Source: Bacteriovoracia bacterium (GTDB taxonomy: Bacteria > Bdellovibrionota > Bacteriovoracia > Bacteriovoracales > Bacteriovoracaceae). From it: a DNA stretch of 64,000 nucleotides. The stretch is from contig JAUIIL010000003.1 of NCBI GenBank assembly GCA_030431635.1, positions 248,001 to 312,000 of the forward strand, given 5' to 3'. Below the pieces are notes generated by a model. It made no database searches, was not told where the DNA came from, and worked only from the letters and a program-made list of their open reading frames with translations. Both the position numbers and the translations under genes were made by a program. Positions 1 through 64,000 of this stretch are shown here, one piece after another. Within the stretch, counting starts at the first letter, position 1. Each line of letters starts with the position of its first letter.

Positions 1-33
1 AATCCGCTGCGTCTACCATTCCGCCACCCGGGC
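1..33 (-). tRNA. tRNA-Leu, 5' part only (cut by window edge)
   Basis: Read on the minus strand, the first 33 bases match the 5' acceptor strand and D-arm of a bacterial tRNA-Leu: it begins GCCCGGGTGGCGGAATGG and continues with GTAGACGC. The anticodon lies outside the window, so the isoacceptor cannot be named. Only 7 nt separate its 5' end from the stop codon of the lipoprotein gene upstream, so it may be processed from a shared transcript. Confidence 0.85.
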
Positions 34-40
34 CAAGAGT

Positions 41-433
41 TTATGTATTACTACAAAAAGCACCTACATTAAAGTCTTCGTAAATATAGGCCTTGTCAAC
101 AAAAGGATCGATGAGCCAGCCAATGGGTAAGTTGAGGATATTAACCACACCACCCACAAGAAAGTCGAATTTTGTTTTCATTTCAGTCTTTTCTACCTTT
201 CCATTAGGGCATTTTATGGAAATAGGAACATCTTGGCGGCTTCTGGTCATAAAGACAGCATTACTTTCTCCATCCTTTAACGAAATTTTTCCATAAGGAG
301 TGAAGACCTTTGTTGTTCCTTTAACTGGTGCGTTAACAAAACGGACGTATTGGTTGCTCTTATTAAACATTGCGGCACAACTTGATAGCAAGGCAAATAA
401 TAGTGAGTAAACAACAAATTTAGATGGGTACAT
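41..433 (-). CDS. small lipoprotein of unknown function
   Basis: A 130-residue protein whose N-terminus is a lipoprotein signal: a short hydrophobic stretch ending in the lipobox LSSC at about residues 16-19, so the mature protein probably starts at the cysteine and is lipid-anchored. The body is short and beta-rich in appearance, with a hydrophobic glycine-rich segment near residues 92-110 (VGGVVNILNLPIGWLIDPF) that resembles the membrane-inserting hairpin of small outer-membrane lipoproteins. An AAGGACG-type ribosome site precedes the ATG. The gene sits directly upstream of tRNA-Leu on the same strand. I do not recognise the family and propose no function. Confidence 0.75.
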   Translation of the reverse strand: MYPSKFVVYSLLFALLSSCAAMFNKSNQYVRFVNAPVKGTTKVFTPYGKISLKDGESNAVFMTRSRQDVPISIKCPNGKVEKTEMKTKFDFLVGGVVNILNLPIGWLIDPFVDKAYIYEDFNVGAFCSNT

Positions 434-505
434 ATTTCGTCCTTATTTTTAGTTCTAAAGAATTCATTATTAAATATGAGGGATGGATAGTCGATAATTT
501 TTTAT

Positions 506-1468
506 CTATCTCATTGAAACAAGATCAAGAGTCTCTTCTACATTAAAGCGGCAAAAATCATTTCCCAGACATTTTTTGATCTGAGTATTATCAATAAGGC
601 AGGTGTACTTCAGATAATCAATAAAGTAGTCAGGAAAACTCATCCCAAAAGGGGCCAGTGACTTATTAATGATTTTTCCCAAAGAAGCAATAAAAGGAAT
701 TTTTCTTCCTTCAACTCTTTTAAGTGCATCTTGAATCGCTATATAGTCATCCGGAGCGATATTATAAACCCCGAGGGGAATTTCTTTAATGGCCCTGAAG
801 AGAACCATGGCCATATCAAACTCGTGGATAAATTGATAAGTAGGGTTATAGTCAATAGGGGTTAAGGTCAATGGGCTTGTGAGAAACTTGCTAATAGCAT
901 TATTGATTTGTGTACCGATAATATTACAAGGTCTTAACACAACCGTTTCCATTTGTTTTTGATTTTTCCAGATCCAGTTAGTGCAAATTTGATCCATCTC
1001 AACAACATCTCTAAGTTCAGCATAATGAATACTGGCCCTGAGTGGTGCTGTTTCTGTTAAAAAAACAGAATTATCGGCGAGGGCTCCATAGACGTGGTAA
1101 GTACTTAAGATAATAATTTTAGAGATATTAAACCTTAAACAGAGATTAAGAATTCTATTTGTTCCCATAAGATTCAAATCAAGTCTCTTTGTAATTGCAT
1201 CACTATTATGAGCACTGTGACTGATACGGGCGAGATGGTAGACAATATCGAAATCGTAGCTTCTAAAAAGGTTTTCGAAGTTTCCTCGAGAGTAGCGCAT
1301 CGTCAGATACTCAAGTCCGTTAATTTGAGGGCAATCAGCTGTTTTTCTAGAGTCAATTCCTAAAATTTCATATTCATCAGATTTCTTTAAGATAAGTCTG
1401 GCCAAGATTTGAGCAAGTCCACCTGCAATACCAATGACAAGAATTCTTTTTTTCTTTTTTTGAGTCAT
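506..1468 (-). CDS. NAD(P)-dependent epimerase/dehydratase family protein (extended SDR)
   Basis: A 320-residue extended short-chain dehydrogenase. The N-terminal Rossmann motif is GIAGGLAQ near residues 13-20, and an acidic residue follows the second strand (LGID), suggesting NAD preference. The STYHVYG segment matches the catalytic Ser/Thr region of nucleotide-sugar epimerases. The usual YxxxK active site appears to be YAELR, an arginine for the lysine, so catalysis is uncertain. It is translationally coupled (ATGA overlap) behind the acyltransferase gene. The pair suggests lipid or surface-glycolipid metabolism, but the substrate cannot be read from sequence. Confidence 0.8.
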   Translation of the reverse strand: MTQKKKKRILVIGIAGGLAQILARLILKKSDEYEILGIDSRKTADCPQINGLEYLTMRYSRGNFENLFRSYDFDIVYHLARISHSAHNSDAITKRLDLNLMGTNRILNLCLRFNISKIIILSTYHVYGALADNSVFLTETAPLRASIHYAELRDVVEMDQICTNWIWKNQKQMETVVLRPCNIIGTQINNAISKFLTSPLTLTPIDYNPTYQFIHEFDMAMVLFRAIKEIPLGVYNIAPDDYIAIQDALKRVEGRKIPFIASLGKIINKSLAPFGMSFPDYFIDYLKYTCLIDNTQIKKCLGNDFCRFNVEETLDLVSMR

Positions 1469-2310
1469 TTAGAATTCCATTGTTTAAGAATATCAGAAAA
1501 AGGTTTTCTTACCTCATCAAAAAAGGGTCTTCTTTGTTTCAGTCCTTTGGCCATCATTAATTTTATTTGTTTTTCGATCCTGTAAACATGTTCTCGGATT
1601 TCACTCTCGGGTGCTTCATGAGAAAGGTTCTCGGGTAATGAGTATGGCTTACCGATATAAATATCAATTGGAGAAGGAAGAGGAAAGGCAATGGGGGTTA
1701 AAGGAAGAGCTGGAAGCTTCAAAAGTTTAGCGAGGCCTTTGGCCTGATAAACAAAAGGAAACATTTCTTCGGCTCCGATAACGGCAACAGGCAAAATTTC
1801 AGCTTGTGCTTTTAAAGCAATTCTAAAGAAGCCAGCAGAAAATTTTTGAAGCTTATAATAGTCACTGGTACTTTTGGATATTCCTCTCACTCCTTCTGGA
1901 AAGACAAGAATCGATTCGCCATTCTCAAGGAGATACTCACAGTTCTGTCTGTCCCCAAGAATTGAGCCTAACTCTGCTGAAAGAGAGCCTAAAAACGGAA
2001 GTTTGGCCATAAAACGCTCAACCATGGCCCTCAGGACTCGAGGAGGAGAGACTTCTAAAGCAAAGGCCATTGCAATTAAAATCCCATCTAAAGGAATTTG
2101 TCCTGAATGATTTGAAACAATCATATAGGGTCTGTCGGCAACATTTTCTTGCCCAAAAACTCTTACTTTAAAATAGTTTTGATAAAGAGGAAGGAGAAAC
2201 TCTAATACTTTATGAACCGAGTCAATATTAAATCCCCATGGATCTTGATAATTTTGATACTTTTCTTTCAAACTTTCAAAGACTTCGCTTAATTTTTCTC
2301 TCTCGTTCAT
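1465..2310 (-). CDS. lysophospholipid acyltransferase family protein (PlsC-like, MGAT-type motif)
   Basis: A 281-residue acyltransferase. The catalytic block is NHSGQIPLDG near residues 67-76. The spacing between His and Asp is longer than in classical PlsC (HX4D) and matches the MGAT/DGAT-like branch of the LPLAT superfamily. A second block, FPEGVRG, is the expected acyl-acceptor phosphate-binding motif. No clear transmembrane helix is seen; these enzymes sit peripherally on the inner membrane. It lies upstream of, and overlaps by 4 nt, the SDR gene on the same strand. Acyl-CoA or acyl-ACP transfer to a glycerolipid is likely; the exact acceptor is unknown. Confidence 0.85.
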   Translation of the reverse strand: MNEREKLSEVFESLKEKYQNYQDPWGFNIDSVHKVLEFLLPLYQNYFKVRVFGQENVADRPYMIVSNHSGQIPLDGILIAMAFALEVSPPRVLRAMVERFMAKLPFLGSLSAELGSILGDRQNCEYLLENGESILVFPEGVRGISKSTSDYYKLQKFSAGFFRIALKAQAEILPVAVIGAEEMFPFVYQAKGLAKLLKLPALPLTPIAFPLPSPIDIYIGKPYSLPENLSHEAPESEIREHVYRIEKQIKLMMAKGLKQRRPFFDEVRKPFSDILKQWNSK

Positions 2311-2396
2311 AGGAAATTTACTCTTCTTCTAAAGTAATTGATTCTTATATAATTCAGTTATACACTAAAATCCCTATAAGAGACAAAGGAGAAGAT

Positions 2397-2732
2397 ATGT
2401 CTCAGACAAATGGATCAAAAAAGAATCAAAAAAATCAGGACCTTGATTTAAATAATATTGGCAAAAAATTTACAGAGCTTGTTTCCATTGCCGGACAGGA
2501 ATTGAAAAAAACGACGGCCATTGGAAAAAAAATGATATCGGCTTCACGATCTAACTCATCCTTGCATGATTGTTATGAGCAATTGGGAATTTTGGTGATG
2601 AAAGAAGTTAATTCTGGACAACTGAAATGGGAAAATAAAAAAGCTCACGAGCTCATAAAAGAGATTGAAGGGTTAAAAAACGAGCTTGAGCAATTTGAAG
2701 AAGATGTTCAAAAAATTAAGTCTCAGAAATAG
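2397..2732 (+). CDS. small charged coiled-coil protein, unknown
   Basis: A 111-residue hydrophilic, lysine- and glutamate-rich protein with no signal peptide. The second half (about residues 55-108) has heptad-like spacing typical of a coiled coil. AAAGGAG sits just upstream of the ATG. Its 3' end overlaps the convergent engB gene by 17 nt. Possible promoter elements TTGATT (2338-2343) and TACACT (2361-2366) are 17 nt apart. I do not recognise a family. Confidence 0.7.
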   Translation: MSQTNGSKKNQKNQDLDLNNIGKKFTELVSIAGQELKKTTAIGKKMISASRSNSSLHDCYEQLGILVMKEVNSGQLKWENKKAHELIKEIEGLKNELEQFEEDVQKIKSQK

Positions 2733-3372
2733 CTAGCATTTTCTTTTCTAAATATTGATAAAGAGATTCTTCTAATTTATCGACTCCCTTTTTTGAGAGC
2801 GCAGACAATTCAAATATTTGTTTTAGCATTTTAAACTCAGGAAGAAGTTCTTTTACTTGTAATTTGAGTTTGGCTTTTTCACTTTGTTTTTTTAATTTAT
2901 CTATCTTATTTAAAACCAAGTAAGATTCGTGTGGAAGTTGTTTGATGTAGGATAAAAAGTGTTGATCGGCTTTTTGGTAAGGATGTCTCGCGTCTTGTAT
3001 ATTAATGAGTAAAACAAGAGGAGAGATCAACTGAAAAAAAGTATCCATCAATTGGTTCCAATTTTTCATTGTTCTCTGAGAGACATTGGCATGACCATAA
3101 CCAGGAACATCAAAAAGGTAAAAAACGTTGTCTATTCCATAAATTTCAAATTCAAAAATATTGATCTGTTGCGTCCTTCCTGGGGTATTTGAAACCCTTG
3201 CAGTTTTTTTCCCAAAAAGGGAATTAATAAGAGAGGATTTACCAACATTAGAGCGGCCTAAAAAAGCAAACCCAATAGCTTGCGGATTAAGTTCTAACCA
3301 TGATTGAAGTTGTCCATTTTTTTCAAATCCCATAATGAAATCACATCTGGAAACTTTTAATATTTGGTTCAT
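2716..3372 (-). CDS. engB: ribosome biogenesis GTP-binding protein EngB/YsxC
   Basis: A 218-residue single-domain TRAFAC GTPase, the normal length for EngB (YihA/YsxC), which assists assembly of the large ribosomal subunit. Visible G motifs are G1 GRSNVGKSS near residues 39-47, the switch region TPGRTQQIN, G3 DVPGYG, and G4 NKID. The family-typical N-terminal extension ending in FIMGFEK supports the chosen start. The C-terminal helix SLYQYLEKKM matches the family. It is transcribed divergently from the sigma-54 regulator and converges on the small coiled-coil gene. Confidence 0.95.
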   Translation of the reverse strand: MNQILKVSRCDFIMGFEKNGQLQSWLELNPQAIGFAFLGRSNVGKSSLINSLFGKKTARVSNTPGRTQQINIFEFEIYGIDNVFYLFDVPGYGHANVSQRTMKNWNQLMDTFFQLISPLVLLINIQDARHPYQKADQHFLSYIKQLPHESYLVLNKIDKLKKQSEKAKLKLQVKELLPEFKMLKQIFELSALSKKGVDKLEESLYQYLEKKMLAISET

Positions 3373-3457
3373 AAGTGAAAATTCTCATCTAAAAAATTAT
3401 TGTAGGATTTTATCTCTTTATCAAAAAGTATATAAGCTCGATGAAAAAGGAGATAAT

Positions 3458-4786
3458 ATGCAATCCAATAACTCATCATACTCGAATAATATGAATCAAG
3501 CAATTGAGAATACAGTGTTCTTAAACAAGCATAATCTAGATAATGGCGTCCGACTTAATGATATAATTTTTATAGCTCCTATCTATGGGAGAAAAAGAAA
3601 AATAACTTGTAAGAAAACTCATTATGTCATTATTCATGAAGACTCTGCACTTCAATCTTCGATCAGTTCAAATGAAATCAGGCTTCCAAGGATGAAAAAT
3701 GAAGAGTTTAACCTGGAGTTATCTTTATGTAATCAAACAACAGTTAGTCGTAATGAACAAAAAAGTCGCTATATTCTAAAATCAAAAAATAAAAAACCTT
3801 TCAGGTTAAATAATCAATTTGTTTTCAGTGCACTTCTCGATAGAGGGGATTGCGTTTATATAGGAGATAATAAGATTATTTTTAGTCAAGTAGAGGAGGA
3901 TAAAAAATGTTTTTCTCAGTTTGACCTTGAAAAAAACAAAAAGCTGATTTGTTCCGATTTACCTATTCTGATCCAAGGAGAAACAGGGACTGGTAAAACA
4001 CATTTGGCCCATGAAATCCATAAGGCCAGTGGTGCTTTAGGTCCTTTTGTTCATATTAACCTATCATCATTTTCTTCTCATTTAATTGAGTCAGAGCTTT
4101 TTGGACATGTCAAAGGAGCTTTCACTGGAGCGATGAATGATAAGAAAGGAGCCTTTTCCATGGCCCAAAATGGAACTCTTTTTATCGATGAAATAGACTC
4201 TTTACCCCTAGAAATTCAAACTAAATTATTACTTTTTTTAGATAATAAAAAGTATAGGCCAGTAGGAACAACTAGAGAATTAGAGGTTACGACAAGAGTT
4301 GTTTTTTCAACAGGACAGTGTCTTAAAAAACTAGTTGATAAAAAACTCATGAGAAAAGATTTTTACTTCAGGTTAAGTATGGGACAGACAATTGTTTTAA
4401 AATCAATAAGAGATAATATAAAAGTATTGGAAAGCTTTTGTGAACAATTCTCTTTTGAAAAGCAAGTGAGTTTAACAAAAGGATTAGTGGATTTTTATAA
4501 AACTCTTCCTTGGCCAGGAAACTTTAGAGAGTTAAAAGGTCATTTGGAAAAGAAAGTTATTTTATCTCAAACAAGAAAACTTGATTTTGATAAAGTTGAT
4601 GAACAGCTCATTACAAAAAGCTCAGAGCTACTAAGTTTTGTTGAAAGTGAATCTTGGCCGTGTTTAGAAGAAGTTAAAAAAGAGTATTGTAAAAAAGTTT
4701 ATTACTACTTTAATCAAAATATCAAACTTTCATCATCAAAGTTAGGGATTAATACAAAAACATTGAAAAGAATATTAGGTACCTAG
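3458..4786 (+). CDS. sigma-54-dependent transcriptional activator with FHA-like N-terminus
   Basis: A 442-residue enhancer-binding protein. I start it at 3458, behind AAGGAG at 3447-3452, because the longer reading from 3335 would run back into engB. Residues about 85-145 look like an FHA domain (VSR, then LDRGDCVYIGDNKIIF), a phosphothreonine reader rather than a receiver domain. The AAA+ domain has Walker A GETGTGKT at about 174-181, the sigma-54 contact loop GAFTGA at about 220-225, and Walker B LFIDEID. A short C-terminal region (NTKTLKRIL) fits a Fis-type helix-turn-helix. Such proteins open sigma-54 promoters, usually in response to Ser/Thr kinase signalling. No kinase gene is adjacent. 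Confidence 0.92.
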   Translation: MQSNNSSYSNNMNQAIENTVFLNKHNLDNGVRLNDIIFIAPIYGRKRKITCKKTHYVIIHEDSALQSSISSNEIRLPRMKNEEFNLELSLCNQTTVSRNEQKSRYILKSKNKKPFRLNNQFVFSALLDRGDCVYIGDNKIIFSQVEEDKKCFSQFDLEKNKKLICSDLPILIQGETGTGKTHLAHEIHKASGALGPFVHINLSSFSSHLIESELFGHVKGAFTGAMNDKKGAFSMAQNGTLFIDEIDSLPLEIQTKLLLFLDNKKYRPVGTTRELEVTTRVVFSTGQCLKKLVDKKLMRKDFYFRLSMGQTIVLKSIRDNIKVLESFCEQFSFEKQVSLTKGLVDFYKTLPWPGNFRELKGHLEKKVILSQTRKLDFDKVDEQLITKSSELLSFVESESWPCLEEVKKEYCKKVYYYFNQNIKLSSSKLGINTKTLKRILGT

Positions 4787-5704
4787 AATATAAATGATCT
4801 TGGCTTCTTCTGCACTTCCTTCCACTTCATTTTTTCGAAGAAATTCATTCGTTTCAAATAGTACTTTATCACGAATGATTTGTTTTCCTTCTTTCTCCAA
4901 TGGAAACTCTGGGACAATAGGCTCCATTGTCATAAGCATGTGATCTCTTAATTTATGCTCATTAGTGTCTAGGTACCTTTTAACAAAACGGCTGCTAAGT
5001 TGAAGAGAGAAATCTATATCAAGGTTATGGATTTCATTAATACTCTGGTAATAGATTGGCATTTTAACGTGAGTGAATTCGATTTGTTTTTCATCTTTTT
5101 TATAATACTCGGGACGCTTTCTTATCCCTCCAGAAGGAACTTCTTTTATTGCTCTCTCGTCGATACTCGCAGGCTGGCGATTCTGTGAGGATGGCTTTTG
5201 AATTTTATTACTTTCAAAATAAATTCCTAGAGATGATAGGGTGATAACGGAAAAACCAATAAACCCAGCAAGAAATTTGGAGGGGCTTAACTTAGCAAAA
5301 AAAACTTTTAACCCTGCAAGAGGTAGGATTAGTTGGTTAGAGACGAACTTTAAAAACTCAAGAGGAGTTTTTTGTTTGATAGCAGCTTTAAGTTGAAAGG
5401 ATAAAGCGAGGGCTTTTACCCTTAGGTTGGTTATTTCTGATTTATAGTCATAGTTTTTTGCTATCTTAATTTTCCCATCAGCTTGCTTTTTTATCTCTAG
5501 TGCCCTAGCGATGAGTTGCTGTTTTTTGTGCTGGATTTTCTCTCTTTTCTCTTGAAACCACTTTTGTGTTCTCTCTTCTAGTTGAAAATACTTTTTTCTT
5601 AGTTTTTGAGGGATAACAAGTTTAAAAAGAATAAGCGAAAGCTCTGCTAGTTTTAGCAAAATATTATCAATAAAAATTTCTATTCTAATAAGTAAATTCA
5701 ACAT
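4775..5704 (-). CDS. membrane protein with C-terminal FliL-like domain
   Basis: A 309-residue protein. Residues 1-35 are hydrophobic, about 40-75 are highly basic and helical, and a transmembrane helix lies near 143-163 (LAGFIGFSVITLSSLGIYF). After a linker, residues 210-305 resemble FliL: LDIDFSLQLSSRFVKRYLDT, then HKLRDHMLMTMEPIVPEF and a final helix, the order seen in the FliL stomatin-like domain. FliL normally associates with the stator. The genuine fliL of the operon is at 57264, so this would be a second, larger, orphan paralogue. The assignment rests on pattern only. Its 3' end overlaps the convergent sigma-54 activator gene by 12 nt. Confidence 0.6.
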   Translation of the reverse strand: MLNLLIRIEIFIDNILLKLAELSLILFKLVIPQKLRKKYFQLEERTQKWFQEKREKIQHKKQQLIARALEIKKQADGKIKIAKNYDYKSEITNLRVKALALSFQLKAAIKQKTPLEFLKFVSNQLILPLAGLKVFFAKLSPSKFLAGFIGFSVITLSSLGIYFESNKIQKPSSQNRQPASIDERAIKEVPSGGIRKRPEYYKKDEKQIEFTHVKMPIYYQSINEIHNLDIDFSLQLSSRFVKRYLDTNEHKLRDHMLMTMEPIVPEFPLEKEGKQIIRDKVLFETNEFLRKNEVEGSAEEAKIIYILGT

Positions 5705-5852
5705 AATCCTAATAACTTATCGACATTTGGAGGACTTATCTTGAGAGGAAAGTTTGAGTAGATTAATAGGAGAAGAGGCAATAATTTCCATTGGTTAGCA
5801 AGCAGGTTAGTTTTTTATTCAACTTTTCGAAGAGTATTATGGAGGGTTTTTT

Positions 5853-6488
5853 ATGAAAAACTTAAGCCTTATAACTCTTATGTGTCTTCTTGTTTCATGT
5901 TCATCGATTGTTTCAAACCGAAGCTATATCGAAATAATGGAGGATGAACCGGTTGAGCTATTTGTTCCAGGACAAGATTTTACAACAATTCCAGGAGATA
6001 CGGGGGAAGCGTACCGTTCAACAACAGAAATGAAAAGAAGAGTCCCTCCGACTGTAGAAATCCAGCAGCAGCAAGCCAGACATGTAAGTTTAGAACAAGA
6101 ATTGGCCTACTTAGAGTCTATTCAGAACAAAAGAGCTTTGGCACAGTACTTAAAATATTCAGAGCATATTGGAGGGACTTCTGAGAAGATTTATTTTCTA
6201 AAGATTCGCTCCATGCAGGAAAGAGAAAACTACTTGCGCTATAGGGGGATTGTTCAAGAAACTCCTTTCTATGATGAACAAGAATACAATCTTGCTGCAA
6301 ACCATCAGGAAGTTTTAATAGGTATGTCCAAAGAGCAGGTTATTCGTAGTTTAGGTCGCCCCATAAGAAGAGATATTGCTGGGGAGCCTGAGTATGAAAA
6401 TGAAAGATGGGCCTATTACGTTGATGGAGAGGCCAAATATATCTTTTTTGAAGGTGGTAAGGTCGGAGGCTGGAGTAGCGCACAGTAG
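5853..6488 (+). CDS. lipoprotein with SmpA/OmlA-like C-terminal domain
   Basis: A 211-residue lipoprotein. The signal ends in LVSC (residues 13-16). The middle is a charged, glutamine-rich helical segment. Residues about 150-208 carry the pattern LIGMSKEQVIRSLGRP, then ERWAYYV and YIFFEGGKVGGW, which matches the SmpA/OmlA (BamE) fold where a short helix precedes beta strands. True BamE is much shorter, so this is a related lipoprotein rather than a confident BamE. GGAGGG at 5841-5846 supports the start. It lies just upstream of accA and may share its transcript. Confidence 0.75.
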   Translation: MKNLSLITLMCLLVSCSSIVSNRSYIEIMEDEPVELFVPGQDFTTIPGDTGEAYRSTTEMKRRVPPTVEIQQQQARHVSLEQELAYLESIQNKRALAQYLKYSEHIGGTSEKIYFLKIRSMQERENYLRYRGIVQETPFYDEQEYNLAANHQEVLIGMSKEQVIRSLGRPIRRDIAGEPEYENERWAYYVDGEAKYIFFEGGKVGGWSSAQ

Positions 6489-6541
6489 TATAAGTTGTTC
6501 TCCTGTCTTGGATAGTCTATTATCAAAAGAAAACAAGGCAG

Positions 6542-7537
6542 ATGAAAATGGACTACACTCTAGAGTTTGAAAAACCTGTTAATGAACTTGAAAACCAGAT
6601 TGCTGAACTAAAACAAGCTTCTTCAAATCCTAATATTGATATTTCCAAAGAAATAAAGGCCCTTGAAAAAAAGGTAACGACTTTAATCAAAGATATTTAC
6701 CAAAACCTAACTTCCTGGGAAAGAGTTCAACTGGCAAGACATCCTAATCGCCCTCACACACTTGATTATATTCAAAGAATTATTAGCGATTTTCATGAAG
6801 TTCATGGAGATAGAAAGTTTTCTGATGATGCTTCCATGATAGCTGGTTTTGGCTATCTCGATGATAAGAAAGTCGCAGTTATTGGAATCGAGAAGGGAAA
6901 GAAAACTCAAGAGAAAATTAAAAGAAATTTTGGAATGGCTTCACCGGAAGGGTATAGAAAAGCTTTAAGGGTCATGGAAATGGCATCTCGCTTTCATATT
7001 CCCGTCATTACTTTTGTAGACACTCCTGGGGCCTACCCCGGCATTGGTGCGGAGGAGAGAGGACAAGCCCACGCTATCGCAAATAATCTTGAAGAAATGT
7101 TTCGAATTAAAACGCCTATTTTTTCAGTTGTTATTGGAGAAGGGGGCTCGGGTGGAGCTCTTGGGATTGCTATCGCTGACCACGTGATGATGATGGAGTA
7201 TTCAGTATATTCAGTGATTTCACCAGAATCTTGTGCATCAATCCTTTGGTCGGATCCTAAAAAAGCAGAGACCGCTGCAAACTCACTTCAACTTGGCCCT
7301 AAAAAAGCAAAAGAATTAGGGATTATAGATAGTATTATTAGTGAACCAGCTGGAGGAGCTCATAAAGACGTGGAAGAAGCTGCGGAGTTAGTGAAAAAAG
7401 AATTAGCAGAATTACTTAAAAAGTTTAGTCATAAAAAAATAGAAAACCTACTAGAAAGAAGGTTTGAAAAGTTTCGCCAAATGGGAAATCAAACAATCGT
7501 TGAAAAAGATGATTCCCTTCCCTTAAAGGATAAATAA
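6542..7537 (+). CDS. accA: acetyl-CoA carboxylase carboxyltransferase subunit alpha
   Basis: A 331-residue AccA of normal length, the alpha half of the carboxyltransferase that moves CO2 from biotin to acetyl-CoA to give malonyl-CoA, the first step of fatty acid synthesis. Family landmarks are the N-terminal FEKPVNELENQI, VQLARHPNRPHTLDYI, FGMASPEGYRKALR, the oxyanion region TPGAYPGIGAEERGQ, and GEGGSGGALGI. A second in-frame ATG at 6548 is an alternative start. The stop overlaps the yicC start by one base (TAATG), so the two are translationally coupled. Confidence 0.97.
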   Translation: MKMDYTLEFEKPVNELENQIAELKQASSNPNIDISKEIKALEKKVTTLIKDIYQNLTSWERVQLARHPNRPHTLDYIQRIISDFHEVHGDRKFSDDASMIAGFGYLDDKKVAVIGIEKGKKTQEKIKRNFGMASPEGYRKALRVMEMASRFHIPVITFVDTPGAYPGIGAEERGQAHAIANNLEEMFRIKTPIFSVVIGEGGSGGALGIAIADHVMMMEYSVYSVISPESCASILWSDPKKAETAANSLQLGPKKAKELGIIDSIISEPAGGAHKDVEEAAELVKKELAELLKKFSHKKIENLLERRFEKFRQMGNQTIVEKDDSLPLKDK

Positions 7538-8412
7538 TGAGTTTATATTCAATGACTGGTTTTGGGCGTTCTGAGGCCAGTGGTGAAAATTATAGTGTAA
7601 CGATCGAAATCAAAACGGTTAATAATAGGTTTAAAGATTACCGTTTTAAAATGCCTTCTTATCTTAATTTTTTAGAATTGGAGTTAAGAAAAAAGCTAGA
7701 TTCAATCGTCAAAAGAGGCACTTTCGATATTTTTATAAATGTAAAAAAACGAGAGCAAGAGTTAGTTGAGTTTAATCTTGATCAAAACAAAGTCAGGGCC
7801 TATTTGAGCCAATTTCAAAAAGCACTAGGGGAGAGTTCTCTCTCCATTCAAGCACAGCCAACAGACTTTTTAAGAAAAGAATTTCTTATGGATGATTCTG
7901 ACTCAAAAGAAAAGGAAGTAGCTCCTTTGGCCATTCAAGTTTTTGATGAGGCGATTAAAAACTTACTGAGTTCGAGGCTAGATGAAGGGAAAAAACTAAT
8001 AAAAAACCTTAGCGAGCACAAAAAATCTTATGTGGTTTTTTTTAGTAAGGTTGAAGCACTGAAGGAAACTTATCAAGACTCTTTGAAAGAGAAGTTACTT
8101 AAGAAAGTTTCTGAGTATAAAGAGATGGTTGGAGTTGAAGATAGTCGTCTTTTACAAGAAGTCGTATATTACCTTGAAAAATTAGATGTTGATGAAGAGA
8201 TAAATAGAATTCACTCTCATCTTGAAAAATTAGATTCCTTGCTCCAAAGTAGTGGAGAAGTAGGCAGACAAATTGATTTTATTGTTCAGGAGCTCAACAG
8301 AGAAACCAATACGATAGGTTCAAAATCTGGGCATGCAGAGATTTCAGATAATGTTGTTCAGATGAAAGTTCAGCTGGAGAAAATTAGAGAACAAGCACTA
8401 AATTTAGAATAA
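7537..8412 (+). CDS. yicC: YicC family endoribonuclease
   Basis: A 291-residue YicC protein. The N-terminus MSLYSMTGFGRSE is the family signature (YicC_N), followed by IEIKTVNNRFKDYRFKMP. The C-terminal DUF1732 segment ends in FIVQELNRETNTIGSKS, then VVQMKVQLEKIREQ, also diagnostic. E. coli YicC is an endoribonuclease implicated in small-RNA turnover, and the gene is very often next to gmk, as here (2 nt between them). No oddities seen. Confidence 0.95.
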   Translation: MSLYSMTGFGRSEASGENYSVTIEIKTVNNRFKDYRFKMPSYLNFLELELRKKLDSIVKRGTFDIFINVKKREQELVEFNLDQNKVRAYLSQFQKALGESSLSIQAQPTDFLRKEFLMDDSDSKEKEVAPLAIQVFDEAIKNLLSSRLDEGKKLIKNLSEHKKSYVVFFSKVEALKETYQDSLKEKLLKKVSEYKEMVGVEDSRLLQEVVYYLEKLDVDEEINRIHSHLEKLDSLLQSSGEVGRQIDFIVQELNRETNTIGSKSGHAEISDNVVQMKVQLEKIREQALNLE

Positions 8413-8414
8413 TT

Positions 8415-8981
8415 ATGAGTAAAGGCCATCTGATTGTTATTGTTGCTCCTTCTGGAACTGGTAAGTCGACCTTAATTAATAAAGTTAAGGATGATATTCC
8501 TGTTCTTAAATGGTCTGTTTCTTGTACAACTCGTCCTATCCGAGAAGGAGAAGTTGATGGTGTTAATTATCACTTCCTTCCAGAAGAAGAGTTTAAAAAA
8601 CGAATTAAACAAAACGATTTTGTGGAATGGGCGATTGTTCACTCCCACTACTATGGTACTTCCCGAGAGTTTATTGACGCAGGATTGAATCGAGGAGACA
8701 AACTTCTCTTCGATCTCGACGTTCAAGGTGCTGATGCTATTAAGGCCCTTTACCCAACTTCATCGACTGTTATTTTTATCGAACCTCCTTCAATTGAGGT
8801 TTTAGAGGAAAGATTGCTGGGTCGCGGCACAGAAAAACTACAAATCATCGCTGAAAGGCTTTCTAATGCAAAAAAAGAGCTTCTCAAAAAGAATGATTAT
8901 GACTATTTAGTTATGAACGATGAACTAGATAGGGCATATGGGGAGCTTAAAGGCCTCATAAGTAAGATTGTAGAAAAGTGA
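8415..8981 (+). CDS. gmk: guanylate kinase
   Basis: A 188-residue guanylate kinase converting GMP and ATP to GDP and ADP. The P-loop APSGTGKST is at residues 11-19, followed by SCTTRPIREGEVDGVNYHF (GMP binding), the YGTSREF segment, and LLFDLDVQGA. Length and order are standard. The stop codon overlaps the GTG start of the rel gene (GTGA), giving coupling of GTP-pool and (p)ppGpp enzymes. In many proteobacteria rpoZ lies between these genes; it is absent here. Confidence 0.97.
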   Translation: MSKGHLIVIVAPSGTGKSTLINKVKDDIPVLKWSVSCTTRPIREGEVDGVNYHFLPEEEFKKRIKQNDFVEWAIVHSHYYGTSREFIDAGLNRGDKLLFDLDVQGADAIKALYPTSSTVIFIEPPSIEVLEERLLGRGTEKLQIIAERLSNAKKELLKKNDYDYLVMNDELDRAYGELKGLISKIVEK

Positions 8982-11170
8982 TTAGAGAAAGCATTGATTT
9001 TTCCCATGAAATGAACCTCACTATTGATGAGCTCGTTCGTAGAACCCTGGCCTTTAATCCTGAAGCTGACGAAAATCTTATTAGAAAGGGTTATGCTTTT
9101 GCTGAGAAGGCCCACAGGGAGCAAAAAAGAAGCTCTGGTGAACCTTATATTATTCACCCTCTTAACGTAACAGCTACGCTGATTAAGCTTAGAATGGACG
9201 TTGATACGATCGTATCAGGTTTTCTTCACGATGTTATTGAAGACTGCGATATTACTCCTCAGGAAATTGAACAAGAGTTTGGAAGTAATATTGCTCAGAT
9301 TGTTGTTGGGTTAACAAAAATTTCCAAAATTAAATTTAAATCTAAAGAGCAAGGTCAGGCCGAAAATTTTAGAAAAATGGTTGTAGCGATGGCCAAAGAT
9401 ATTAGGGTCATCATCGTTAAACTTGCCGATAGAATGCATAACATGATGACGCTTCAGTATATGTCAGAGGGTAAGCAAAAAATTAAGGCTCAGGAAACTC
9501 AAGATATTTATGTTCCTTTGGCCAGTCGCCTCGGGATTAACTCTGTCAAAATGGAATTAGAGGATCTTTGCTTAAGATATCTTCATCCAGAAGTGTATTA
9601 TCGATTGGCCGAGAAAGTGGCCATGAAAAAATCTGAGAGATCAGGCTATATCAAAGATACGGTAAAACTGATTTTAGATAAGCTTCAAGAGTATGGAGTG
9701 AGTGCTGACGTTATGGGACGTTCAAAGCATTTTTTCTCAATTTACAAAAAAATGATGAATAGAGGAGTTGATTTTGAGCAGATTCAAGATCTACTCGCTT
9801 TTAGAATTATCGTAAGCAATATTACTGAGTGCTATAAATGTCTTGGAATTATTCACTCTGCTTTTACTCCTGTTCCTGGACGTTTCAAAGATTATATTGC
9901 TATTCCTAAAACCAATAACTATCAGTCACTCCATACTACTGTCATGGGGCCTAAGGTTGAGAGAATTGAAATTCAAATTCGTACCCAAGAAATGCATGAA
10001 GTTGCAGAAAGAGGGGTTGCCGCTCACTGGAAGTACAAAGAGCGTGGTGGGCATGATGAAGAGAAAAAACTTAAGTGGGTAGAGGATTTACTTGAGTTTA
10101 ACCAAGGTGTTGAAGATAGCGCTGAGTTTATGGAGAACGTTAAAGACGATCTCGATATTGGAGGAATTTTTATATTTACGCCAGAGGGTGATGTCATCGA
10201 GCTTCGTTATGGTTCAACTCCTCTTGATTTTGCTTATGCTGTTCACACCGAAGTTGGAAATAAGTGTATTGGTGCTAAAGTAAATGGTAAAATGGTTCCT
10301 TTAAAATTTAGACTTAAATCTGGGGATTCGGTTGAAATTTTAACAAGTAAAACTCAGACTCCTTCAAAAGATTGGTTAAAGATCGTTAAAACATCAAGGG
10401 CCAGAACTAAGATCAAGCAATGGCTACTTAAAGTTGAACGAGATAGGCAAAAAGAGGTTGGGCGGGAATTAATTGAAAAGACTCTTAAAGAATATGACTC
10501 TTCAATTAAGCAAGTGGAAAAAAACAATGGTTTTCATAAAGTTTATGATGAACTTCATATTAAAAACTTTGATGAGTTATGTATTCAGCTTGGACTTCGA
10601 AGATTTCATATCAATAAAATTTTAGAGCTTGTTCCTGGAATTGAGCTTAAAAAAGAAGAAAAAGACTCTAAAAAAGAGAAAATTGGTTCTTTTTATGAAA
10701 CTTTAAATAAGACAGCAAAAAAATCATCCAATAGAGATAATGCTGTTATCGTTGATGGGCTAGATGATGTTTTGGTCAGAATGGCCAGGTGTTGTAACCC
10801 TATTCCTGGAGATCCTATCGCTGGGTTTATTACTAGAGGGAGAGGGATTACCATTCATACTGTGAGTTGTGCCAGAGTTCAAGAAACAGAGAATTCAAGA
10901 CGTATTAATGTTGAGTGGAATTCTGAGTATCACTTCAAGCATCCTGTTAATATCAGAGTGATAACTCATGATAAGCCTGGAATCCTCTCATCAATTTCTA
11001 AAACAATAAACGCTTTGAGTATCAATATTAGAAGTGCTATCGCTAGAACCATGCCAGATTTGAAAGGAAGTTTTGTCTTTGAAATAGAAGTTAAAGACTA
11101 TTCCGAATATCTAAAAACAGTAAGCGCTATTGAATCAATGGAAGAGGTGATAAGCGTCTCAAGAGCTTAA
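8978..11170 (+). CDS. rel: bifunctional (p)ppGpp synthetase/hydrolase (RelA/SpoT family)
   Basis: A 730-residue long RSH enzyme. Domain order: HD hydrolase (HDVIED near residue 86 and KLADRMHNM), synthetase (PGRFKDYIAIPKTNNYQSLHT, EIQIRT), TGS (from about 395), a linker with a conserved cysteine region (ARCCNPIPGD) and a C-terminal ACT domain (VITHDKPGILSSISKTIN). The RFKD motif belongs to the RxKD class of bifunctional enzymes rather than the ExDD class of synthetase-only RelA. The GTG start at 8978 overlaps the gmk stop; an in-frame ATG at 9011 is an alternative. The gene converges on and overlaps the DUF218 gene by 4 nt. Confidence 0.95.
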   Translation: MIRESIDFSHEMNLTIDELVRRTLAFNPEADENLIRKGYAFAEKAHREQKRSSGEPYIIHPLNVTATLIKLRMDVDTIVSGFLHDVIEDCDITPQEIEQEFGSNIAQIVVGLTKISKIKFKSKEQGQAENFRKMVVAMAKDIRVIIVKLADRMHNMMTLQYMSEGKQKIKAQETQDIYVPLASRLGINSVKMELEDLCLRYLHPEVYYRLAEKVAMKKSERSGYIKDTVKLILDKLQEYGVSADVMGRSKHFFSIYKKMMNRGVDFEQIQDLLAFRIIVSNITECYKCLGIIHSAFTPVPGRFKDYIAIPKTNNYQSLHTTVMGPKVERIEIQIRTQEMHEVAERGVAAHWKYKERGGHDEEKKLKWVEDLLEFNQGVEDSAEFMENVKDDLDIGGIFIFTPEGDVIELRYGSTPLDFAYAVHTEVGNKCIGAKVNGKMVPLKFRLKSGDSVEILTSKTQTPSKDWLKIVKTSRARTKIKQWLLKVERDRQKEVGRELIEKTLKEYDSSIKQVEKNNGFHKVYDELHIKNFDELCIQLGLRRFHINKILELVPGIELKKEEKDSKKEKIGSFYETLNKTAKKSSNRDNAVIVDGLDDVLVRMARCCNPIPGDPIAGFITRGRGITIHTVSCARVQETENSRRINVEWNSEYHFKHPVNIRVITHDKPGILSSISKTINALSINIRSAIARTMPDLKGSFVFEIEVKDYSEYLKTVSAIESMEEVISVSRA

Positions 11171-11892
11171 TGATGTTCTTTATCCCAAAAAAGAAGGATA
11201 GCACTGGTTTTTATCAATTTAAAAACCTCTTTAACAACTAGTTTAATACTACTCCAGTCATTAAAGTCTGTTTCCATTCCAAGGTAAGTGAAATCAAAAT
11301 CTTTGTCTCGACTATCTCTAATGGTATCCATAATGAGTTTTATTCTAAGAATATGATAATCACTTGAAATAATCGCAATATGGCGGTGCTCTTTAGATTT
11401 TCGAAGATAGTTGAGGGTGTAAATCACGTTCTCTAGAGTGTTTCTTGCTTGATAATCAATTTCGACTAATTCCGGAGTATTAGGAATAGGAGTTTTAAGA
11501 ATATCGGCTCCATCTGTTTGAGCAACAGGGGCTTCTTCTAATTTTTTCTCAGCAGCTTCTTCCAAAGGTTTAACTTGTTTTTCAAACAAAGTTTCAACTG
11601 TGTTTTTATTGTAAACGCCACTAATAAAAATCTTAGATGTAGGATAATTTTTGGCCAGCTCTACTCCAAAAGCTATCCTCCCTGCTCCTCCTGTATAGAT
11701 AGCAATTAAGTCAGGAGCTTTTTTATAAAGTTTTGACTGAGAAGCTTTATACTCTCTTCTTCCATACATTGGTATTGATATACAAATAGTTGAAAGAATA
11801 AGGATAAAAGTTGTTATCATTAAAGAAGAGTTAATGAAAACTCTTCTTAATCGTGTTCCTCGTGTTTCAAATATATACTTTTTATCTAACAT
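11167..11892 (-). CDS. DUF218 (YdcF/SanA/ElyC-like) membrane protein
   Basis: A 241-residue protein with one N-terminal transmembrane helix (about residues 20-42) and a DUF218 domain. Visible landmarks are DLIAIYTGGAGRIAFGVELA near residue 60, SKIFISG, and ARNTLENVIYT followed by IAIISSDYHILRIKL. The family includes SanA and ElyC, tied to envelope integrity, but the reaction is unknown. An acidic and alanine-rich insertion near residues 105-135 is unusual. It is the last gene of maeB-ridA-DUF218; only 2 nt separate it from ridA. Confidence 0.8.
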   Translation of the reverse strand: MLDKKYIFETRGTRLRRVFINSSLMITTFILILSTICISIPMYGRREYKASQSKLYKKAPDLIAIYTGGAGRIAFGVELAKNYPTSKIFISGVYNKNTVETLFEKQVKPLEEAAEKKLEEAPVAQTDGADILKTPIPNTPELVEIDYQARNTLENVIYTLNYLRKSKEHRHIAIISSDYHILRIKLIMDTIRDSRDKDFDFTYLGMETDFNDWSSIKLVVKEVFKLIKTSAILLFWDKEHH

Positions 11893-11894
11893 CC

Positions 11895-12278
11895 TTATTT
11901 AGCCGCGATCACTTCAATTTCAATTTGAGCACCTTTAGGTAAAGCAGGAACTTCCACACAACTTCTTGCTGGATAAGGCTTACTGAAGTAATTTTCGTAG
12001 GCCTTGTTAACTTTAGGAAATTCTCCGAGATCAGTGAGAAAAATACTTGTTTTAATAATATTTTCTCTCGTTAATGAACACTCCTCTAAGAGAGCGTCAA
12101 TATTTTTTAAAATTTGCTCAAGTTGCTCTTCAAAGCCTTCTCTTAAATTCATTGTTTCAGGGACGAGTCCAATTTGACCAGAAAAGTAAAAGGTATTATT
12201 AAACTCGACACCTTGAGAGTAGGTCCCAACAGCAGCAGGGGCTTTATTGGTAGAAATGATCTTTTTTTCAAAACTCAT
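11895..12278 (-). CDS. ridA: RidA family reactive enamine/imine deaminase
   Basis: A 127-residue RidA (YjgF/YER057c) protein of normal length. It opens with KKIISTNKAPAAVGTYSQGV, has YFSGQIG, and ends with RSCVEVPALPKGAQIEIEVIA, where Arg and Glu are the conserved active-site residues. RidA hydrolyses 2-aminoacrylate and related enamines released by PLP enzymes. The start overlaps the maeB stop by 4 nt (ATGA), indicating coupled translation. Confidence 0.95.
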   Translation of the reverse strand: MSFEKKIISTNKAPAAVGTYSQGVEFNNTFYFSGQIGLVPETMNLREGFEEQLEQILKNIDALLEECSLTRENIIKTSIFLTDLGEFPKVNKAYENYFSKPYPARSCVEVPALPKGAQIEIEVIAAK

Positions 12279-14569
12279 TTTTTATCCTTTGTTTTTTGAT
12301 ATTCAAGTGCAATGAGTGCTGTCATGTTACTCATATTCACAATCTCTTCAACAGTTGAAGTTCTTTGGACAATATTAACAGCATACTCCATTGGAGCGAG
12401 TATTGGGCCGATAGGAGTTGCTCCTCCAAGTTGGGAGAGTAATTTATAACTAATATTTGATGCACTCAAATTAGGGAAAATAAGAACATCGGCATCTTTA
12501 TCAATAGTTGAAAAATTAAAAAGATTCTCTCTTATGTTGTGATTGACGGCAACATCTGCTTGCATCTCACCATCAACAATTAGTTCAGGGAATCTCTCTT
12601 TTGTTATTTCAACTGCTTTTTTTATTTTTCTTGTTTCTGAACAAGGGTTTGAGCCAAAACTAGAAAAACTTAAAAAGGCCACTCGAGGCTCTTTCATCAT
12701 TAGTTTTTGATAAAGAACACTAGTTGATTTCGCAATATTGGCAAGTTCTTCGGGAGAAGGATCTATTTGAACCGTAGAGTCAGCTAGGAAATAAACTTTA
12801 TTCTTAAAAATAAGAATAATAACACCTAAGGCTTGCGCCTTGTTTCTTGTTCCTAAAACTCTAAGTATTGGCTTAATACATTCTTTGTAAGATGCTGTTG
12901 CTCCCGTTATCATCCCGTCTGCGTAACCATTTTTAACCATCATAGAACCGAAATAATTATGTCTTTTCATAACTTCATGAGAGAGAGCATAGGAAGCTCC
13001 TTTTCTTTGCCTCGCCTTGAAATAATCGAGGAAGAATTCTTCATAACGTTCATCTTCTTCAGGTGTCACGATTTCAATATCTTTAAGATGTTCCAAACTT
13101 AACTCTTTCATTCTTGCATGAATTTTATGGGTTTCTCCAAGTAAGATAGGATTAATAAGTCCTTCTTCTCTAAGAATAGAGACAGCATGCAATACTCTTT
13201 GGTTCATAGCTTCAGTGAAAACAATACGAGGTTTGCTTTTCTGAGGAAGGCGAGAGCGAATATTACGCATAAAGCCTGCACTCATTCCTAGTCTTGCTTC
13301 TAAGTCTTGTGCGTATTTCTTTAAATCTGGAATCTGTACCTGAGCAACACCTGTATCCATCGCAGCTTTAGCAACAGCTGGGGCCAACCGTGTAAGAACA
13401 CGTTTATCAAAGGGTTTGGGAATAAGATAATTTTTTCCAAACTTAAAATGCTCATTACCATAGGCCCTCATAACATCTTCAGGAACATCTTCTTTGGCCA
13501 AGTCTGCAAGAGCTTTAACCGCAGCAAGTTTCATTTCTTCATTGATCTTTGTGGCCCTTGCGTCTAATGCTCCTCTAAAAATAAAAGGAAAGCCAAGAAC
13601 GTTATTAACTTGGTTAGGGTAGTCTGTTCTTCCTGTGGCCATGATGGCGTCATCTCTAACTTCAGCAACTTCCTCTGGCATAATCTCAGGATCAGGGTTG
13701 GCCATAGCAAAGATAATAGGATCTTTGGCCATTGATTTCACCATTTCTTTACTCACAACACCCTTGGCAGAGCACCCCATGAAAGCATCTGCTCCTTTCA
13801 TGACGTCTGTTAAAGTTCTATCACTCGTTTCAACGGCAAATTGCTCTTTGTATTTATTCATTCCATCTTTTCGACCTTGGTAGATAACTCCTTTGGAATC
13901 ACACATAAAAAGATTTTTGGAAGGAACTCCTAGTTGATAAAAAAGTTTGGCAATGGCCATGGAAGCAGCTCCAGCACCACTAAAAACGATTTTCACTTTG
14001 TTAATTTTTTTCTTCGTCAGTTCCAGGGCATTTAAAAAAGCAGCTGTTGCAATAATAGCTGTTCCATGTTGATCGTCATGAAAAACAGGAATATTCATTG
14101 CTTCTTTTAATTGTTCTTCAACCTCAAAACACTCTGGAGCTTTAATATCCTCCAAGTTAATTCCACCAAAAGTTGGCTCCAGTGCCTTGATAGTACTCAC
14201 CATACCTTCAACTGTTGGTTCATTAATTTCAATATCAAAAACGTCAATATCAGCGAATCTTTTAAAAAGAATTCCCTTTCCTTCCATAACAGGCTTACTT
14301 GCAAGAGGTCCAATATTTCCAAGACCTAATACAGCTGAGCCATTTGAGATAACAGCAACTAAATTTCCTTTGGCCGTATATTTGTAAGCATCCTCTGGAT
14401 TTTTCGCAATCTCTAAACAAGGTTGAGCAACACCTGGAGAATAGGCCAGAGAAAGATCCCTTGCCGTTAAAAAAGGTTTTGTCGCTGCTATTTCTAACTT
14501 CCCCGGTCTACCTTGGGAATGGTAATTAAGGGCTTCTTGTTTTTTACTATCGTTTTCTTGATTACTCAC
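12275..14569 (-). CDS. maeB: NADP-dependent malic enzyme with C-terminal phosphotransacetylase-like domain
   Basis: A 764-residue MaeB-type malic enzyme that oxidatively decarboxylates malate to pyruvate. The N-terminal half has RDLSLAYSPGVAQPC, NGSAVLGLGNIG, the metal-binding region GINLEDIKAPECF and FHDDQHGTA, and the nucleotide motif FSGAGAASMAIA. Residues about 430-764 form the phosphate acetyltransferase-like domain common to MaeB, thought to be regulatory (acetyl-CoA sensing) rather than catalytic. Translation starts at GTG (14567-14569) behind AAAGGA. It is the first gene of the maeB-ridA-DUF218 operon. Confidence 0.95.
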   Translation of the reverse strand: MSNQENDSKKQEALNYHSQGRPGKLEIAATKPFLTARDLSLAYSPGVAQPCLEIAKNPEDAYKYTAKGNLVAVISNGSAVLGLGNIGPLASKPVMEGKGILFKRFADIDVFDIEINEPTVEGMVSTIKALEPTFGGINLEDIKAPECFEVEEQLKEAMNIPVFHDDQHGTAIIATAAFLNALELTKKKINKVKIVFSGAGAASMAIAKLFYQLGVPSKNLFMCDSKGVIYQGRKDGMNKYKEQFAVETSDRTLTDVMKGADAFMGCSAKGVVSKEMVKSMAKDPIIFAMANPDPEIMPEEVAEVRDDAIMATGRTDYPNQVNNVLGFPFIFRGALDARATKINEEMKLAAVKALADLAKEDVPEDVMRAYGNEHFKFGKNYLIPKPFDKRVLTRLAPAVAKAAMDTGVAQVQIPDLKKYAQDLEARLGMSAGFMRNIRSRLPQKSKPRIVFTEAMNQRVLHAVSILREEGLINPILLGETHKIHARMKELSLEHLKDIEIVTPEEDERYEEFFLDYFKARQRKGASYALSHEVMKRHNYFGSMMVKNGYADGMITGATASYKECIKPILRVLGTRNKAQALGVIILIFKNKVYFLADSTVQIDPSPEELANIAKSTSVLYQKLMMKEPRVAFLSFSSFGSNPCSETRKIKKAVEITKERFPELIVDGEMQADVAVNHNIRENLFNFSTIDKDADVLIFPNLSASNISYKLLSQLGGATPIGPILAPMEYAVNIVQRTSTVEEIVNMSNMTALIALEYQKTKDKK

Positions 14570-14601
14570 TATTGTGTCCTTTTTGTATTTCTACCAATCT
14601 A

Positions 14602-15975
14602 TCAATTTTTTGGAGGAAGCACTACCTCCTGCGAGGAAAAATTATGGTGGTTGAGAATGAGTTGTTTAAAATATTTTGCACTGGGACGAAGTTTTCTTGT
14701 TTGAGTTTTGTAGTCCATTTCATAAAGCCCAAAACGAGGGGAGAAGCCTTCAATCCATTCAAAATTATCCATTAGACTCCAGTAGCAATAACCTAAAAAC
14801 TGATGTCCTTGTGCTTCAAGCTTTTCTATTTGCTCAAGATGTTCTTTGATGAATTGTTTTCGTAACCAATCTTTTGAGTCAGCTACTCCGTTTTCAGTAA
14901 TGAGAAAAGGTATTTTAGGGAAGAGCTTTGAGTAGTCTTGAGTTATAATTGCTAATCCTTGGGGGTAATGTTCCCAATTTAAGTCAGATAGTAGCTTATC
15001 CTTATGGTACTTTCTCTTTACTTGAAAATCTAAAAGAGAAACTTCAATTAATTCTCTGGTATAGTAATTTAGCCCAATATAGTCTTGAGTGTTTTTAAGT
15101 CCCTCAATTTTTTCATTAATATGAACGACAAAAGGGATGGTGAGTTTGATTTCTCCAGTTGCAAGGGCTTCTGGAATCATGTAGTTAAAAATCCAGTTCG
15201 AAATTTTTGAAGCAATAATATCCAGTGGGTTCCATTTTCTAGAAGCTTCTAGAAAGCGAATATGATGGGCCAGGCCGACATAAATTTTTCTACCTTCGAT
15301 TTCAGCTTTTTTATGCAGATATTGATAGGACATGGCATGAGTTTTCATGAGGTTAACCAGAGGTTTTTTGATAGAAAAATCTTTTCTTCCTGGAGGCATA
15401 AGCCCTTCTATATAACCTCCTCCAATGAGTACCATCGGTTCGTTTATGGTTGTCCACCATTTCACTTTACTCCCAAGAGAAGAATAAACTTTATGGAGGA
15501 AGCGCTTAAAAATTTCAACGGCATCATCTCGATACCACCCACCTGAGGAAGTAAACCAATGGGGATGAACAAAGTGATGAAGAGTTACGATAGGTTCTAT
15601 GTTTTTTTCCAAAAGTTTATTGATCTCTTCTTTATAATGATCAATGGCCAATTCATCAAAAAAGCCTTCTTTGGGTTCAATTTTTGACCAAGACAATGAG
15701 AAACGATAAGCATTAAGATTTAAGTTCTTCATGAGAGCAATATCTTCATCGACTCGGTTCCAATGATCGCAAGCTATACCCGAACGTTCATTATTTTTAA
15801 TGGCTCCCTTTTTTTGTTCCCATTGCCACCAATCACTATTGATATTATTTCCTTCTATTTGATGAGCCGCAGTTGCCGAGCACCACAGAAAGTCTTTAGA
15901 AAACTTAAACGTTTGAGCTTTTAGTCCATAAAGAGAAAAATAAAAAAAAAGATATAAGAGAGATTTTTTTATCAT
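14602..15975 (-). CDS. exported glycoside hydrolase family 1 (beta-glucosidase-like)
   Basis: A 457-residue GH1 enzyme. FLWCSATAAHQIEG near residue 30 is the N-terminal GH1 signature, TINEP carries the acid/base glutamate, and LITENGV carries the nucleophile glutamate, so it should be an active retaining beta-glycosidase. Unlike typical cytoplasmic bacterial GH1 proteins it begins with a Sec-type signal (MIKKSLLYLFFYFSLYGLKA), implying periplasmic or external action. Substrate specificity cannot be read reliably. It lies just behind the maeB start on the same strand but faces a 227-bp upstream gap and is likely monocistronic. Confidence 0.9.
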   Translation of the reverse strand: MIKKSLLYLFFYFSLYGLKAQTFKFSKDFLWCSATAAHQIEGNNINSDWWQWEQKKGAIKNNERSGIACDHWNRVDEDIALMKNLNLNAYRFSLSWSKIEPKEGFFDELAIDHYKEEINKLLEKNIEPIVTLHHFVHPHWFTSSGGWYRDDAVEIFKRFLHKVYSSLGSKVKWWTTINEPMVLIGGGYIEGLMPPGRKDFSIKKPLVNLMKTHAMSYQYLHKKAEIEGRKIYVGLAHHIRFLEASRKWNPLDIIASKISNWIFNYMIPEALATGEIKLTIPFVVHINEKIEGLKNTQDYIGLNYYTRELIEVSLLDFQVKRKYHKDKLLSDLNWEHYPQGLAIITQDYSKLFPKIPFLITENGVADSKDWLRKQFIKEHLEQIEKLEAQGHQFLGYCYWSLMDNFEWIEGFSPRFGLYEMDYKTQTRKLRPSAKYFKQLILNHHNFSSQEVVLPPKN

Positions 15976-16145
15976 GAGTGGCTTCTTATTTAGCTAGGAA
16001 AATATGATCATCATCCAAGTTGTTTTATCAAGTTTATATGTAAAAAATTAGTCCCAAAATGACACTTAAAAGCTCGATTCTATAATACCCTCTTACATTT
16101 ATACACGAATGTCTTTTGCTGATGTTTCTTCACTTTTTTGTCCTG

Positions 16146-16151
16146 TATAAT
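16146..16151 (+). promoter_or_regulatory. candidate -10 box of the protease gene
   Basis: A perfect TATAAT lies 51 nt before the ATG at 16203. No good -35 hexamer sits at 17 nt upstream (TGTTTC at best), so this is only a candidate. Confidence 0.35.
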
Positions 16152-16202
16152 AGAGAAGTATTGTTCCAGGAAGGGACAATTGTGTAAAGGAAAGGAGTTC
16201 CT

Positions 16203-17336
16203 ATGAATAAGGCCATATCCGCTTTATTTCTTCTCACTATTCTTTCATTAGTTTCATGTGGACAATCAAATTCTCTTTCAACCCCAAGTAAGTTGGGAAG
16301 TTCTGCTGTTATTATAGGGGATTTAAACTGGAGTGAAGTTTCATCTCTAGATAGTTCAAGTTCTATTAGAATAAACTCAAAATTTGTCGCTGATGTCAGA
16401 ATACCCGCAGCCCAGGCAAGATGTACGGGATTTATGATTTCAGAGGATTACCTCATGACAAACCAGCACTGTATTACCTCCGCAAGTGACGCCGTTGGTG
16501 TGACAGCAATCTTTAATCACGAAGAAGGAGTACGAGAGTCTTCTTGGGACGAGGTTCGTTGCGATAAGCTTATTACAAACGATATTGTGCTGGATTTTGC
16601 GATTTTAAGATGTGAAGGAAAGCCTGGTAAACGTTATGGGTATGCTCAATTTTCTGGAAGAACACCTCTTCATGGTGATTCATTATATGTTATTCATCAA
16701 AACTGTGATCACGAGACATTTCCTGGCTGCGATTTTACGAAAAAAGTTTCAGGAGGAAAAATTATTGGATTAGATTTAGAAATCCTCCATGATGCTGATA
16801 CCCTGGGAGGCTCGTCAGGAAGTCCTGTTTTTAATGAAAGTCATGAATTAATTGGTTTGCATCATGGGGGAATGACAAGTCAGTCGACAGGAGAGGGAGT
16901 CGCGAACTTGGCGGTTTATGCTTTTGAAATTAAAGAATATCTTCAAAAATACTTCCCTGAAATTCTAGAGCCTTCAATCGTAACAACTTGGGTTGATATT
17001 GGAGATAATAATAGTTTTAAAAAGGCCAATTTTGTTAGTTTGGAGGAAGCAGCTGCTGGTTTTCAAGGGCAAATTGAGAAAAAAAGAGATAGAGATTATT
17101 ACAAATTTAATATCACCGAATCCGGACGTTACCAAATAAGTCTTTATTTTAAGCACTATATAGGGGATCTTGATTTAAAACTATTTAATTCAAAAAGAAG
17201 AAAACTAGAGAAAAGTTGCTCTAAGACAAGTAATGAGATTATCACGGCTAACTTATCTCCAGGAGAATATACAATAAAAGTCGATGCAAAAGGACGGGAT
17301 CAATCACCATATTCCGTTCAAATTCAAAGACTCTAA
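16203..17336 (+). CDS. trypsin-like serine protease lipoprotein with C-terminal PPC domain
   Basis: A 377-residue lipoprotein; the signal ends in LVSC. The S1 protease domain (about 50-255) has the catalytic His at residue 89 in TNQHC, a plausible Asp in LDFAILRC, and the catalytic Ser near 205 in GGSSGSP. Residues about 260-377 resemble a bacterial pre-peptidase C-terminal (PPC) domain: RDYYKFNITESGRYQISLYF, DLDLKLFN, and LSPGEYTIKV. PPC domains usually occur on secreted proteases and may be removed on maturation. AAGGAG precedes the ATG. It is likely an envelope- or surface-attached degradative protease. Confidence 0.92.
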   Translation: MNKAISALFLLTILSLVSCGQSNSLSTPSKLGSSAVIIGDLNWSEVSSLDSSSSIRINSKFVADVRIPAAQARCTGFMISEDYLMTNQHCITSASDAVGVTAIFNHEEGVRESSWDEVRCDKLITNDIVLDFAILRCEGKPGKRYGYAQFSGRTPLHGDSLYVIHQNCDHETFPGCDFTKKVSGGKIIGLDLEILHDADTLGGSSGSPVFNESHELIGLHHGGMTSQSTGEGVANLAVYAFEIKEYLQKYFPEILEPSIVTTWVDIGDNNSFKKANFVSLEEAAAGFQGQIEKKRDRDYYKFNITESGRYQISLYFKHYIGDLDLKLFNSKRRKLEKSCSKTSNEIITANLSPGEYTIKVDAKGRDQSPYSVQIQRL

Positions 17337-17370
17337 TTGAGTTTTCTTTTTCCTGACATATAATAAAGCT

Positions 17371-18483
17371 ATGTTAAAGCTTTATTTTTTACTTTCTATT
17401 TTCTCTTTCTCTCTCTTTGCTCAAGAATCAAAATATCAAAAAGCTTTTCAAGAAATCATCCACCAAGCCAGAAGGGCCAACTCAAATGGTGATTTTCAAA
17501 AGAGTATTCAAATTTTAAAAGAGTTTTTTAAAACTGATGAAAGAAAGATCAATTCACCTAGTATTGTCCTTTTTCTTCAAAGCGATAATTATGAAAAAAT
17601 AGGAAAATACAAAGAATCAATTAAATACCTTATTTATTATATCAATAGAAAGTATAAGAAATGGAATGAGTTTGTTTTAAAAAATCATGATAAAAAAAAT
17701 GTGAAAGATAAGTTAAGTAAAATACCATCTGAATTACTTAAAGCTTATGATAGAAAGATTTTACTTTTTTCAAAACTATATAAAGAAGGAGAAAACCGTC
17801 ATTTTAAAAAAGATAAGATGGATATTCTTTATAAAAAAATTGTTTTCTATAATGATTTTTGTGAGCATTTTGGGACTCTTAACTGTACTCCTGTGGCCGA
17901 TATTATTGATGAAGTAAAAAAAAGAACTTTAAGAGAAAAAGTTAAACAGTACCGCTTTAGACATTATATTTTTTTAAGTTATATGTACTACCAAGATGAT
18001 ATACAGCTCAAAAATAAAAGCACTGCAGTGACATTTGACCTTGGTGCTAATACGAACGCTGTTTGTATTGGGCGAGGATTAACGTACGAGAATAATACTT
18101 ATGAGTTTAATTTACAACCTTGCCTTTATTTTGGTTACAGTTCCCTTGAAGAAGTTGATTCAACATCTTCTGGAGCTGATTATACAGGAAATGCCTTTAC
18201 AGCAGGAGCATTTGGAACAGTTGGAGGTTATGGGCATTTTTTTGGCGCTAAAACAGCACTTGGTGTTAGTCTTTCCATGAGGTATCGTTATGGAAATTAC
18301 GAAGACAAGGAAGTTTCAGGAGTTAATTTTTCTATTAATAATCCAACAGAGATAAGCTATGGAGGATTCTTAGAAGGAAAATATGAGTATAGTCAAGAAA
18401 AAGAAATAACACTCAAGGTGGGGTCTATCACTGGAGTGAATTCTCTTCTTTATATACTTCAATTAAACTTCAATATTTTTTGA
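17371..18483 (+). CDS. exported protein with helical N-terminus and beta-barrel-like C-terminus
   Basis: A 370-residue protein with a Sec signal (LSIFSFSLFAQ). Residues 20-125 are charged and helical and may contain TPR-like helices (NGDFQKSIQILKEFF). The second half alternates aromatic and polar residues in strands and ends in LQLNFNIF; a terminal phenylalanine after alternating hydrophobics is typical of outer-membrane barrels. No family recognised. It lies 34 nt after the protease gene on the same strand, possibly co-transcribed. Confidence 0.65.
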   Translation: MLKLYFLLSIFSFSLFAQESKYQKAFQEIIHQARRANSNGDFQKSIQILKEFFKTDERKINSPSIVLFLQSDNYEKIGKYKESIKYLIYYINRKYKKWNEFVLKNHDKKNVKDKLSKIPSELLKAYDRKILLFSKLYKEGENRHFKKDKMDILYKKIVFYNDFCEHFGTLNCTPVADIIDEVKKRTLREKVKQYRFRHYIFLSYMYYQDDIQLKNKSTAVTFDLGANTNAVCIGRGLTYENNTYEFNLQPCLYFGYSSLEEVDSTSSGADYTGNAFTAGAFGTVGGYGHFFGAKTALGVSLSMRYRYGNYEDKEVSGVNFSINNPTEISYGGFLEGKYEYSQEKEITLKVGSITGVNSLLYILQLNFNIF

Positions 18484-18541
18484 AAAGCTCTCTAGCATAT
18501 TGTAAGATACACTAAGATTTATTTTTACGGAGTTGTTTATT

Positions 18542-19252
18542 ATGTATCATGTTTTTTTGTTATCACTTTTTTTTATCTTTTCTTGTCAGAGCGAGAAAAG
18601 AGTTCCGCTGTCCCAACAGATAGAAAACTTTAAGAATGAATCCAGAAGTAAGGTTCCTGACGAAGTGAGGGCCATTATGCAAAAGGCCAATAAAGAACTT
18701 GTTGAAAGTGGTATCGCTCAAAGAGCACTAGGGAAAAACAATAAACTTCCTGATTTTGTCTTAGAAGACGAAAACGGAAAGACTCTGAAGATTTCGTCAC
18801 TTTATAAGGACAAGGTTCTTGTGATGACATTTTATAGAGGAGGGTGGTGCCCTTATTGTCGCTTAGAGCTTCAGGCCTATGAAACAATGCTTGAAGATTT
18901 TGCAGACGCTGGGGCCATTGTTTTAGCCATTTCTCCAGAATCTAAAATGGAGTTAAAGAAAACGAGAAAGAAAAATGATCTTTCATTTCCTCTTTATCAT
19001 GATGAAAATAATCAAATCGCGAAGAAACTTGGGTTAAGTTTTAAGTTATCAGACGAACTTATTAAGCTTTATAAAAACTTTAATATAGATTTAGAAGCGA
19101 ACCAGGGAAATTCAGAAAATACGCTGCCTATGCCTGGGACATATGTTATTGATAAAAATGGACGAATTGTTTTTGCTTTCATTAACCCTGACTATACATT
19201 AAGAGCAGAGCCTTCAGAGGTTCTAAAAGTTGTAAAATCTCTTCAGGAATAA
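18542..19252 (+). CDS. peroxiredoxin-like (AhpC/TSA family) lipoprotein
   Basis: About 236 residues from ATG 18542, chosen over the TTG at 18533 because ACGGAG then has proper spacing. The signal ends in FSCQS, a lipoprotein cleavage site. The thioredoxin-fold domain starts near residue 65 with LPDFVLEDENGKTL, followed by FYRGGWCPYCRLEL. The first cysteine is in the peroxidatic position and the CPYC pair could act as a redox disulfide. The end carries MPGTYVIDKNGRI. Likely a thiol peroxidase or disulfide reductase at the envelope. It sits 3 nt before the SDR-SRPBCC gene. Confidence 0.88.
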   Translation: MYHVFLLSLFFIFSCQSEKRVPLSQQIENFKNESRSKVPDEVRAIMQKANKELVESGIAQRALGKNNKLPDFVLEDENGKTLKISSLYKDKVLVMTFYRGGWCPYCRLELQAYETMLEDFADAGAIVLAISPESKMELKKTRKKNDLSFPLYHDENNQIAKKLGLSFKLSDELIKLYKNFNIDLEANQGNSENTLPMPGTYVIDKNGRIVFAFINPDYTLRAEPSEVLKVVKSLQE

Positions 19253-19255
19253 TAA

Positions 19256-20638
19256 ATGAAAATTTTAATAACTGGGGTTACTGGCTTGATTGGAAGGAGA
19301 GTCTCCCAGTTATTAGCTGAAAATGGTCACAGGATTGTAGGTCTTACCAGGAATAAATCAAAGGCCATCTCAGAATCAGAAATTCCTATTGAGTTTTACG
19401 AATGGAATTCTCAAAAGGAACTACCTCCTATTGAAGCTTTTGTTGATGTAGACGCCGTCATTAACTTAATGGGAGAGAACATTGCTGAGAAAAAATGGAA
19501 TAGAGAGCAGAAAAGAATTATTTATAACTCAAGGGTTATTTCAACTCGAAACCTAGTAAAAAGAATCAACTCTCTAGACTTAAAACTTAAGTGTTTTACG
19601 AGTGCCTCGGCCATTGGGTGCTATATTGCTAATATTGGAGATAATGAAATTACAGAAACAGAAAAAGCAGGGAATGATTTTTTGGCCAAAACCTGTTGTG
19701 ATTGGGAAGAAGAGGCTTTGTTATGTATAAACACACAACGTGTTTGTTTAATCAGGACTGGTGTTGTTCTCTCTCGAGATGGAGGAGCTCTTAAGCAACT
19801 AACTCCCATTTTTGAAAAAGGTTTAGGTGGAATAATAGGTGATGGTGAGATGTGGATGAGTTGGATTCACATCGATGATGTTGCGAAGATTTTTATAGAG
19901 AGTCTCTTTAATATCTCTTTTGAAGGGGTCATTAATGCAACATCTCCAAACCCTGTCAAAAATAAGAAATTGACAACGCTTTTAGGGAAAGTGTTAGGAA
20001 AACCGACCTTACTCCCAGTTCCCAAGACGATGTTAAAATTAATGTATGGAGAAATGTCTCAGATTATGACTGACTCTCAAAGAATTATACCAAAGGTTCT
20101 TCTTCAAAAAAAATTTGAATTTCTCTACTCTGACTTAGAAAAAGCCTTAAGTGAAATTTATAATGTGAGAAATGGAAAAACAAGTTTTTGTTTAACAAGA
20201 TATCAATGGATACCAGGTCAAAGAAAAAACATTTTTTCATTTTTTAGTAATGCTTCAAATTTAGAGATGATTACACCTGATTCTTTAAACTTTAAAATTC
20301 TTGAGCAATCAACACACAAAATAGAGGAAGGAACAGAGTTTAAATATAGGTTGAAATTGAGTGGCATTGCTTTCAACTGGGAAACTCTTATCAAAGATTG
20401 GGAAGAAGAACGCTTTTTTAGTGACTTTCAAAAAAAGGGACCATATAAGTACTGGCATCATTATCATTGGTTTTTTGATTATGGAGAAGGAACATTAATG
20501 TTGGATAAAGTTATTTATCAACTCCCTATGGGGACTCTGGGGAAGATTTTTGGATTCAAAATTGTGGAAAAGCAGTTAAATAAAATATTTTCTTATCGCA
20601 AAGAGAAAATAGCCAATTTTTTTAAAGTAGAGAAATAA
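19256..20638 (+). CDS. TIGR01777-type SDR epimerase fused to a C-terminal SRPBCC domain
   Basis: A 460-residue fusion. Residues 1-295 are a TIGR01777/YfcH-type SDR: ITGVTGLIGRRV, the SASAIGCY segment, WMSWIHIDDV, NATSPNPV, and the C-terminal DUF1731-like LPVPKTMLKLMYGEMSQIM. Residues about 305-460 look like an SRPBCC/START-like ligand-binding domain (RYQWIPGQRKNIFSFFSNAS, then YKYWHHYHWFFDYGEGTLM). Both families exist as separate proteins and as fusions in bacteria; the role is unknown, perhaps a lipid or cofactor ligand. The stop overlaps the start of the radical SAM gene by one base. Confidence 0.88.
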   Translation: MKILITGVTGLIGRRVSQLLAENGHRIVGLTRNKSKAISESEIPIEFYEWNSQKELPPIEAFVDVDAVINLMGENIAEKKWNREQKRIIYNSRVISTRNLVKRINSLDLKLKCFTSASAIGCYIANIGDNEITETEKAGNDFLAKTCCDWEEEALLCINTQRVCLIRTGVVLSRDGGALKQLTPIFEKGLGGIIGDGEMWMSWIHIDDVAKIFIESLFNISFEGVINATSPNPVKNKKLTTLLGKVLGKPTLLPVPKTMLKLMYGEMSQIMTDSQRIIPKVLLQKKFEFLYSDLEKALSEIYNVRNGKTSFCLTRYQWIPGQRKNIFSFFSNASNLEMITPDSLNFKILEQSTHKIEEGTEFKYRLKLSGIAFNWETLIKDWEEERFFSDFQKKGPYKYWHHYHWFFDYGEGTLMLDKVIYQLPMGTLGKIFGFKIVEKQLNKIFSYRKEKIANFFKVEK

Positions 20639-21492
20639 TGTTCAATCGTATTTATGTTGAAATCTCTAATATTTGTAATGTTCAATGCTCGTTTTGTCCT
20701 GTTGTAGACAGAGAGCAGAAGATTTTGTCTGTGAAAAACTTTGAATCGATTTTAAAAAAAATTAAAGGCAAAACGAAAGAAATATGTCTCCATTTAATGG
20801 GAGAACCGACAGCTCATCCTCAATTTGAGGAGATATTAAATATTTGTGAAAACTATAATGTTAAAGTTCAGTTAACAACAAATGGTTTATTAATAAAAAG
20901 AAAAGAGGAGTTAATTCTTAAACATCATTGCATTAGGCAAATTAATTTCTCACTTCAGAGTTTTCAGGATAATTTCCCTCATAAGCCTTTGAAAGACTAT
21001 TTAGAACCTATTTTTTCTTTTACCAAACAGGCCAATGAAAAAAGAAATGATATGTATATTAATTATCGATTATGGAATATCGGCTCTGAAGCCCAGGAAA
21101 ATGAAGAAATTTTTAAAATGATTGAAAAATCATTTAACCTGGAAATAAATAGAAAAATTCAGGTCGAGAATATAAAATCAAAAAAAATTTGGAATAAACT
21201 TTACCTTCACTTTGACTCTCGTTTTCAATGGCCGTCACTTGAACTAGAGACAATTTCAACCAAGGGACGGTGTCATGGTTTAGGTTCTCATATTGGAATT
21301 CATGCTGATGGTAGCGTCGTACCTTGCTGCTTAGACAAGGAGGCTGTTTTAAAATTAGGAAACATTCTTGAAGAGGATTTAGACCAAATCCTCAATTCAA
21401 AGATGGCCTTAGAGATAAAGAACGGTTTTGATAAAGGCATTCTCACTCAGGAGTTATGTCAAAAATGCAGTTTTATTCAAAGATTTAGCTAA
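20638..21492 (+). CDS. radical SAM/SPASM domain protein
   Basis: A 284-residue radical SAM enzyme. CNVQCSFC (about residues 13-20) is the CxxxCxxC motif for the SAM-binding 4Fe-4S cluster. The C-terminal region has a cysteine set CH...VPCCLDKE...LGNILEEDLDQI...CQKC, a SPASM-type auxiliary-cluster pattern. SPASM proteins often modify peptides or act in cofactor maturation, but no precursor peptide is visible nearby. Translation is coupled to the upstream SDR-SRPBCC gene (TAATG). The 3' end overlaps the convergent methyltransferase gene by 8 nt. Confidence 0.88.
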   Translation: MFNRIYVEISNICNVQCSFCPVVDREQKILSVKNFESILKKIKGKTKEICLHLMGEPTAHPQFEEILNICENYNVKVQLTTNGLLIKRKEELILKHHCIRQINFSLQSFQDNFPHKPLKDYLEPIFSFTKQANEKRNDMYINYRLWNIGSEAQENEEIFKMIEKSFNLEINRKIQVENIKSKKIWNKLYLHFDSRFQWPSLELETISTKGRCHGLGSHIGIHADGSVVPCCLDKEAVLKLGNILEEDLDQILNSKMALEIKNGFDKGILTQELCQKCSFIQRFS

Positions 21493-22123
21493 GTTTTTGT
21501 ACTAAAAAGATACCATCTCTTATAGGGAGCAAGGTCTTAAATAAGTCATCTCTAGAGGCAATATAATCATTTAACTCTTTTATTGCTTGAGTTGATTTTT
21601 CTTGTTCATTGGTTAGAACTCTACCTGACCAAAGCATATTATCAAGAGCAACGATCCCTTTTTTTGACAACCTCGAAAGAGAAAAAGATAAATAGTTTTT
21701 GTAATTAACTTTATCAGCGTCGATAAAAACAAAGTCGAATTCTCCTTGAATTTTTTCAAGGGCTTCAATTCCATTAGATAAAATAGGTTTTATTTTTTTT
21801 CCATGTGCTGACTTATCCCAAAAACCTTGTGCAATTTTTTGAATTCTTGAATCATTATCAATCGTAATAATTTCTCCATGCTCAGGTAAGTTTTCGGCCA
21901 TACTTAAAGCAGAGTATCCAGTAAAGGTTCCAAACTCCAAAACTCTCGTAGCCCCAATGGCCCTAATGAGAAAGCCTAAAAAAGAAGCTTCCATTTTACC
22001 AGTCAACATTTGAGACCAATGTTCTTGATCTAATGTATAGTCTTGTATTGACTGGCACAAAGAGCTTGGCCATGAACTTTTATCTACGCAATAATTTTCA
22101 ATTTCTTTGTCTATAAAATTCAT
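21485..22123 (-). CDS. class I SAM-dependent O-methyltransferase
   Basis: About 212 residues from ATG 22123. I prefer this to the ATG at 22168 because AAAGGA lies properly upstream of it. It resembles the caffeoyl-CoA O-methyltransferase group (Methyltransf_3): VLEFGTFTGYSALSMA is the SAM-binding motif I, IITIDND motif II, FDFVFIDADKVNY the metal-binding region, and ALDNMLWSGRV the following block. Bacterial members methylate varied catechols or small molecules, so the substrate is open. Confidence 0.92.
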   Translation of the reverse strand: MNFIDKEIENYCVDKSSWPSSLCQSIQDYTLDQEHWSQMLTGKMEASFLGFLIRAIGATRVLEFGTFTGYSALSMAENLPEHGEIITIDNDSRIQKIAQGFWDKSAHGKKIKPILSNGIEALEKIQGEFDFVFIDADKVNYKNYLSFSLSRLSKKGIVALDNMLWSGRVLTNEQEKSTQAIKELNDYIASRDDLFKTLLPIRDGIFLVQKLS

Positions 22124-22367
22124 TCTGAGTCCTTTGGTAAAATAAAGCTTTTTCGTCGTTAAATTCATTTAACAAGTTATTGCTTCAACCGATAGAAGCA
22201 ACAAATATTTATTAAACCTGATATCTATCACTTTTTAACAAGGTTGGGAAATAATTCTGCAATATCAAATATTTATAAAGAATTCTCATTGTTTACAGTC
22301 AATATATTTCATTTTGACTAAGAGAACTTTACTACTTTCAACGGGCATAGCACCGAAATAAAACTTA

Positions 22368-23876
22368 ATGAAAATACTGATTGTTGATGATGAAATTACC
22401 AGTAGAACTTTTATTAAAAGTTCTTTAAAAGATCTTGGGCACGAAGTAGTTGAGGCTTCTAGTGGAGAAGAGGCCTTAAAGGTTTTAGAGTCCTCCTCAC
22501 CTCCTAGGATGCTTATACTAGATTGGATGATGCCTGAAATATCAGGGCTTGATGTTTTAAGGAAAGTTAGAGGAGGAAGTAATTTACTTTCTCTTTATGT
22601 CATTATGTTGACCGCAAAGCACAATGGTGAAGATATTATCCTGGCTTTTCAAGAAGGAACAAATGATTTTATTTCAAAACCTGTAAGCAAGGTTGAATTA
22701 AAATCTAGGGTTGAAGTTGGGATTAAGACAATTGAACTTCAAGGTCTTATTGAAAAGCAAACTCAACGTTTAAATGAAGCTGAGAAGATGGCCGCTATTG
22801 GAACAATGGCTTCAAGTATTGCCCATGAAGTTAATAATCCACTGAGTGTTATTAAAGGAAAGTGCTACAAACTTTTAAAGCTTGAATCTGTATCTCCGGA
22901 GTGTGTTGAAAACATCAATAAAATTGAGCAAATGTGTGATCGAATTTCTCATATTACAAATGGACTTTTGATGCTGTCTCGTACGCAAAGCCAACAAGAT
23001 ATGGAACTTTGCAACGTCAGAGATTTTTTTGAATATTCACTCGAAGTTTGTGAAGATAAATTAGTAAAAAAAGGAATTAGAATCAACATCGATCTTAATC
23101 AATTTGAACATAGTTTATACGCAAGACCAGTCGAACTCTCTCATGTTTTCCTTAATATTATAAAAAATTCTATAGATGAAGTCTCAAAGCTCGAAGAGCG
23201 ATGGATTAAAATTAGTCATGAAGAAAGCGAGGGGTTTCATCACTATTTAATTATGGATAGTGGTAAAGGCATCTCTATTGAGCTTCAAAATAAAATATTA
23301 GAACCCTTTTTTACAACTAAAAAAAGTGGTAAGGGAACAGGTTTAGGTTTAAGTATTTCAAAGAAAATAATAGAATCTCATGGTGGTATACTCTCCTTAG
23401 ATACTTCTTGCCAGAACACCTGCTTTAAAGTGTCCTTGCCAAAAAGGCTAAGTCTTAGAGCAGAAGCCCCTGCTAAGCTAACTTACCTTCAAGACCTAAG
23501 TTTTGTTGTCATTGAGGATGAAAAAGAAATTATAGAGGTTTATAAAGAGTATTTTGAGTTTAAAGGTCTTAAAAACGTGAAATATTTTAGAAGTCTTTCT
23601 GAGTTTAAAGCAGATAAGAATTCGAATATTCATGTTATTATTTGTGATTATCTTTTAGAAGAAGGTAGTGGATTAGATATTTTTCGTTATGTAGAGGAAA
23701 AGTATTCCAAAACACCACTCTTTATTATGATTTCTTCACTTGCAAGTAATGGGTTGGAAAAAACCCTAAGGTCTCAGGGAATTCATTACGTTATACCTAA
23801 GCCATTAAGGCTTGAGAGAATTGTCAAAATAATAGAAGAGTACTATCAGGTCAAGGATCATAAAAGAGTTTCTTAA
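22368..23876 (+). CDS. hybrid two-component protein: REC - histidine kinase - REC
   Basis: A 502-residue cytoplasmic protein with no sensor or transmembrane segment. Residues 1-120 are a receiver (VDDE; phospho-acceptor Asp in LILDWMMP; Lys in SKPV). A coiled coil leads to HisKA with His153 in SSIAHEVNNP. The HATPase follows with an N-box (NIIKNSIDE), DSGKGIS and GKGTGLGLSISKK. Residues about 385-500 are a second receiver (VIEDE, CDYL, PKPL). The architecture implies that an upstream phosphorelay controls the kinase, with output through another protein. No cognate partner is adjacent. The stop overlaps the convergent gene by 4 nt. Confidence 0.92.
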   Translation: MKILIVDDEITSRTFIKSSLKDLGHEVVEASSGEEALKVLESSSPPRMLILDWMMPEISGLDVLRKVRGGSNLLSLYVIMLTAKHNGEDIILAFQEGTNDFISKPVSKVELKSRVEVGIKTIELQGLIEKQTQRLNEAEKMAAIGTMASSIAHEVNNPLSVIKGKCYKLLKLESVSPECVENINKIEQMCDRISHITNGLLMLSRTQSQQDMELCNVRDFFEYSLEVCEDKLVKKGIRINIDLNQFEHSLYARPVELSHVFLNIIKNSIDEVSKLEERWIKISHEESEGFHHYLIMDSGKGISIELQNKILEPFFTTKKSGKGTGLGLSISKKIIESHGGILSLDTSCQNTCFKVSLPKRLSLRAEAPAKLTYLQDLSFVVIEDEKEIIEVYKEYFEFKGLKNVKYFRSLSEFKADKNSNIHVIICDYLLEEGSGLDIFRYVEEKYSKTPLFIMISSLASNGLEKTLRSQGIHYVIPKPLRLERIVKIIEEYYQVKDHKRVS

Positions 23877-25228
23877 TCTCTCTTTTCACTCATTTCAAGC
23901 ACGCTTGTGGCCAAGGCATTGAAGAAAGCTTTTTTTATTTCAGCTTTCGTTAGGTCAAGGTTTTCAAAAAATCCATCTAAGACAATATGGCTACCTTTGA
24001 TGATAAATCTTTTTCTTTTTTCAAAAGTATTCTCAGGTAGAAGGGTATTTGGGTGTTCGATGATTCCATCATTGGCGCCTTCAACCATTTTTAAAAGATC
24101 CATTGAGTCAAATGCCATTTTAATAGTATCGGAAAGATGTCTTGATGGTTTTCCATAGTCAGATGGGATTGAAACAACTTCAACAAGGGGGATATTCATT
24201 GGAAAGTGGGCCAAGTATTCTTCTTGTCTCAATCTCATATCATTTTCACAAAGAGTTTTTGATGTTGTAATTGATTGCCCAACTTTATTTTGACTAAAAA
24301 GATATTCAAAGGTTTTGACAAAATTAAGCTCATAAGCGGCTTCACATAAAAAAGTTCCACCAGATAGACCAACAACACTAATAATGCCTTTAAGCCTTTT
24401 GGTAATGTTTAAATCTTTTAAAGAAACCATTACATCAGGTAGTCCCTTGCTGATAAGTAGTAAAACAAAGTCGTCATCACCTTCGAGTAATCTTTTTAAA
24501 TCTTGATGAATTTTTTCAGCATTTTCTTCAATCGGTGAATAAGGACCTTTCTTTAAAACCTCTAAATTGATGCCAACTTCAGAAAGAGTTATTTCTAAGT
24601 CTCTTTCAACTTGAGATTTTTCCTCTACATCACTGGCCCCCATCCCAAAACCGTGGGAGAGAATAACTTTTAGTTTATTTTCTCCTTTTGTATAAATAGG
24701 AGAGATACCTTCTTCTAAAATATGATCAATCTTATTTAATAAAGCCTGGGTTTCTTTTTGCTGTTTCGGGGTTCTTAAGAAAGATTCGTAGACTTCGTTG
24801 GAAAACTTCATTCCATATTTTTTTGTAAGCTCACGATTAAGTTGAAGATTATAAGTAAGTCCCGGGTTTTTTTCCCAAAAGTCATGGCCACTCAAGTAAG
24901 GATTATATTCTGTGGCACCCGCTAAAATCATATTGAGTTTAGATTTAATCTTATCTTCTAAAGGAATTTCTAAAATAGATTCAGTTGACTCTTTAATGTA
25001 TTCTCTTTTAGCAGTAACAATTTCGTCGAAACCTAGAAAACATTTTTTTCTTGTTCTAATAGCAGTGAGAATCTGGTGATATAAGCTTACTTTTTCAACT
25101 TTAAAGACAACGTTAGTTCCCATATTGGAACTCATACATGAGGGTAGTCCATTCTTATAATAAATCTCGCTCCAAATCTCTTGAGCATGTAGAGAGCTTA
25201 TCAACATCAGTGCAAAAATAAATTTCAT
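23873..25228 (-). CDS. exported alpha/beta-hydrolase-like protein
   Basis: About 451 residues from ATG 25228, which starts a clean Sec signal (MKFIFALMLISSLHAQ) and avoids overlap with the upstream gene. VILSHGFGMGAS near the middle resembles an HG-type oxyanion motif, and VVGLSGGTF fits a nucleophile elbow with Ser, so a lipase/esterase-like fold is plausible. A candidate acid and histidine are not assigned with confidence. It lies 10 nt downstream of another large exported gene on the same strand, so the two probably form an operon. The family was not recognised beyond the fold pattern. Confidence 0.6.
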   Translation of the reverse strand: MKFIFALMLISSLHAQEIWSEIYYKNGLPSCMSSNMGTNVVFKVEKVSLYHQILTAIRTRKKCFLGFDEIVTAKREYIKESTESILEIPLEDKIKSKLNMILAGATEYNPYLSGHDFWEKNPGLTYNLQLNRELTKKYGMKFSNEVYESFLRTPKQQKETQALLNKIDHILEEGISPIYTKGENKLKVILSHGFGMGASDVEEKSQVERDLEITLSEVGINLEVLKKGPYSPIEENAEKIHQDLKRLLEGDDDFVLLLISKGLPDVMVSLKDLNITKRLKGIISVVGLSGGTFLCEAAYELNFVKTFEYLFSQNKVGQSITTSKTLCENDMRLRQEEYLAHFPMNIPLVEVVSIPSDYGKPSRHLSDTIKMAFDSMDLLKMVEGANDGIIEHPNTLLPENTFEKRKRFIIKGSHIVLDGFFENLDLTKAEIKKAFFNALATSVLEMSEKRD

Positions 25229-25238
25229 TTGATTATTA

Positions 25239-27305
25239 TTATTTGAAAAGAAGCTTATTGCAAGTTTGCTGTGGCATTGTTGAAAGCCAATCAGCAATAC
25301 TTTGATATTCTATGACTGGAGAGAGAACTAAAGGAGTAGAGCTGTTATGTCTTAGATTCAGGTTAACAAACAGATGAGGGTTTGAGTTTAGAGTTCCAGG
25401 AGGTCGAATTGTTTTAAATTCACTACCTTTATGAGATAATGAAGTGTCCTGGTTTGCCTTGAAAGCTTTTAATAAACTTGTGGGGCTGACGTTTGTTTTT
25501 TTTGTGCTCTTTGTCAGTTCGAGGAAACTAAAAACTTCTAACAGGGTTTCATCAATTCGGTGATAAAGGTCAAACAAAGAATCAGAACGGTTGTGCGATA
25601 GCTCGTTTTTCACCTCTTTCAGAAAAGTCTTTGTGGCCGTTTCAACTTTAATTTTGTTTTCTAATGTAAGAGGTAGGTTTGGTAATTGAGTAAGAAAGGA
25701 TTTCTCAAGAAGTTGTTCTAAGTTTTGCTCAAAGATTTTGATTTCAGATAGTAAATTCCCCACTGAAGTTGGAGCTTGGGCATTATGTTGTCTATGATTC
25801 TGAGTTTTTATGTATTCTTGGACAAGACTCTTTTGATTCCTTTCAAGGTTTGATTTCCCAAGTTTCAAATGACTATTTTGTTTTAACAGATCCTCTAAAG
25901 CTGATGCTGAAAGATCTCCTGGCCAGTAGATATCTCTATCAATAACAAACCCATATGGGTTTTCCCAAAAGTTGAGGTAGCTGACCCCTTTTTTCCTATA
26001 ACTGTAAGGGATGACTTCTTCAACGGGAAGCTCATTATTGGCCAATTCTACTAAAGCGATAAAAGATTTTTTTAAGTTTTCATAATGATTTTTCAAGTCA
26101 GAAACATTCTGTCTGAGTTCGATATCTATATTAAGAGCATCTACATATATTTGGTTGATTTTTTTTAAATAACTCTCGTCTATGCCGAGTTGAGAAACCT
26201 CTTTTAATCTTTTTCCAAAAAGTGAAACTTCTGTTCTTAAAAATTTTGCCTTCCATTCAAAATGAGAAAGTCTTTTTCCTGAAGGATTGTCTGGATCGAC
26301 AATCTTATCACTTGCTTCTAGTTGGGAAATAAGATTTAGAGTCCTCTTTTTGAGTTTATCAAGAGGAATACCGACTTGAAAGTCATCAGACCATTCAACA
26401 TACCAAGGTTGAAGTGAGATATCGACCATCTTATTCGCGTAATGAGAGAAACCCTTAAAACTTTCCTTTCTTATCATATAAGCATGAATGGGCTCGACAA
26501 TAGGAACCAAAAGGCTCACAAGGTAATGGTCTAATTTCTTACCAACATACTTATCAAGATAGGGGATGGCCCTAGGTGCACCAGACTCTCGAGTTTTTCT
26601 TAGGGATTCAGCAGTGAGCTTTTCTCGCATAAGTTTGAGGTAATCCCAGAATTTACCAAGAACGGCATACTTCACAAGATTCATATGCTCTGTCCTACTT
26701 AATGGTTTAAGTCCTGTATAGAACCCTTGATTATAAGTCTGAAACAATAATTTTTTTTCTGCAGGAACTTCTATTTTCCAATCATAGTAAGCAGGTATGT
26801 AAAAGAGAGAGGTATTTGCTGTTGCAAAAACTTCTTTTAACAGAATAATTTCAAAAAGTTTTTTCTTGGTCTCTTCAATATTAAGTAAATCACTTCTTCT
26901 TAAACCTGGTATGCCTGCGAAGTGATGAGCACTATCATGCTCTAGTAACGAGAGATGACCAAGGTTTGATTCTTTATTGGGGCCAACGGTTGTTGGGTCA
27001 GAAGTAAGAGAGCGTCCTAAGGTTGGAAAATAAAGATCAAAATAAGAGTTAAAGTTTGTATCAATTCCAATAAGAATAGGGACACCACTGGCATCAAGGT
27101 GTTGAGCAAAAGTTTCAAGAATAGGATATGTGCGTGAGTTGACTTTGATCATTTCAGGAAAGTCAGAATGACCTTGTTGATAAAAGTCCGTGGCCCTATA
27201 AAACTTAGCTTGTCCAGCTCCTTTATAAACAACCCAAGGCTCCTCTTTGGAATACACAGGTTTTAAAAATAAGAAAATACAAAACAGGAGTTGGTAAATA
27301 ATCAT
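25239..27305 (-). CDS. large exported protein of unknown function
   Basis: A 688-residue protein with a Sec signal (MIIYQLLFCIFLFLKPVYS). The first third has a histidine-rich motif EHDSAHHFAG near residues 122-131 that could bind metal or form an active site. The centre and C-terminus are helical and rich in charged residues. No repeats or transmembrane helix beyond the signal. AGAGGC precedes the ATG. It is followed after 10 nt by the hydrolase-like gene on the same strand. I recognise no family. Confidence 0.6.
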   Translation of the reverse strand: MIIYQLLFCIFLFLKPVYSKEEPWVVYKGAGQAKFYRATDFYQQGHSDFPEMIKVNSRTYPILETFAQHLDASGVPILIGIDTNFNSYFDLYFPTLGRSLTSDPTTVGPNKESNLGHLSLLEHDSAHHFAGIPGLRRSDLLNIEETKKKLFEIILLKEVFATANTSLFYIPAYYDWKIEVPAEKKLLFQTYNQGFYTGLKPLSRTEHMNLVKYAVLGKFWDYLKLMREKLTAESLRKTRESGAPRAIPYLDKYVGKKLDHYLVSLLVPIVEPIHAYMIRKESFKGFSHYANKMVDISLQPWYVEWSDDFQVGIPLDKLKKRTLNLISQLEASDKIVDPDNPSGKRLSHFEWKAKFLRTEVSLFGKRLKEVSQLGIDESYLKKINQIYVDALNIDIELRQNVSDLKNHYENLKKSFIALVELANNELPVEEVIPYSYRKKGVSYLNFWENPYGFVIDRDIYWPGDLSASALEDLLKQNSHLKLGKSNLERNQKSLVQEYIKTQNHRQHNAQAPTSVGNLLSEIKIFEQNLEQLLEKSFLTQLPNLPLTLENKIKVETATKTFLKEVKNELSHNRSDSLFDLYHRIDETLLEVFSFLELTKSTKKTNVSPTSLLKAFKANQDTSLSHKGSEFKTIRPPGTLNSNPHLFVNLNLRHNSSTPLVLSPVIEYQSIADWLSTMPQQTCNKLLFK

Positions 27306-27430
27306 AATGCCTCTAAGCGTTAGAGCTACTTTTCCTGTAGGGACAGTGAAATGTCAACACGGTTTGCGAGATGCGTAATGATTTCAGATGGCTTTGTGTG
27401 TAAGCACCTCATTAGACAGGAGTTTATTGC

Positions 27431-28495
27431 ATGAAATCAATGTTTTATTTACTTATAAGTCTTCTTTTGCTCGCAAACGCAGTTGGGCCTAGTTACGCCA
27501 TTTCAAGGTGTGATAAGACTTTTTTCACTGGTCTAAATACTAAAATAGCTCCTTATAAAAATATGTGGGGTAACAATGGGCTTAGGCTCTTTGAGCAAAA
27601 GACACTTCCTGGTAGGGGCCTTAATGTTATCGCCTCGGTTTTTAGAAGACCTCTTAAGTTAGGAAAAATATCTGATTCCTTAATTAAACTAAGAAAAATA
27701 GAAGGGCCTGAGGGGATTTTCACTAAATTTGCAAAAGCTTTTGATATGAAACCTCTTGTTAGTAAAAAATGGTTAGAATCAATTCCCAAAAAAGGACCTC
27801 TTATTTTCTTTGCTAACCACCCGTTGTCTGGAATGGAAGGAATTGCCATCGCAGCAGCTCTTGAGGAAGTTCGTCCTGACATAAAAGTGATTGCTAACGA
27901 AATGGTGAAGGGGTTTGGTCCTATTGGACCTCGAATTCTAGGTCTGAGGGTTATGGGAAGAAAAGAAGCGGGAAGAAATGCTCAAAACCTTGAAGCTATT
28001 TATGAGCATCTTAAGAGCGGGAACTCTCTTGTTATTTTTCCCTCTGGTCGTCTTTCAGCATGGCAGCCTCCTTTTAACAGAACGATTGCAGTTGATGATA
28101 GATGGAGAAAAGGTTTAATAAGAATGATTAAAGAAGTTCCTGAAGCAACTCTATATCCAGTTTTTGTCGCGGAGGAACCCTCGAAGGAATACCTCAAAAT
28201 GTATGAATTTAACGAAACTCTTTCGTTTGCTTTTGTATTGAGAGAAGTTGCTCGAGTCATTGGGAAGCCAGTCTCTCTTATTGGAGGAGAGGCGATTAGT
28301 CCTTTAAAAATAGCTCATTTAAATATGGAAGATCAAATTAGTTATTTAAGAGGAAAAAACTATGAGTTAGGAACACAGTACTTTTTTGGAAAATACTCAA
28401 AAGAAAATCTTCCTCTATGGCCAGAAGCTTCTGAGAAGAATCCACTTCTCACTCGAAGAGAGCAAGAACTTGTTGATAGCATTGATAAAAATTAA
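27431..28495 (+). CDS. acyltransferase (LPLAT superfamily) with N-terminal signal or anchor
   Basis: A 354-residue protein. After a hydrophobic N-terminus (MKSMFYLLISLLLLANAVG, with a possible cleavage site SYA) lies an LPLAT core: FFANHPLSGMEGIAIAAAL near residues 125-145 and IFPSGRLS near 200. The form NHPxxGxxG is that of the hemolysin/OlsA-like branch, whose usual final acidic residue is Asp; here it is Glu. LPLAT enzymes use cytoplasmic acyl donors, so the N-terminus may be a membrane anchor rather than a cleaved signal. GGAG lies 9 nt before the ATG. Monocistronic by spacing. Confidence 0.8.
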   Translation: MKSMFYLLISLLLLANAVGPSYAISRCDKTFFTGLNTKIAPYKNMWGNNGLRLFEQKTLPGRGLNVIASVFRRPLKLGKISDSLIKLRKIEGPEGIFTKFAKAFDMKPLVSKKWLESIPKKGPLIFFANHPLSGMEGIAIAAALEEVRPDIKVIANEMVKGFGPIGPRILGLRVMGRKEAGRNAQNLEAIYEHLKSGNSLVIFPSGRLSAWQPPFNRTIAVDDRWRKGLIRMIKEVPEATLYPVFVAEEPSKEYLKMYEFNETLSFAFVLREVARVIGKPVSLIGGEAISPLKIAHLNMEDQISYLRGKNYELGTQYFFGKYSKENLPLWPEASEKNPLLTRREQELVDSIDKN

Positions 28496-28497
28496 AA

Positions 28498-28520
28498 GCC
28501 ATTATTTGATGGCGTTTCTC
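28498..28520 (+). terminator. weak terminator-like hairpin
   Basis: GCCAT (28498-28502) and ATGGC (28509-28513) pair around a 6-nt loop, followed by a T-rich GTTTCTCT stretch, 3 nt after the acyltransferase stop. The stem is only 5 bp, so confidence is low. Confidence 0.3.
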
Positions 28521-28613
28521 TGACAATTACTCTCTCTAACCTCTTGAAATTTAATGCCTTTAGTTCCCATTGTAAACTAAATATCTAATAAGAACCAACC
28601 GATATAGTACACT

Positions 28614-30152
28614 ATGAAAGAGCTTGTTTTTTTCATTTTCTCCCTTTGTTTCCTTGCTTCTTGTTCAAGCGGTCCATCTTCAAGTGTTAGTCTTGATATT
28701 AATCTAGGGAACCTAATCTCTGGAACTGCAGATAATTATGATGGTGGTGTTGTTGTTTATGGAACATCAGATAGTCTTAAATTTGCAATGGTAGTAACAA
28801 GTAGCAACGATTCAATTACTCTTCCGTATGGAGCATGGAGTTTTACGGCGATAGCTTGGGATGGAGGTACTCCGTTGCAAGGGGATACGAGGTGTGCCAC
28901 GGAAACAGTTACTCTTGATAAATCTGAAATTAATGTATCTCTTACTCTTTCTCAAGCTGGATGTGACTCAACAGTATCCGATGCGAGTTACTTCAAAAGT
29001 ACACCAACAACAACTTTTCAAAACTTAGAAATTAATGTTTGTGACCCTAGTGACAATATCCTATCACAATCTTGTAGCGATACATCTTCAACAAATCAAA
29101 GTGTTAAAGTGATCCTCAATAGCTTTAATAACTCTTCACTTGTTAATTCAGGTGTGAGTTTTAATTCTCTTGAAAGCTGTATCGATATATCAAGTAGTAG
29201 TGTGGACGTGGCAACAAGCTTGGCCCTTCCTGTTGGTTTTAGTTCGGGAGAAATTCCTTATTTTGTTTCTTTTGAAATTCACTCTGACAATAGTTGTACT
29301 TCAAAGTCGAGTGAGTATAATTTTGAAAATGGTTTATTGGCAGGTTCAGCAAGCGCAAGTTTAGCTTCAATTTTTGACAATTCAAACGAAACAGAAGTTT
29401 ATTTAGTTGGTCAGAGTGGGAGTTCTTCTATTAATGTTCCAGTCACAGCAGGTCTTCAGGTTTGGTTGGATGCGAGTGATAGCAGTAGTGTTTTTCAAGA
29501 TGTAGGAGCAACTGTTTCAGCAACAACAAATAGTTTTATTAAGGTTTGGAAAGACAAATCAGGTAATGGATATGATGTTTTTAGTATGTCGGCCTCTCAG
29601 GATCCTACTTACAAAGTTGATGGAGTATCGGGGAATTACTTTATTGAATACGATGGTGTTGATGATGTTCTTGCTTTACCTGATGGAGCTTATGCTAGTG
29701 GAACAGAGATAACTGTTATTGTTTATTTTGTTCACTACAACCCTGGCTCAGGTTGTTGTCAGTATATTATTAATAAAGAACAAAACACAGTACTTAGAAC
29801 CTTTCAGCTTTATACTGGTGCGAGTGGTGCTACAGTCTTTGCGAGAGAAGATGCAGGTTCGACAGCCTATTTAGTAAATGCTGGAAGTGCAACAGCAAAT
29901 ACCCCCTTAATGTACACAGCGGTTGTTGATAGCTCTGGAGGACAAAAAACTTATCATGGCTCCACGCAAATGGGAGTCAATGCAGGAGGGACTGGTTCTT
30001 TATACGTTTCTTCAAACCCTACTTATATAGGAAATAGCCCTGCAGGAACGTCAGCGATGGATGGAGGGTTTTTTGAAATTCTTATTTATGATAGAGCTTT
30101 AACTGCTTCAGAGATTGGGCAAATAGAATCTTACTTACAGGGGAAGTGGTAA
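28614..30152 (+). CDS. lipoprotein with C-terminal LamG/concanavalin-like domain
   Basis: A 512-residue lipoprotein; the signal ends in LASC at residues 14-17. The mature part is rich in Ser, Thr and Asn with few charges, typical of surface proteins. Residues about 275-510 carry a LamG-like pattern: LQVWLDASDSSSV, KVWKDKSGNGYD, GVDDVLALPDG, YIGNSP, and the ending GGFFEILIYDRALTASEI. Such domains bind carbohydrates or proteins. There is no evident ribosome site; TATAGT lies only 6 nt before the ATG, so a leaderless transcript is possible. Its stop lies 2 nt from that of the convergent gene. Confidence 0.85.
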   Translation: MKELVFFIFSLCFLASCSSGPSSSVSLDINLGNLISGTADNYDGGVVVYGTSDSLKFAMVVTSSNDSITLPYGAWSFTAIAWDGGTPLQGDTRCATETVTLDKSEINVSLTLSQAGCDSTVSDASYFKSTPTTTFQNLEINVCDPSDNILSQSCSDTSSTNQSVKVILNSFNNSSLVNSGVSFNSLESCIDISSSSVDVATSLALPVGFSSGEIPYFVSFEIHSDNSCTSKSSEYNFENGLLAGSASASLASIFDNSNETEVYLVGQSGSSSINVPVTAGLQVWLDASDSSSVFQDVGATVSATTNSFIKVWKDKSGNGYDVFSMSASQDPTYKVDGVSGNYFIEYDGVDDVLALPDGAYASGTEITVIVYFVHYNPGSGCCQYIINKEQNTVLRTFQLYTGASGATVFAREDAGSTAYLVNAGSATANTPLMYTAVVDSSGGQKTYHGSTQMGVNAGGTGSLYVSSNPTYIGNSPAGTSAMDGGFFEILIYDRALTASEIGQIESYLQGKW

Positions 30153-30154
30153 AA

Positions 30155-30817
30155 CTAAAGAAACACGCATTTGAGATCTGTAATCACTCGTTGGCCTTTT
30201 TGAATTTCGCTTTCTACCATTTGAAAAATCTTATCACCTTGAGATAATTCCTGTTGGAACTCAATAGGTTCTATTCCTTCGATTGAGATATCTTCTCTGA
30301 GTTCACTATTTCTTTTACAGGCAACTTGTCCTGGTGAAAGAGGACCAAAAGACTCACTCAGAAAAAAGTTTTCAAGACAATAGCTACCATTTGGTTCACA
30401 CAGAGAAATTCTACTCCAAATTTCATCCTCAGCTTGGAAGTCAGGTTTTCCTTTAGTCATCTCCATAAAAATTCTAACAAACTTTGTTGTTAGTTCACCT
30501 TCAATTTCAAAGGAGCGAGTATTGTTTCGATTTCCCCAATGAGCTACTCTTTCAGAGCTTAAATCAATATAGAGCCTCTTGTTATCTTGGGAAATACACT
30601 CAAGGTGATTTTCTGGGTGAGATTGTGCTTGCTCATTAACATTGGGTCTCCAAACACTCACTTGACAATTAGTAATATCATCACGATTAAGCACTGCTTT
30701 TCCCCAAGCTTGGCTGCTTGGACCGGTGAAAGAAATACTGACTTTTTCTAGAGCATAAAGGTGATTGAAGTGAGAGAAAGCGATAAGAAGAAAAAGAAGA
30801 GAGAGTTGTTGGTTCAT
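30155..30817 (-). CDS. exported protein of unknown function
   Basis: About 220 residues from ATG 30817, chosen because GGAGGACAA immediately precedes it and it opens with a Sec signal (MNQQLSLLFLLIAFSHFNHLYA). The mature part is polar with six cysteines that could form disulfides (for example ISLCEPNGSYCLENFF). No transmembrane helix or known domain is seen. The family is not recognised. Confidence 0.65.
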   Translation of the reverse strand: MNQQLSLLFLLIAFSHFNHLYALEKVSISFTGPSSQAWGKAVLNRDDITNCQVSVWRPNVNEQAQSHPENHLECISQDNKRLYIDLSSERVAHWGNRNNTRSFEIEGELTTKFVRIFMEMTKGKPDFQAEDEIWSRISLCEPNGSYCLENFFLSESFGPLSPGQVACKRNSELREDISIEGIEPIEFQQELSQGDKIFQMVESEIQKGQRVITDLKCVFL

Positions 30818-31005
30818 TTGTCCTCCGCTTTTGACGAAAACAGTATAAATAGCGCTAACACAGAACAAAGAGAGAAAAAAGAGCAGAAGGTAAAATATTT
30901 AGGATGTCTTAACTCTGTCCCCAGTTTATGAGGTGTTTTTTTGACAATATTACGACAATTCTAGAAGAATTGATTGTTCTTCTAAAAACAACATTGGAGG
31001 TAGTT

Positions 31006-31494
31006 ATGAAGAAATTATATATTTTCTTTTGTCTTATTTTCTCGATTTCAAGTTTTGCAGGTCTTGATGAAAAATTCCAAGAATTAAAAAAAGCTTATGA
31101 AGCTTCAACTGATTTTCCTAAAGAGCCAAGTGATTTCCCTAAATTTCCTAATAAATGGAAATGTGAAGCTGTGGACAAAAATGGAAAAGAATCTTCTTTT
31201 TATTCTGCATTTTTTCTAAGTCGAGTAATAACTTTTATAAATGAAGACGCACACCCAGCTGATCTGAACGCAGTTCTTTCAATGGCTTATTATCCTCAAC
31301 CTAAATTGGATAACGGGATAACTTTCTTTATTGATTATACAAGTTCGTTTCCTGGTTATTACCATAGGATACTAGGAGAAGAGACTTATAGAATAAGTGA
31401 AAAAGGTGAATTGATTTTAAGAAGGTTTCTTAAAGAGACACATTCAAGGCTACTACCTTTTAAGAAAACACTTCTTTACAGTATTTGTCGTTAA
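31006..31494 (+). CDS. exported protein of unknown function
   Basis: About 162 residues from ATG 31006, supported by GGAGG at the right distance and a Sec signal (MKKLYIFFCLIFSISSFAG). The longer reading from 30928 lacks such a site. The mature protein is charged, with a proline-rich stretch near residues 37-50 (FPKEPSDFPKFPNKW). It has only two cysteines after the signal. No family recognised. Its stop abuts that of the convergent prolyl oligopeptidase. Confidence 0.65.
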   Translation: MKKLYIFFCLIFSISSFAGLDEKFQELKKAYEASTDFPKEPSDFPKFPNKWKCEAVDKNGKESSFYSAFFLSRVITFINEDAHPADLNAVLSMAYYPQPKLDNGITFFIDYTSSFPGYYHRILGEETYRISEKGELILRRFLKETHSRLLPFKKTLLYSICR

Positions 31495-33459
31495 CTAATC
31501 TTGGGCCTTAACGAGGCCCAAAACTTTTTCAAAAAAAGCATAGGTAATAGCAATATAATCCTGAACTTGTCTTTTGCTTCCAGCGTTGTCCAGATGTCCC
31601 CCTCCCTTTTTGGTGTAGAGTAAAATAGGTTCACCTGAAGTGTTGTAGCGCTGAAGATTGGCGGCAAGTTTATAGCTATCATAGGGGTTTGTTATATTAT
31701 CTTGCTCAGAAGTCATGACTAAGACTGCCGGGTAATCTTTTTGGGTAATGTTGTGTAGAGGTGATATTTTTATAAGTTTTTTAAAAACAGATTTATTGCA
31801 AGGGTTTCCGAGCTCCCAAAATAGCCCTTTTTCGTTACAGTCTAATAGGTTATAAACACCAACTCTTGGGACAGCTGCTTTTATGAGTTTAGGGTGTCTC
31901 ATCAGTGTTCCGGCGACTAAAAGGCCTCCATTGCTATTACCTAAAATCCCAACTTTCTCAGACGAGGTGTAGCCTCGTTTAATAAGCTCTTTAATGGCCT
32001 CAGCAAAATAATCAAAGGAAACAATGCGGTTATGGGCCTTGGCCATTTTATTCCATGACATTCCATAGGCCAAACTTCCAGGAACGGCAGCTACAGCAAA
32101 AGCTCCTCCTCGCTCTACCCATCCGAGTGAGTTTTTGTGATTAAACATTGGAACTTCATTATGGTACCAACCACCGTACCCGTAAGCTATTAAAGGAGTT
32201 TCTGGAGTTAATTCCACGTCCGCTCTTTTAGTTACCCAAATAAAAGCCTTTTCTCCTTTTGGAGTTGTGTAATGAATTTTTTGAGATTCAATTTCGATTG
32301 GGTAGGGGGTATATTGAACTAGTTTGAGTTCCTTGGTGCCTAAATGGTATTCAAATTGCTTAATAGCTCCATAGGATTGCCAAGTGAGTTCTAATTTTTC
32401 TTCGTCGATATTCTTTAGCCATACATTTCCGTTTTCAAGTCCTTCTATAATATTAATATTTCCTTCTTCGAAGAAACCAACGAAGCCTTCACCATCTCTC
32501 TGGCCTTCAAAAAAATATTTATTCTCACCAATATACTTTAAAGAGGTCACTATAAAATCTTTTGGCTCAAATAAGACTTGAGCTTTACCTGTATCAATAT
32601 GATATTTGGTGACAGCGCCGTAGTTTTTCTTGGCATAATCAACGTGGTAGTGAAAGTATTCTCCAGCTTCAACTCCTGTTCCTACAGGTTGTGTTTCTGT
32701 TCCAAAGGATATTTTTTGCTCGAGCTCTCCTGTATGAGGGTTAAGGAGATTAATATCAAAGTAACGAGTTTGTCCTTTGAAGTATTGTAAATAAAGTTTT
32801 CCCTCGTTCTTGTAAGTATAAAAAAAGTCTCCAGGTTCTCCATCGACTAAAATTTTGTCATCAATTGGGTCATCTTCAATCTTATGAACTCCAATATAGG
32901 GAGTATTTCCTTGGTCTATTTTTTTGGATCTATAGTGGCTGTAGATATATTGGTTATCATCAAGCCAACCTAGAATTTCAGTGTAATTTCCAAGAACGCT
33001 TTGGACTGTTTGAGAGTTCTTACGATTAATAATATTAATTCTTTTAAGAGCTCCTGAATACATTCCTGTCTCAAGCACATCTTCAATTTTTAATTGATAA
33101 AGACTACTCTCGTCTTGTATACCAGAGTTAGAGTTTTGAACGATTTTCTTTTCTTGCTTTTCCTCTTTGAGGGATTTCTTTTGAAGTTTTTTTTGAAAGT
33201 CATCAAACCTTTGTTGTGCTTCAATGTAAAAAGCCATACTTTCAGGATTTACAAACTCTCTAGTTTGTTTGTTTTGGTTTTTTCTCCAAATATAAAGGTC
33301 ATGATCAGCACTATTTTCCATCCATTTGTAATCATCAACAAGGGGGTGATTTTGAAAAAGGGTAATGCACTTTTGAATTTTGGCGGGATATTTATTAATA
33401 AAACCATCAGATGAAAAGGCGCTTAAAGCTGTCATTAAGGTAAAAACGAATACGATCAT
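31495..33459 (-). CDS. exported prolyl oligopeptidase family serine peptidase (S9)
   Basis: About 654 residues from ATG 33459, preferred over 33480 because AAGGGGA sits 7 nt upstream. A Sec signal (IVFVFTLMTALSAFS) leads to the typical N-terminal sequence DDYKWMEN and a seven-bladed propeller region. The C-terminal alpha/beta-hydrolase domain has the Ser nucleophile in GNSNGG, the Asp in SEQDNIT and the His in GGGHLDNAG, a complete triad. YGGWYHNEVP matches the oxyanion region. It cleaves short peptides after proline or a related residue, here probably in the periplasm or outside. Confidence 0.93.
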   Translation of the reverse strand: MIVFVFTLMTALSAFSSDGFINKYPAKIQKCITLFQNHPLVDDYKWMENSADHDLYIWRKNQNKQTREFVNPESMAFYIEAQQRFDDFQKKLQKKSLKEEKQEKKIVQNSNSGIQDESSLYQLKIEDVLETGMYSGALKRINIINRKNSQTVQSVLGNYTEILGWLDDNQYIYSHYRSKKIDQGNTPYIGVHKIEDDPIDDKILVDGEPGDFFYTYKNEGKLYLQYFKGQTRYFDINLLNPHTGELEQKISFGTETQPVGTGVEAGEYFHYHVDYAKKNYGAVTKYHIDTGKAQVLFEPKDFIVTSLKYIGENKYFFEGQRDGEGFVGFFEEGNINIIEGLENGNVWLKNIDEEKLELTWQSYGAIKQFEYHLGTKELKLVQYTPYPIEIESQKIHYTTPKGEKAFIWVTKRADVELTPETPLIAYGYGGWYHNEVPMFNHKNSLGWVERGGAFAVAAVPGSLAYGMSWNKMAKAHNRIVSFDYFAEAIKELIKRGYTSSEKVGILGNSNGGLLVAGTLMRHPKLIKAAVPRVGVYNLLDCNEKGLFWELGNPCNKSVFKKLIKISPLHNITQKDYPAVLVMTSEQDNITNPYDSYKLAANLQRYNTSGEPILLYTKKGGGHLDNAGSKRQVQDYIAITYAFFEKVLGLVKAQD

Positions 33460-33774
33460 AGCAAATCCCCTTGCTTTCATTTACTACTTGAGTTGAGAAA
33501 ATTCAAATGGGTAGGGGGATTGTTCTTTTAAAACCTGTAATCTTGATTCGTTTTTAAGCAAAAAAAACTGTAAAAACAGGGCTTTTTATAAATTGGGTAA
33601 TCCCAAGGGGGGAATAACTGAATTGATTTAATGTTAATGATTTCCGGGGCTTAACTCTCGCTTTAAGAGCTTGTTCTTCTTTCTCTTTCATTTTGTTTCA
33701 TGGTTTTTCACCAACTATCACGTGTAAATCACGAGCAAGGTGTTTGAGGCAATTTCTTGTAAAAAATAAAGAGA
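33460..33774. other. intergenic gap, 315 bp
   Basis: Apart from the flank repeat at 33552-33610, this stretch between the prolyl oligopeptidase start and the higBA operator holds no open frame with a ribosome site and no recognisable RNA. It is T-rich in its right half. Confidence 0.5.
33552..33610. repeat. left flank repeat of the tRNA-Glu islet
   Basis: This segment repeats, imperfectly, the tRNA-Glu 3' end plus terminator found at 35662-35728. Exact shared blocks are TTTTAAGCAAAAAAAA (33552-33567 and 35662-35677) and TCCCAAGGGG (33601-33610 and 35719-35728), with GGCTTTTT and AATTxGG between them. No plus-strand gene ends nearby that would need this terminator-like sequence, so it looks like a remnant of a duplicated attachment region. 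Confidence 0.55.
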
Positions 33775-33816
33775 ATATTATCACTTATTGATAATATTAT
33801 CGAAATGTGATAATAT
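33775..33816. promoter_or_regulatory. operator/promoter of higBA with nested inverted repeats
   Basis: ATATTATCAC (33775-33784) and GTGATAATAT (33807-33816) are perfect inverted repeats flanking the 12-bp palindrome GATAATATTATC (33790-33801). TTGATA (33789-33794) and TAATAT (33811-33816), 16 nt apart, could be the -35 and -10. A repressor bound here would block transcription, as expected for HigA or HigBA autoregulation. Confidence 0.7.
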
Positions 33817-33821
33817 AGATT

Positions 33822-34115
33822 GTGATTAAGAGTTTTGGCAATCAACTAGCAGAAGATTTATTTTACGATAAAAAGAAAACGAAGGCTTTGCGAGGTTTTC
33901 CTCCAGAGCTTTTAAAAGTTGCCAGAAGAAAGGTTTTATATCTCTATGATGCAGCAGAGTTGAAAGACTTGAGAGTTCCACCAGGGAATAAGCTTGAAGC
34001 ACTTAAGGGAGATTTAAAAGGCCATTACTCAATAAGAATTAATGATCAGTGGAGAGTTATTTTTGTTTGGAATAGTGGAGCATCAAATGTTCAGGTTGTT
34101 GATTATCATAGATAA
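33822..34115 (+). CDS. higB: HigB-type toxin (RelE/ParE superfamily mRNA interferase)
   Basis: A 97-residue toxin starting at GTG. MIKSFGNQLAEDLFYDKKKTK, then LKVARRKVLYLYDA, LRVPPGNKLEALKGDLKG and YSIRINDQWRVIFVW follow the HigB pattern, including the conserved basic residue in the INDQWR segment. HigB cleaves mRNA on the ribosome. It precedes its antitoxin, the reversed order typical of higBA. No clear ribosome site before the GTG; initiation may be leaderless or weak. The operator lies directly upstream. Confidence 0.93.
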   Translation: MIKSFGNQLAEDLFYDKKKTKALRGFPPELLKVARRKVLYLYDAAELKDLRVPPGNKLEALKGDLKGHYSIRINDQWRVIFVWNSGASNVQVVDYHR

Positions 34116-34124
34116 GAGGTTTGT

Positions 34125-34400
34125 ATGAAAAAAATTAAGGCACCAACAAATCCATTTCATCCTGGAGAAATGTTACTTGAAGAGTTTATTGGGCCAAACG
34201 GATGGACTCAAGCTTATGTTGCAGGTGAGCTAGGCTGGACCAAGGCGAAACTGAATGAGCTCATTAAAGGTAAGAGAGGGATTACTGCTGACTCGGCCCT
34301 TGATTTAGCCGATTTTTTAGGAACTAGTGCCAAGTTGTGGATGAATTTGCAGGCGACCTATGATCTTGAGCAAGCTAAGAAGAAGCGTGAGGCTGCTTAA
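34125..34400 (+). CDS. higA: HigA-type antitoxin (XRE helix-turn-helix)
   Basis: A 91-residue antitoxin. NPFHPGEMLLEEFIGPNGWTQ opens the family, followed by an XRE helix-turn-helix (YVAGELGWTKAKLNELIKGKRGITADSALDLADFLG) and the terminal SAKLWMNLQATYDLEQA signature. It neutralises HigB and, with it, represses the operon through the inverted repeats upstream. AGAGG precedes the ATG, 9 nt after higB. Confidence 0.95.
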   Translation: MKKIKAPTNPFHPGEMLLEEFIGPNGWTQAYVAGELGWTKAKLNELIKGKRGITADSALDLADFLGTSAKLWMNLQATYDLEQAKKKREAA

Positions 34401-34529
34401 TTTATTAAGGCCAAGAAAATAGCCATGAAAAGTAAATATGGTTTTTCCAAAGCAAATAAAGAGGGACTAGGCTATCAAATCTATCTTAGCTGGTTTTCAA
34501 GAAAAATACGGGGTCTTAGAATTTATTAT

Positions 34530-35102
34530 ATGAATACTAATCGACAGTTTTTTATCACAACTCTATTCATTTTGATCTTTTTTGATCATGCATATTCACA
34601 AACCTGTTCTGAAGGAAAGCATAAAGTTAGATCACATATAAGAAAAGGAAGTAAAGTTAAAGCTTATTGTAGAAAAAATCCGAAGGGTTATAAAATCTGG
34701 CATGAGTTAATAGATAATAAACAAGATAAAGCTTTTATCAAAGATAGAGAAATACAGAAGAAATGGAAGCCAGATGAGGGGGTATATCAAAAAGGTACTG
34801 TTATTTTATATGATACTGCTTTTAAAAATAATCAGATCTTAAAAGCAACGGTATACCATGAATTTTCTCATGCTCTTTGGGAAAGTTATGTTAGAGATAA
34901 GCAAAAGAAATACTTGAAAAAGTTTAATTAGGAACCTCTTGGAAGTATTTGGACTGGAAGAAATTCTAATTATGTAGAAGCTGACGGAAGTCTTTCCCCA
35001 TCCGAAGATTTCAGTAATAATGTTGAATACTATTACTTAAAACCTAATATACTAAAAAAAATCAATCCCCAAATTTATAAATGGTTGGAGAAAAACCTAT
35101 GA
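34530..35102 (+). pseudogene. exported HExxH metallopeptidase interrupted by an in-frame TAG
   Basis: From ATG 34530 the product has a Sec signal (FFITTLFILIFFDHAYSQ), a cysteine-flanked basic domain and the zinc motif HEFSH (34857-34871). A TAG at 34929-34931 stops the frame. Reading on in the same frame gives 56 more sense codons including SLSPSEDFSNNVEYYYLKP and a TGA at 35100-35102 that overlaps the next ATG as ATGA. The Glu of SEDF (35004-35006) is the expected third zinc ligand of a gluzincin. The gene therefore looks recently broken. A sequencing error or readthrough is the alternative. An upstream in-frame ATG at 34425 lacks a signal-like start. Confidence 0.75.
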
Positions 35103-35587
35103 AATTAAGTTTTATCATAATTGCGCTTTTTTTGATTTCTGCCTGTTCCACAGCTCGATTTAAGAATTACTACTTTGAAAATTCATTTCTAGGGCTAAAG
35201 AAACAAATAAGTGTAAAGGAAGTTATAGATAAATTGGGGCCACCAAGTAAGAAAATAGTGCATGAAAAATTGGGAAAAAATATTTTTGCACTAATTTACA
35301 GATCAGATGACCAAGAATATTTCGAAGGGAGGTTAACCTTCTTAATTGACTCCAACAGCGATAAGGTTGTGGAGATTAACTATATGCTGCGAAAAGAAGA
35401 AATCCAGAAAGGTATTAAATATTTTGAAGATAAGTTGGAGCAAAGGTTTAAATATAGAGAGCATTTCGAGCAAGTTGCCGATCATAGATACAGTGTTGGG
35501 ATTTATAAAGCTCAAAGATATTTAATTCGCGTAAAAGATACTGAGTCTAAGCAGTTAGAGAGTATCTCTTTAAGTTTTAGAAAATAA
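35099..35587 (+). CDS. small lipoprotein, possibly SmpA/OmlA-like
   Basis: About 162 residues from ATG 35099, behind GGAG. The signal ends in ISAC, a lipobox. The pattern ISVKEVIDKLGPPSKKIV followed by strand-like segments resembles the BamE/SmpA fold, but the similarity is weak. The ATG overlaps the TGA that ends the interrupted peptidase frame, suggesting that the two genes were once translationally coupled. They may act together as a secreted peptidase and partner; this is inference only. Confidence 0.7.
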   Translation: MKLSFIIIALFLISACSTARFKNYYFENSFLGLKKQISVKEVIDKLGPPSKKIVHEKLGKNIFALIYRSDDQEYFEGRLTFLIDSNSDKVVEINYMLRKEEIQKGIKYFEDKLEQRFKYREHFEQVADHRYSVGIYKAQRYLIRVKDTESKQLESISLSFRK

Positions 35588-35661
35588 ATATTCCCATGTT
35601 ATTTTAAAAACTTACTGCTTTTTTTATTCACTGCCTTCCGATGAAAGTCCGTTCGAGTTGA

Positions 35662-35728
35662 TTTTAAGCAAAAAAAAGCCCCGAATAATCGAGGCTTTTT
35701 TTATTTTTAATTTGGCACTCCCAAGGGG
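35662..35728. repeat. right flank repeat: tRNA-Glu 3' end plus terminator
   Basis: This segment contains the functional copy: the 3' end of tRNA-Glu (35713-35728 part) and its terminator. It shares TTTTAAGCAAAAAAAA and TCCCAAGGGG with 33552-33610. The two copies bracket about 2.1 kb. Confidence 0.55.
35671..35703 (-). terminator. bidirectional rho-independent terminator
   Basis: AGCCCCG (35677-35683) pairs with CGAGGCT (35690-35696) with one mismatch, flanked by A-runs and T-runs on both sides. On the minus strand it ends the tRNA-Lys/tRNA-Glu transcript; on the plus strand it could end the lipoprotein gene. Confidence 0.8.
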
Positions 35729-35790
35729 ATTTGAACCCCTGTTACCGCCGTGAAAAGGCGATGTCCTAGGCCGGGCTAGACGATGGGAGC
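35713..35790 (-). tRNA. tRNA-Glu (anticodon TTC)
   Basis: On the minus strand a 78-nt tRNA including an encoded CCA. The acceptor GCTCCCA pairs with TGGGAGT (one G-T), the anticodon loop is CTTTTCA with anticodon TTC, and the T-arm is AGGGG TTCAAAT CCCCT. It is the second tRNA of a two-gene operon and its 3' end is echoed at the far side of the islet. Confidence 0.95.
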
Positions 35791-35821
35791 AAACCGTAAT
35801 TCGTCTAAAGTTATTATTTGA

Positions 35822-35898
35822 TGGTGATCCGCCTGTGACTCGAACACAGGACCCTCTCCTTAAAAGGGAGATGCTCTAACCAACTGAGCTAGCGGACC
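35822..35898 (-). tRNA. tRNA-Lys (anticodon TTT)
   Basis: A 77-nt tRNA on the minus strand with encoded CCA. The acceptor GGTCCGC pairs with GCGGATC (one G-T), the D-arm is AGCTCAGTTGGTTAGAGC, the loop CTTTTAA gives anticodon TTT, and the T-arm CTGTG TTCGAGT CACAG is intact. First gene of the tRNA-Lys/tRNA-Glu operon. Confidence 0.95.
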
Positions 35899-35922
35899 AG
35901 TCCGATCAAATAATGAAACCTA

Positions 35923-35951
35923 AAATTAATGATTCTTGAAAGTTATGTCAA
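35923..35951 (-). promoter_or_regulatory. sigma-70-type promoter of the tRNA operon
   Basis: On the minus strand a consensus TTGACA (35946-35951) is separated by exactly 17 nt from TAATTT (35923-35928), placing the start point roughly 15-20 nt before tRNA-Lys. Confidence 0.7.
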
Positions 35952-36018
35952 CAAAAAGAAAGAGGGTTTTGGAGGAAATCCTTGAAGTTTATGAACTATT
36001 GCATTATCTTCATGCCCA

Positions 36019-37326
36019 ATGAACGAGCTTAGAGAACATAAGACTAAACAAAAAACAGTGGCTTTCCATACCATGGGATGTCGGTTGAATTTCTCTGAAA
36101 GTGGTTCCATTTCAGAAGGTTTTGTGAAAAGGGGCTATCAGATAGTTGATTTTGGCCAAAGGGCCGATGTGGTTTTCATTAATACTTGCACAGTCACTGA
36201 TGGAGCCGATTCAACCTGTAGAAACCTTATTAGAAAGGCCTATAAGAGCTCTCCTGAAGGGAGAATTGTCGTTGCTGGCTGCTATGCTCAAATGGAAGCT
36301 CCTAAGATTCAAAAGATGACTGGAGTGGATTTAATTCTTGGGACCTCTGAGAAGTACAAAGTCTTTGATTATCTGGCTGAAGAAGAAGGAAATCTGGTTA
36401 AAATCGATAAAACGAATGAATTTTGGGGAGCAGCAACAACAACAGCGGATTCCCATACGAGAGCTTTTCTTAAAATTCAAGATGGCTGCAATTATATTTG
36501 TTCTTTTTGTATTATTCCTCAAGCCAGAGGGCGCTCAAGGACAATAGGTATTAAGGAAGCTGTTAAGCTTGCTCAAAACCTTGTTGAGGATGGTTTTAAA
36601 GAAATAGTGCTCACTGGAGTAAATATTGGAGAGTATGAAAGCACAAGTGGTCAAAAGCTCTCTGATTTAGTGAAAGAAATCATTCAAATTCCTGGTTTAA
36701 AAAGGCTGAGACTCTCATCAGTTGAACCCAATACTCTTAACGATGAGTTGTTATCTTTACTAGAAAATTCTTCTAAGGCCATGGATCATTTTCATATTCC
36801 TCTGCAGAGCGGTTCTGATGAAATTTTAAAATCAATGCGCAGAAAATATGACGTTGCTTTTTATAGAGAGCTTATTCATAAAATAAAAAGAAAGTTTCCT
36901 CATGCAGCTTTTGGGGCCGATATAATTGTGGGATATCCAGGAGAGAGTGAGAAGCAATTTAATGAGACCTATGAGCTTTTAAAAGAGCTCCCTATCACTC
37001 ACTTTCATGTTTTTCCTTTTTCTAAAAGACAAAAAACAACAGCAGCGAAACTTCCAGAACAAATTCAAGGCCATGAGAAAAAAAGAAGAGTAAAAAAAAT
37101 GATAGAGCTTGGAGAAGAGAAGCTCGCAGAGTTTTCACAGTCAATGCTTGGTGAGAGTTTTGAAGTTCTCTTTGAGAAGAAAAACCGAGAGGGTTACTTC
37201 TCTGGTTATACGTCAAATTATCTTAGAGTTTATGTTCCAAGCAAAGAAGAGTTAAAAAACAAAATAAGAAAGGTAAAGCTAACTGATTGGAGAGAAGGAA
37301 AGCTTTACGGCGAAATTATTTACTGA
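36019..37326 (+). CDS. mtaB: tRNA t6A37 methylthiotransferase MtaB
   Basis: A 435-residue methylthiotransferase that converts t6A37 to ms2t6A37 in tRNAs reading ANN codons. The N-terminal UPF0004 domain has TMGCRLNFSE, FINTCTVT and VVAGCYAQ, giving three cluster cysteines. The radical SAM motif CNYICSFC is near residue 157, followed by RGRSRT. A TRAM-like tail lies at the C-terminus (about 375-435). CRLNF rather than CQMN identifies the MtaB branch rather than MiaB. The 3' end overlaps purA by 7 nt. Confidence 0.95.
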   Translation: MNELREHKTKQKTVAFHTMGCRLNFSESGSISEGFVKRGYQIVDFGQRADVVFINTCTVTDGADSTCRNLIRKAYKSSPEGRIVVAGCYAQMEAPKIQKMTGVDLILGTSEKYKVFDYLAEEEGNLVKIDKTNEFWGAATTTADSHTRAFLKIQDGCNYICSFCIIPQARGRSRTIGIKEAVKLAQNLVEDGFKEIVLTGVNIGEYESTSGQKLSDLVKEIIQIPGLKRLRLSSVEPNTLNDELLSLLENSSKAMDHFHIPLQSGSDEILKSMRRKYDVAFYRELIHKIKRKFPHAAFGADIIVGYPGESEKQFNETYELLKELPITHFHVFPFSKRQKTTAAKLPEQIQGHEKKRRVKKMIELGEEKLAEFSQSMLGESFEVLFEKKNREGYFSGYTSNYLRVYVPSKEELKNKIRKVKLTDWREGKLYGEIIY

Positions 37327-38591
37327 AAATACTCTTTTCTAAATTGAACCTGACTTCTTTCTGGTCCATAGGCAATGATTCCCACTGGAATTCCAAGTTC
37401 TTGCTCGATGTAACTGACATAAGAGTTGAGTTTGTCACTTAGTTCCTTTGAAGAAAAGTCGTCGTGAAAAACATCAAAACTTTTGTAAAGTGGAGTTACT
37501 TTTTCAAGCTCAATACCAGGGTAAGCACAGTCAAAAGTTTTTCCTTCATATTCATAAGCGTAGCAGACTTTTAATTCATCAATACCACTTAGAATATCGA
37601 CCTTTGTTAAACAGATAGAACTAATTTGTGAGGCTTTAACAGCATATTTAAGTAATGGAAGATCAAGCCAACCACAACGTCTTTTTCTTCCCGTTGTTGC
37701 CCCAAACTCATGGCCTTTTCTGCCAATAGTCTCTCCTATTTCATCAAAAAGCTCAGTCGGGAAAGGTCCTTCACCGACTCTCGTCGTATAGGCCTTTGCA
37801 ACACCAATTACTTCGTCAATTTTTCCTGAAGGATTCCCAGCTCCTGTGAAAATTCCACCCGCAGCAGTAGATGAAGAAGTAACATAGGGGTAAGAGCCAT
37901 AATCAATATCAAGAAGAATTCCTTGGGCCCCTTCGAAAAGAATTTTTTCTCCTCTGCTGTGAGCTTGTTCCAGTAGATTAAAGGTATCACACAGAAAAGG
38001 TTCTACAATCTTACCAAGTTCAAATAAACGGTTAGCTTCTTCTTCAATAGAAGGAAAATCATTTTGATAAAACTTTTGAAAAAGAACTTCCTTCTCTTCC
38101 ATCGATCTCTTAAGTTTTTGAATCAAAATTTCTTTATTGAGTAAATCTTTAAGCTTAATTCCTCGTCGGGATATTTTGTCCTCGTAAGCAGGTCCAATTC
38201 CTTTGCAGGTTGTTCCTATTTTCAGGTCTGATTTTCCCTCACGAGCAGCATCTATAATTTTATGATAGCTTGTAATCACGCTGCAGTTGGAAGAGAGCTT
38301 GAGGTTTTTATTTGTGACTTCAACATGTTTTCTTACTTCAATTAATTCTTCTTGGAAGGCCACAGGATCAAAAACCACTCCATGGGCCACGACGGAAACA
38401 CATTTTTCATGAAGAATTCCTGAAGGAATAAGATGGAGGATAATCTTTTTCTCTCCAACAATGATAGTGTGACCAGCGTTGTTTCCACCTTGATAACGAA
38501 CAACATAGTTTGCTTGTTGTCCAAGATAGTCTGTTATTTTTCCTTTTCCTTCATCTCCCCATTGGGCCCCAATAATTGCAACTGATTTCAT
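37320..38591 (-). CDS. purA: adenylosuccinate synthetase
   Basis: A 423-residue PurA, which joins aspartate to IMP using GTP in AMP synthesis. The N-terminal GAQWGDEGKGKITDYL loop, QGGNNAGHT, the catalytic His region, GIGPAYEDK, FEGAQG and TTGRKRRCGWLDL are all present. Length and motif order are normal. The ATG overlaps the serA stop by one base, so purA is coupled downstream of serA. Confidence 0.97.
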   Translation of the reverse strand: MKSVAIIGAQWGDEGKGKITDYLGQQANYVVRYQGGNNAGHTIIVGEKKIILHLIPSGILHEKCVSVVAHGVVFDPVAFQEELIEVRKHVEVTNKNLKLSSNCSVITSYHKIIDAAREGKSDLKIGTTCKGIGPAYEDKISRRGIKLKDLLNKEILIQKLKRSMEEKEVLFQKFYQNDFPSIEEEANRLFELGKIVEPFLCDTFNLLEQAHSRGEKILFEGAQGILLDIDYGSYPYVTSSSTAAGGIFTGAGNPSGKIDEVIGVAKAYTTRVGEGPFPTELFDEIGETIGRKGHEFGATTGRKRRCGWLDLPLLKYAVKASQISSICLTKVDILSGIDELKVCYAYEYEGKTFDCAYPGIELEKVTPLYKSFDVFHDDFSSKELSDKLNSYVSYIEQELGIPVGIIAYGPERSQVQFRKEYFQ

Positions 38592-39538
38592 TAGTGTCTA
38601 ACCTCATTTAATAGGTTGCTATTGAGAAAAAACTCTTTTACTTGATGAATGGCCATCTCTCCAACTCTGAACTGAGCTTCTTGAGTACTTCCACCTAAGT
38701 GAGGGGTCAATACAATATTTTGAAGTTCGCGTAGGGGAGAGTTATTTTCAAGAGGTTCTGAAGCAAAAACATCAAAACCAGCACCTCTGATTTTTTTCTC
38801 TTTCAGAACTTGGTAGAGAGCTTGTTCGTCAACGATTTTTCCTCTGGCTGCATTGATAAGAATTCCAGTTGGCTTCATTTTAGAAAGTAGGTTTTCATTG
38901 ACAATATTTTTTGTTGCTTCAATTAGAGGAACGTGAATAGAGATAATATCTGATTGAGAGAAAAGATCTTCTAATTTATCAACCTTTGTTGCAGTAGAAG
39001 TTGAGCGACTAACGAGAGGATCAAAGAAGAGAGTGTTGGTTTCAAAACCTGATATTCTTTTGGCCACAATTTGACCAATTCTTCCAAACCCAACAATGCC
39101 AACTGTTTTTTTCCAAAGCTCATTCCCAGTGAATGCAGCTTTCTCCCATTTTCCTTCTTTCATTGATTGGTTGGCCCACGCCGTTTTTCTAAGGACAGTT
39201 AGCATAAGAGCGACTGCGTGTTCTCCTGCTGAGTTATTGTTGGCCCCAGGTGTATTAGAAACCTTAATTCCTTTTTCTTTACAATAAGCCTTGTCAATAT
39301 TATCAGTCCCTTCGCCGGCCCTAATGACATATCTAAGTTTTGGAGCCGAGTCGATAAGCTCTTTCGTCACGTTGGTGGCCGAGCGAATAATAAGCCCTTC
39401 AACATCTGGAAGAAGGTTTTTTAAACTTTCTTGAGAAATTTTCGCTTCAGGGTGAACATTAAGCTGATCAATTTTACAAAGATCGTTAAAAAGACCTTTA
39501 TCCATTCCATCAGAGACAACAATAAAAGGTTTTGACAT
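38591..39538 (-). CDS. serA: D-3-phosphoglycerate dehydrogenase family protein
   Basis: A 315-residue D-2-hydroxyacid dehydrogenase. The Rossmann motif GFGRIGQIVAKR, the arginine block INAARGKIVDEQAL and the catalytic His in PHLGGST are visible. The N-terminal fold RSATNVTKELIDSAPKLRYVIRAGEGTDNID is that of SerA. It lacks a C-terminal ACT domain, so serine feedback of the E. coli kind is not expected. AGGAG lies before the ATG. It is the first gene of serA-purA; a strong terminator lies upstream, ending the preceding minus-strand gene. Confidence 0.88.
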   Translation of the reverse strand: MSKPFIVVSDGMDKGLFNDLCKIDQLNVHPEAKISQESLKNLLPDVEGLIIRSATNVTKELIDSAPKLRYVIRAGEGTDNIDKAYCKEKGIKVSNTPGANNNSAGEHAVALMLTVLRKTAWANQSMKEGKWEKAAFTGNELWKKTVGIVGFGRIGQIVAKRISGFETNTLFFDPLVSRSTSTATKVDKLEDLFSQSDIISIHVPLIEATKNIVNENLLSKMKPTGILINAARGKIVDEQALYQVLKEKKIRGAGFDVFASEPLENNSPLRELQNIVLTPHLGGSTQEAQFRVGEMAIHQVKEFFLNSNLLNEVRH

Positions 39539-39597
39539 GTGGGGGCTCCTGGCGGTGTTTGTGTTAAGACAGGGGCATTATAGATTGTTCGGTATAT

Positions 39598-39624
39598 ATA
39601 GAAAAGGGCCCCATAATGGGGCCC
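39598..39624 (-). terminator. rho-independent terminator
   Basis: GGGCCCC (39606-39612) and GGGGCCC (39618-39624) form a perfect 7-bp stem with a 5-nt loop, and on the minus strand a TTTTC tract follows. It lies 25 nt past the stop of the small gene at 39650 and insulates it from serA. Confidence 0.8.
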
Positions 39625-39649
39625 GGCTGGAAGTAGTTGACACACGTAA

Positions 39650-40006
39650 TTAGGCGATGGAGCGAAGTTGAAGATTCATTTGTAGTGAATCGAGGGTGTG
39701 TTGAAATTCACTTAAAGTTGGGAGATTTCCAAAATGCGTGTTCTCGTGCATGTTTTTTGAGATGAAGTCATACGCTTCAATTGGAGTGGATTTGTCACAT
39801 CCTTTTAAGAAAGCTCTCCAGTTGGTTGTTCCATGCTTTTTGTAGCTTTCAAAAAGGGATTTAATGAGTTCATCCTTGGATTTGACTCCGACTCCGAGAA
39901 CATTTCCACACTCATCCAATTCAAGAAACCAGATTCGATACTGGCTTTGATTGTTTGGGTGTTTCTTAGTCTCCACTGCGACAGCAAGATTGGTTTTTCT
40001 GGTCAT
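39650..40006 (-). CDS. small cytoplasmic protein of unknown function
   Basis: About 118 residues from ATG 40006. AAGGAGG with 5-nt spacing makes this start far better than the ATG at 40102. The protein begins MTRKTNLAVAVETKK, has no signal peptide or membrane segment, and contains WRAFLKGCDKSTPIEAYDF. No family recognised. It has its own strong terminator and a very strong ribosome site, so it is probably well expressed. Confidence 0.7.
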   Translation of the reverse strand: MTRKTNLAVAVETKKHPNNQSQYRIWFLELDECGNVLGVGVKSKDELIKSLFESYKKHGTTNWRAFLKGCDKSTPIEAYDFISKNMHENTHFGNLPTLSEFQHTLDSLQMNLQLRSIA

Positions 40007-40487
40007 AGCGGCCTCCTTACCTCTATCTCGAGTTTGTTTTCCGAACATCCTATTCTGGGAAACATTGTGTTGTGTGTTTTTACATGGTGTTTTCTTATTC
40101 ATCCTGAGAAGAAAACTTATCCATGAGCTTCCTGCTAATTAAATGATAAAAACACAAAACACGCTCTGGCACGTGTTTTTAGCTTACAAAGACTTCGCAT
40201 TTAATTAAGTTTTCTTAACATAAAATGGCACCACCAAGAGTCAAAATCACACTGACTAGAAAGCTCGGAAATATAATTTATTGATATCATTAACATTTAT
40301 TTAGGCCATGGGTCCAATAAAAACTTACTTCTAATTATTAGATGGCCTTCGCATTGTGCTATTTAACCTATAGATGTAAGTTTTTATTTGAAAAACTCTT
40401 TCCCCTTATCTGGTGGGCCGTTGCAAGGTGTAAGGATTTTTTAGGCCTCTGTTAAGTATTTAAGGAGAGCTTTGATATAACATCAAT
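40007..40487. other. long intergenic gap, about 480 bp
   Basis: No open frame with a ribosome site is seen in this gap. It holds the 5' leader of the small minus-strand gene, an inverted repeat AAAACACG (40156-40163) / CGTGTTTT (40172-40179), and the long hairpin at 40316-40388. The rest is AT-rich without recognisable features. Confidence 0.5.
40316..40388. repeat. 73-nt hairpin with 13-bp perfect stem
   Basis: AATAAAAACTTAC (40316-40328) is the exact reverse complement of GTAAGTTTTTATT (40376-40388). After one T-T mismatch, TCTA (40330-40333) pairs with TAGA (40371-40374), leaving a loop of about 37 nt. It has no gene nearby to terminate. It could be a structured RNA, a small mobile-element relic, or a palindromic unit. 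Confidence 0.6.
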
Positions 40488-40517
40488 AAAAAAGCCTCAC
40501 TTATGTGAGGCTTTTTT
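40488..40517 (-). terminator. rho-independent terminator of hppA
   Basis: AAAAAAGCCTCAC (40488-40500) and GTGAGGCTTTTTT (40505-40517) are a perfect 13-bp stem with a TTAT loop. It lies 20 nt past the hppA stop and has T-runs on both strands. Confidence 0.9.
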
Positions 40518-40537
40518 ATAAAAAATGATTTCTTTTT

Positions 40538-42544
40538 TTAAGAAAGTAGTGGCGCTATAACAAGAGCAACAATACTCATAAGCTTCACTAGGATGTTCAT
40601 TGCTGGACCAGAAGTATCTTTAAATGGGTCACCAACAGTATCACCTGTAACGGCTGCTTTATGTGCTTCCCCACCTTTAGATTCACCTTCAACGTGACCT
40701 TGTTCAATCGCTTTCTTAGCGTTATCCCAAGCACCACCAGCGTTGGCCATAAAAAGAGCAAGAAGTACACCAGTAACAGTTGCACCAGCAAGCATACCAC
40801 CAAGAGCTTCTTTACCTAGAATAAAGCCAACAGCAATTGGTGAAATAACTGCGATAAGTCCAGGCATGAGCATTTCTTTAAGAGCAGCAGTCGTTGCAAT
40901 AGCAACACATTTCTGAGTATCAGGTTTACCTGTCCCTTCCATAATTCCTGGGATTTCTCTAAATTGTCTTCTTACTTCTTCAACCATTTGTTGAGCAGCT
41001 GTTCCAACGGAGTTCATTGTGTTGGCTCCAACAAAGAAAGGAAGAATTCCTCCAATAAATAATCCAATAACAACAACTGGAGTCATTAAGTTAATGGAAG
41101 TTAAGTCAACTGCAGTTGCATAAGCAGAGAACATAGCAAGTGCTGTTAGAGCCGCTGAACCAATAGCAAACCCTTTTCCAATCGCGGCTGTAGTGTTTCC
41201 AAGAGAATCAAGTCCATCAGTAATAGCACGAACTTCAGAACCAAGATGACTCATTTCTGCAATCCCACCAGCGTTATCTGAAATTGGGCCGTAAGCATCA
41301 ACAGTCATTGTGATCCCAACTGTTGCAAGCATTCCTACAGCAGCAATCCCGATTCCATAAAGACCAGCAAAATGGTTAGAGAAATAAATTCCAGCACAAA
41401 TGACAAGGATTGGAGCGATACATGAGTACATTCCAACAGCTAAACCTGCGATGATGTTAGTAGCAGGTCCTGTCTTACCAGCTTGAGCGACCTTGATAAC
41501 TGGAGCGAAATCTCCAGAAGTATAATATTCGGTAATAATACCAATTAAGAAACCAGATAGAGAACCAATAACCATTGCATAGAAAGGTCCTAAAGCATAA
41601 GGGAAAACAGTAAAGTTCATAGAATCAATAACAAAGTATGAACCAACGAACATAATAATGAAGCTGATTACTGGAGTCCATCTCAAGGCTTGAGCTGGGT
41701 CCCAACTTTTCAAAACATTCATTGCTGAAATTCCAATAACGGATGAAATAAGGCCGATGGCCACAATGATAATAGGAAGAATAATTGGAGCACTTGAAAC
41801 AGTTGCGTAAGTTGAACCAATAAACATTGTCGCGATAACAGAACCTACATAAGATTCAAAAATATCAGCTCCCATTCCTGCAGTATCACCAACATTGTCC
41901 CCAACATTGTCTGCAATAGTTGCTGGGTTTCTCGGGTCGTCTTCAGGAATTCCTGCTTCAACTTTTCCAACAAGGTCAGCACCAACGTCAGCTGCTTTTG
42001 TATAAATCCCTCCACCAACTCTCGCAAAAAGAGCGATAGAAGAAGCGCCCATAGCAAAACCGTTAAGAGCTTCAATTGTTGTTGAGTCAGTTAAATACTT
42101 ATAAGCAACGGCTACACCGATAAGACCAAGTGAAGCAACTGTCATTCCCATAACTGAACCACCAAAGAAAGCAACGGAAAGTGCTTTGGCTTGTCCTGAT
42201 TGAGAAGCAGCTTCTGCTGTTCTTACGTTAGCTTTTGTAGCAGCTTTCATTCCAATATAACCACAAAACATAGAAGTAGTTGCACCAAGAAGATAGCAAA
42301 TAGCTGTGTTTGTTCCTAGTTTCCAAGCGAGAAGAGTTGCGATGATAGCAAGGAAAACGACTAGAATTGAGTACTCTTTTTTAAGAAAAGTCATAGACCC
42401 TGACTCAATCAACCCACTAATCTCTGTCATAGTGGCGTTTCCTGCTGGTTGCTTCTTAACCCAAAAATAAGTTGAGACAGCAAAAAGAAATCCCGCGAAC
42501 CCGATCAATGGACTGTACGAGAAAAAACTTAGCGATGCTTCCAT
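40538..42544 (-). CDS. hppA: membrane-bound ion-pumping pyrophosphatase, K+-dependent type
   Basis: About 668 residues from ATG 42544, behind AGGAG (8-nt spacing); the ATG at 42595 lacks one. It has the usual 16 or so hydrophobic helices. Signatures include [11 protein letters not shown] (pyrophosphate site) and [26 protein letters not shown] has Ala where K+-independent enzymes have Lys, so it should need K+. The FESY segment places the semi-conserved Glu where sodium-pumping enzymes carry it. It couples PPi hydrolysis to ion export across the inner membrane. A 13-bp-stem terminator follows. Confidence 0.93.
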
Positions 42545-42644
42545 TAGAATTGCTCCTGTATTGAATTTTTCTGTTGTATTAAGGAGATTTAGCATAGACT
42601 AAACACAGCGTAAATTTTTTATTTCAAAGAAAAAGGTTTATTTT

Positions 42645-44237
42645 TTGAACACTGCTCCAAAAAAAAATTTTGTTGTTTTTATTTCTTCTTTGAAAATGGC
42701 TTCGGCCACGCTTCTTAGTCGCATTATGGGATTAGTGCGAGAGCAGGTCATGGCTGCACTGTTTGGAGCTTCAGGTCTTACAGATGCATTTTTAGTTGCC
42801 TATCGAATTCCTAATCTCATGCGGGATTTATTCGCTGAAGGTGCTTTCTCAGCTGCTTTCGTTCCAACTTTTATTAAAGCAAGAGAGGAGTCTGAAGAGT
42901 CAGCTAAAAACTTACTATGGGCGTTATTTTTTCTGTTGCTTTTTGTCACAGGGGCCCTGTCATTAGGCATTTTTGTTTTTGCAGAAGAGTTTATCTTATT
43001 ATTTGCTCCAAGTTTTACTGAAGTTCCTCAAAAATTTGAAATAGCGGTTAACCTGACAAAGCTTATGGCCCCATACTTTTGCTTCATTTGCCTGGCAGCT
43101 TTATATATGGGGGCCCTTAATTCTTTAAAGGTTTTCTTTCTTCCCTCTCTCGCACCAGTTTTTTTTAACATTAGCATGATAGCTTCGATGCTTTTTCTCC
43201 CTTCATGGTTTGAAAGTATAGGGCAGCCAGCGGTTTATGCTTTAGGTATTGGGGTTTTAGTTGGTGGGTTTCTTCAAGGAGCTATTCAGCTTCCGGCTTT
43301 GATTGGAAGAGGATATTCTTTTCGAAAGCCAGAGAAGATTTTAACTTCAAAATCAAAAAGAGTGTTTAAACTTTTAGGACCTGGACTCATTGGCTTTGCA
43401 GCAACTCAACTCAATCTTATCGTGACAACGGTTTTGGCTTCTTCTGCTGCAGTAGGAGCTGTTTCTTGGCTAAGCTATAGCTTTCGGCTTTTTCAGTTAC
43501 CAGTTGGAATTCTAAGTGTCTCCATTGGTAATTCAAATCTTGTTCACTTTAGCGAATCTCTTAAAAAGAACAGAAAGGATGAAGCAATAGAGCATTTAAG
43601 TTCAAGTTATCTTTTAAGCTGGTTTGTTATTCTTCCTGCACTTGTGATTAGTTATTTTTATAGCGAACCCATTGTGTCCTTGGTGTTTCAAAGAGGGGCT
43701 TTCGGTGCCAACGATACAAAAATGACGGCGCTTGCTCTGAGTTTTTACGCTATCGGTTTACCTTTTTATTCCTTGGTGAAGCTTTTTGTTCCGGCTGCTT
43801 ACGCGCTTAATAAGCATAAAATGGCAGTTATCAGCTCTATTACATCCATTATTGGAAATATTGTCTTTTGTCTTTTGTTTGTCCCAAAGTACGGTTTTAG
43901 TATTCTTGCAGTTGGAACAACTCTTTCAATGTTTATTAATGCCAAAATACTTGGGATAACTCTTAGAAAAGAGCTCGCTCTTGGGGTTGGTTTTTTCTTT
44001 TCGATTCGTTGGTTCAAGTTGATAATTGCTGCTGTGCTAAGTAGTTTTTCAACTCTGCTCTTTAAAAAAATGTATTATAGCGGAAGTCAGGTTTTCTGGG
44101 AAAACGCAATTATTCTCATTATTGGGATGTTTATCGTTGCTTTTTCTTATATAATGGCCTTATATCTTCTAGGTGAACGTGAAATCATAGATCAGCTGTT
44201 TTCCAAGTTGAAGAGAAAGCTTGGGAAGAAGCGTTAA
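42645..44237 (+). CDS. murJ: lipid II flippase MurJ
   Basis: A 530-residue polytopic membrane protein of the MOP superfamily with about 14 helices. MASATLLSRIMGLVREQVMAALFGAS is the MurJ N-terminal signature (split here for brevity as SRIMGLVREQ then LFGASG), followed by AYRIPNLMRDLFAEGAFSAA. It moves lipid II across the inner membrane for peptidoglycan synthesis. A TTG start at 42645, with AAAAAGG upstream, fits best. The following gene starts 14 nt downstream. Confidence 0.95.
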   Translation: MNTAPKKNFVVFISSLKMASATLLSRIMGLVREQVMAALFGASGLTDAFLVAYRIPNLMRDLFAEGAFSAAFVPTFIKAREESEESAKNLLWALFFLLLFVTGALSLGIFVFAEEFILLFAPSFTEVPQKFEIAVNLTKLMAPYFCFICLAALYMGALNSLKVFFLPSLAPVFFNISMIASMLFLPSWFESIGQPAVYALGIGVLVGGFLQGAIQLPALIGRGYSFRKPEKILTSKSKRVFKLLGPGLIGFAATQLNLIVTTVLASSAAVGAVSWLSYSFRLFQLPVGILSVSIGNSNLVHFSESLKKNRKDEAIEHLSSSYLLSWFVILPALVISYFYSEPIVSLVFQRGAFGANDTKMTALALSFYAIGLPFYSLVKLFVPAAYALNKHKMAVISSITSIIGNIVFCLLFVPKYGFSILAVGTTLSMFINAKILGITLRKELALGVGFFFSIRWFKLIIAAVLSSFSTLLFKKMYYSGSQVFWENAIILIIGMFIVAFSYIMALYLLGEREIIDQLFSKLKRKLGKKR

Positions 44238-44251
44238 TATAAAGGAAAGAC

Positions 44252-44695
44252 ATGAGAACAGATTTTGAGACACTTATGGTTTTGGCTGGGTATACAATTA
44301 ACCATCTAAAAGAAAATAGGTTTATCGAGTTTCCTGTTGATAAAAGGATTGAATTAATTGATGCCTTGGCCACTGAGCTAGGTGTGAGTTTTTCAACTGA
44401 TGAAGATATAAAGCAACAAGCTATTGAAGAAGTAGAAGATAAGTTTGGTGAGGTTGAAGCCGAGGACATTACTGAAACGGAAATGTTTAACCACGCCAGG
44501 AAAGAAATTATTAAGTCGTTCCAAGGGGAGTCTATTTCTGGTCTCTATCTTGTTGAATCTCTGAATAATGTAGCCAATCGAGTAAAGGACTTTCTTCTTG
44601 AGTGTGAGCTCATTGACGATGTTTATTCTACTGATGAAGAAATTGTTCAATTTTTAATTGCAAAGATTAGAAGCTTTAACCCTCGTAGTCTTTAA
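44252..44695 (+). CDS. DUF507-like protein
   Basis: A 147-residue acidic, helical, cytoplasmic protein. The opening FETLMVLAGYTINHLKENRF and repeated helical blocks (about 1-60, 75-145) resemble DUF507, a small family of unknown function; the assignment is tentative. AAAGGAAA precedes the ATG. It lies 14 nt after murJ and is probably co-transcribed with it. Its 3' end overlaps the convergent gene by 20 nt, the longest convergent overlap in the window. Confidence 0.55.
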   Translation: MRTDFETLMVLAGYTINHLKENRFIEFPVDKRIELIDALATELGVSFSTDEDIKQQAIEEVEDKFGEVEAEDITETEMFNHARKEIIKSFQGESISGLYLVESLNNVANRVKDFLLECELIDDVYSTDEEIVQFLIAKIRSFNPRSL

Positions 44696-45257
44696 ATTCA
44701 ACTAAAGAGAGGGCTTCTTCAAAATAAGGGCCTTCAACACTTCCATTTAAAACTGAAGCCCAGCTTATAAAGCGGTAGCATCTGTTGTTTGAATCTTTCA
44801 TAAAGAGGCAATCATAATAAATTCTCTCTTGTTCGTTTTGGGTGGCCGTTCCTTCTATTCGAATAAACTCTGAAAATTCACTGGCGACTTCTTTGTTTTT
44901 AATAAGGTACTCTGAATTCTCGGTTATTTGTACTTCTGGTTCAGGGTCCATTTTTATTTTCTCTTCTTGAAGATGGGAGATAAGAATTTCAGCGGGATCT
45001 CTTTTTTCATCTTCATAGTAATGAAAAGTGCAGTACCAATCATAATGAGTGTCTGTACGCTCAAAACGCCAAAGCCGATCTTCTTTGAGTGTTTGTGTCC
45101 ACCAATTTGGAATAAAAAATTTTAATTGATGAAAAATGTAAGTTTTTGATTCATCCTTATAAGTTGATTTTTCGCTTCCAATCACAATGGCCAGATAGAT
45201 CAGAAAAAGAATAAATCCAATGAGGATGAGCCAATCAATAAGTAAAGACCAATTCAT
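44676..45257 (-). CDS. membrane-anchored protein of unknown function
   Basis: A 193-residue protein with one N-terminal transmembrane helix (about residues 5-26, LIDWLILIGFILFLIYLAIVI). The rest is soluble, acidic and aromatic-rich (KFFIPNWWTQTLKEDRLWRF, then THYDWYCTFHYY), likely exposed outside the inner membrane. No family recognised. It converges on the DUF507-like gene. Confidence 0.65.
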   Translation of the reverse strand: MNWSLLIDWLILIGFILFLIYLAIVIGSEKSTYKDESKTYIFHQLKFFIPNWWTQTLKEDRLWRFERTDTHYDWYCTFHYYEDEKRDPAEILISHLQEEKIKMDPEPEVQITENSEYLIKNKEVASEFSEFIRIEGTATQNEQERIYYDCLFMKDSNNRCYRFISWASVLNGSVEGPYFEEALSLVEFKDYEG

Positions 45258-45325
45258 AGACTCAAGAATACTCCTAAAATCTCTTAAATTAAAGAGAGGG
45301 GGTTAAAACACCGAAAAACAATCTG

Positions 45326-46258
45326 ATGAAGTTTTCTATTAAGTTCATATTTTTTCTCTTCTCTTCTTACTGTGCTTTTGGAGCTCCCAATATTTCCTAT
45401 TATTGTGATCAGATAGAAGGAAAGGTCTTAGGAATTTCTGAGTGGAATTTCTATGAACTAGACTCTCAGTCTTGTTACAAAATGATGTGTGAGAGCGAAA
45501 GGCCCCTTAAGATTTTAGGTTCAAGAGAGGGAGAGGATGTGAGTTTTCATAGAGCTGATGAGAGAACGGTTGAGTTTCTCGTTTGCCAAGATGGCCAAAA
45601 AGAATATTCTCACAAAGATCTAAAAGTTAACTTCTCCTATGTTCATTTTGACTTATCACTCGGTAAAATCGAGACGTTTTTCTTAAAAGAGAGTGAACCT
45701 TGTTTTAAGCAGTGCTCACCCTCTGATAAAAACTCTTCTGATTATGATTGTAAGCACTGTATGCGAAAGAATTATTATCCTAAATTAACAGATGTCTCTT
45801 TTTTACTATCAACTTATTTTAAGGCATCTGAGTGCATGAGCTACTACACAAAAGAAAAATGCTCTGAGCAAAGAACACCGGCTGAGATTGTTGGGCCCAA
45901 TGTCTTTGTTATTGAAGATGTTATTGAAGAGATGTGGTGTGAGATAACAGAAAATGCAAAAGAAGTGAGTTGTAAGGGAAGAGGTTACGTTAAAGGGGAA
46001 GAAAAACTTAAAGAGTATTTTATTCAAGTTCCTTTTACTGTACCGACAGAGTTTGCTTATAAAGACTCAGATTTTTCAGAGAAAACAGATATTCAACTCA
46101 TTTGCTTAAATACTGGAAAAACTCCTTTCGACCTGAACTATCAATATATTTCTTGTAGTGATGGTGTGGTTTATAAACTCAAAGATGAAACTTCAAGAGC
46201 TTCTCAGGCTCCACAAAACTTTGATGGAGCAAGACTTCCTGCCGGTAAAAGTGAATAG
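45326..46258 (+). CDS. exported cysteine-rich protein, paralogue of the next gene
   Basis: A 310-residue protein with a Sec signal (FIFFLFSSYCAFGA). It has about 18 cysteines. Two blocks match the following gene: YYCDQIEGKVLGISEWN with C.KMMCE near residues 25-55, and CFKQCSPSDK...CKHC near residues 130-150. The disulfide-rich layout suggests an envelope or extracellular protein. No known domain recognised. No clear ribosome site before the ATG. The C-terminal region is polar and ends in a disordered-looking tail. Confidence 0.7.
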   Translation: MKFSIKFIFFLFSSYCAFGAPNISYYCDQIEGKVLGISEWNFYELDSQSCYKMMCESERPLKILGSREGEDVSFHRADERTVEFLVCQDGQKEYSHKDLKVNFSYVHFDLSLGKIETFFLKESEPCFKQCSPSDKNSSDYDCKHCMRKNYYPKLTDVSFLLSTYFKASECMSYYTKEKCSEQRTPAEIVGPNVFVIEDVIEEMWCEITENAKEVSCKGRGYVKGEEKLKEYFIQVPFTVPTEFAYKDSDFSEKTDIQLICLNTGKTPFDLNYQYISCSDGVVYKLKDETSRASQAPQNFDGARLPAGKSE

Positions 46259-46353
46259 TTTCAAGAAGTTAAGTAATAAATAAAATTCCTACTAAAGAAA
46301 TTAGTTAGAAAAGTCGATAGAACTTTGAGAGAACATGAAACCTAAGAGTGGAT

Positions 46354-48192
46354 ATGAGAAATTTATTATTACTACTTTCCTTTGCTTTTATTACTCATAA
46401 TGCGTTTGCGCAGGTTAAGACTTATGAAGAAGCTGGTTTGTCTTACGAGCAAGCAACATATTTCTGTGAAATAATAACAGGGAAACTCGTTGAGTCTGAT
46501 TACTACAAAACAGAAAAAAGCAGCAAGGAGTATGGTTGTTATCTCTACAACTGTGAGGGGTGGAGTGAGACAGCTTACAAAAATGCAAAAGAAAGCGGAG
46601 AATACAACCTTGATGGAGTCGCAGTTCGTTACCGAATCTGTTTTGATATTCAAGAGCTAGTTGAAAAAAGTAAAGACGATAGAATCCAAAAAGCAAAAAC
46701 AAAAGCAGAAAGAGATCGATTAGAAAGAGAAGCTGGAAGACTTTATCTCGAGCAAAACCCTAACTGGAGACCAGGAACACAAATTGTCATTGGGACAACT
46801 GGAAATCCTGACGGACCAGGGACAAACTCTCATGTCTATACAACAACAGGTACTGGAGTAGATGATGATCTTGTCTATACAAGTCAGAAAAAACGCTACT
46901 CTTTTAATGGAGCAGAAGTTCCTTATGATCATTACTGTTATACAAGTAAAAAATGTAAGCCAGGTAAGGAAGAGAGACAAAAATGTCAAAAATGTTTAAG
47001 TGATCCAAGATGGAAGAAAGTAAGTGTGAGTACAACAACTACTTCTTCAGGAAATCCAAGTACATCAGGTACTGGAAAATACAGGCAGCACGAGCAAACA
47101 GACTACGATCCTGACCGCGGGGGTAAGGGTGGTAGAGGTCGTTATGATGATGACTACTATGATAGAAGAAGCGATAGAGATTATAGAGGTCGTGATTATG
47201 ATGATTGGAAAAAAAGAAGAAACTCCAACTGTGATCTTTACGGTATAGGTTGTTTTGATGAGCGTGACACAGATTATTTAAACAGAAGGTATCACTCTAA
47301 TGCGGGAGCAGCAGGAACTTGTTTAACTGGATTTTGTCAGCAATCAAAAACAGCACAAATTATGAATGGTGCTGGAAATATCTTACTTGGAGCTGGAACT
47401 TTTCTAGGCCCATTATTTTCTTCTAATAATATGAGAAGAGCGGTTGAAGCTCAGTCTAATGCTTATATGCATAATTCAAATAATGCTCTCACTGCAAGTA
47501 TTTATGCTAACGATACTCGTCTTGCTGGTTATAAAGCAGGTCTTAATGCTTGTATTGGGCATAGAGAAGGGTATTGGGATAGATTAACTGAGCAAGAATA
47601 TGGTCTTCCTGAGTGGACTGAGCCTGAGTGTAATGGGTATGGAATCGATCAGTTTGCTGGTTATAACGGATATTATAATGGAAACCTAGGGCTTTATAAC
47701 CCAATTCTTGGACAAGGTTTTACAGGTGGTTTTGCCTCTACTGCTTTAAGTCCTTGGTTTAATTCTGGATTAAATGGAAACTTTGGGAATCCATCTTGTA
47801 TGTGTATATCAGCGCCTTGTAATTGTGGAAGTATTGGTGGAGGAGTGAATAACTTTTTTGGCCCTCAATGGGGGAATCAAGGCTGGGGTAATGCTGGTCT
47901 TAACTTTAATGCTGGCTTGAATGTAAACCCTTTTATGAATTATGGTTCAACAGGAGCTTTTAACCCTAACTTTTACGGAAACTCTGGCGGGGCTTTCTGG
48001 AATGGCGGGGCCAATTTCAACGCTGGAATTAATACTGGTGGTAATCAATTTTGGAATAACGGCGGAGTAGGAAATCCTTATGCTGGCCAATCATATATGA
48101 TTGACCAACAAATGAATATGAATGCTCTCCAAAACCAGCAAATGGGCATGTGGGGACAACAAAGCTATGGACCTTTCTTTGGGGTTCCTTAG
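46354..48192 (+). CDS. exported cysteine-rich protein with Gly/Asn-rich C-terminal tail
   Basis: About 612 residues from ATG 46354; a GTG two codons earlier (46348) is an alternative. Sec signal MRNLLLLLSFAFITHNAFA. The N-terminal third repeats the cysteine blocks of the preceding gene: YFCEIITGKLVESDYY...CYLYNCE, then CYTSKKCKPGKEERQKCQKC. A basic, Arg/Asp/Tyr-rich stretch follows (about 250-300). From about 400 to the end the protein is dominated by Gly, Asn, Phe and Gln (for example NGGANFNAGINTGGNQFW), like low-complexity adhesive or amyloid-type surface tails. No family recognised. Confidence 0.75.
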   Translation: MRNLLLLLSFAFITHNAFAQVKTYEEAGLSYEQATYFCEIITGKLVESDYYKTEKSSKEYGCYLYNCEGWSETAYKNAKESGEYNLDGVAVRYRICFDIQELVEKSKDDRIQKAKTKAERDRLEREAGRLYLEQNPNWRPGTQIVIGTTGNPDGPGTNSHVYTTTGTGVDDDLVYTSQKKRYSFNGAEVPYDHYCYTSKKCKPGKEERQKCQKCLSDPRWKKVSVSTTTTSSGNPSTSGTGKYRQHEQTDYDPDRGGKGGRGRYDDDYYDRRSDRDYRGRDYDDWKKRRNSNCDLYGIGCFDERDTDYLNRRYHSNAGAAGTCLTGFCQQSKTAQIMNGAGNILLGAGTFLGPLFSSNNMRRAVEAQSNAYMHNSNNALTASIYANDTRLAGYKAGLNACIGHREGYWDRLTEQEYGLPEWTEPECNGYGIDQFAGYNGYYNGNLGLYNPILGQGFTGGFASTALSPWFNSGLNGNFGNPSCMCISAPCNCGSIGGGVNNFFGPQWGNQGWGNAGLNFNAGLNVNPFMNYGSTGAFNPNFYGNSGGAFWNGGANFNAGINTGGNQFWNNGGVGNPYAGQSYMIDQQMNMNALQNQQMGMWGQQSYGPFFGVP

Positions 48193-48196
48193 AAGT

Positions 48197-48604
48197 CTAT
48201 TTGTTGTGAACTAAGGTTTTAATTTCGCTGTTAAATAAAACTTCAATCTTATCATTATCAACGATGGCCTGGACGATACCCGGGCCAAATTTTTTGTGAT
48301 CGATAACATCACCTTCTTTAAAGCTTCCTTTAGTTGTGTAAGGTGAGCTTTCACCTTTAGATTTGGCCATCTCTTGTTTCCATAACTCTGGTACTGGAAT
48401 AGTAGAGCTTTTTCTTCTCTTGGCCGCAACAGTTCTTTTTTTGGCCGTAGGAGCGCTTTTAAAACTGTGACTAGCTTTACAGGTATTACATTGGACTCTT
48501 CCTGGAAGAGTGGCGGTTTTCATAGTTTCTATAGTATGCGATAAAGTAAGCTTGCATTTTCCACAATAGGACAGAACATCTTTTCCCACAGAATATTGAC
48601 TCAT
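48197..48604 (-). CDS. zinc-ribbon protein with PcrA-C-terminal-like domain
   Basis: About 135 residues from ATG 48604, behind AAAGGA. The N-terminal half has two CxxC pairs (CGKC at about 14-17 and CNTC at about 39-42) that can form a zinc ribbon. A basic linker follows. The C-terminus (GDVIDHKKFGPGIVQAIVDNDKIEVLF) resembles the Tudor-like tail of PcrA/UvrD, which binds RNA polymerase. A transcription-linked role is possible but not shown. It converges on the preceding gene with a 4-nt gap. Confidence 0.65.
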   Translation of the reverse strand: MSQYSVGKDVLSYCGKCKLTLSHTIETMKTATLPGRVQCNTCKASHSFKSAPTAKKRTVAAKRRKSSTIPVPELWKQEMAKSKGESSPYTTKGSFKEGDVIDHKKFGPGIVQAIVDNDKIEVLFNSEIKTLVHNK

Positions 48605-48668
48605 TTGTTTTCCTTTATTTGGTAAGTTCAAAAAGAATGGAAATTATAGTATCAATTATATCAGGACT

Positions 48669-50552
48669 ATGAATACAGTAAAGAAAACAAAAAGAGGCAT
48701 TTATTTACTAGATAAGGCCAAAACATTACCCGAAGTAGCAGGGTGTTATTTAATGAAGAGCACTTCGGATAAGATTCTTTATGTTGGTAAGGCAAAAAAC
48801 TTAAAAAAAAGAGTGAAAAGCTACTTTGACTCATCAGCTAAAACTCTTAAAACAACTTTTTTAGTATCGCATATTCATGATTTCGAATTCATTGTGACTC
48901 AAACTGATGCAGAAGCTCTTGTTCTTGAAAACAATCTCATCAAAGAGCATTCACCTAAGTACAACGTTAGAATGAAGGACGATAAATCTTATCCCTACAT
49001 TGTGATTGATACAGATGAGCCTTTTCCTAGAGTTAAATATTTAAGAAGACCCCAAAGAAAAAATGGTCGGATATTTTTTGGCCCTTTTCCCTACGGTGCA
49101 AGTGTTTCTCAGTTGGCAAAAGTTTTAACTAAAACGTTTAAGTTAAGAGATTGTACTTTAAGCGAAATGAAAAGACGCAAAAAACCATGTTTACTTTATC
49201 AAATGAATCAATGTAGTGCCCCTTGTGTTGATTACATAAGTGAAGAGAATTACGATAGAGAGTTAAGTAAAGTGAAAGATATTCTTTTGGCCAAAAATAA
49301 AGCGAAAAAAGTCATTCGTGAAGTCCACGAACAAATGATGAATCTCGCAACAAAAGAGGAATTTGAAAAGGCTTCTATCATTAGAGATCACCTGGAGGTT
49401 TTTCAAAATTATATCGAAAATACTCAAAAACAGAATGTCGAATTTATTAAAGATGAAAAGGATGTTGATATTATTGCTTACTACGCAGGAGAGGAAGAAA
49501 TCGATATAAGTATTTACATGGTTCGTTCAGGTCTTCTTATCGGTCAAAAAAATCTCTCTTTCTTAAACTCTGGTCTTATTGAAAATACTGAAAGTGAAGT
49601 TATTTCTTATTTAATGCAGTACTATACTCAAACAGCTGAAATCCTTCCTCAGTATATCTACAGTGACTTTGAAGAAGACAATATCTCTTTATTTGAAAAA
49701 GCTCTTAATACTTCTTTAGAGCGAGAGATGAAAATAAAAATCCCCAAAGGGCGCTTTAGAGAAATTTATCAGTTAACTCAGACTCACGCTCAGGAAGCCC
49801 AAAGAGTGAGAATGGAGAATCAAGAAAGTGTTTTTGTGGCCCTCAATAAACTTCAAGCACTTCTCTCGCTAAAAGAGAGACCACGAGTCATAGAGTGCTA
49901 TGATGTGGCCATATGGCAAGGAAGTTCACCAACAGCTTCTCAAATTGTTTTTACAGATGGAAAGCCAGATAAAAATAAGTACCGCTACTATCATCTTCAA
50001 GAAAGAGAAGAGGGCAATAACGATTTTGCAATGATGAAAGAGGTGATCTCAAGAAGAATTGAGCATGATGATTTACCAGATCTTTTTCTTATTGATGGAG
50101 GAAAAGCTCAGGTTAGTGTGGTTTGTGCTGTTTTAAAAGAACTTAATAAAGAAATACCTGTTGTTGGAATAGCGAAAGCTAAAACTTTAGCAGAGAAGGA
50201 CTACAAAAAAAATAATGAAAAAACTCAAGAAAGACTCATTATTCCGGGAAGGGCCAATCCTTTTTTTCTTGAAAAAAGTCCTTCTTTATTAAAACTCTGT
50301 GTGGCCATGAGAGATGAGGCCCATCGTTTTTCTAGAAAGCTTCATCATAAGCAGGAGAAAAAAAGATTGTTTCATTCTTGGCTTGATGAGGTTGAAGGAA
50401 TAGGAAATAAAACAAAGCAAAAAATTATGCGGCATAAACATTTTTCAAAAGAAAGTATGCGTGAGTTAAGTGCGGAACATTTGGCCGCTCTTTTTGGTAT
50501 CCAGAAGTCTGCGGCCCAAAGAATCAAAAACTATTTAGAAAAACTAATTTAA
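48669..50552 (+). CDS. uvrC: excinuclease ABC subunit C
   Basis: A 627-residue UvrC, the incising subunit in nucleotide excision repair. The N-terminal GIY-YIG nuclease has GCYLMKSTSDKILYVGKAKNLKKR. A cysteine cluster CxLYQMNQCSAPC follows, then a UVR motif (ATKEEFEKASIIRDHLE), the RNase H-like nuclease with the DxxxWQGSS region, and a C-terminal helix-hairpin-helix (EGIGNKTKQKIMRHK). Length and order are standard. The 3' end overlaps a small convergent zinc-finger gene by 9 nt. Confidence 0.96.
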   Translation: MNTVKKTKRGIYLLDKAKTLPEVAGCYLMKSTSDKILYVGKAKNLKKRVKSYFDSSAKTLKTTFLVSHIHDFEFIVTQTDAEALVLENNLIKEHSPKYNVRMKDDKSYPYIVIDTDEPFPRVKYLRRPQRKNGRIFFGPFPYGASVSQLAKVLTKTFKLRDCTLSEMKRRKKPCLLYQMNQCSAPCVDYISEENYDRELSKVKDILLAKNKAKKVIREVHEQMMNLATKEEFEKASIIRDHLEVFQNYIENTQKQNVEFIKDEKDVDIIAYYAGEEEIDISIYMVRSGLLIGQKNLSFLNSGLIENTESEVISYLMQYYTQTAEILPQYIYSDFEEDNISLFEKALNTSLEREMKIKIPKGRFREIYQLTQTHAQEAQRVRMENQESVFVALNKLQALLSLKERPRVIECYDVAIWQGSSPTASQIVFTDGKPDKNKYRYYHLQEREEGNNDFAMMKEVISRRIEHDDLPDLFLIDGGKAQVSVVCAVLKELNKEIPVVGIAKAKTLAEKDYKKNNEKTQERLIIPGRANPFFLEKSPSLLKLCVAMRDEAHRFSRKLHHKQEKKRLFHSWLDEVEGIGNKTKQKIMRHKHFSKESMRELSAEHLAALFGIQKSAAQRIKNYLEKLI

Positions 50553-50750
50553 AATATGAATCACTTTTCGGTTACCTTCACCACACTCCATACAGCGTGC
50601 GGTTTCTTGAACGAGAAGGTTTTTATAATCAGGCAGGTGGCTAAGTAGTAATTTAGAGCCACATATACTACATTCATCTATTGTTCTTTTGACTTCTTCC
50701 ACTGTTCCAAAATATTCTTCGAATTTTTCAAATTTCACATCAGAATCCAT
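50544..50750 (-). CDS. small zinc-finger-like protein
   Basis: A 68-residue protein with two cysteine pairs: CSICGSKL near residue 27 and CMECGEGN near residue 54, the spacing of a small zinc ribbon. The spacer contains SHLPDYKNLLVQETARCMECG. AAAGGAAG precedes the ATG. No known family. Because it is short and overlaps uvrC at its 3' end, its reality rests on the ribosome site and the paired CxxC motifs. Confidence 0.65.
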   Translation of the reverse strand: MDSDVKFEKFEEYFGTVEEVKRTIDECSICGSKLLLSHLPDYKNLLVQETARCMECGEGNRKVIHILN

Positions 50751-50874
50751 AGTAATCTTCCTTTGTAACTGACTAACTATTAACTATTTCGGTGTAAATT
50801 TAGGGGAGCTTGATAGATTCAAAGGAAAATTTAGGGTGGGAAAAACACGCCTGTCATGATATTTGCTCTTAGGT

Positions 50875-51732
50875 ATGGAAGAGTTATACAAATCACAGCT
50901 AAAAAAAATGCGCCTCGAGTCAAGTTCTAAGAGTTATTCTGATGCTCTTTTTTCTTCAATTGGTTGGGAATTGACCAAAAAGCAGACCTTGGAGAAAACC
51001 GAATCCCATGAAGCCCCTTTATCTGTAGAAAAAGGTCAGGTCATGGAGTCTTTTCAAAAGTACTCAGAGGAGAAAATTAAAGAGGAAGGAAAAATTGAGT
51101 TTAATGGTGGGGTAATTACGTTTAAAAAACCTCTGCCGTCTCATTATAATGGGGAGCAACCTGGAAATGTGAAGTTTCTTGATTTTGAAAAACTCTTTCA
51201 AAAAGGAATTGAACTCTATGGTGAATCAATCATGAAGATTCGCTATCAGCAGTCTTGTTCTCCTGGAATTAAGATTCTTTTTGTCACTGATAAATTTAGT
51301 CAAGAAGCTCTTTCGGAGGGGACCCCTGTTCGCCAAATGCTTTCTTGTTTTTTTGAAGAAGAAGTGAATACTCTTTTTGAAAAAATGATTTCAGCGATGA
51401 AGCTTAGCGTGGATGATGTTTTAATTAGTAAAAGCTCAAGTGATGAGAATGAAACCGAGTTTTTAAATCAGGAAATCCTTTATTACCGTCCTAGATTTGT
51501 GATGACTCTAGGAGCAAGTAGTTCAAACCGAGTTCTTGGCATAAAAGAGAGGCTATCAAATATTCACGGACAATTTTTTAAAAGAGTTTTTAATAAGGAT
51601 GATATTAATGAGTTTCAATTTGTTGTCTGCCCTTTATTTAATCCCGAATTCCTTCTCATTAATCCCAACATGAAAAGAACAGCCTGGAGCGATATGCAAA
51701 AGGTGATGAAGGAACTCGGTCAAAAAGTTTAG
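50875..51732 (+). CDS. degenerate uracil-DNA-glycosylase-like fold protein
   Basis: About 285 residues from ATG 50875 (an upstream TTG at 50863 is possible). The N-terminal 100 residues are helical and charged. Residues about 130-285 follow the family-4/5 UDG layout: GIKILFVTDKFSQEALSEGTPVRQML, VDDVLISK, YYRPRFVMTLGASSSNRVLG, then NPEFLLINPNMKRTAWSDM. The catalytic GExPG motif is replaced by TDKFS and the HPS loop by NPE, so a normal glycosylase reaction is unlikely. It may bind DNA or nucleotides. It precedes the SpoIID gene by 70 nt. Confidence 0.6.
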   Translation: MEELYKSQLKKMRLESSSKSYSDALFSSIGWELTKKQTLEKTESHEAPLSVEKGQVMESFQKYSEEKIKEEGKIEFNGGVITFKKPLPSHYNGEQPGNVKFLDFEKLFQKGIELYGESIMKIRYQQSCSPGIKILFVTDKFSQEALSEGTPVRQMLSCFFEEEVNTLFEKMISAMKLSVDDVLISKSSSDENETEFLNQEILYYRPRFVMTLGASSSNRVLGIKERLSNIHGQFFKRVFNKDDINEFQFVVCPLFNPEFLLINPNMKRTAWSDMQKVMKELGQKV

Positions 51733-51734
51733 CA

Positions 51735-51763
51735 TTGAATAGAATCCAGTTTTTCCTTACAAT
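51735..51763 (+). promoter_or_regulatory. sigma-70-type promoter of the SpoIID-amidase pair
   Basis: TTGAAT (51735-51740) and TACAAT (51758-51763) are separated by exactly 17 nt, about 40 nt before the GTG start of the SpoIID gene. Confidence 0.5.
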
Positions 51764-51802
51764 ACTATAGTAGTACCGTTAATTCCACGGAGTGAGGAAT
51801 TA

Positions 51803-52972
51803 GTGTTCAGACAAGGATTAGTCATTTTTTTGTTAATTACTTTTTTTATTTTTAATGCTTTTTCGCATGAACCGAAAATTAATGTGCGCATCGCAAAGTC
51901 TCTTCCACAAGTAACCGTGAAAGGTTTCGATCTTCAAAGAAAATTTTCTTCTGAAAAAAAAGGTCGTCTGTATAAAGGGAAAAAGATCATTCAATTTAAT
52001 TGTGAAAGAAGCCGCAGACAAAAAGCTTTAATCAAAAAGCCACGCCTAGTTGCAAGTGTGAGTACTCTATCAGGGGTTATTGATTGGAACGATCAGAAAT
52101 ATCGAGGAAAGTTTCATTTATTAACATCAGCTGAACACGATAGTTGTGATCTCGTGAATGAGCAATCTCTTGAAACTTATATTAGTGCACTTTTATCCAA
52201 AGAAATGCGTAATGACTGGCCTCTAGAAGCGCTTAAGGCCCAGGCCATAGCAGCGAGAACATATGCTTATCATAAAATAAAAACAAAACAGGTTTCTCAA
52301 ACTCTTGGTTATCAAACTTATTTTGATCTTGAAAACTCTGAAAAACATCAAGTCAATGGAACATTACTGGATGAATCTAAAGCGACGAGGCTTGCTTCAA
52401 AAGAAACTGAAGGAAGAATTTTAAAAACAAAATCAGGAAAAATAACACCTATCTTTTTTCATTCTAAGTGTGGAGGAAGAACGATTGTTCCTCGATCTGT
52501 CTGGGAAAATCGAGTAGAAGGGTATCAATCAGTTGATTGTCCATATTGTCATGATCATGGTCACAAACCTTGGAAAATTTTTATTGATGAAAAGAGTTTG
52601 AAGACAGCCATTAATAGTGTTTTCACAGAACTAAAGGGGGGAGAAACTCTCTTTAGTTCCTCTGAAATGAAGCGTCCCTTAACAGTCATTCCTGATAGAA
52701 ACAAAAGAGCTTCCATTCGTTTTTATAAAGCAGGGAAGATGTATACCGTCAAAAAATCTCATTTAAGAAGAGTCTTAGGGAGAAAAACTCTTCCTTCGAA
52801 TAACTTTGAAATTCAAATAGAGAGAAATGGATATCAACTGGTGGGAACTGGTTATGGCCATGGCGTAGGAATGTGCCAGTTTGGGGCCTTGGAGCTAGCG
52901 AAAAGAGGACTTAATTATAAACAAATACTTGCTTATTATTTTCCAGGACACAAAATTGAAAAAATATATTAG
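51803..52972 (+). CDS. SpoIID/LytB-type peptidoglycan glycosidase (secreted)
   Basis: A 389-residue protein with GTG start and a Sec signal (VIFLLITFFIFNAFS). The SpoIID core (about 120-300) has SLETYISALLSKEMRNDWPLEALKAQAIAARTYA, then the conserved FFHSKCGGRT and YGHGVGMCQFGA at the end. SpoIID cuts denuded glycan strands that have lost their peptide stems, so it works together with an amidase. The next gene, an Amidase_3, overlaps its 3' end. Use outside sporulation is known in other Gram-negative bacteria. Its placement in a probable predator suggests cell-wall remodelling. Confidence 0.92.
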   Translation: MFRQGLVIFLLITFFIFNAFSHEPKINVRIAKSLPQVTVKGFDLQRKFSSEKKGRLYKGKKIIQFNCERSRRQKALIKKPRLVASVSTLSGVIDWNDQKYRGKFHLLTSAEHDSCDLVNEQSLETYISALLSKEMRNDWPLEALKAQAIAARTYAYHKIKTKQVSQTLGYQTYFDLENSEKHQVNGTLLDESKATRLASKETEGRILKTKSGKITPIFFHSKCGGRTIVPRSVWENRVEGYQSVDCPYCHDHGHKPWKIFIDEKSLKTAINSVFTELKGGETLFSSSEMKRPLTVIPDRNKRASIRFYKAGKMYTVKKSHLRRVLGRKTLPSNNFEIQIERNGYQLVGTGYGHGVGMCQFGALELAKRGLNYKQILAYYFPGHKIEKIY

Positions 52973-53705
52973 TCTCCTCATTTTTTCATTTGTTTGGACT
53001 AAGGCAAGTGCCCTAACGATTCTCCTTGATCCTGGACATGGTGGAAGTGAGCTAGGAGCAAAAGCTTTCATTCATCAAAAAAAGAAAATTTATGAGAAGG
53101 ATTTAAATTTAAAATTGGCCAAAATTATTCAAAAAAAACTAGCGACCCGTCATTCGGTTTTTTTAACGAGAAGTTATGATAAAAAAGTCTCTTTGGCCCA
53201 AAGAGCAGAGATTGCTGATAAGGTAAATGCAGATTTAATTATTAGTATTCACTTTAACTCCTCTCTTGAAAAAGGTTCTCATGGATTTGAAACCTATTAC
53301 CTAGATAACAATAATGATGCTGCTGTTAAAAAAGTTGAAGAAGTAGAAAATCACGATCATGATGGGATTGATAATGGAGTAAACAAAATACTTATTGATT
53401 TGGCCATTGATAAAACAGTCTCTCAATCCAAAAAACTCTCAAGCCGAATCCATTCAAGGATTTCAAAAAATATTAAAAAGAAGTTTAGAATGAAAGATAG
53501 AGGGGTAAAACCAGGTCTTTTCTATGTTCTGGCCCTCTCGAAAAGACCAGGGGTTTTACTTGAAGCGGGGTTTGTTTCTAATTCAAATGAAGCACAAAAA
53601 ATTACTCAGCCCTCTTTTTTAAATCGCTACGCGGACTCTGTTGTTCAGGGGATTCTTGATTATTCAAGTGAAAATACATCAATTGCTTCCGTTCCTTTAT
53701 TTTAA
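52956..53705 (+). CDS. N-acetylmuramoyl-L-alanine amidase (Amidase_3)
   Basis: About 249 residues. I start it at TTG 52956, because AGGA lies 7 nt before it and it opens with a proper Sec signal (KKYISLLIFSFVWTKASA); an upstream TTG at 52929 adds nothing signal-like. The zinc ligands lie in DPGHGG (His), YEKDLNL (Glu) and ISIHFNSS (His), and a catalytic Glu in LLEAGFVSN. It removes stem peptides from peptidoglycan and produces the denuded strands that SpoIID cuts. Its start lies inside the SpoIID coding end (17-nt overlap). Confidence 0.9.
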   Translation: MKKYISLLIFSFVWTKASALTILLDPGHGGSELGAKAFIHQKKKIYEKDLNLKLAKIIQKKLATRHSVFLTRSYDKKVSLAQRAEIADKVNADLIISIHFNSSLEKGSHGFETYYLDNNNDAAVKKVEEVENHDHDGIDNGVNKILIDLAIDKTVSQSKKLSSRIHSRISKNIKKKFRMKDRGVKPGLFYVLALSKRPGVLLEAGFVSNSNEAQKITQPSFLNRYADSVVQGILDYSSENTSIASVPLF

Positions 53706-53710
53706 AAAAT

Positions 53711-53736
53711 AAAGGACCTTCTTTCGAAGGCCCTTT
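53711..53736 (-). terminator. rho-independent terminator of the sigma-54 lipoprotein gene
   Basis: AAAGG-A-CCTTC (53711-53721) pairs with GAAGG-C-CCTTT (53726-53736) with one mismatch and a 4-nt loop. On the minus strand a run of T follows, so it ends the gene at 53787; the plus-strand tail is not T-rich. Confidence 0.7.
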
Positions 53737-53786
53737 CACCATTTACAAGGAATAGGAGAGGATAGTTATTTATCAACCAATATCTT

Positions 53787-54452
53787 TTAGTTGAATCCGT
53801 ATAAATTGTTTTGACAGCTAACTCCGGAAAGTCTATTTGGTATCAGGTCTTGAGGAGCTGAAAAACCAAACTGTTGAGCAAAGCCTAGTCTGATAAACTC
53901 AGTACCTAATAAACCTGTTCCCAAGGCTCCATAACCGCAAGAGCTTCCTAAGTACTGATAAGAGAAAATTCCTGCAAGACTATATTGAACAGTATCAAGG
54001 TAGTTACTTGTTATGTGGTATCTTTGGCACATACTAATAACAATATCTGTATAACCTTGTGCAAAGACAGCAACAATGACGTCACCCTGAGGTGTTCTTC
54101 CAATCGCTACCTGTTGTTGTTGAAAATAATAGTTATTATTTGGAATAACCTGTTGATAAGGATATTGCCCACCCGCTAGAGGTTGGGGAATTGAAGTTGC
54201 CCCGATACTTGAGACAAATCCATTTTGATCCCTAAAAGCAATTGTGGCCCTCGTTCCGTTTCCGATAGCTTGACTACACTGAATTTGAGAAATAATTTGT
54301 GTGTCAATAAAATCGTTACCTACGAAACCATTACCAAAAACTTGCCTTGCGGGACCACCTGGTGAATCATCCCCCCCACAACTCACTAATGTAAGTGACA
54401 TGGTAAGAAGAATGAACAGATGACTCCATTTCTTCATTTTTCTTGAAAGCAT
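53787..54452 (-). CDS. lipoprotein under sigma-54-type promoter, unknown function
   Basis: A 221-residue lipoprotein; the signal ends in LVSC followed by GGDDS. The mature part is rich in Gly, Gln, Asn, Tyr and Phe, with short repeated segments (FGNGFVGNDF) and YFQQQQ, and four cysteines. No family recognised. AGGAG with 8-nt spacing supports ATG 54452. A close match to the sigma-54 consensus lies 40-55 nt upstream, with repeated half-sites further up, so expression is probably regulated by an enhancer-binding protein. It has its own terminator. Confidence 0.75.
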   Translation of the reverse strand: MLSRKMKKWSHLFILLTMSLTLVSCGGDDSPGGPARQVFGNGFVGNDFIDTQIISQIQCSQAIGNGTRATIAFRDQNGFVSSIGATSIPQPLAGGQYPYQQVIPNNNYYFQQQQVAIGRTPQGDVIVAVFAQGYTDIVISMCQRYHITSNYLDTVQYSLAGIFSYQYLGSSCGYGALGTGLLGTEFIRLGFAQQFGFSAPQDLIPNRLSGVSCQNNLYGFN

Positions 54453-54491
54453 AACTATTACTCCTGTGTAAATTTGCTACAACCATGGTTG

Positions 54492-54507
54492 TGCATTATT
54501 GGTGCCA
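54492..54507 (-). promoter_or_regulatory. sigma-54 (RpoN) promoter
   Basis: On the minus strand the sequence is TGGCACCAATAATGCA: GG and GC separated by exactly 10 nt, with TGGCAC at -24 and TGCA at -12. The predicted start point falls near 54482, about 30 nt before the lipoprotein ATG. Confidence 0.7.
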
Positions 54508-54576
54508 GTTTTTCGCCTCCAGAGGGGGAGAGAGAAAAGGTCTCATTTCAATGAGTTAGGGCTGTTTCTACGGGAG

Positions 54577-54628
54577 ATGTCTATTTTAGACTGTTATTAT
54601 TTAGACAGGCCGTTTAGAAAGTAGACAT
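54577..54628. promoter_or_regulatory. candidate enhancer sites (TGTCTA/TAGACA half-sites)
   Basis: Four half-sites occur in about 50 bp: GTCTA-TTT-TAGAC palindrome at 54579-54591, TTTAGACA at 54600-54607, and TAGACAT at 54622-54628. They lie about 95-146 nt upstream of the predicted sigma-54 start, where activator binding sites usually are. They could alternatively serve the divergent gene at 54702. Confidence 0.45.
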
Positions 54629-54701
54629 TTTTTTCTCCGAGTAAGTAGGAAAAAGCCTCTCTTTTAAAAAAAAGAAGGTCGTTTTCTATTACAATAAAGA
54701 T

Positions 54702-55679
54702 ATGTTCAATCCCTTTAAAGACTGGAAAAAGAGCTTTGCCGATGAAGGTACCAAATTCATGCTTTGGACAGGGGTGAAGGTAACAGCAGTCTCTCTTATT
54801 GTTTCAATCCTCTTGTCCTATCTTATTTGGCTTATCGTAAGCGTAAATGGAATTTTCTTTGAAGTTAGTAGCTTTAGTGGCTTTGAAAGCTTAAGAGAGT
54901 CTTATGCTGACTATATATTCGCTGAACTTGTCGAAACTTCCCTGCCTATTTTGGGTTTTTTTGCTTTTCTTTTCTTCTCAGGGGTCTATCTAGGTAAAAT
55001 CCTGTTAAGACCTTTTATGGTTATTGGAGATTACTGTGAAAGAGTGATTGATGAAAAAGAAACACCGTATGAGCCTGATCGTTTTTCTGATTTTAGACTT
55101 TTAACGAGGTTTAGTGATTTTTTCTTCGCCTTCGCTCTCTCCTGTCGAGAACAAAAAGCATTAAGGGAAAATACGATTCCTCCACAATTTCTCCAGGTTA
55201 GAAAACCTGTTTTTGATAATGTTTTCTTTTTTCATTTTCTTCTTTATACGGCGATTGTTTGTTCTATATCAGTTCTTATTCTATCTAATATGGCCATTTC
55301 TATTTATGAGAACATCGTTTCTCTGGCCATTACTCATATAAAAGTTCAAAAGATATCCATTGAAAACTATATTTCCTCTCAATCCTATTTAATAGAATCT
55401 ATTATTTATATGATTGTTTCTCTAATGGGGACTGGGTATATGGCCCTTTCTTTTCATCTCTATGGCAAAGTTTCTGGAGCTGCTTTTGGTTTTTTTGCCA
55501 CAATGAAGAGTTTTATGAAGGGAAACTACAAAGCAAGAGTGCATTTAATTGGTTACAATCAAGTTCGTCCTTATTCCAGAGCTTTTAATAAATACCTTGA
55601 TTATTTGGAGAGAAACTTCGCAGATCAAAACAACCCGAAAAAAATGACCCCTCCAATTACCCTTGCAAATAATGAGTAG
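54702..55679 (+). CDS. polytopic membrane protein of unknown function
   Basis: A 325-residue protein with about four transmembrane helices (near residues 22-47, 78-100, 175-198 and 230-255). A cytoplasmic segment after the second helix (LLRPFMVIGDYCERVIDE) is similar in style to a HAMP-like linker, and another follows the last helix. No catalytic or signalling domain is visible. It is divergent from the sigma-54-controlled lipoprotein and is followed by the DsbA-like gene. Family not recognised. Confidence 0.7.
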   Translation: MFNPFKDWKKSFADEGTKFMLWTGVKVTAVSLIVSILLSYLIWLIVSVNGIFFEVSSFSGFESLRESYADYIFAELVETSLPILGFFAFLFFSGVYLGKILLRPFMVIGDYCERVIDEKETPYEPDRFSDFRLLTRFSDFFFAFALSCREQKALRENTIPPQFLQVRKPVFDNVFFFHFLLYTAIVCSISVLILSNMAISIYENIVSLAITHIKVQKISIENYISSQSYLIESIIYMIVSLMGTGYMALSFHLYGKVSGAAFGFFATMKSFMKGNYKARVHLIGYNQVRPYSRAFNKYLDYLERNFADQNNPKKMTPPITLANNE

Positions 55680-55738
55680 CTTAATTACCATAGTTTAATA
55701 GATATTTAGATGAGTTAAATAGGACAAAAGGAATCTCA

Positions 55739-56521
55739 ATGAAAAAATTAATTCTCTCTTCGGTAATGCTTCTGGCCCTCGTGGTAGGTTGTACCTCACA
55801 AGACTCTTTAAAAAAGACATTATCTGAAAACCCAGACATTCTTGTTGATGCTATAAAGGCCAACCCCGACAAAATCGTCGAAGCCCTCAATGATGCTTTC
55901 AAAGCAGCCCAAGGTTCTCAAGCAAAGAAAAGAGAAGAAGCTGAGAAAAAAGCTCTTGAAGAGAGTTTTGAAAATCCTCTTAAACCAAAAATCAGAAGTG
56001 ATGAAATGATTAGAGGGAATAAAGACGGACAAATTCTTATTGTGGAATATTCAGATTTTGAATGTCCATTTTGTGGAAGAGCATACAGTACTGTGATGGA
56101 ATTAATGGAGAAATATGATGGGAAAGTAAAGTTTGTTTACAAGCACCTTCCTTTAAGCTTTCACCCAAATGCGATGATAGCTTCTCAGTATTATGAAGCG
56201 ATTAGACTTCAAAGCGAAAAAAAGGCTGCTGATTTTCATGACGAACTTTACAAGAATCAGAGAAAACTTCAAGGTGGGGAGAAGTATTTAAAGTCTTTGG
56301 CGAAAAAAGTAGGGGCCGATCAGTCAAAAATTGATAAAGATATCAAGTCTGATAAGGTTAATGACAGAATTAAAGAAGATATGGCCGAAGCAGCTAAATA
56401 TGGTTTTCAAGGAACCCCTGGTTTTCTTGTTAACGGAGTTCCTGTTAAAGGAGCTTATCCTCTCAGTCACTTCGAAAATATTGTTGAAGAGCTAAAGAAA
56501 AGAGGAAAAATAAATATCTAA
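55739..56521 (+). CDS. DsbA-like thiol-disulfide oxidoreductase lipoprotein
   Basis: A 260-residue lipoprotein; the signal ends in VVGC. After a helical linker, the thioredoxin-fold domain starts with ILIVEYSDFECPFCGRAYS, the CPFC redox site near residues 104-107. The cis-proline loop is GTPGFLVNG, and an all-helical insertion lies between them, as in DsbA/BdbD proteins. It probably introduces or isomerises disulfides in exported proteins, of which this window has many cysteine-rich examples. AAAGGA precedes the ATG; a strong terminator follows. Confidence 0.92.
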   Translation: MKKLILSSVMLLALVVGCTSQDSLKKTLSENPDILVDAIKANPDKIVEALNDAFKAAQGSQAKKREEAEKKALEESFENPLKPKIRSDEMIRGNKDGQILIVEYSDFECPFCGRAYSTVMELMEKYDGKVKFVYKHLPLSFHPNAMIASQYYEAIRLQSEKKAADFHDELYKNQRKLQGGEKYLKSLAKKVGADQSKIDKDIKSDKVNDRIKEDMAEAAKYGFQGTPGFLVNGVPVKGAYPLSHFENIVEELKKRGKINI

Positions 56522-56546
56522 ATTAGAATCAAACAACATGTTTGAT

Positions 56547-56576
56547 AAAAAAGGAAGGCACTAGCCTTCCTTTTTT
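56547..56576 (+). terminator. rho-independent terminator
   Basis: AAAAAAGGAAGGC (56547-56559) and GCCTTCCTTTTTT (56564-56576) form a perfect 13-bp stem with an ACTA loop, 26 nt after the DsbA-like gene. Confidence 0.92.
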
Positions 56577-56750
56577 ATTTTGCCAAGATTTTTTTTTGAA
56601 AGCCGAAAAATAAGTCTAGTAAAGCTTATTGACAATTTCTTTTTTCACGAAGAGCAAAAAAAAATTAAATTTTTTCGTTGTCATTCAAAAAAAAATAAGC
56701 AACCATTTAGCGTAGGTATTAATCTCAATACAAATTAATTAGGAGAACAC

Positions 56751-57029
56751 ATGAACAGAAAAGAACTAGTTGAAGCTATTCTTAAGGAAAAAAACTTAGA
56801 CCACATGACTAAAAAAGACGCTGATAATTTCATCAATGCTTATCATGAAATTATTAAGAAAACTGTTAAGAAAGGTGATGATGTATCACTTGTTGGTTTT
56901 GGTACTTTTACTAAGGTAAAGAGAGCTGCTAGAACAGGTGTTAACCCTGCAACTGGTGAAAAAATTAAAATTAAAGCAAAAACTCTTCCTAAGTTTCGTC
57001 CAGGAAAAGCTTGGAAGGAAATGTTCTAA
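56751..57029 (+). CDS. hup: HU family DNA-binding protein
   Basis: A 92-residue HU/IHF-family nucleoid protein. MNRKELVEAILKEK opens the dimerisation helices; VSLVGFGTFTKVKRAARTGVNPATGE is the beta-arm region with its RxGxNPxT signature that inserts the proline into DNA; the ending TLPKFRPGKAWKE is also typical. AGGAG lies before the ATG. It has a long AT-rich leader and its own terminator, so it is monocistronic. Confidence 0.95.
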   Translation: MNRKELVEAILKEKNLDHMTKKDADNFINAYHEIIKKTVKKGDDVSLVGFGTFTKVKRAARTGVNPATGEKIKIKAKTLPKFRPGKAWKEMF

Positions 57030-57056
57030 TTTTCTTAACGCGAGTTAAATATGAAG

Positions 57057-57088
57057 AAAGGGGTCCCAAAATGGGACCCTTTTTTTTG
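57057..57088 (+). terminator. rho-independent terminator of the HU gene
   Basis: GGGTCCCA (57061-57068) pairs with TGGGACCC (57072-57079) around a 3-nt loop, flanked by A's and followed by a long T-run. Confidence 0.92.
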
Positions 57089-57178
57089 GAAAGAGTCATA
57101 AAAATGACAGACTAAAGCTGTTTGTCTCAAAAAAAAGAACTTAATTAGGAAAAATCTTCCTTACATTTTTCTTCTATC

Positions 57179-57207
57179 TTGCTTGAAATCTATCAAGTTG
57201 TTATAAT
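57179..57207 (+). promoter_or_regulatory. sigma-70-type promoter of the flagellar operon
   Basis: TTGCTT (57179-57184) and a perfect TATAAT (57202-57207) with 17-nt spacing lie 57 nt upstream of fliL. No sigma-28 or sigma-54 consensus is seen in the same gap. Confidence 0.55.
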
Positions 57208-57263
57208 TTTGACATATGGGGAGCATGAAGTTCCCACCGGATGTCAGCTAGGATGGTTGCCTC

Positions 57264-57824
57264 ATGGCCGATGAAAATGAAACAAATAATGATGCTGTAG
57301 AAACGAAAGCGCAAACTGCTTCATCGGGGAAAAATCCTCTTGTTACTGTACTACTTGTTCTTAATTTAGTTGCGATGTCTGTAATGTCATTTCTTACTTA
57401 TGATTTTATGCAGAAGGAAGCTTCAAAGCCTTCAGTTAAAGATATTATTAAGCAAGAAATGAAAACGGATGAAGAGAAAGCTGCTGAACAAGAGCTTTTA
57501 CAAGCAGAGGATCAATCACAAGGGAAGTTATTAGCACTAGATGGTTTTACTGTTAACCTTGCCAAGAGTGATGGCCCAAGAAGGTTTGTTAGGCTACAGG
57601 CTGTTTTAAAGTTTAGCAATGACTCTAAAGAAGGGGAGTTCAATACAAGAAAACCTCAAATTAGAGATACGATTATCAGTATTCTAAACTCAAAAAGACC
57701 AGAGGATCTTCTTAAGAGGGAAGGGAAGACCTATTTAAAAGAGGAGATAAAAGCGGCGATAAACGCCTTTTTAATAGATGGAGAGTTAGTTGACGTTTTT
57801 TACGTCGGCTTTCAAATAAATTAG
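57264..57824 (+). CDS. fliL: flagellar basal body-associated protein FliL
   Basis: A 186-residue inner-membrane protein with one N-terminal transmembrane helix (about residues 25-47) and a periplasmic FliL domain (LLALDGFTVNLAKSDGPRRFVRLQAVLKF, then QIRDTIISILNSKRPEDLLKREGKTYLKEEI). FliL associates with the MotAB stator and tunes torque. First gene of fliL-M-N-O-P-Q-R-flhB-flhA. Confidence 0.95.
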   Translation: MADENETNNDAVETKAQTASSGKNPLVTVLLVLNLVAMSVMSFLTYDFMQKEASKPSVKDIIKQEMKTDEEKAAEQELLQAEDQSQGKLLALDGFTVNLAKSDGPRRFVRLQAVLKFSNDSKEGEFNTRKPQIRDTIISILNSKRPEDLLKREGKTYLKEEIKAAINAFLIDGELVDVFYVGFQIN

Positions 57825-57878
57825 TTTAAGTATTAATCAACGATAGGAAGTTGTTGATGAGATCCCAGGAGGGGAACG

Positions 57879-58874
57879 ATGCCTCAAGTTTTAAGTCAAG
57901 ACGAAGTCGATGCACTATTAAATGCTGTCGGTGATGAAGATGATGATTCATTAGGTCTTGATATCGACGGTGATGTTGATGAAGTTGCCGATAATATTCA
58001 ACCTTATGATCTCACCAATCAGGATAGGGTTATTCGTGGTCGAATGCCTATTTTGGAAATTATTTATGAAAGATTTATTCGTTCATTTCGGGTTTCGCTA
58101 TCAAACTCATTAAGAAAAATTTCAACTATATCAATGATATCTACTGACCTCCTGAAATTTGGAGAATTTGTCAACACGCTTCCAATACCATCTTGTATGT
58201 GCATTGTGAGGTTTAATGAATTACGTGGGCCAGCGCTTATGGTTTTTGAATCAAAGCTTGCTTACGCCATTATTGACTCCTATTTTGGAGGAACAGATAG
58301 ACCATTTACAAAAATTGAAGGAAAAGAATTTACTCAAATAGAGCTCTCATTTATGAGAAGAGTTATGGACATGGCCATTAGTGATATGGAAGAAGCGTGG
58401 GCCCCTGTTCATAGAATCGACGCTCAATATATCAGAACAGAAATCAACCCACAGTTTGTTGGTGTTGTTCCTCCTTCAGATGTTATTATTACGACAACTT
58501 TTGAAGTTGAATTCGAATCAGCTTCAGGAACAATCATGGTGGTCATTCCTTATTCCACTATTGAACCAATCAAACAAAAGCTAAGTTCTAGTTACCAAAC
58601 AGATAATGATGTTGTTGATAGTCTATGGACAAAATCAATGAATGAGCATGTTCAAGGAACAGAGGCAACAGCAGTTGTTAAACTAGGTGAAGCTCAAATA
58701 ACAGTTGGGGATTTGGTTAATCTTAATATTGGAGACATTCTTCCACTAAGCCAAGAGGTATCAGGAGAACTTGATATCGAAATAGAAGGAGCAAAGAAGC
58801 TTAAATGTCTTCCAGGTGTATTTAAAGGTAATAGGGCCGTTCAAATAACAAAACGTATTTCAGACGAAGCATAG
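57879..58874 (+). CDS. fliM: flagellar motor switch protein FliM
   Basis: A 331-residue switch protein. MPQVLSQDEVDALLNAV is the N-terminal CheY-P-binding segment, here in the typical LSQDEVDALL form. The middle domain has the GGTDRPF loop that contacts FliG, and the C-terminal SpoA domain pairs with FliN. The product sits in the C-ring and sets rotation direction. A strong AGGAGG precedes the ATG; fliN follows after 12 nt. Confidence 0.97.
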   Translation: MPQVLSQDEVDALLNAVGDEDDDSLGLDIDGDVDEVADNIQPYDLTNQDRVIRGRMPILEIIYERFIRSFRVSLSNSLRKISTISMISTDLLKFGEFVNTLPIPSCMCIVRFNELRGPALMVFESKLAYAIIDSYFGGTDRPFTKIEGKEFTQIELSFMRRVMDMAISDMEEAWAPVHRIDAQYIRTEINPQFVGVVPPSDVIITTTFEVEFESASGTIMVVIPYSTIEPIKQKLSSSYQTDNDVVDSLWTKSMNEHVQGTEATAVVKLGEAQITVGDLVNLNIGDILPLSQEVSGELDIEIEGAKKLKCLPGVFKGNRAVQITKRISDEA

Positions 58875-58886
58875 AGAGGGTAAATT

Positions 58887-59300
58887 ATGGATGAGAATAG
58901 TCAAGGAAATGAGCAAGAAAACGATGGACAAGCATCACCACTTAATCCACCAGAAGCAGGAGAAAGTGAAAAAGAAAAAATCATTAGAAGTCTCGCCGAT
59001 GGAATCAAAAGTGGAGATGACGCTTTAAATAAGCTGAAAGTTCAAAATATAGATTTCATTTTGGATATTCCTTTAAATGTAAGCGTTGAACTTGGTCGTT
59101 CAAAGGTTATCATTAAGGATTTACTTCAGCTTGGTCAAGGGTCTGTTTTAGAACTAGATAAACTAGCAGGTGAGCCACTTGAAGTTCTTGTTAATGGGAA
59201 ACTCATAGCAAGAGGAGAAGTTGTTGTTGTTAACGAAAAGTTTGGAATAAGACTTACAGATATCATCAGTCCAATAGAGAGAATTGAAACACTAAAATAG
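58887..59300 (+). CDS. fliN: flagellar motor switch protein FliN
   Basis: A 137-residue FliN with an acidic N-terminal extension and a C-terminal SpoA domain ([31 protein letters not shown], ending in [15 protein letters not shown]). It forms the lower C-ring and docks the export ATPase complex. AGAGGG lies before the ATG; fliO follows after 7 nt. Confidence 0.96.
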
Positions 59301-59307
59301 GTGAATT

Positions 59308-60399
59308 ATGAAATGGCTATTTATTCTAACATTAACCTTAACATCTTTAGTTCAAGCAACGGAAGTTCAAAGAATTAAATTTGACAAAAGAAACCGTGAT
59401 GGAGAAGTTAAAATCTATTACAAAGGTTATTTAAAAACCACTCCAGAACTAAGTTTTAAGAAAAATCATATTGATGTTATTATTCCAGGAGCTTCGCTGG
59501 CCCAAGGGTTAAGTAGTATAAAAAAAGCAGAGAACTTCTCTACCAAAACTCAAGAAGATACCTTAGTAAGTGCGATTAACTCTAAAGACTCAGCTCTTGT
59601 TTCATTAAAGTTTCCTTTCAATATGGAGCGAAAGAAAACTCTTGTAACTCTTTCTCTTAAGAATAACTATATTAAGTTAACTTTTCCTCGAGTCCGAGTT
59701 GCTGAATCAACTCTACCTCAAACGCAAGCACCTCAAGAAAAAGTAGCTGCTAAAAAAAGTAAAAATGTTGAAGAAATCTTAGGTGAGCAATACTTAGAAG
59801 AGTTATTAAAAGAAGAGAAGAAAGAAAAAAGCCCAATGGCTGAAGCTGTAGGCGAAAAGAAGGAACTTCAAGATGAAGTTCAAGTGACTCAGGCTGCAAC
59901 AGAGTCAAGAAAAAGCGAATTTTCAATTGTTAGTTATTTAGGAAAATTTGTCGCTTTTCTTGGGTTTGTCCTATTGCTCTTTTATGGGCTTGTCGTTCTT
60001 TTTAAGAAAGGAGTTTTTAAAAGAACAAAACTAGGGTTTTTAAATAACACAAATCAAATCGAAGTTTTAAGTCAGACTCATATTTCGCCTAAAAAATCGT
60101 TAATGATGGTAAAAGTTCATAAACAAATTTTTCTATTAAGTAATACTGAAAATGGAATGCAGTTTTTATCTGAAATAAAGGACCCAATGGGGGTTGTAAA
60201 AGATGGAGAAAGGATTATTTCAGGAGACAATTTCGATACAAGTTTAGTTGAAAAAAATAATGATGAATCAATTGAGTCTAAAATTGTTTTGAAAGAAAAT
60301 ATTCATGAATCAAAGCCTTTAAAAGAGAATAATAAAAAATTTAGAGAACAAATTAAAAAGAAGGTTAGAGAGTTAAAACCTCTACAGCAACAACTATGA
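59308..60399 (+). CDS. fliO: flagellar biosynthetic protein FliO with long N-terminal extension
   Basis: A 363-residue protein in the fliO position. A signal peptide leads to a periplasmic region (about 20-130) that resembles an AMIN-like fold: VQRIKFDKRNRDGEVKIYYKG, then strand-rich pieces. Residues about 150-200 are acidic and coiled-coil-like. The transmembrane helix is near 213-233 and the cytoplasmic FliO domain follows (NQIEVLSQTHISPKKSLMMVKV). The usual FliO is 100-150 residues, so the periplasmic part is an addition. FliO assists assembly of the FliP ring. The end overlaps fliP. Confidence 0.82.
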   Translation: MKWLFILTLTLTSLVQATEVQRIKFDKRNRDGEVKIYYKGYLKTTPELSFKKNHIDVIIPGASLAQGLSSIKKAENFSTKTQEDTLVSAINSKDSALVSLKFPFNMERKKTLVTLSLKNNYIKLTFPRVRVAESTLPQTQAPQEKVAAKKSKNVEEILGEQYLEELLKEEKKEKSPMAEAVGEKKELQDEVQVTQAATESRKSEFSIVSYLGKFVAFLGFVLLLFYGLVVLFKKGVFKRTKLGFLNNTNQIEVLSQTHISPKKSLMMVKVHKQIFLLSNTENGMQFLSEIKDPMGVVKDGERIISGDNFDTSLVEKNNDESIESKIVLKENIHESKPLKENNKKFREQIKKKVRELKPLQQQL

Positions 60400-61136
60400 T
60401 GAAATTAATAAAGTTTATTGTTTGGAGTTTAGTTTTAATATCAGGTTCAGCTTGGTCTCAGAGTAACATCCAAACAGCTGGAATTAATATTAATTTCGGC
60501 CAGGGAGCTGACCTTGTTGATACCTTAGAAATTCTTGTTCTTTTCACAGTACTTACTCTTGCTCCAGCGGTCATTATACTCTGTACATCATTTACTCGAA
60601 TTATTGTTGTTCTTTCTTTCATGAGACAGGCCATTGGAACTCAAAATATGCCACCCAATCAACTTTTAATTGGGTTTGCCTTATTTCTCTCAGTATTCGT
60701 TATGATGCCCACTGGAAAAAGCATTTATTACAATGCCATTAATCCTTATGTGGCCAAAAAAATTAAAGCTCCGGAAGCATTAACTATCATGGAAAAAGAC
60801 TTACGTGTTTTTATGCAAAAGCATATAAGAAAAAATGATATTAAACTTTTCTATGACATTACTTCAGCGGCACTACCAAAAGATGTAAACGATGTTCCTT
60901 TTTACTACCTCGTTCCCTCTTTTATTGTGAGTGAATTGAAGACAGCATTTCAAATAGGTTTTCTCCTCTATATTCCCTTTCTCATATTAGATATGGTTGT
61001 GGCATCTGTTTTAATGGCCATGGGAATGATGATGCTTCCTCCGGTTATGATATCAATGCCTTTTAAGCTTCTTCTTTTTGTTTTAGTTGATGGATGGCAA
61101 TTAGTAACAGGCGCACTACTGCGCTCATTTAGCTAG
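60396..61136 (+). CDS. fliP: flagellar export gate protein FliP
   Basis: A 246-residue export-gate component. A cleavable signal (SLVLISGSAWSQ) precedes LVLFTVLTLAPAVIILCTSFTRIIVVLSFMRQAIGTQ (read here as TSFTRIIVVLSF and RQAIGTQNMPPNQ), the family signature, and GMMMLPPVMISMPFK at the end. Five FliP subunits form the export pore with FliQ and FliR. Start at 60396 or 60399 (ATGATG); it overlaps the fliO stop. Confidence 0.97.
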   Translation: MMKLIKFIVWSLVLISGSAWSQSNIQTAGININFGQGADLVDTLEILVLFTVLTLAPAVIILCTSFTRIIVVLSFMRQAIGTQNMPPNQLLIGFALFLSVFVMMPTGKSIYYNAINPYVAKKIKAPEALTIMEKDLRVFMQKHIRKNDIKLFYDITSAALPKDVNDVPFYYLVPSFIVSELKTAFQIGFLLYIPFLILDMVVASVLMAMGMMMLPPVMISMPFKLLLFVLVDGWQLVTGALLRSFS

Positions 61137-61145
61137 GAAAATATT

Positions 61146-61421
61146 ATGGGTAATGACTTTGTTATTGAACTTACTAACCAAGCTGTTAGAGTAACGTTAA
61201 TGCTAGCGGCTCCAATGCTCCTTGGTGCATTGGTTATTGGTATTTTGGTATCTCTTTTTCAAGCAGTTACTCAGATTAATGAGCAAACGCTTTCTTTTAT
61301 TCCTAAAATTATTGTCATTATAGGCTGTTTAGTTATTTTCAGTCCTTGGATGATGGAAACGATGACTGGGTTTACAAGAGATTTAATTATTAATATTCCT
61401 TCAGTGGTGGCCGGAAAATAA
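61146..61421 (+). CDS. fliQ: flagellar export gate protein FliQ
   Basis: A 91-residue protein with two transmembrane helices. LLGALVIGILVSLFQAVTQINEQTLSFIPKI contains the family signature (FQAVTQINEQTLSF), followed by the second helix. It wraps the FliP-FliR pore. AGGAAA precedes the ATG; the stop overlaps the fliR start by one base. Confidence 0.97.
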   Translation: MGNDFVIELTNQAVRVTLMLAAPMLLGALVIGILVSLFQAVTQINEQTLSFIPKIIVIIGCLVIFSPWMMETMTGFTRDLIINIPSVVAGK

Positions 61422-62197
61422 TGAATATAACGATCTTTAACCAAGTCGAATTTTTATGTTTTTGGTTGGTTTTCTCCAGAATGATTGGAATCGTTATTCA
61501 TATTCCTGTTTTTGATAACCCTTCAGTTCCTATGATGGCGAAGGTTTTAATCTCTCTTATTATTTCTTATCTTTTCCTTCCCATTGTTCAGGGAACTCTT
61601 TCTCAAGAAATTATGAGTATTGGAGTTGAGAACATTGGACTTCTTACAATTTTTAATATCTTAGTAGGTCTTGTGATTGGTTATCTTTTAAAATCAATAA
61701 TGAGTGTTTTTATTGCAGCAGGTTCAATAATGACACAACAAATGGGCTTTTCTTCTGTTAGTTATTTTGACCCAACTTATGTAAATAGAATAGGTCCTAT
61801 CGAAAAACTTATCCAATGGTCACTTATTATGATGATTCTCTCCAGTGGAGCACTTATGCCAATGTTTAAAGGCTCATTAAATAGTTTTGAAACAATTAAT
61901 ACATTAAATGTTCTAGGTCTTAATAAGTCCGCTCATTTTCTTTTTGATTTTTTCAAAAACCTTATTATTTCTGCTCTTATCTTGGCTTCTCCCATTTTAT
62001 TTACGAATCTCCTATTAAACATGGTGATGGGAATTATCGCAAGAACAGTTCCTCAGATGAATATATTAATGGTGAGCTTTGTTGTGAATATAGGAATCGG
62101 ATTACTTGTTTTTGCGGCAATCTCTGATGAGTTTTTACATGTCGCTTTTGATATTTACATAAAGAAACTAGGTGACTGGTTTCAAATTACGGTTTAA
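61421..62197 (+). CDS. fliR: flagellar export gate protein FliR
   Basis: A 258-residue membrane protein with several helices. FSRMIGIVIHIPVF near residue 16, GLVIGYLLKSIMSVFIAAGSIM and MGIIARTVPQMNILMVSF are typical of FliR. One FliR subunit completes the FliP5-FliQ4-FliR gate. Coupled to fliQ by a TAATG overlap. Confidence 0.96.
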   Translation: MNITIFNQVEFLCFWLVFSRMIGIVIHIPVFDNPSVPMMAKVLISLIISYLFLPIVQGTLSQEIMSIGVENIGLLTIFNILVGLVIGYLLKSIMSVFIAAGSIMTQQMGFSSVSYFDPTYVNRIGPIEKLIQWSLIMMILSSGALMPMFKGSLNSFETINTLNVLGLNKSAHFLFDFFKNLIISALILASPILFTNLLLNMVMGIIARTVPQMNILMVSFVVNIGIGLLVFAAISDEFLHVAFDIYIKKLGDWFQITV

Positions 62198-62212
62198 GGA
62201 GTTTAAACCTAA

Positions 62213-63301
62213 ATGGCTGAAGATACAGACACAGGCGAAAAAACCGAAGCTCCCTCCCAATATCGGATTGAGGAGTTTCGAAAGAAAGGACAGGTTGCTT
62301 CTTCTAAAGAAGTGAATAGTCTCATTATCCTTGCTGCTACAATTATGACAATAACAATCTTCTCTGTTTATGCTTATGAAGTTTTAACTGATTTTATTTA
62401 CTGGTTAGTTAATCTACAGGCCAAAGAAGCTTATAAACCAGAGTTCTACCAGTTATTAATTAAAAATATGGCCTTAACAGGAATAAAGTGCTCTGCTCCT
62501 GTTTTTATTTCGACAATACTTATCTCTTTTCTTTCTCAAGTTTCTCAAATTGGATTTATTTATGCTCCAGATGTCCTTCAATTAAAATTTGATCGGATAA
62601 ATCCTATTAATGGTTTTCAAAGGCTTTTTTCTACAAGGGCTTTAGTGGAAGCTTTGAAAGGGTTATTTAAGTTTTCAATTATTTTATCAATCGTCTATTT
62701 TACCATTAAAGATAACATGGGCTCTTTCACAGGATTTCTCCACGTGGAGCTCCCTGCTTCAATGGCCTTTGGTAAAATGCTAGCACTTAAGCTCGCTTAC
62801 TCAATCATTATCGGCTTAGTTGTTGTTGCGATTGGTGACTTTGCTTGGGAAAAGTACTCTTATATGCAAAAACTTAAAATGACGAAACAACAAGTTAAGG
62901 AAGAGCAAAAAGATAAAGATGGTAACCCTGAAATTAAACAAAAGATTCGCTCTATTCAAAGAGAAATGAGTAGAAAAAGAATGATGAATGACGTGCCAAA
63001 GGCTGATGCTATTATCACTAACCCAACTCACTTAAGTGTGGCGGTTAAATATGACCCAGCAACTATGATAGCCCCAGAAGTAATTGCCAAAGGTGCAGAC
63101 CAAGTTGCTCTCAAAATAAGAGAAATTGCAAAAGAAAACGATATTCTCATTGTTGAGAACGTTCCACTGGCCAGGACTCTTTATAAAACAGTCAAGATTG
63201 GAGAAGGTGTCCCTCGCAGTCTTTATAAAGCAGTCGCTGAAGTGTTGGCCTTTGTTTATAAAAAAAGAAAAAAACGTCAAAATCCAGGATTGAGAGGATA
63301 A
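62213..63301 (+). CDS. flhB: flagellar export switch protein FlhB
   Basis: A 362-residue FlhB. GEKTEAPSQYRIEEFRKKGQVASSKEV opens the family, four transmembrane helices follow, and the cytoplasmic domain contains the autocleavage motif NPTH (ITNPTHLSVAVKY, near residue 270). Self-cleavage there switches export from hook to filament substrates. AAGGAG lies 11 nt before the ATG. flhA starts 4 nt after its stop. Confidence 0.97.
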   Translation: MAEDTDTGEKTEAPSQYRIEEFRKKGQVASSKEVNSLIILAATIMTITIFSVYAYEVLTDFIYWLVNLQAKEAYKPEFYQLLIKNMALTGIKCSAPVFISTILISFLSQVSQIGFIYAPDVLQLKFDRINPINGFQRLFSTRALVEALKGLFKFSIILSIVYFTIKDNMGSFTGFLHVELPASMAFGKMLALKLAYSIIIGLVVVAIGDFAWEKYSYMQKLKMTKQQVKEEQKDKDGNPEIKQKIRSIQREMSRKRMMNDVPKADAIITNPTHLSVAVKYDPATMIAPEVIAKGADQVALKIREIAKENDILIVENVPLARTLYKTVKIGEGVPRSLYKAVAEVLAFVYKKRKKRQNPGLRG

Positions 63302-63305
63302 CTAA

Positions 63306-64000
63306 ATGAATAGCTTTAATCAATTTTTTGAAAGATTTAAAACGCTGACGAAGAATTCGGATTTGACGATAGCAATTGGTCTCGTTCTTATTCTATCGGT
63401 TATGATTATTCCTATAAGTCCTGTGTTTTTGGACTTACTAATTGCTCTCTCTCTCGCTTTCTCATTGGTTGTTCTTCTTTTAAGTGTTTATGCAAATAAA
63501 CCTTTGGATTTCTCAACTTTTCCATCAGTTCTTCTGGTTTCGACTCTTTTTAGGCTTTCTCTGAACGTGGCCTCAACTAAAAATATTTTGATTAGAGGGG
63601 GAGCAGAAGGAATTGGAGCTGCTGGTGATATTATTCGCTCTTTCGGAGACTATGTTGTTGGTGGGAATTTTGCTGTTGGTATTATCATCTTTATCATTCT
63701 TGTTATCATTAACTTTATTGTTATCACTAAAGGTGCTGGAAGGGTTGCTGAAGTTGCAGCAAGGTTTACATTAGATGCAATGCCAGGGAAACAAATGGCC
63801 ATCGATGCAGACTTAAATGCAGGTCTTATTAATGAAACCCAGGCAAAGGATCGAAGGCAAGAAGTTGCCGCCGAAGCTGATTTTTACGGGTCTATGGACG
63901 GTGCTTCGAAGTTTGTTAGAGGAGATGCCATTGCAGGTATTCTTATTACAGCTATCAATATCATAGGTGGAATCATTATTGGAATGGTTCAAAATGGAAT
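63306..64000 (+). CDS. flhA: flagellar export protein FlhA (N-terminal part, cut by window edge)
   Basis: An open frame of 695 bp from ATG 63306, 4 nt after flhB, running off the window. The translation has the FlhA pattern: [40 protein letters not shown] (a family signature), [22 protein letters not shown], and [20 protein letters not shown] with the FHIPEP-type conserved loop [20 protein letters not shown]. FlhA forms the nonameric export ring. The C-terminal cytoplasmic part lies outside. Confidence 0.95.

Follow-up and report, generated by a model that had tools for sequence, protein, structure and literature searches.

A probable sigma-54 promoter and its conserved upstream activator site before a lipoprotein gene of Bacteriovoracales, and its alternation with sigma-28 promoters in relatives

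Introduction

A lipoprotein gene of the Bacteriovoracaceae is likely to be driven by a sigma-54 promoter together with a distant enhancer-binding protein, and in several related lineages its orthologs appear to have a sigma-28 (FliA) promoter instead. This alternation between two sigma factors is the most interesting result of our analysis. The gene lies in a 64 kb stretch of DNA (the window, to which all unlabelled positions refer) that corresponds to C3:248001-312000 of a 3.3 Mb host genome in 19 contigs. Sequence comparison supports the promoter, the activator site, the distance between the two, and the alternative use of sigma-28; the binding of an enhancer-binding protein to the site, DNA looping, the timing of expression and the surface role of the product are what we infer.

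In the mechanism that we propose, RNA polymerase carrying sigma-54 (RpoN) would start the lipoprotein mRNA at about position 54482 from an element at 54492-54507. Initiation would take place only with a dimeric AAA+ enhancer-binding protein on the sequence TGTCTA-N5-TAGACA (54611-54627), about 100 nt further up, and the bound activator would contact the promoter through DNA looping. The same activator site would serve a wider set of exported-protein genes in the host genome, and in relatives that lack the sigma-54 promoter the orthologous lipoprotein gene would be read by sigma-28. Because FliA would read the ortholog in these relatives, the product most likely belongs to the surface of the motile, prey-seeking (attack-phase) cell. 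In Bdellovibrio, the free-swimming attack phase has been proposed to have FliA as its master regulator, and many members of the Bacteriovoracales prey on bacteria. Our literature search found no description of a sigma-54 regulon in Bacteriovoracales, and the main text of two sigma-54 surveys names neither Bdellovibrio nor Bacteriovorax.

The lipoprotein gene and its neighborhood

The lipoprotein gene (53787-54452, minus strand) encodes 221 aa with a signal peptide and a lipobox, LVSC25. Across a 44-row family alignment Cys25 is invariant, and Cys59, Gly118, Cys142, Cys172 and Cys213 are likewise invariant or nearly so. The first-pass annotation had described an unknown, Gly/Gln/Asn-rich lipoprotein. 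A Pfam and NCBIfam profile search indeed found no family for it, but the Gly/Gln/Asn richness is a property of the linker only, and the traits of the family are the lipobox and the four further cysteines. An AlphaFold2 model built from the 44-row alignment gives a beta-rich domain with a mean pLDDT of 68 and a pTM of 0.61. Searches with this model returned weak roadblock/longin/PAS-GAF-like matches (best Foldseek E 0.43, best VIA Z 2.9), and no confident match for the fold was found in either Foldseek or VIA. By analogy with the FliA-type orthologs discussed below, the protein may be an attack-phase surface protein.

The neighbors of the gene are SpoIID-like and Amidase_3 genes, a divergently transcribed gene for a conserved membrane protein (54702-55679, plus strand), and DsbA-like, HU-like and FliM/FliN-like flagellar genes. 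The fliA gene itself is found at C3:315783, about 13 kb past the lipoprotein gene, and throughout Bacteriovoracaceae/Halobacteriovoraceae the lipoprotein gene stays beside the flagellar cluster. The membrane protein has no Pfam or NCBIfam match; its gene is a good marker of the locus across the family.

A direct sequence search with the lipoprotein found a single relative among 59 genomes; in GTDB contigs it found none. The reason is the rapid divergence of the family. Detection was solved through synteny with the divergent membrane protein, which is present in 50 of 76 family genomes, and a lipoprotein was located at the syntenic position in 37 of the 49 loci examined. The shared lipobox, four later cysteines and one glycine indicate that these syntenic lipoproteins are one family. 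Relatives from the same family include Bacteriovoracaceae bacterium, Halobacteriovorax marinus and Bacteriovorax stolpii.

The sigma-54 promoter

The element TGGCAC-CAATAA-TGCA (TGGCACCAATAATGCA, 54492-54507, minus strand) has the exact GG-N10-GC spacing of a -24/-12 promoter within TGGCAY...TGCW and is well placed before the gene. As the first-pass annotation had said (about 40 nt before the ATG, with a good ribosome site), it stands 39 nt ahead of the ATG at 54452, and an AGGAG ribosome-binding site occupies 54461-54465. From the spacing to the -12 element, transcription is predicted to start at 54482. The host genome encodes one RpoN and nine activators with the GAFTGA contact motif, and a conserved palindromic activator site lies upstream, on average 96 nt above -24. 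A perfect 14-bp palindrome, ACAACCATGGTTGT (54479-54492), spans the predicted start and is the sole such site in the window; it was considered as an operator and set aside, being absent at the G034 ortholog (L002).

TGGCAY-N6-TGCA has a single match in the 64 kb window where 0.14 are expected. One match or more turned up in 12 of 100 shuffles, so that the window by itself is weak evidence for a sigma-54 site. Pattern searches of the whole host genome gave 15 matches to TGGCAC-N6-TGCW, the majority of them preceding genes, vs 0 for the reversed control pattern. Moreover, of the 37 genomes with the syntenic lipoprotein gene, 22 have TGGCAY-N6-TGCA ahead of it in the same position. When 68 named loci with a lipoprotein were classified (their genomes overlap with the 37-genome set), 23 were assigned to sigma-54 and 42 to FliA, and three fell below the thresholds. 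Among these three, L239 is a sigma-54 element with one base changed and L252 looks like L084, a sigma-54 sequence, but with its start misplaced; the other is L205. Overall, 23-25 loci are of the sigma-54 type. The best evidence for both promoter and activator site is that about 25 other genomes have them conserved at this locus; together with the genome-wide enrichment, this conservation agrees with the original reading of the element, which is very probably a real sigma-54 promoter.

The activator site upstream of the promoter

Four TAGACA-type half-sites had been reported 95-146 nt further up and taken for activator sites. All four are present: three exact TGTCTA/TAGACA hexamers (54622-54627, 54602-54607 and 54578-54583) and a fourth, AGTCTA at about 54587-54592, with a single mismatch. 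They span 96-145 nt above the predicted start. Since TGTCTA is otherwise scarce in the window (16 found vs 30 expected), three exact hexamers within 50 nt are unusual.

A Gibbs motif search of the 220 nt above 22 orthologous sigma-54 promoters, made with no prior assumption, returned a 24-mer that scored 486, where shuffled sequence reached 283-297. The motif is the palindrome TGTCTA-N5-TAGACA with NNTG after it. The corresponding site in the window, TGTCTACTTTCTAAACG (54611-54627, minus strand, 17 bp), agrees with it at 10 of 12 positions and, measured by the 24-mer, lies 99 nt above -24. This conservation about 100 nt above the promoter upholds the proposal that the half-sites are activator sites. 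They are better described as a conserved enhancer consisting of this one palindrome, accompanied by partial copies peculiar to the host genome; the additional TGTCTA/GTCTA/TAGACA half-sites on the minus strand (54602-54607, about 54587-54592 and 54578-54583), read directly, are confined to the host genome and are not conserved in relatives. Two of them form a 13-bp palindrome, GTCTA-AAA-TAGAC (54579-54591), of which this is the only occurrence in the host genome. As a motif, GTCTA-N3-TAGAC was rejected for want of genome-wide support, with one locus and a higher count for the control.

The distance from the site to -24 is steady among orthologs (mean 96, SD 14) and that to the divergent gene is variable (SD 43), which argues that the palindrome belongs to the lipoprotein promoter. 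A site score of at least 10/12 is reached at 17 of 27 sigma-54-class loci vs 0 of 42 FliA-class loci (p=3e-11).

Between activator site and promoter lies a possible IHF-like DNA-bending element, TAACTCATTGAAA (54546-54558, minus strand), a weak match at 8 of 9 consensus positions. The full 9/9 IHF consensus occurs in this interval at 4 of 27 orthologous sigma-54-class loci vs 0.3 expected from shuffles, and also at 2 of 42 FliA-class loci. A weak motif, CTGAAATTACA, is found 32-45 nt above -24 in most orthologs. A role for IHF-like DNA bending here is thus possible, and the counts are suggestive only.

A wider set of sites in the host genome

With at most one mismatch allowed, the host genome contains 29 copies of the palindrome vs 6 of a control. 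Almost every copy is intergenic, and the usual position is ahead of the 5' end of a transcript for an exported protein, or only a little within it. For 11 of the 29 palindromes a sigma-54 site scoring at least 14 lies no further than 150 nt away; among control windows this held for 6 of 339 (p=9e-10). The palindrome is upstream of the promoter in seven of these 11 cases and downstream in four, often at about 75 nt on either side. Over half of the copies in the host genome have no recognisable sigma-54 site, and the palindrome is enriched in many genomes of the family, not in all. Genome G014 has 15 perfect TGTCTA-N5-TAGACA sites (L304-L318), 14 of them intergenic beside exported-protein genes; 14 of the 15 have no nearby sigma-54 site and one does.

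Probable exchange of sigma-54 and sigma-28 promoters

The 15 lipoprotein genomes without a sigma-54 site have TAAAG or TCAAG, a gap of 15-17 nt, and CCGATA before the gene. FliA-promoter scores in these genomes are far above those of shuffles (p=1e-9), and the sigma-54 class scores like shuffles. Among the named loci, TAAAG-N15-17-CCGATA is found at the 42 that lack a sigma-54 site. Halobacteriovorax marinus belongs to this FliA class. A comparable search before the divergent membrane gene gave FliA scores no better than shuffles. In Bdellovibrio, the sequence that Karunker et al. mapped in front of attack-phase genes is TTAAG-N16-CCGATA (PMC3627812). The FliA-class lipoprotein orthologs thus have a promoter much like that of the Bdellovibrio bacteriovorus attack-phase regulon; the lineage of the window differs from it in having a sigma-54 promoter and no FliA promoter. 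The suggestion that the lipoprotein is expressed at a specific stage is in this way borne out indirectly, through the attack-phase-type promoters of its orthologs in sister lineages.

Placed on the tree of the membrane protein, the promoter classes require four changes, at least three of them forced by well-supported branches. The sequence data would therefore need control of the lipoprotein gene to have been swapped between sigma-54 and sigma-28 at least three to four times. Loss of a sigma factor was considered as the cause and rejected: RpoN is encoded in 65 of 73 genomes, with the misses mostly in incomplete ones, the FliA-class genomes also encode it, and FliA is found in 8 of 8 genomes tested. 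Since both classes keep RpoN and FliA is in all eight, the swap is not a consequence of sigma-factor loss.

Alternative explanations and candidate activators

The simplest objection is that the sigma-54 match arose by chance and that a housekeeping sigma factor reads the gene. Shuffled windows do contain such a match often enough to give this some footing. Nevertheless, the element has been kept at the same place before the same gene though the lipoproteins are only about 20% identical, and chance would leave the enrichment in the host genome unaccounted for; we regard this explanation as extremely improbable. Our main reservation concerns the palindrome: its reader may work at other promoters as well, or may be something other than a sigma-54 activator. 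The sites of G014 and over half of those in the host genome, which lack a sigma-54 site, suggest that the reader may use more than one kind of promoter. Were the reader independent of sigma-54, say a global regulator that controls exported proteins through sigma-70 promoters, the proximity of the palindrome to sigma-54 sites would be a coincidence of regulons. The G014 sites beside exported-protein genes would fit such a regulator, and the divergent membrane gene could be its target. On the other hand, palindromes of the host genome are near sigma-54 sites 30 times more often than control windows are, at the locus the palindrome keeps a fixed distance from the sigma-54 promoter but a variable one from the divergent gene, and it is gone where the promoter is of the FliA type. 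All things considered, we find a regulator of this kind rather unlikely.

With a sigma-54 activator as the preferred reader of the palindrome, attention turns to which one. Nine host proteins have the GAFTGA sigma-54 contact motif, five of which have orthologs across the genomes examined, and the identity at their DNA-binding ends is 81% for L050, 80% for L051, 71% for L052, 36% for L054 and 25% for L056. The last of these (window 3335-4786) is the regulator at 3458 that had been singled out by the first-pass annotation as an FHA-type sigma-54 activator. It has an intact GAFTGA activator domain, its AAA+ domain is kept in the orthologs, and an ortholog is present in nearly all genomes examined. 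Its last 48 residues, however, average 25% identity (minimum 12%) vs 43% for the rest of the protein, while the site is nearly constant, and three other activators keep their DNA-binding ends at 71-81%. A Pfam search finds no FHA domain at E<=0.001 in this protein, and no HTH_8 domain. That it reads the palindrome is very unlikely.

A constant site needs a constant reader, which makes L050, L051 and L052 the better candidates. Presence and absence could not be used to choose among them, as three site-poor genomes still encode all three, and a search for autoregulation of an activator through the palindrome gave no consistent match. L052 is FlrC-like and heads the flgB-flgC-fliE-fliF-fliG operon region, where it adjoins L059. 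Three things speak for it, namely its place among flagellar genes, the existence of downstream sites and the alternative use of sigma-28, and we name it tentatively as the first choice among the candidates. L050 (1-2433; G000:C14:164663 onward) is an NtrC-type response regulator with 70-80% identity in eight genomes and is followed by lspA-like and lgt-like genes. LspA and Lgt are lipoprotein-processing enzymes, and L050 could link sigma-54 control to lipoprotein export.

Some further observations were made around these genes. In 4 of 9 genomes the region upstream of L052 (G000:C3:106150-106243) or its ortholog has a conserved TTGACA that is overlapped by TGTCTAAAAATTGACA or TGTCTGAAAATTGACA. 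This overlapping element is one base shorter than the activator palindrome and resembles a FleQ-type site. L058, L059 and L060 are AAA+ proteins related to sigma-54 activators without GAFTGA, and L060 (PilZ-GAF-AAA-HTH) adjoins a gene that has both a palindrome and a sigma-54 site (L120).

Comparison with known systems

The arrangement resembles enhancer-dependent sigma-54 promoters of the NtrC/NifA/QseF type, with a -24/-12 element of GG-N10-GC spacing and a palindromic activator site about 100 nt upstream. The half-sites of NtrC sites are 11 bp apart from center to center, as in the palindrome of the window. Unlike the sites in those systems, the palindrome here is not attributed to any known activator. 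The QseF/GlrR consensus, TGTC-N10-GACA (PMC8745638), is close to the TGTC-N9-GACA found here, with a half-site spacing that differs by one base. The published sigma-54 consensus has TTGC (PMC12316311), whereas the base before TGCA is T at only 1 of 27 loci here.

The flagellar hierarchy of polar flagellates (class III/IV; FlrC with sigma-54 and FliA with sigma-28 in Vibrio) uses the same two sigma factors. Further likenesses are the position of the lipoprotein gene beside a flagellar cluster, with FliM, FliN and FliA nearby, and the FlrC-like activator L052, which is encoded in the flagellar cluster at the head of a flagellar operon. Most FlrC sites of Vibrio cholerae lie downstream of the start, and they function as true enhancers (PMC6504787); four strong palindromes of the host genome are also downstream of sigma-54 promoters. 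In contrast to the Vibrio-type hierarchy, the target is a lipoprotein, its ortholog is of the sigma-54 type in some lineages and the sigma-28 type in others, and most of the scanned flagellar cluster has no strong sigma-54 site. The flagellar stretches that were scanned contain one perfect palindrome, between flgE and the next gene and followed by a weak sigma-54 match; elsewhere in them, the only strong sigma-54 site is that of a flgF/G-like gene, and it has no palindrome with it.

Implications

On balance, we lean toward the view that, within one family, an ancestral lipoprotein gene of the attack phase has passed three or more times between sigma-54 with a dedicated enhancer and sigma-28, with both sigma factors kept throughout, and that TGTCTA-N5-TAGACA would mark an undescribed exported-protein regulon in partial overlap with the attack-phase program. 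The locus provides a conserved activator site for such a sigma-54 regulon in Bacteriovoracales, and its palindrome is a binding motif that can be used to find the activator. Moreover, orthologs of one gene under the control of either sigma-54 or sigma-28 amount to a natural experiment, which makes it testable whether both sigma factors drive the same stage of the life cycle.
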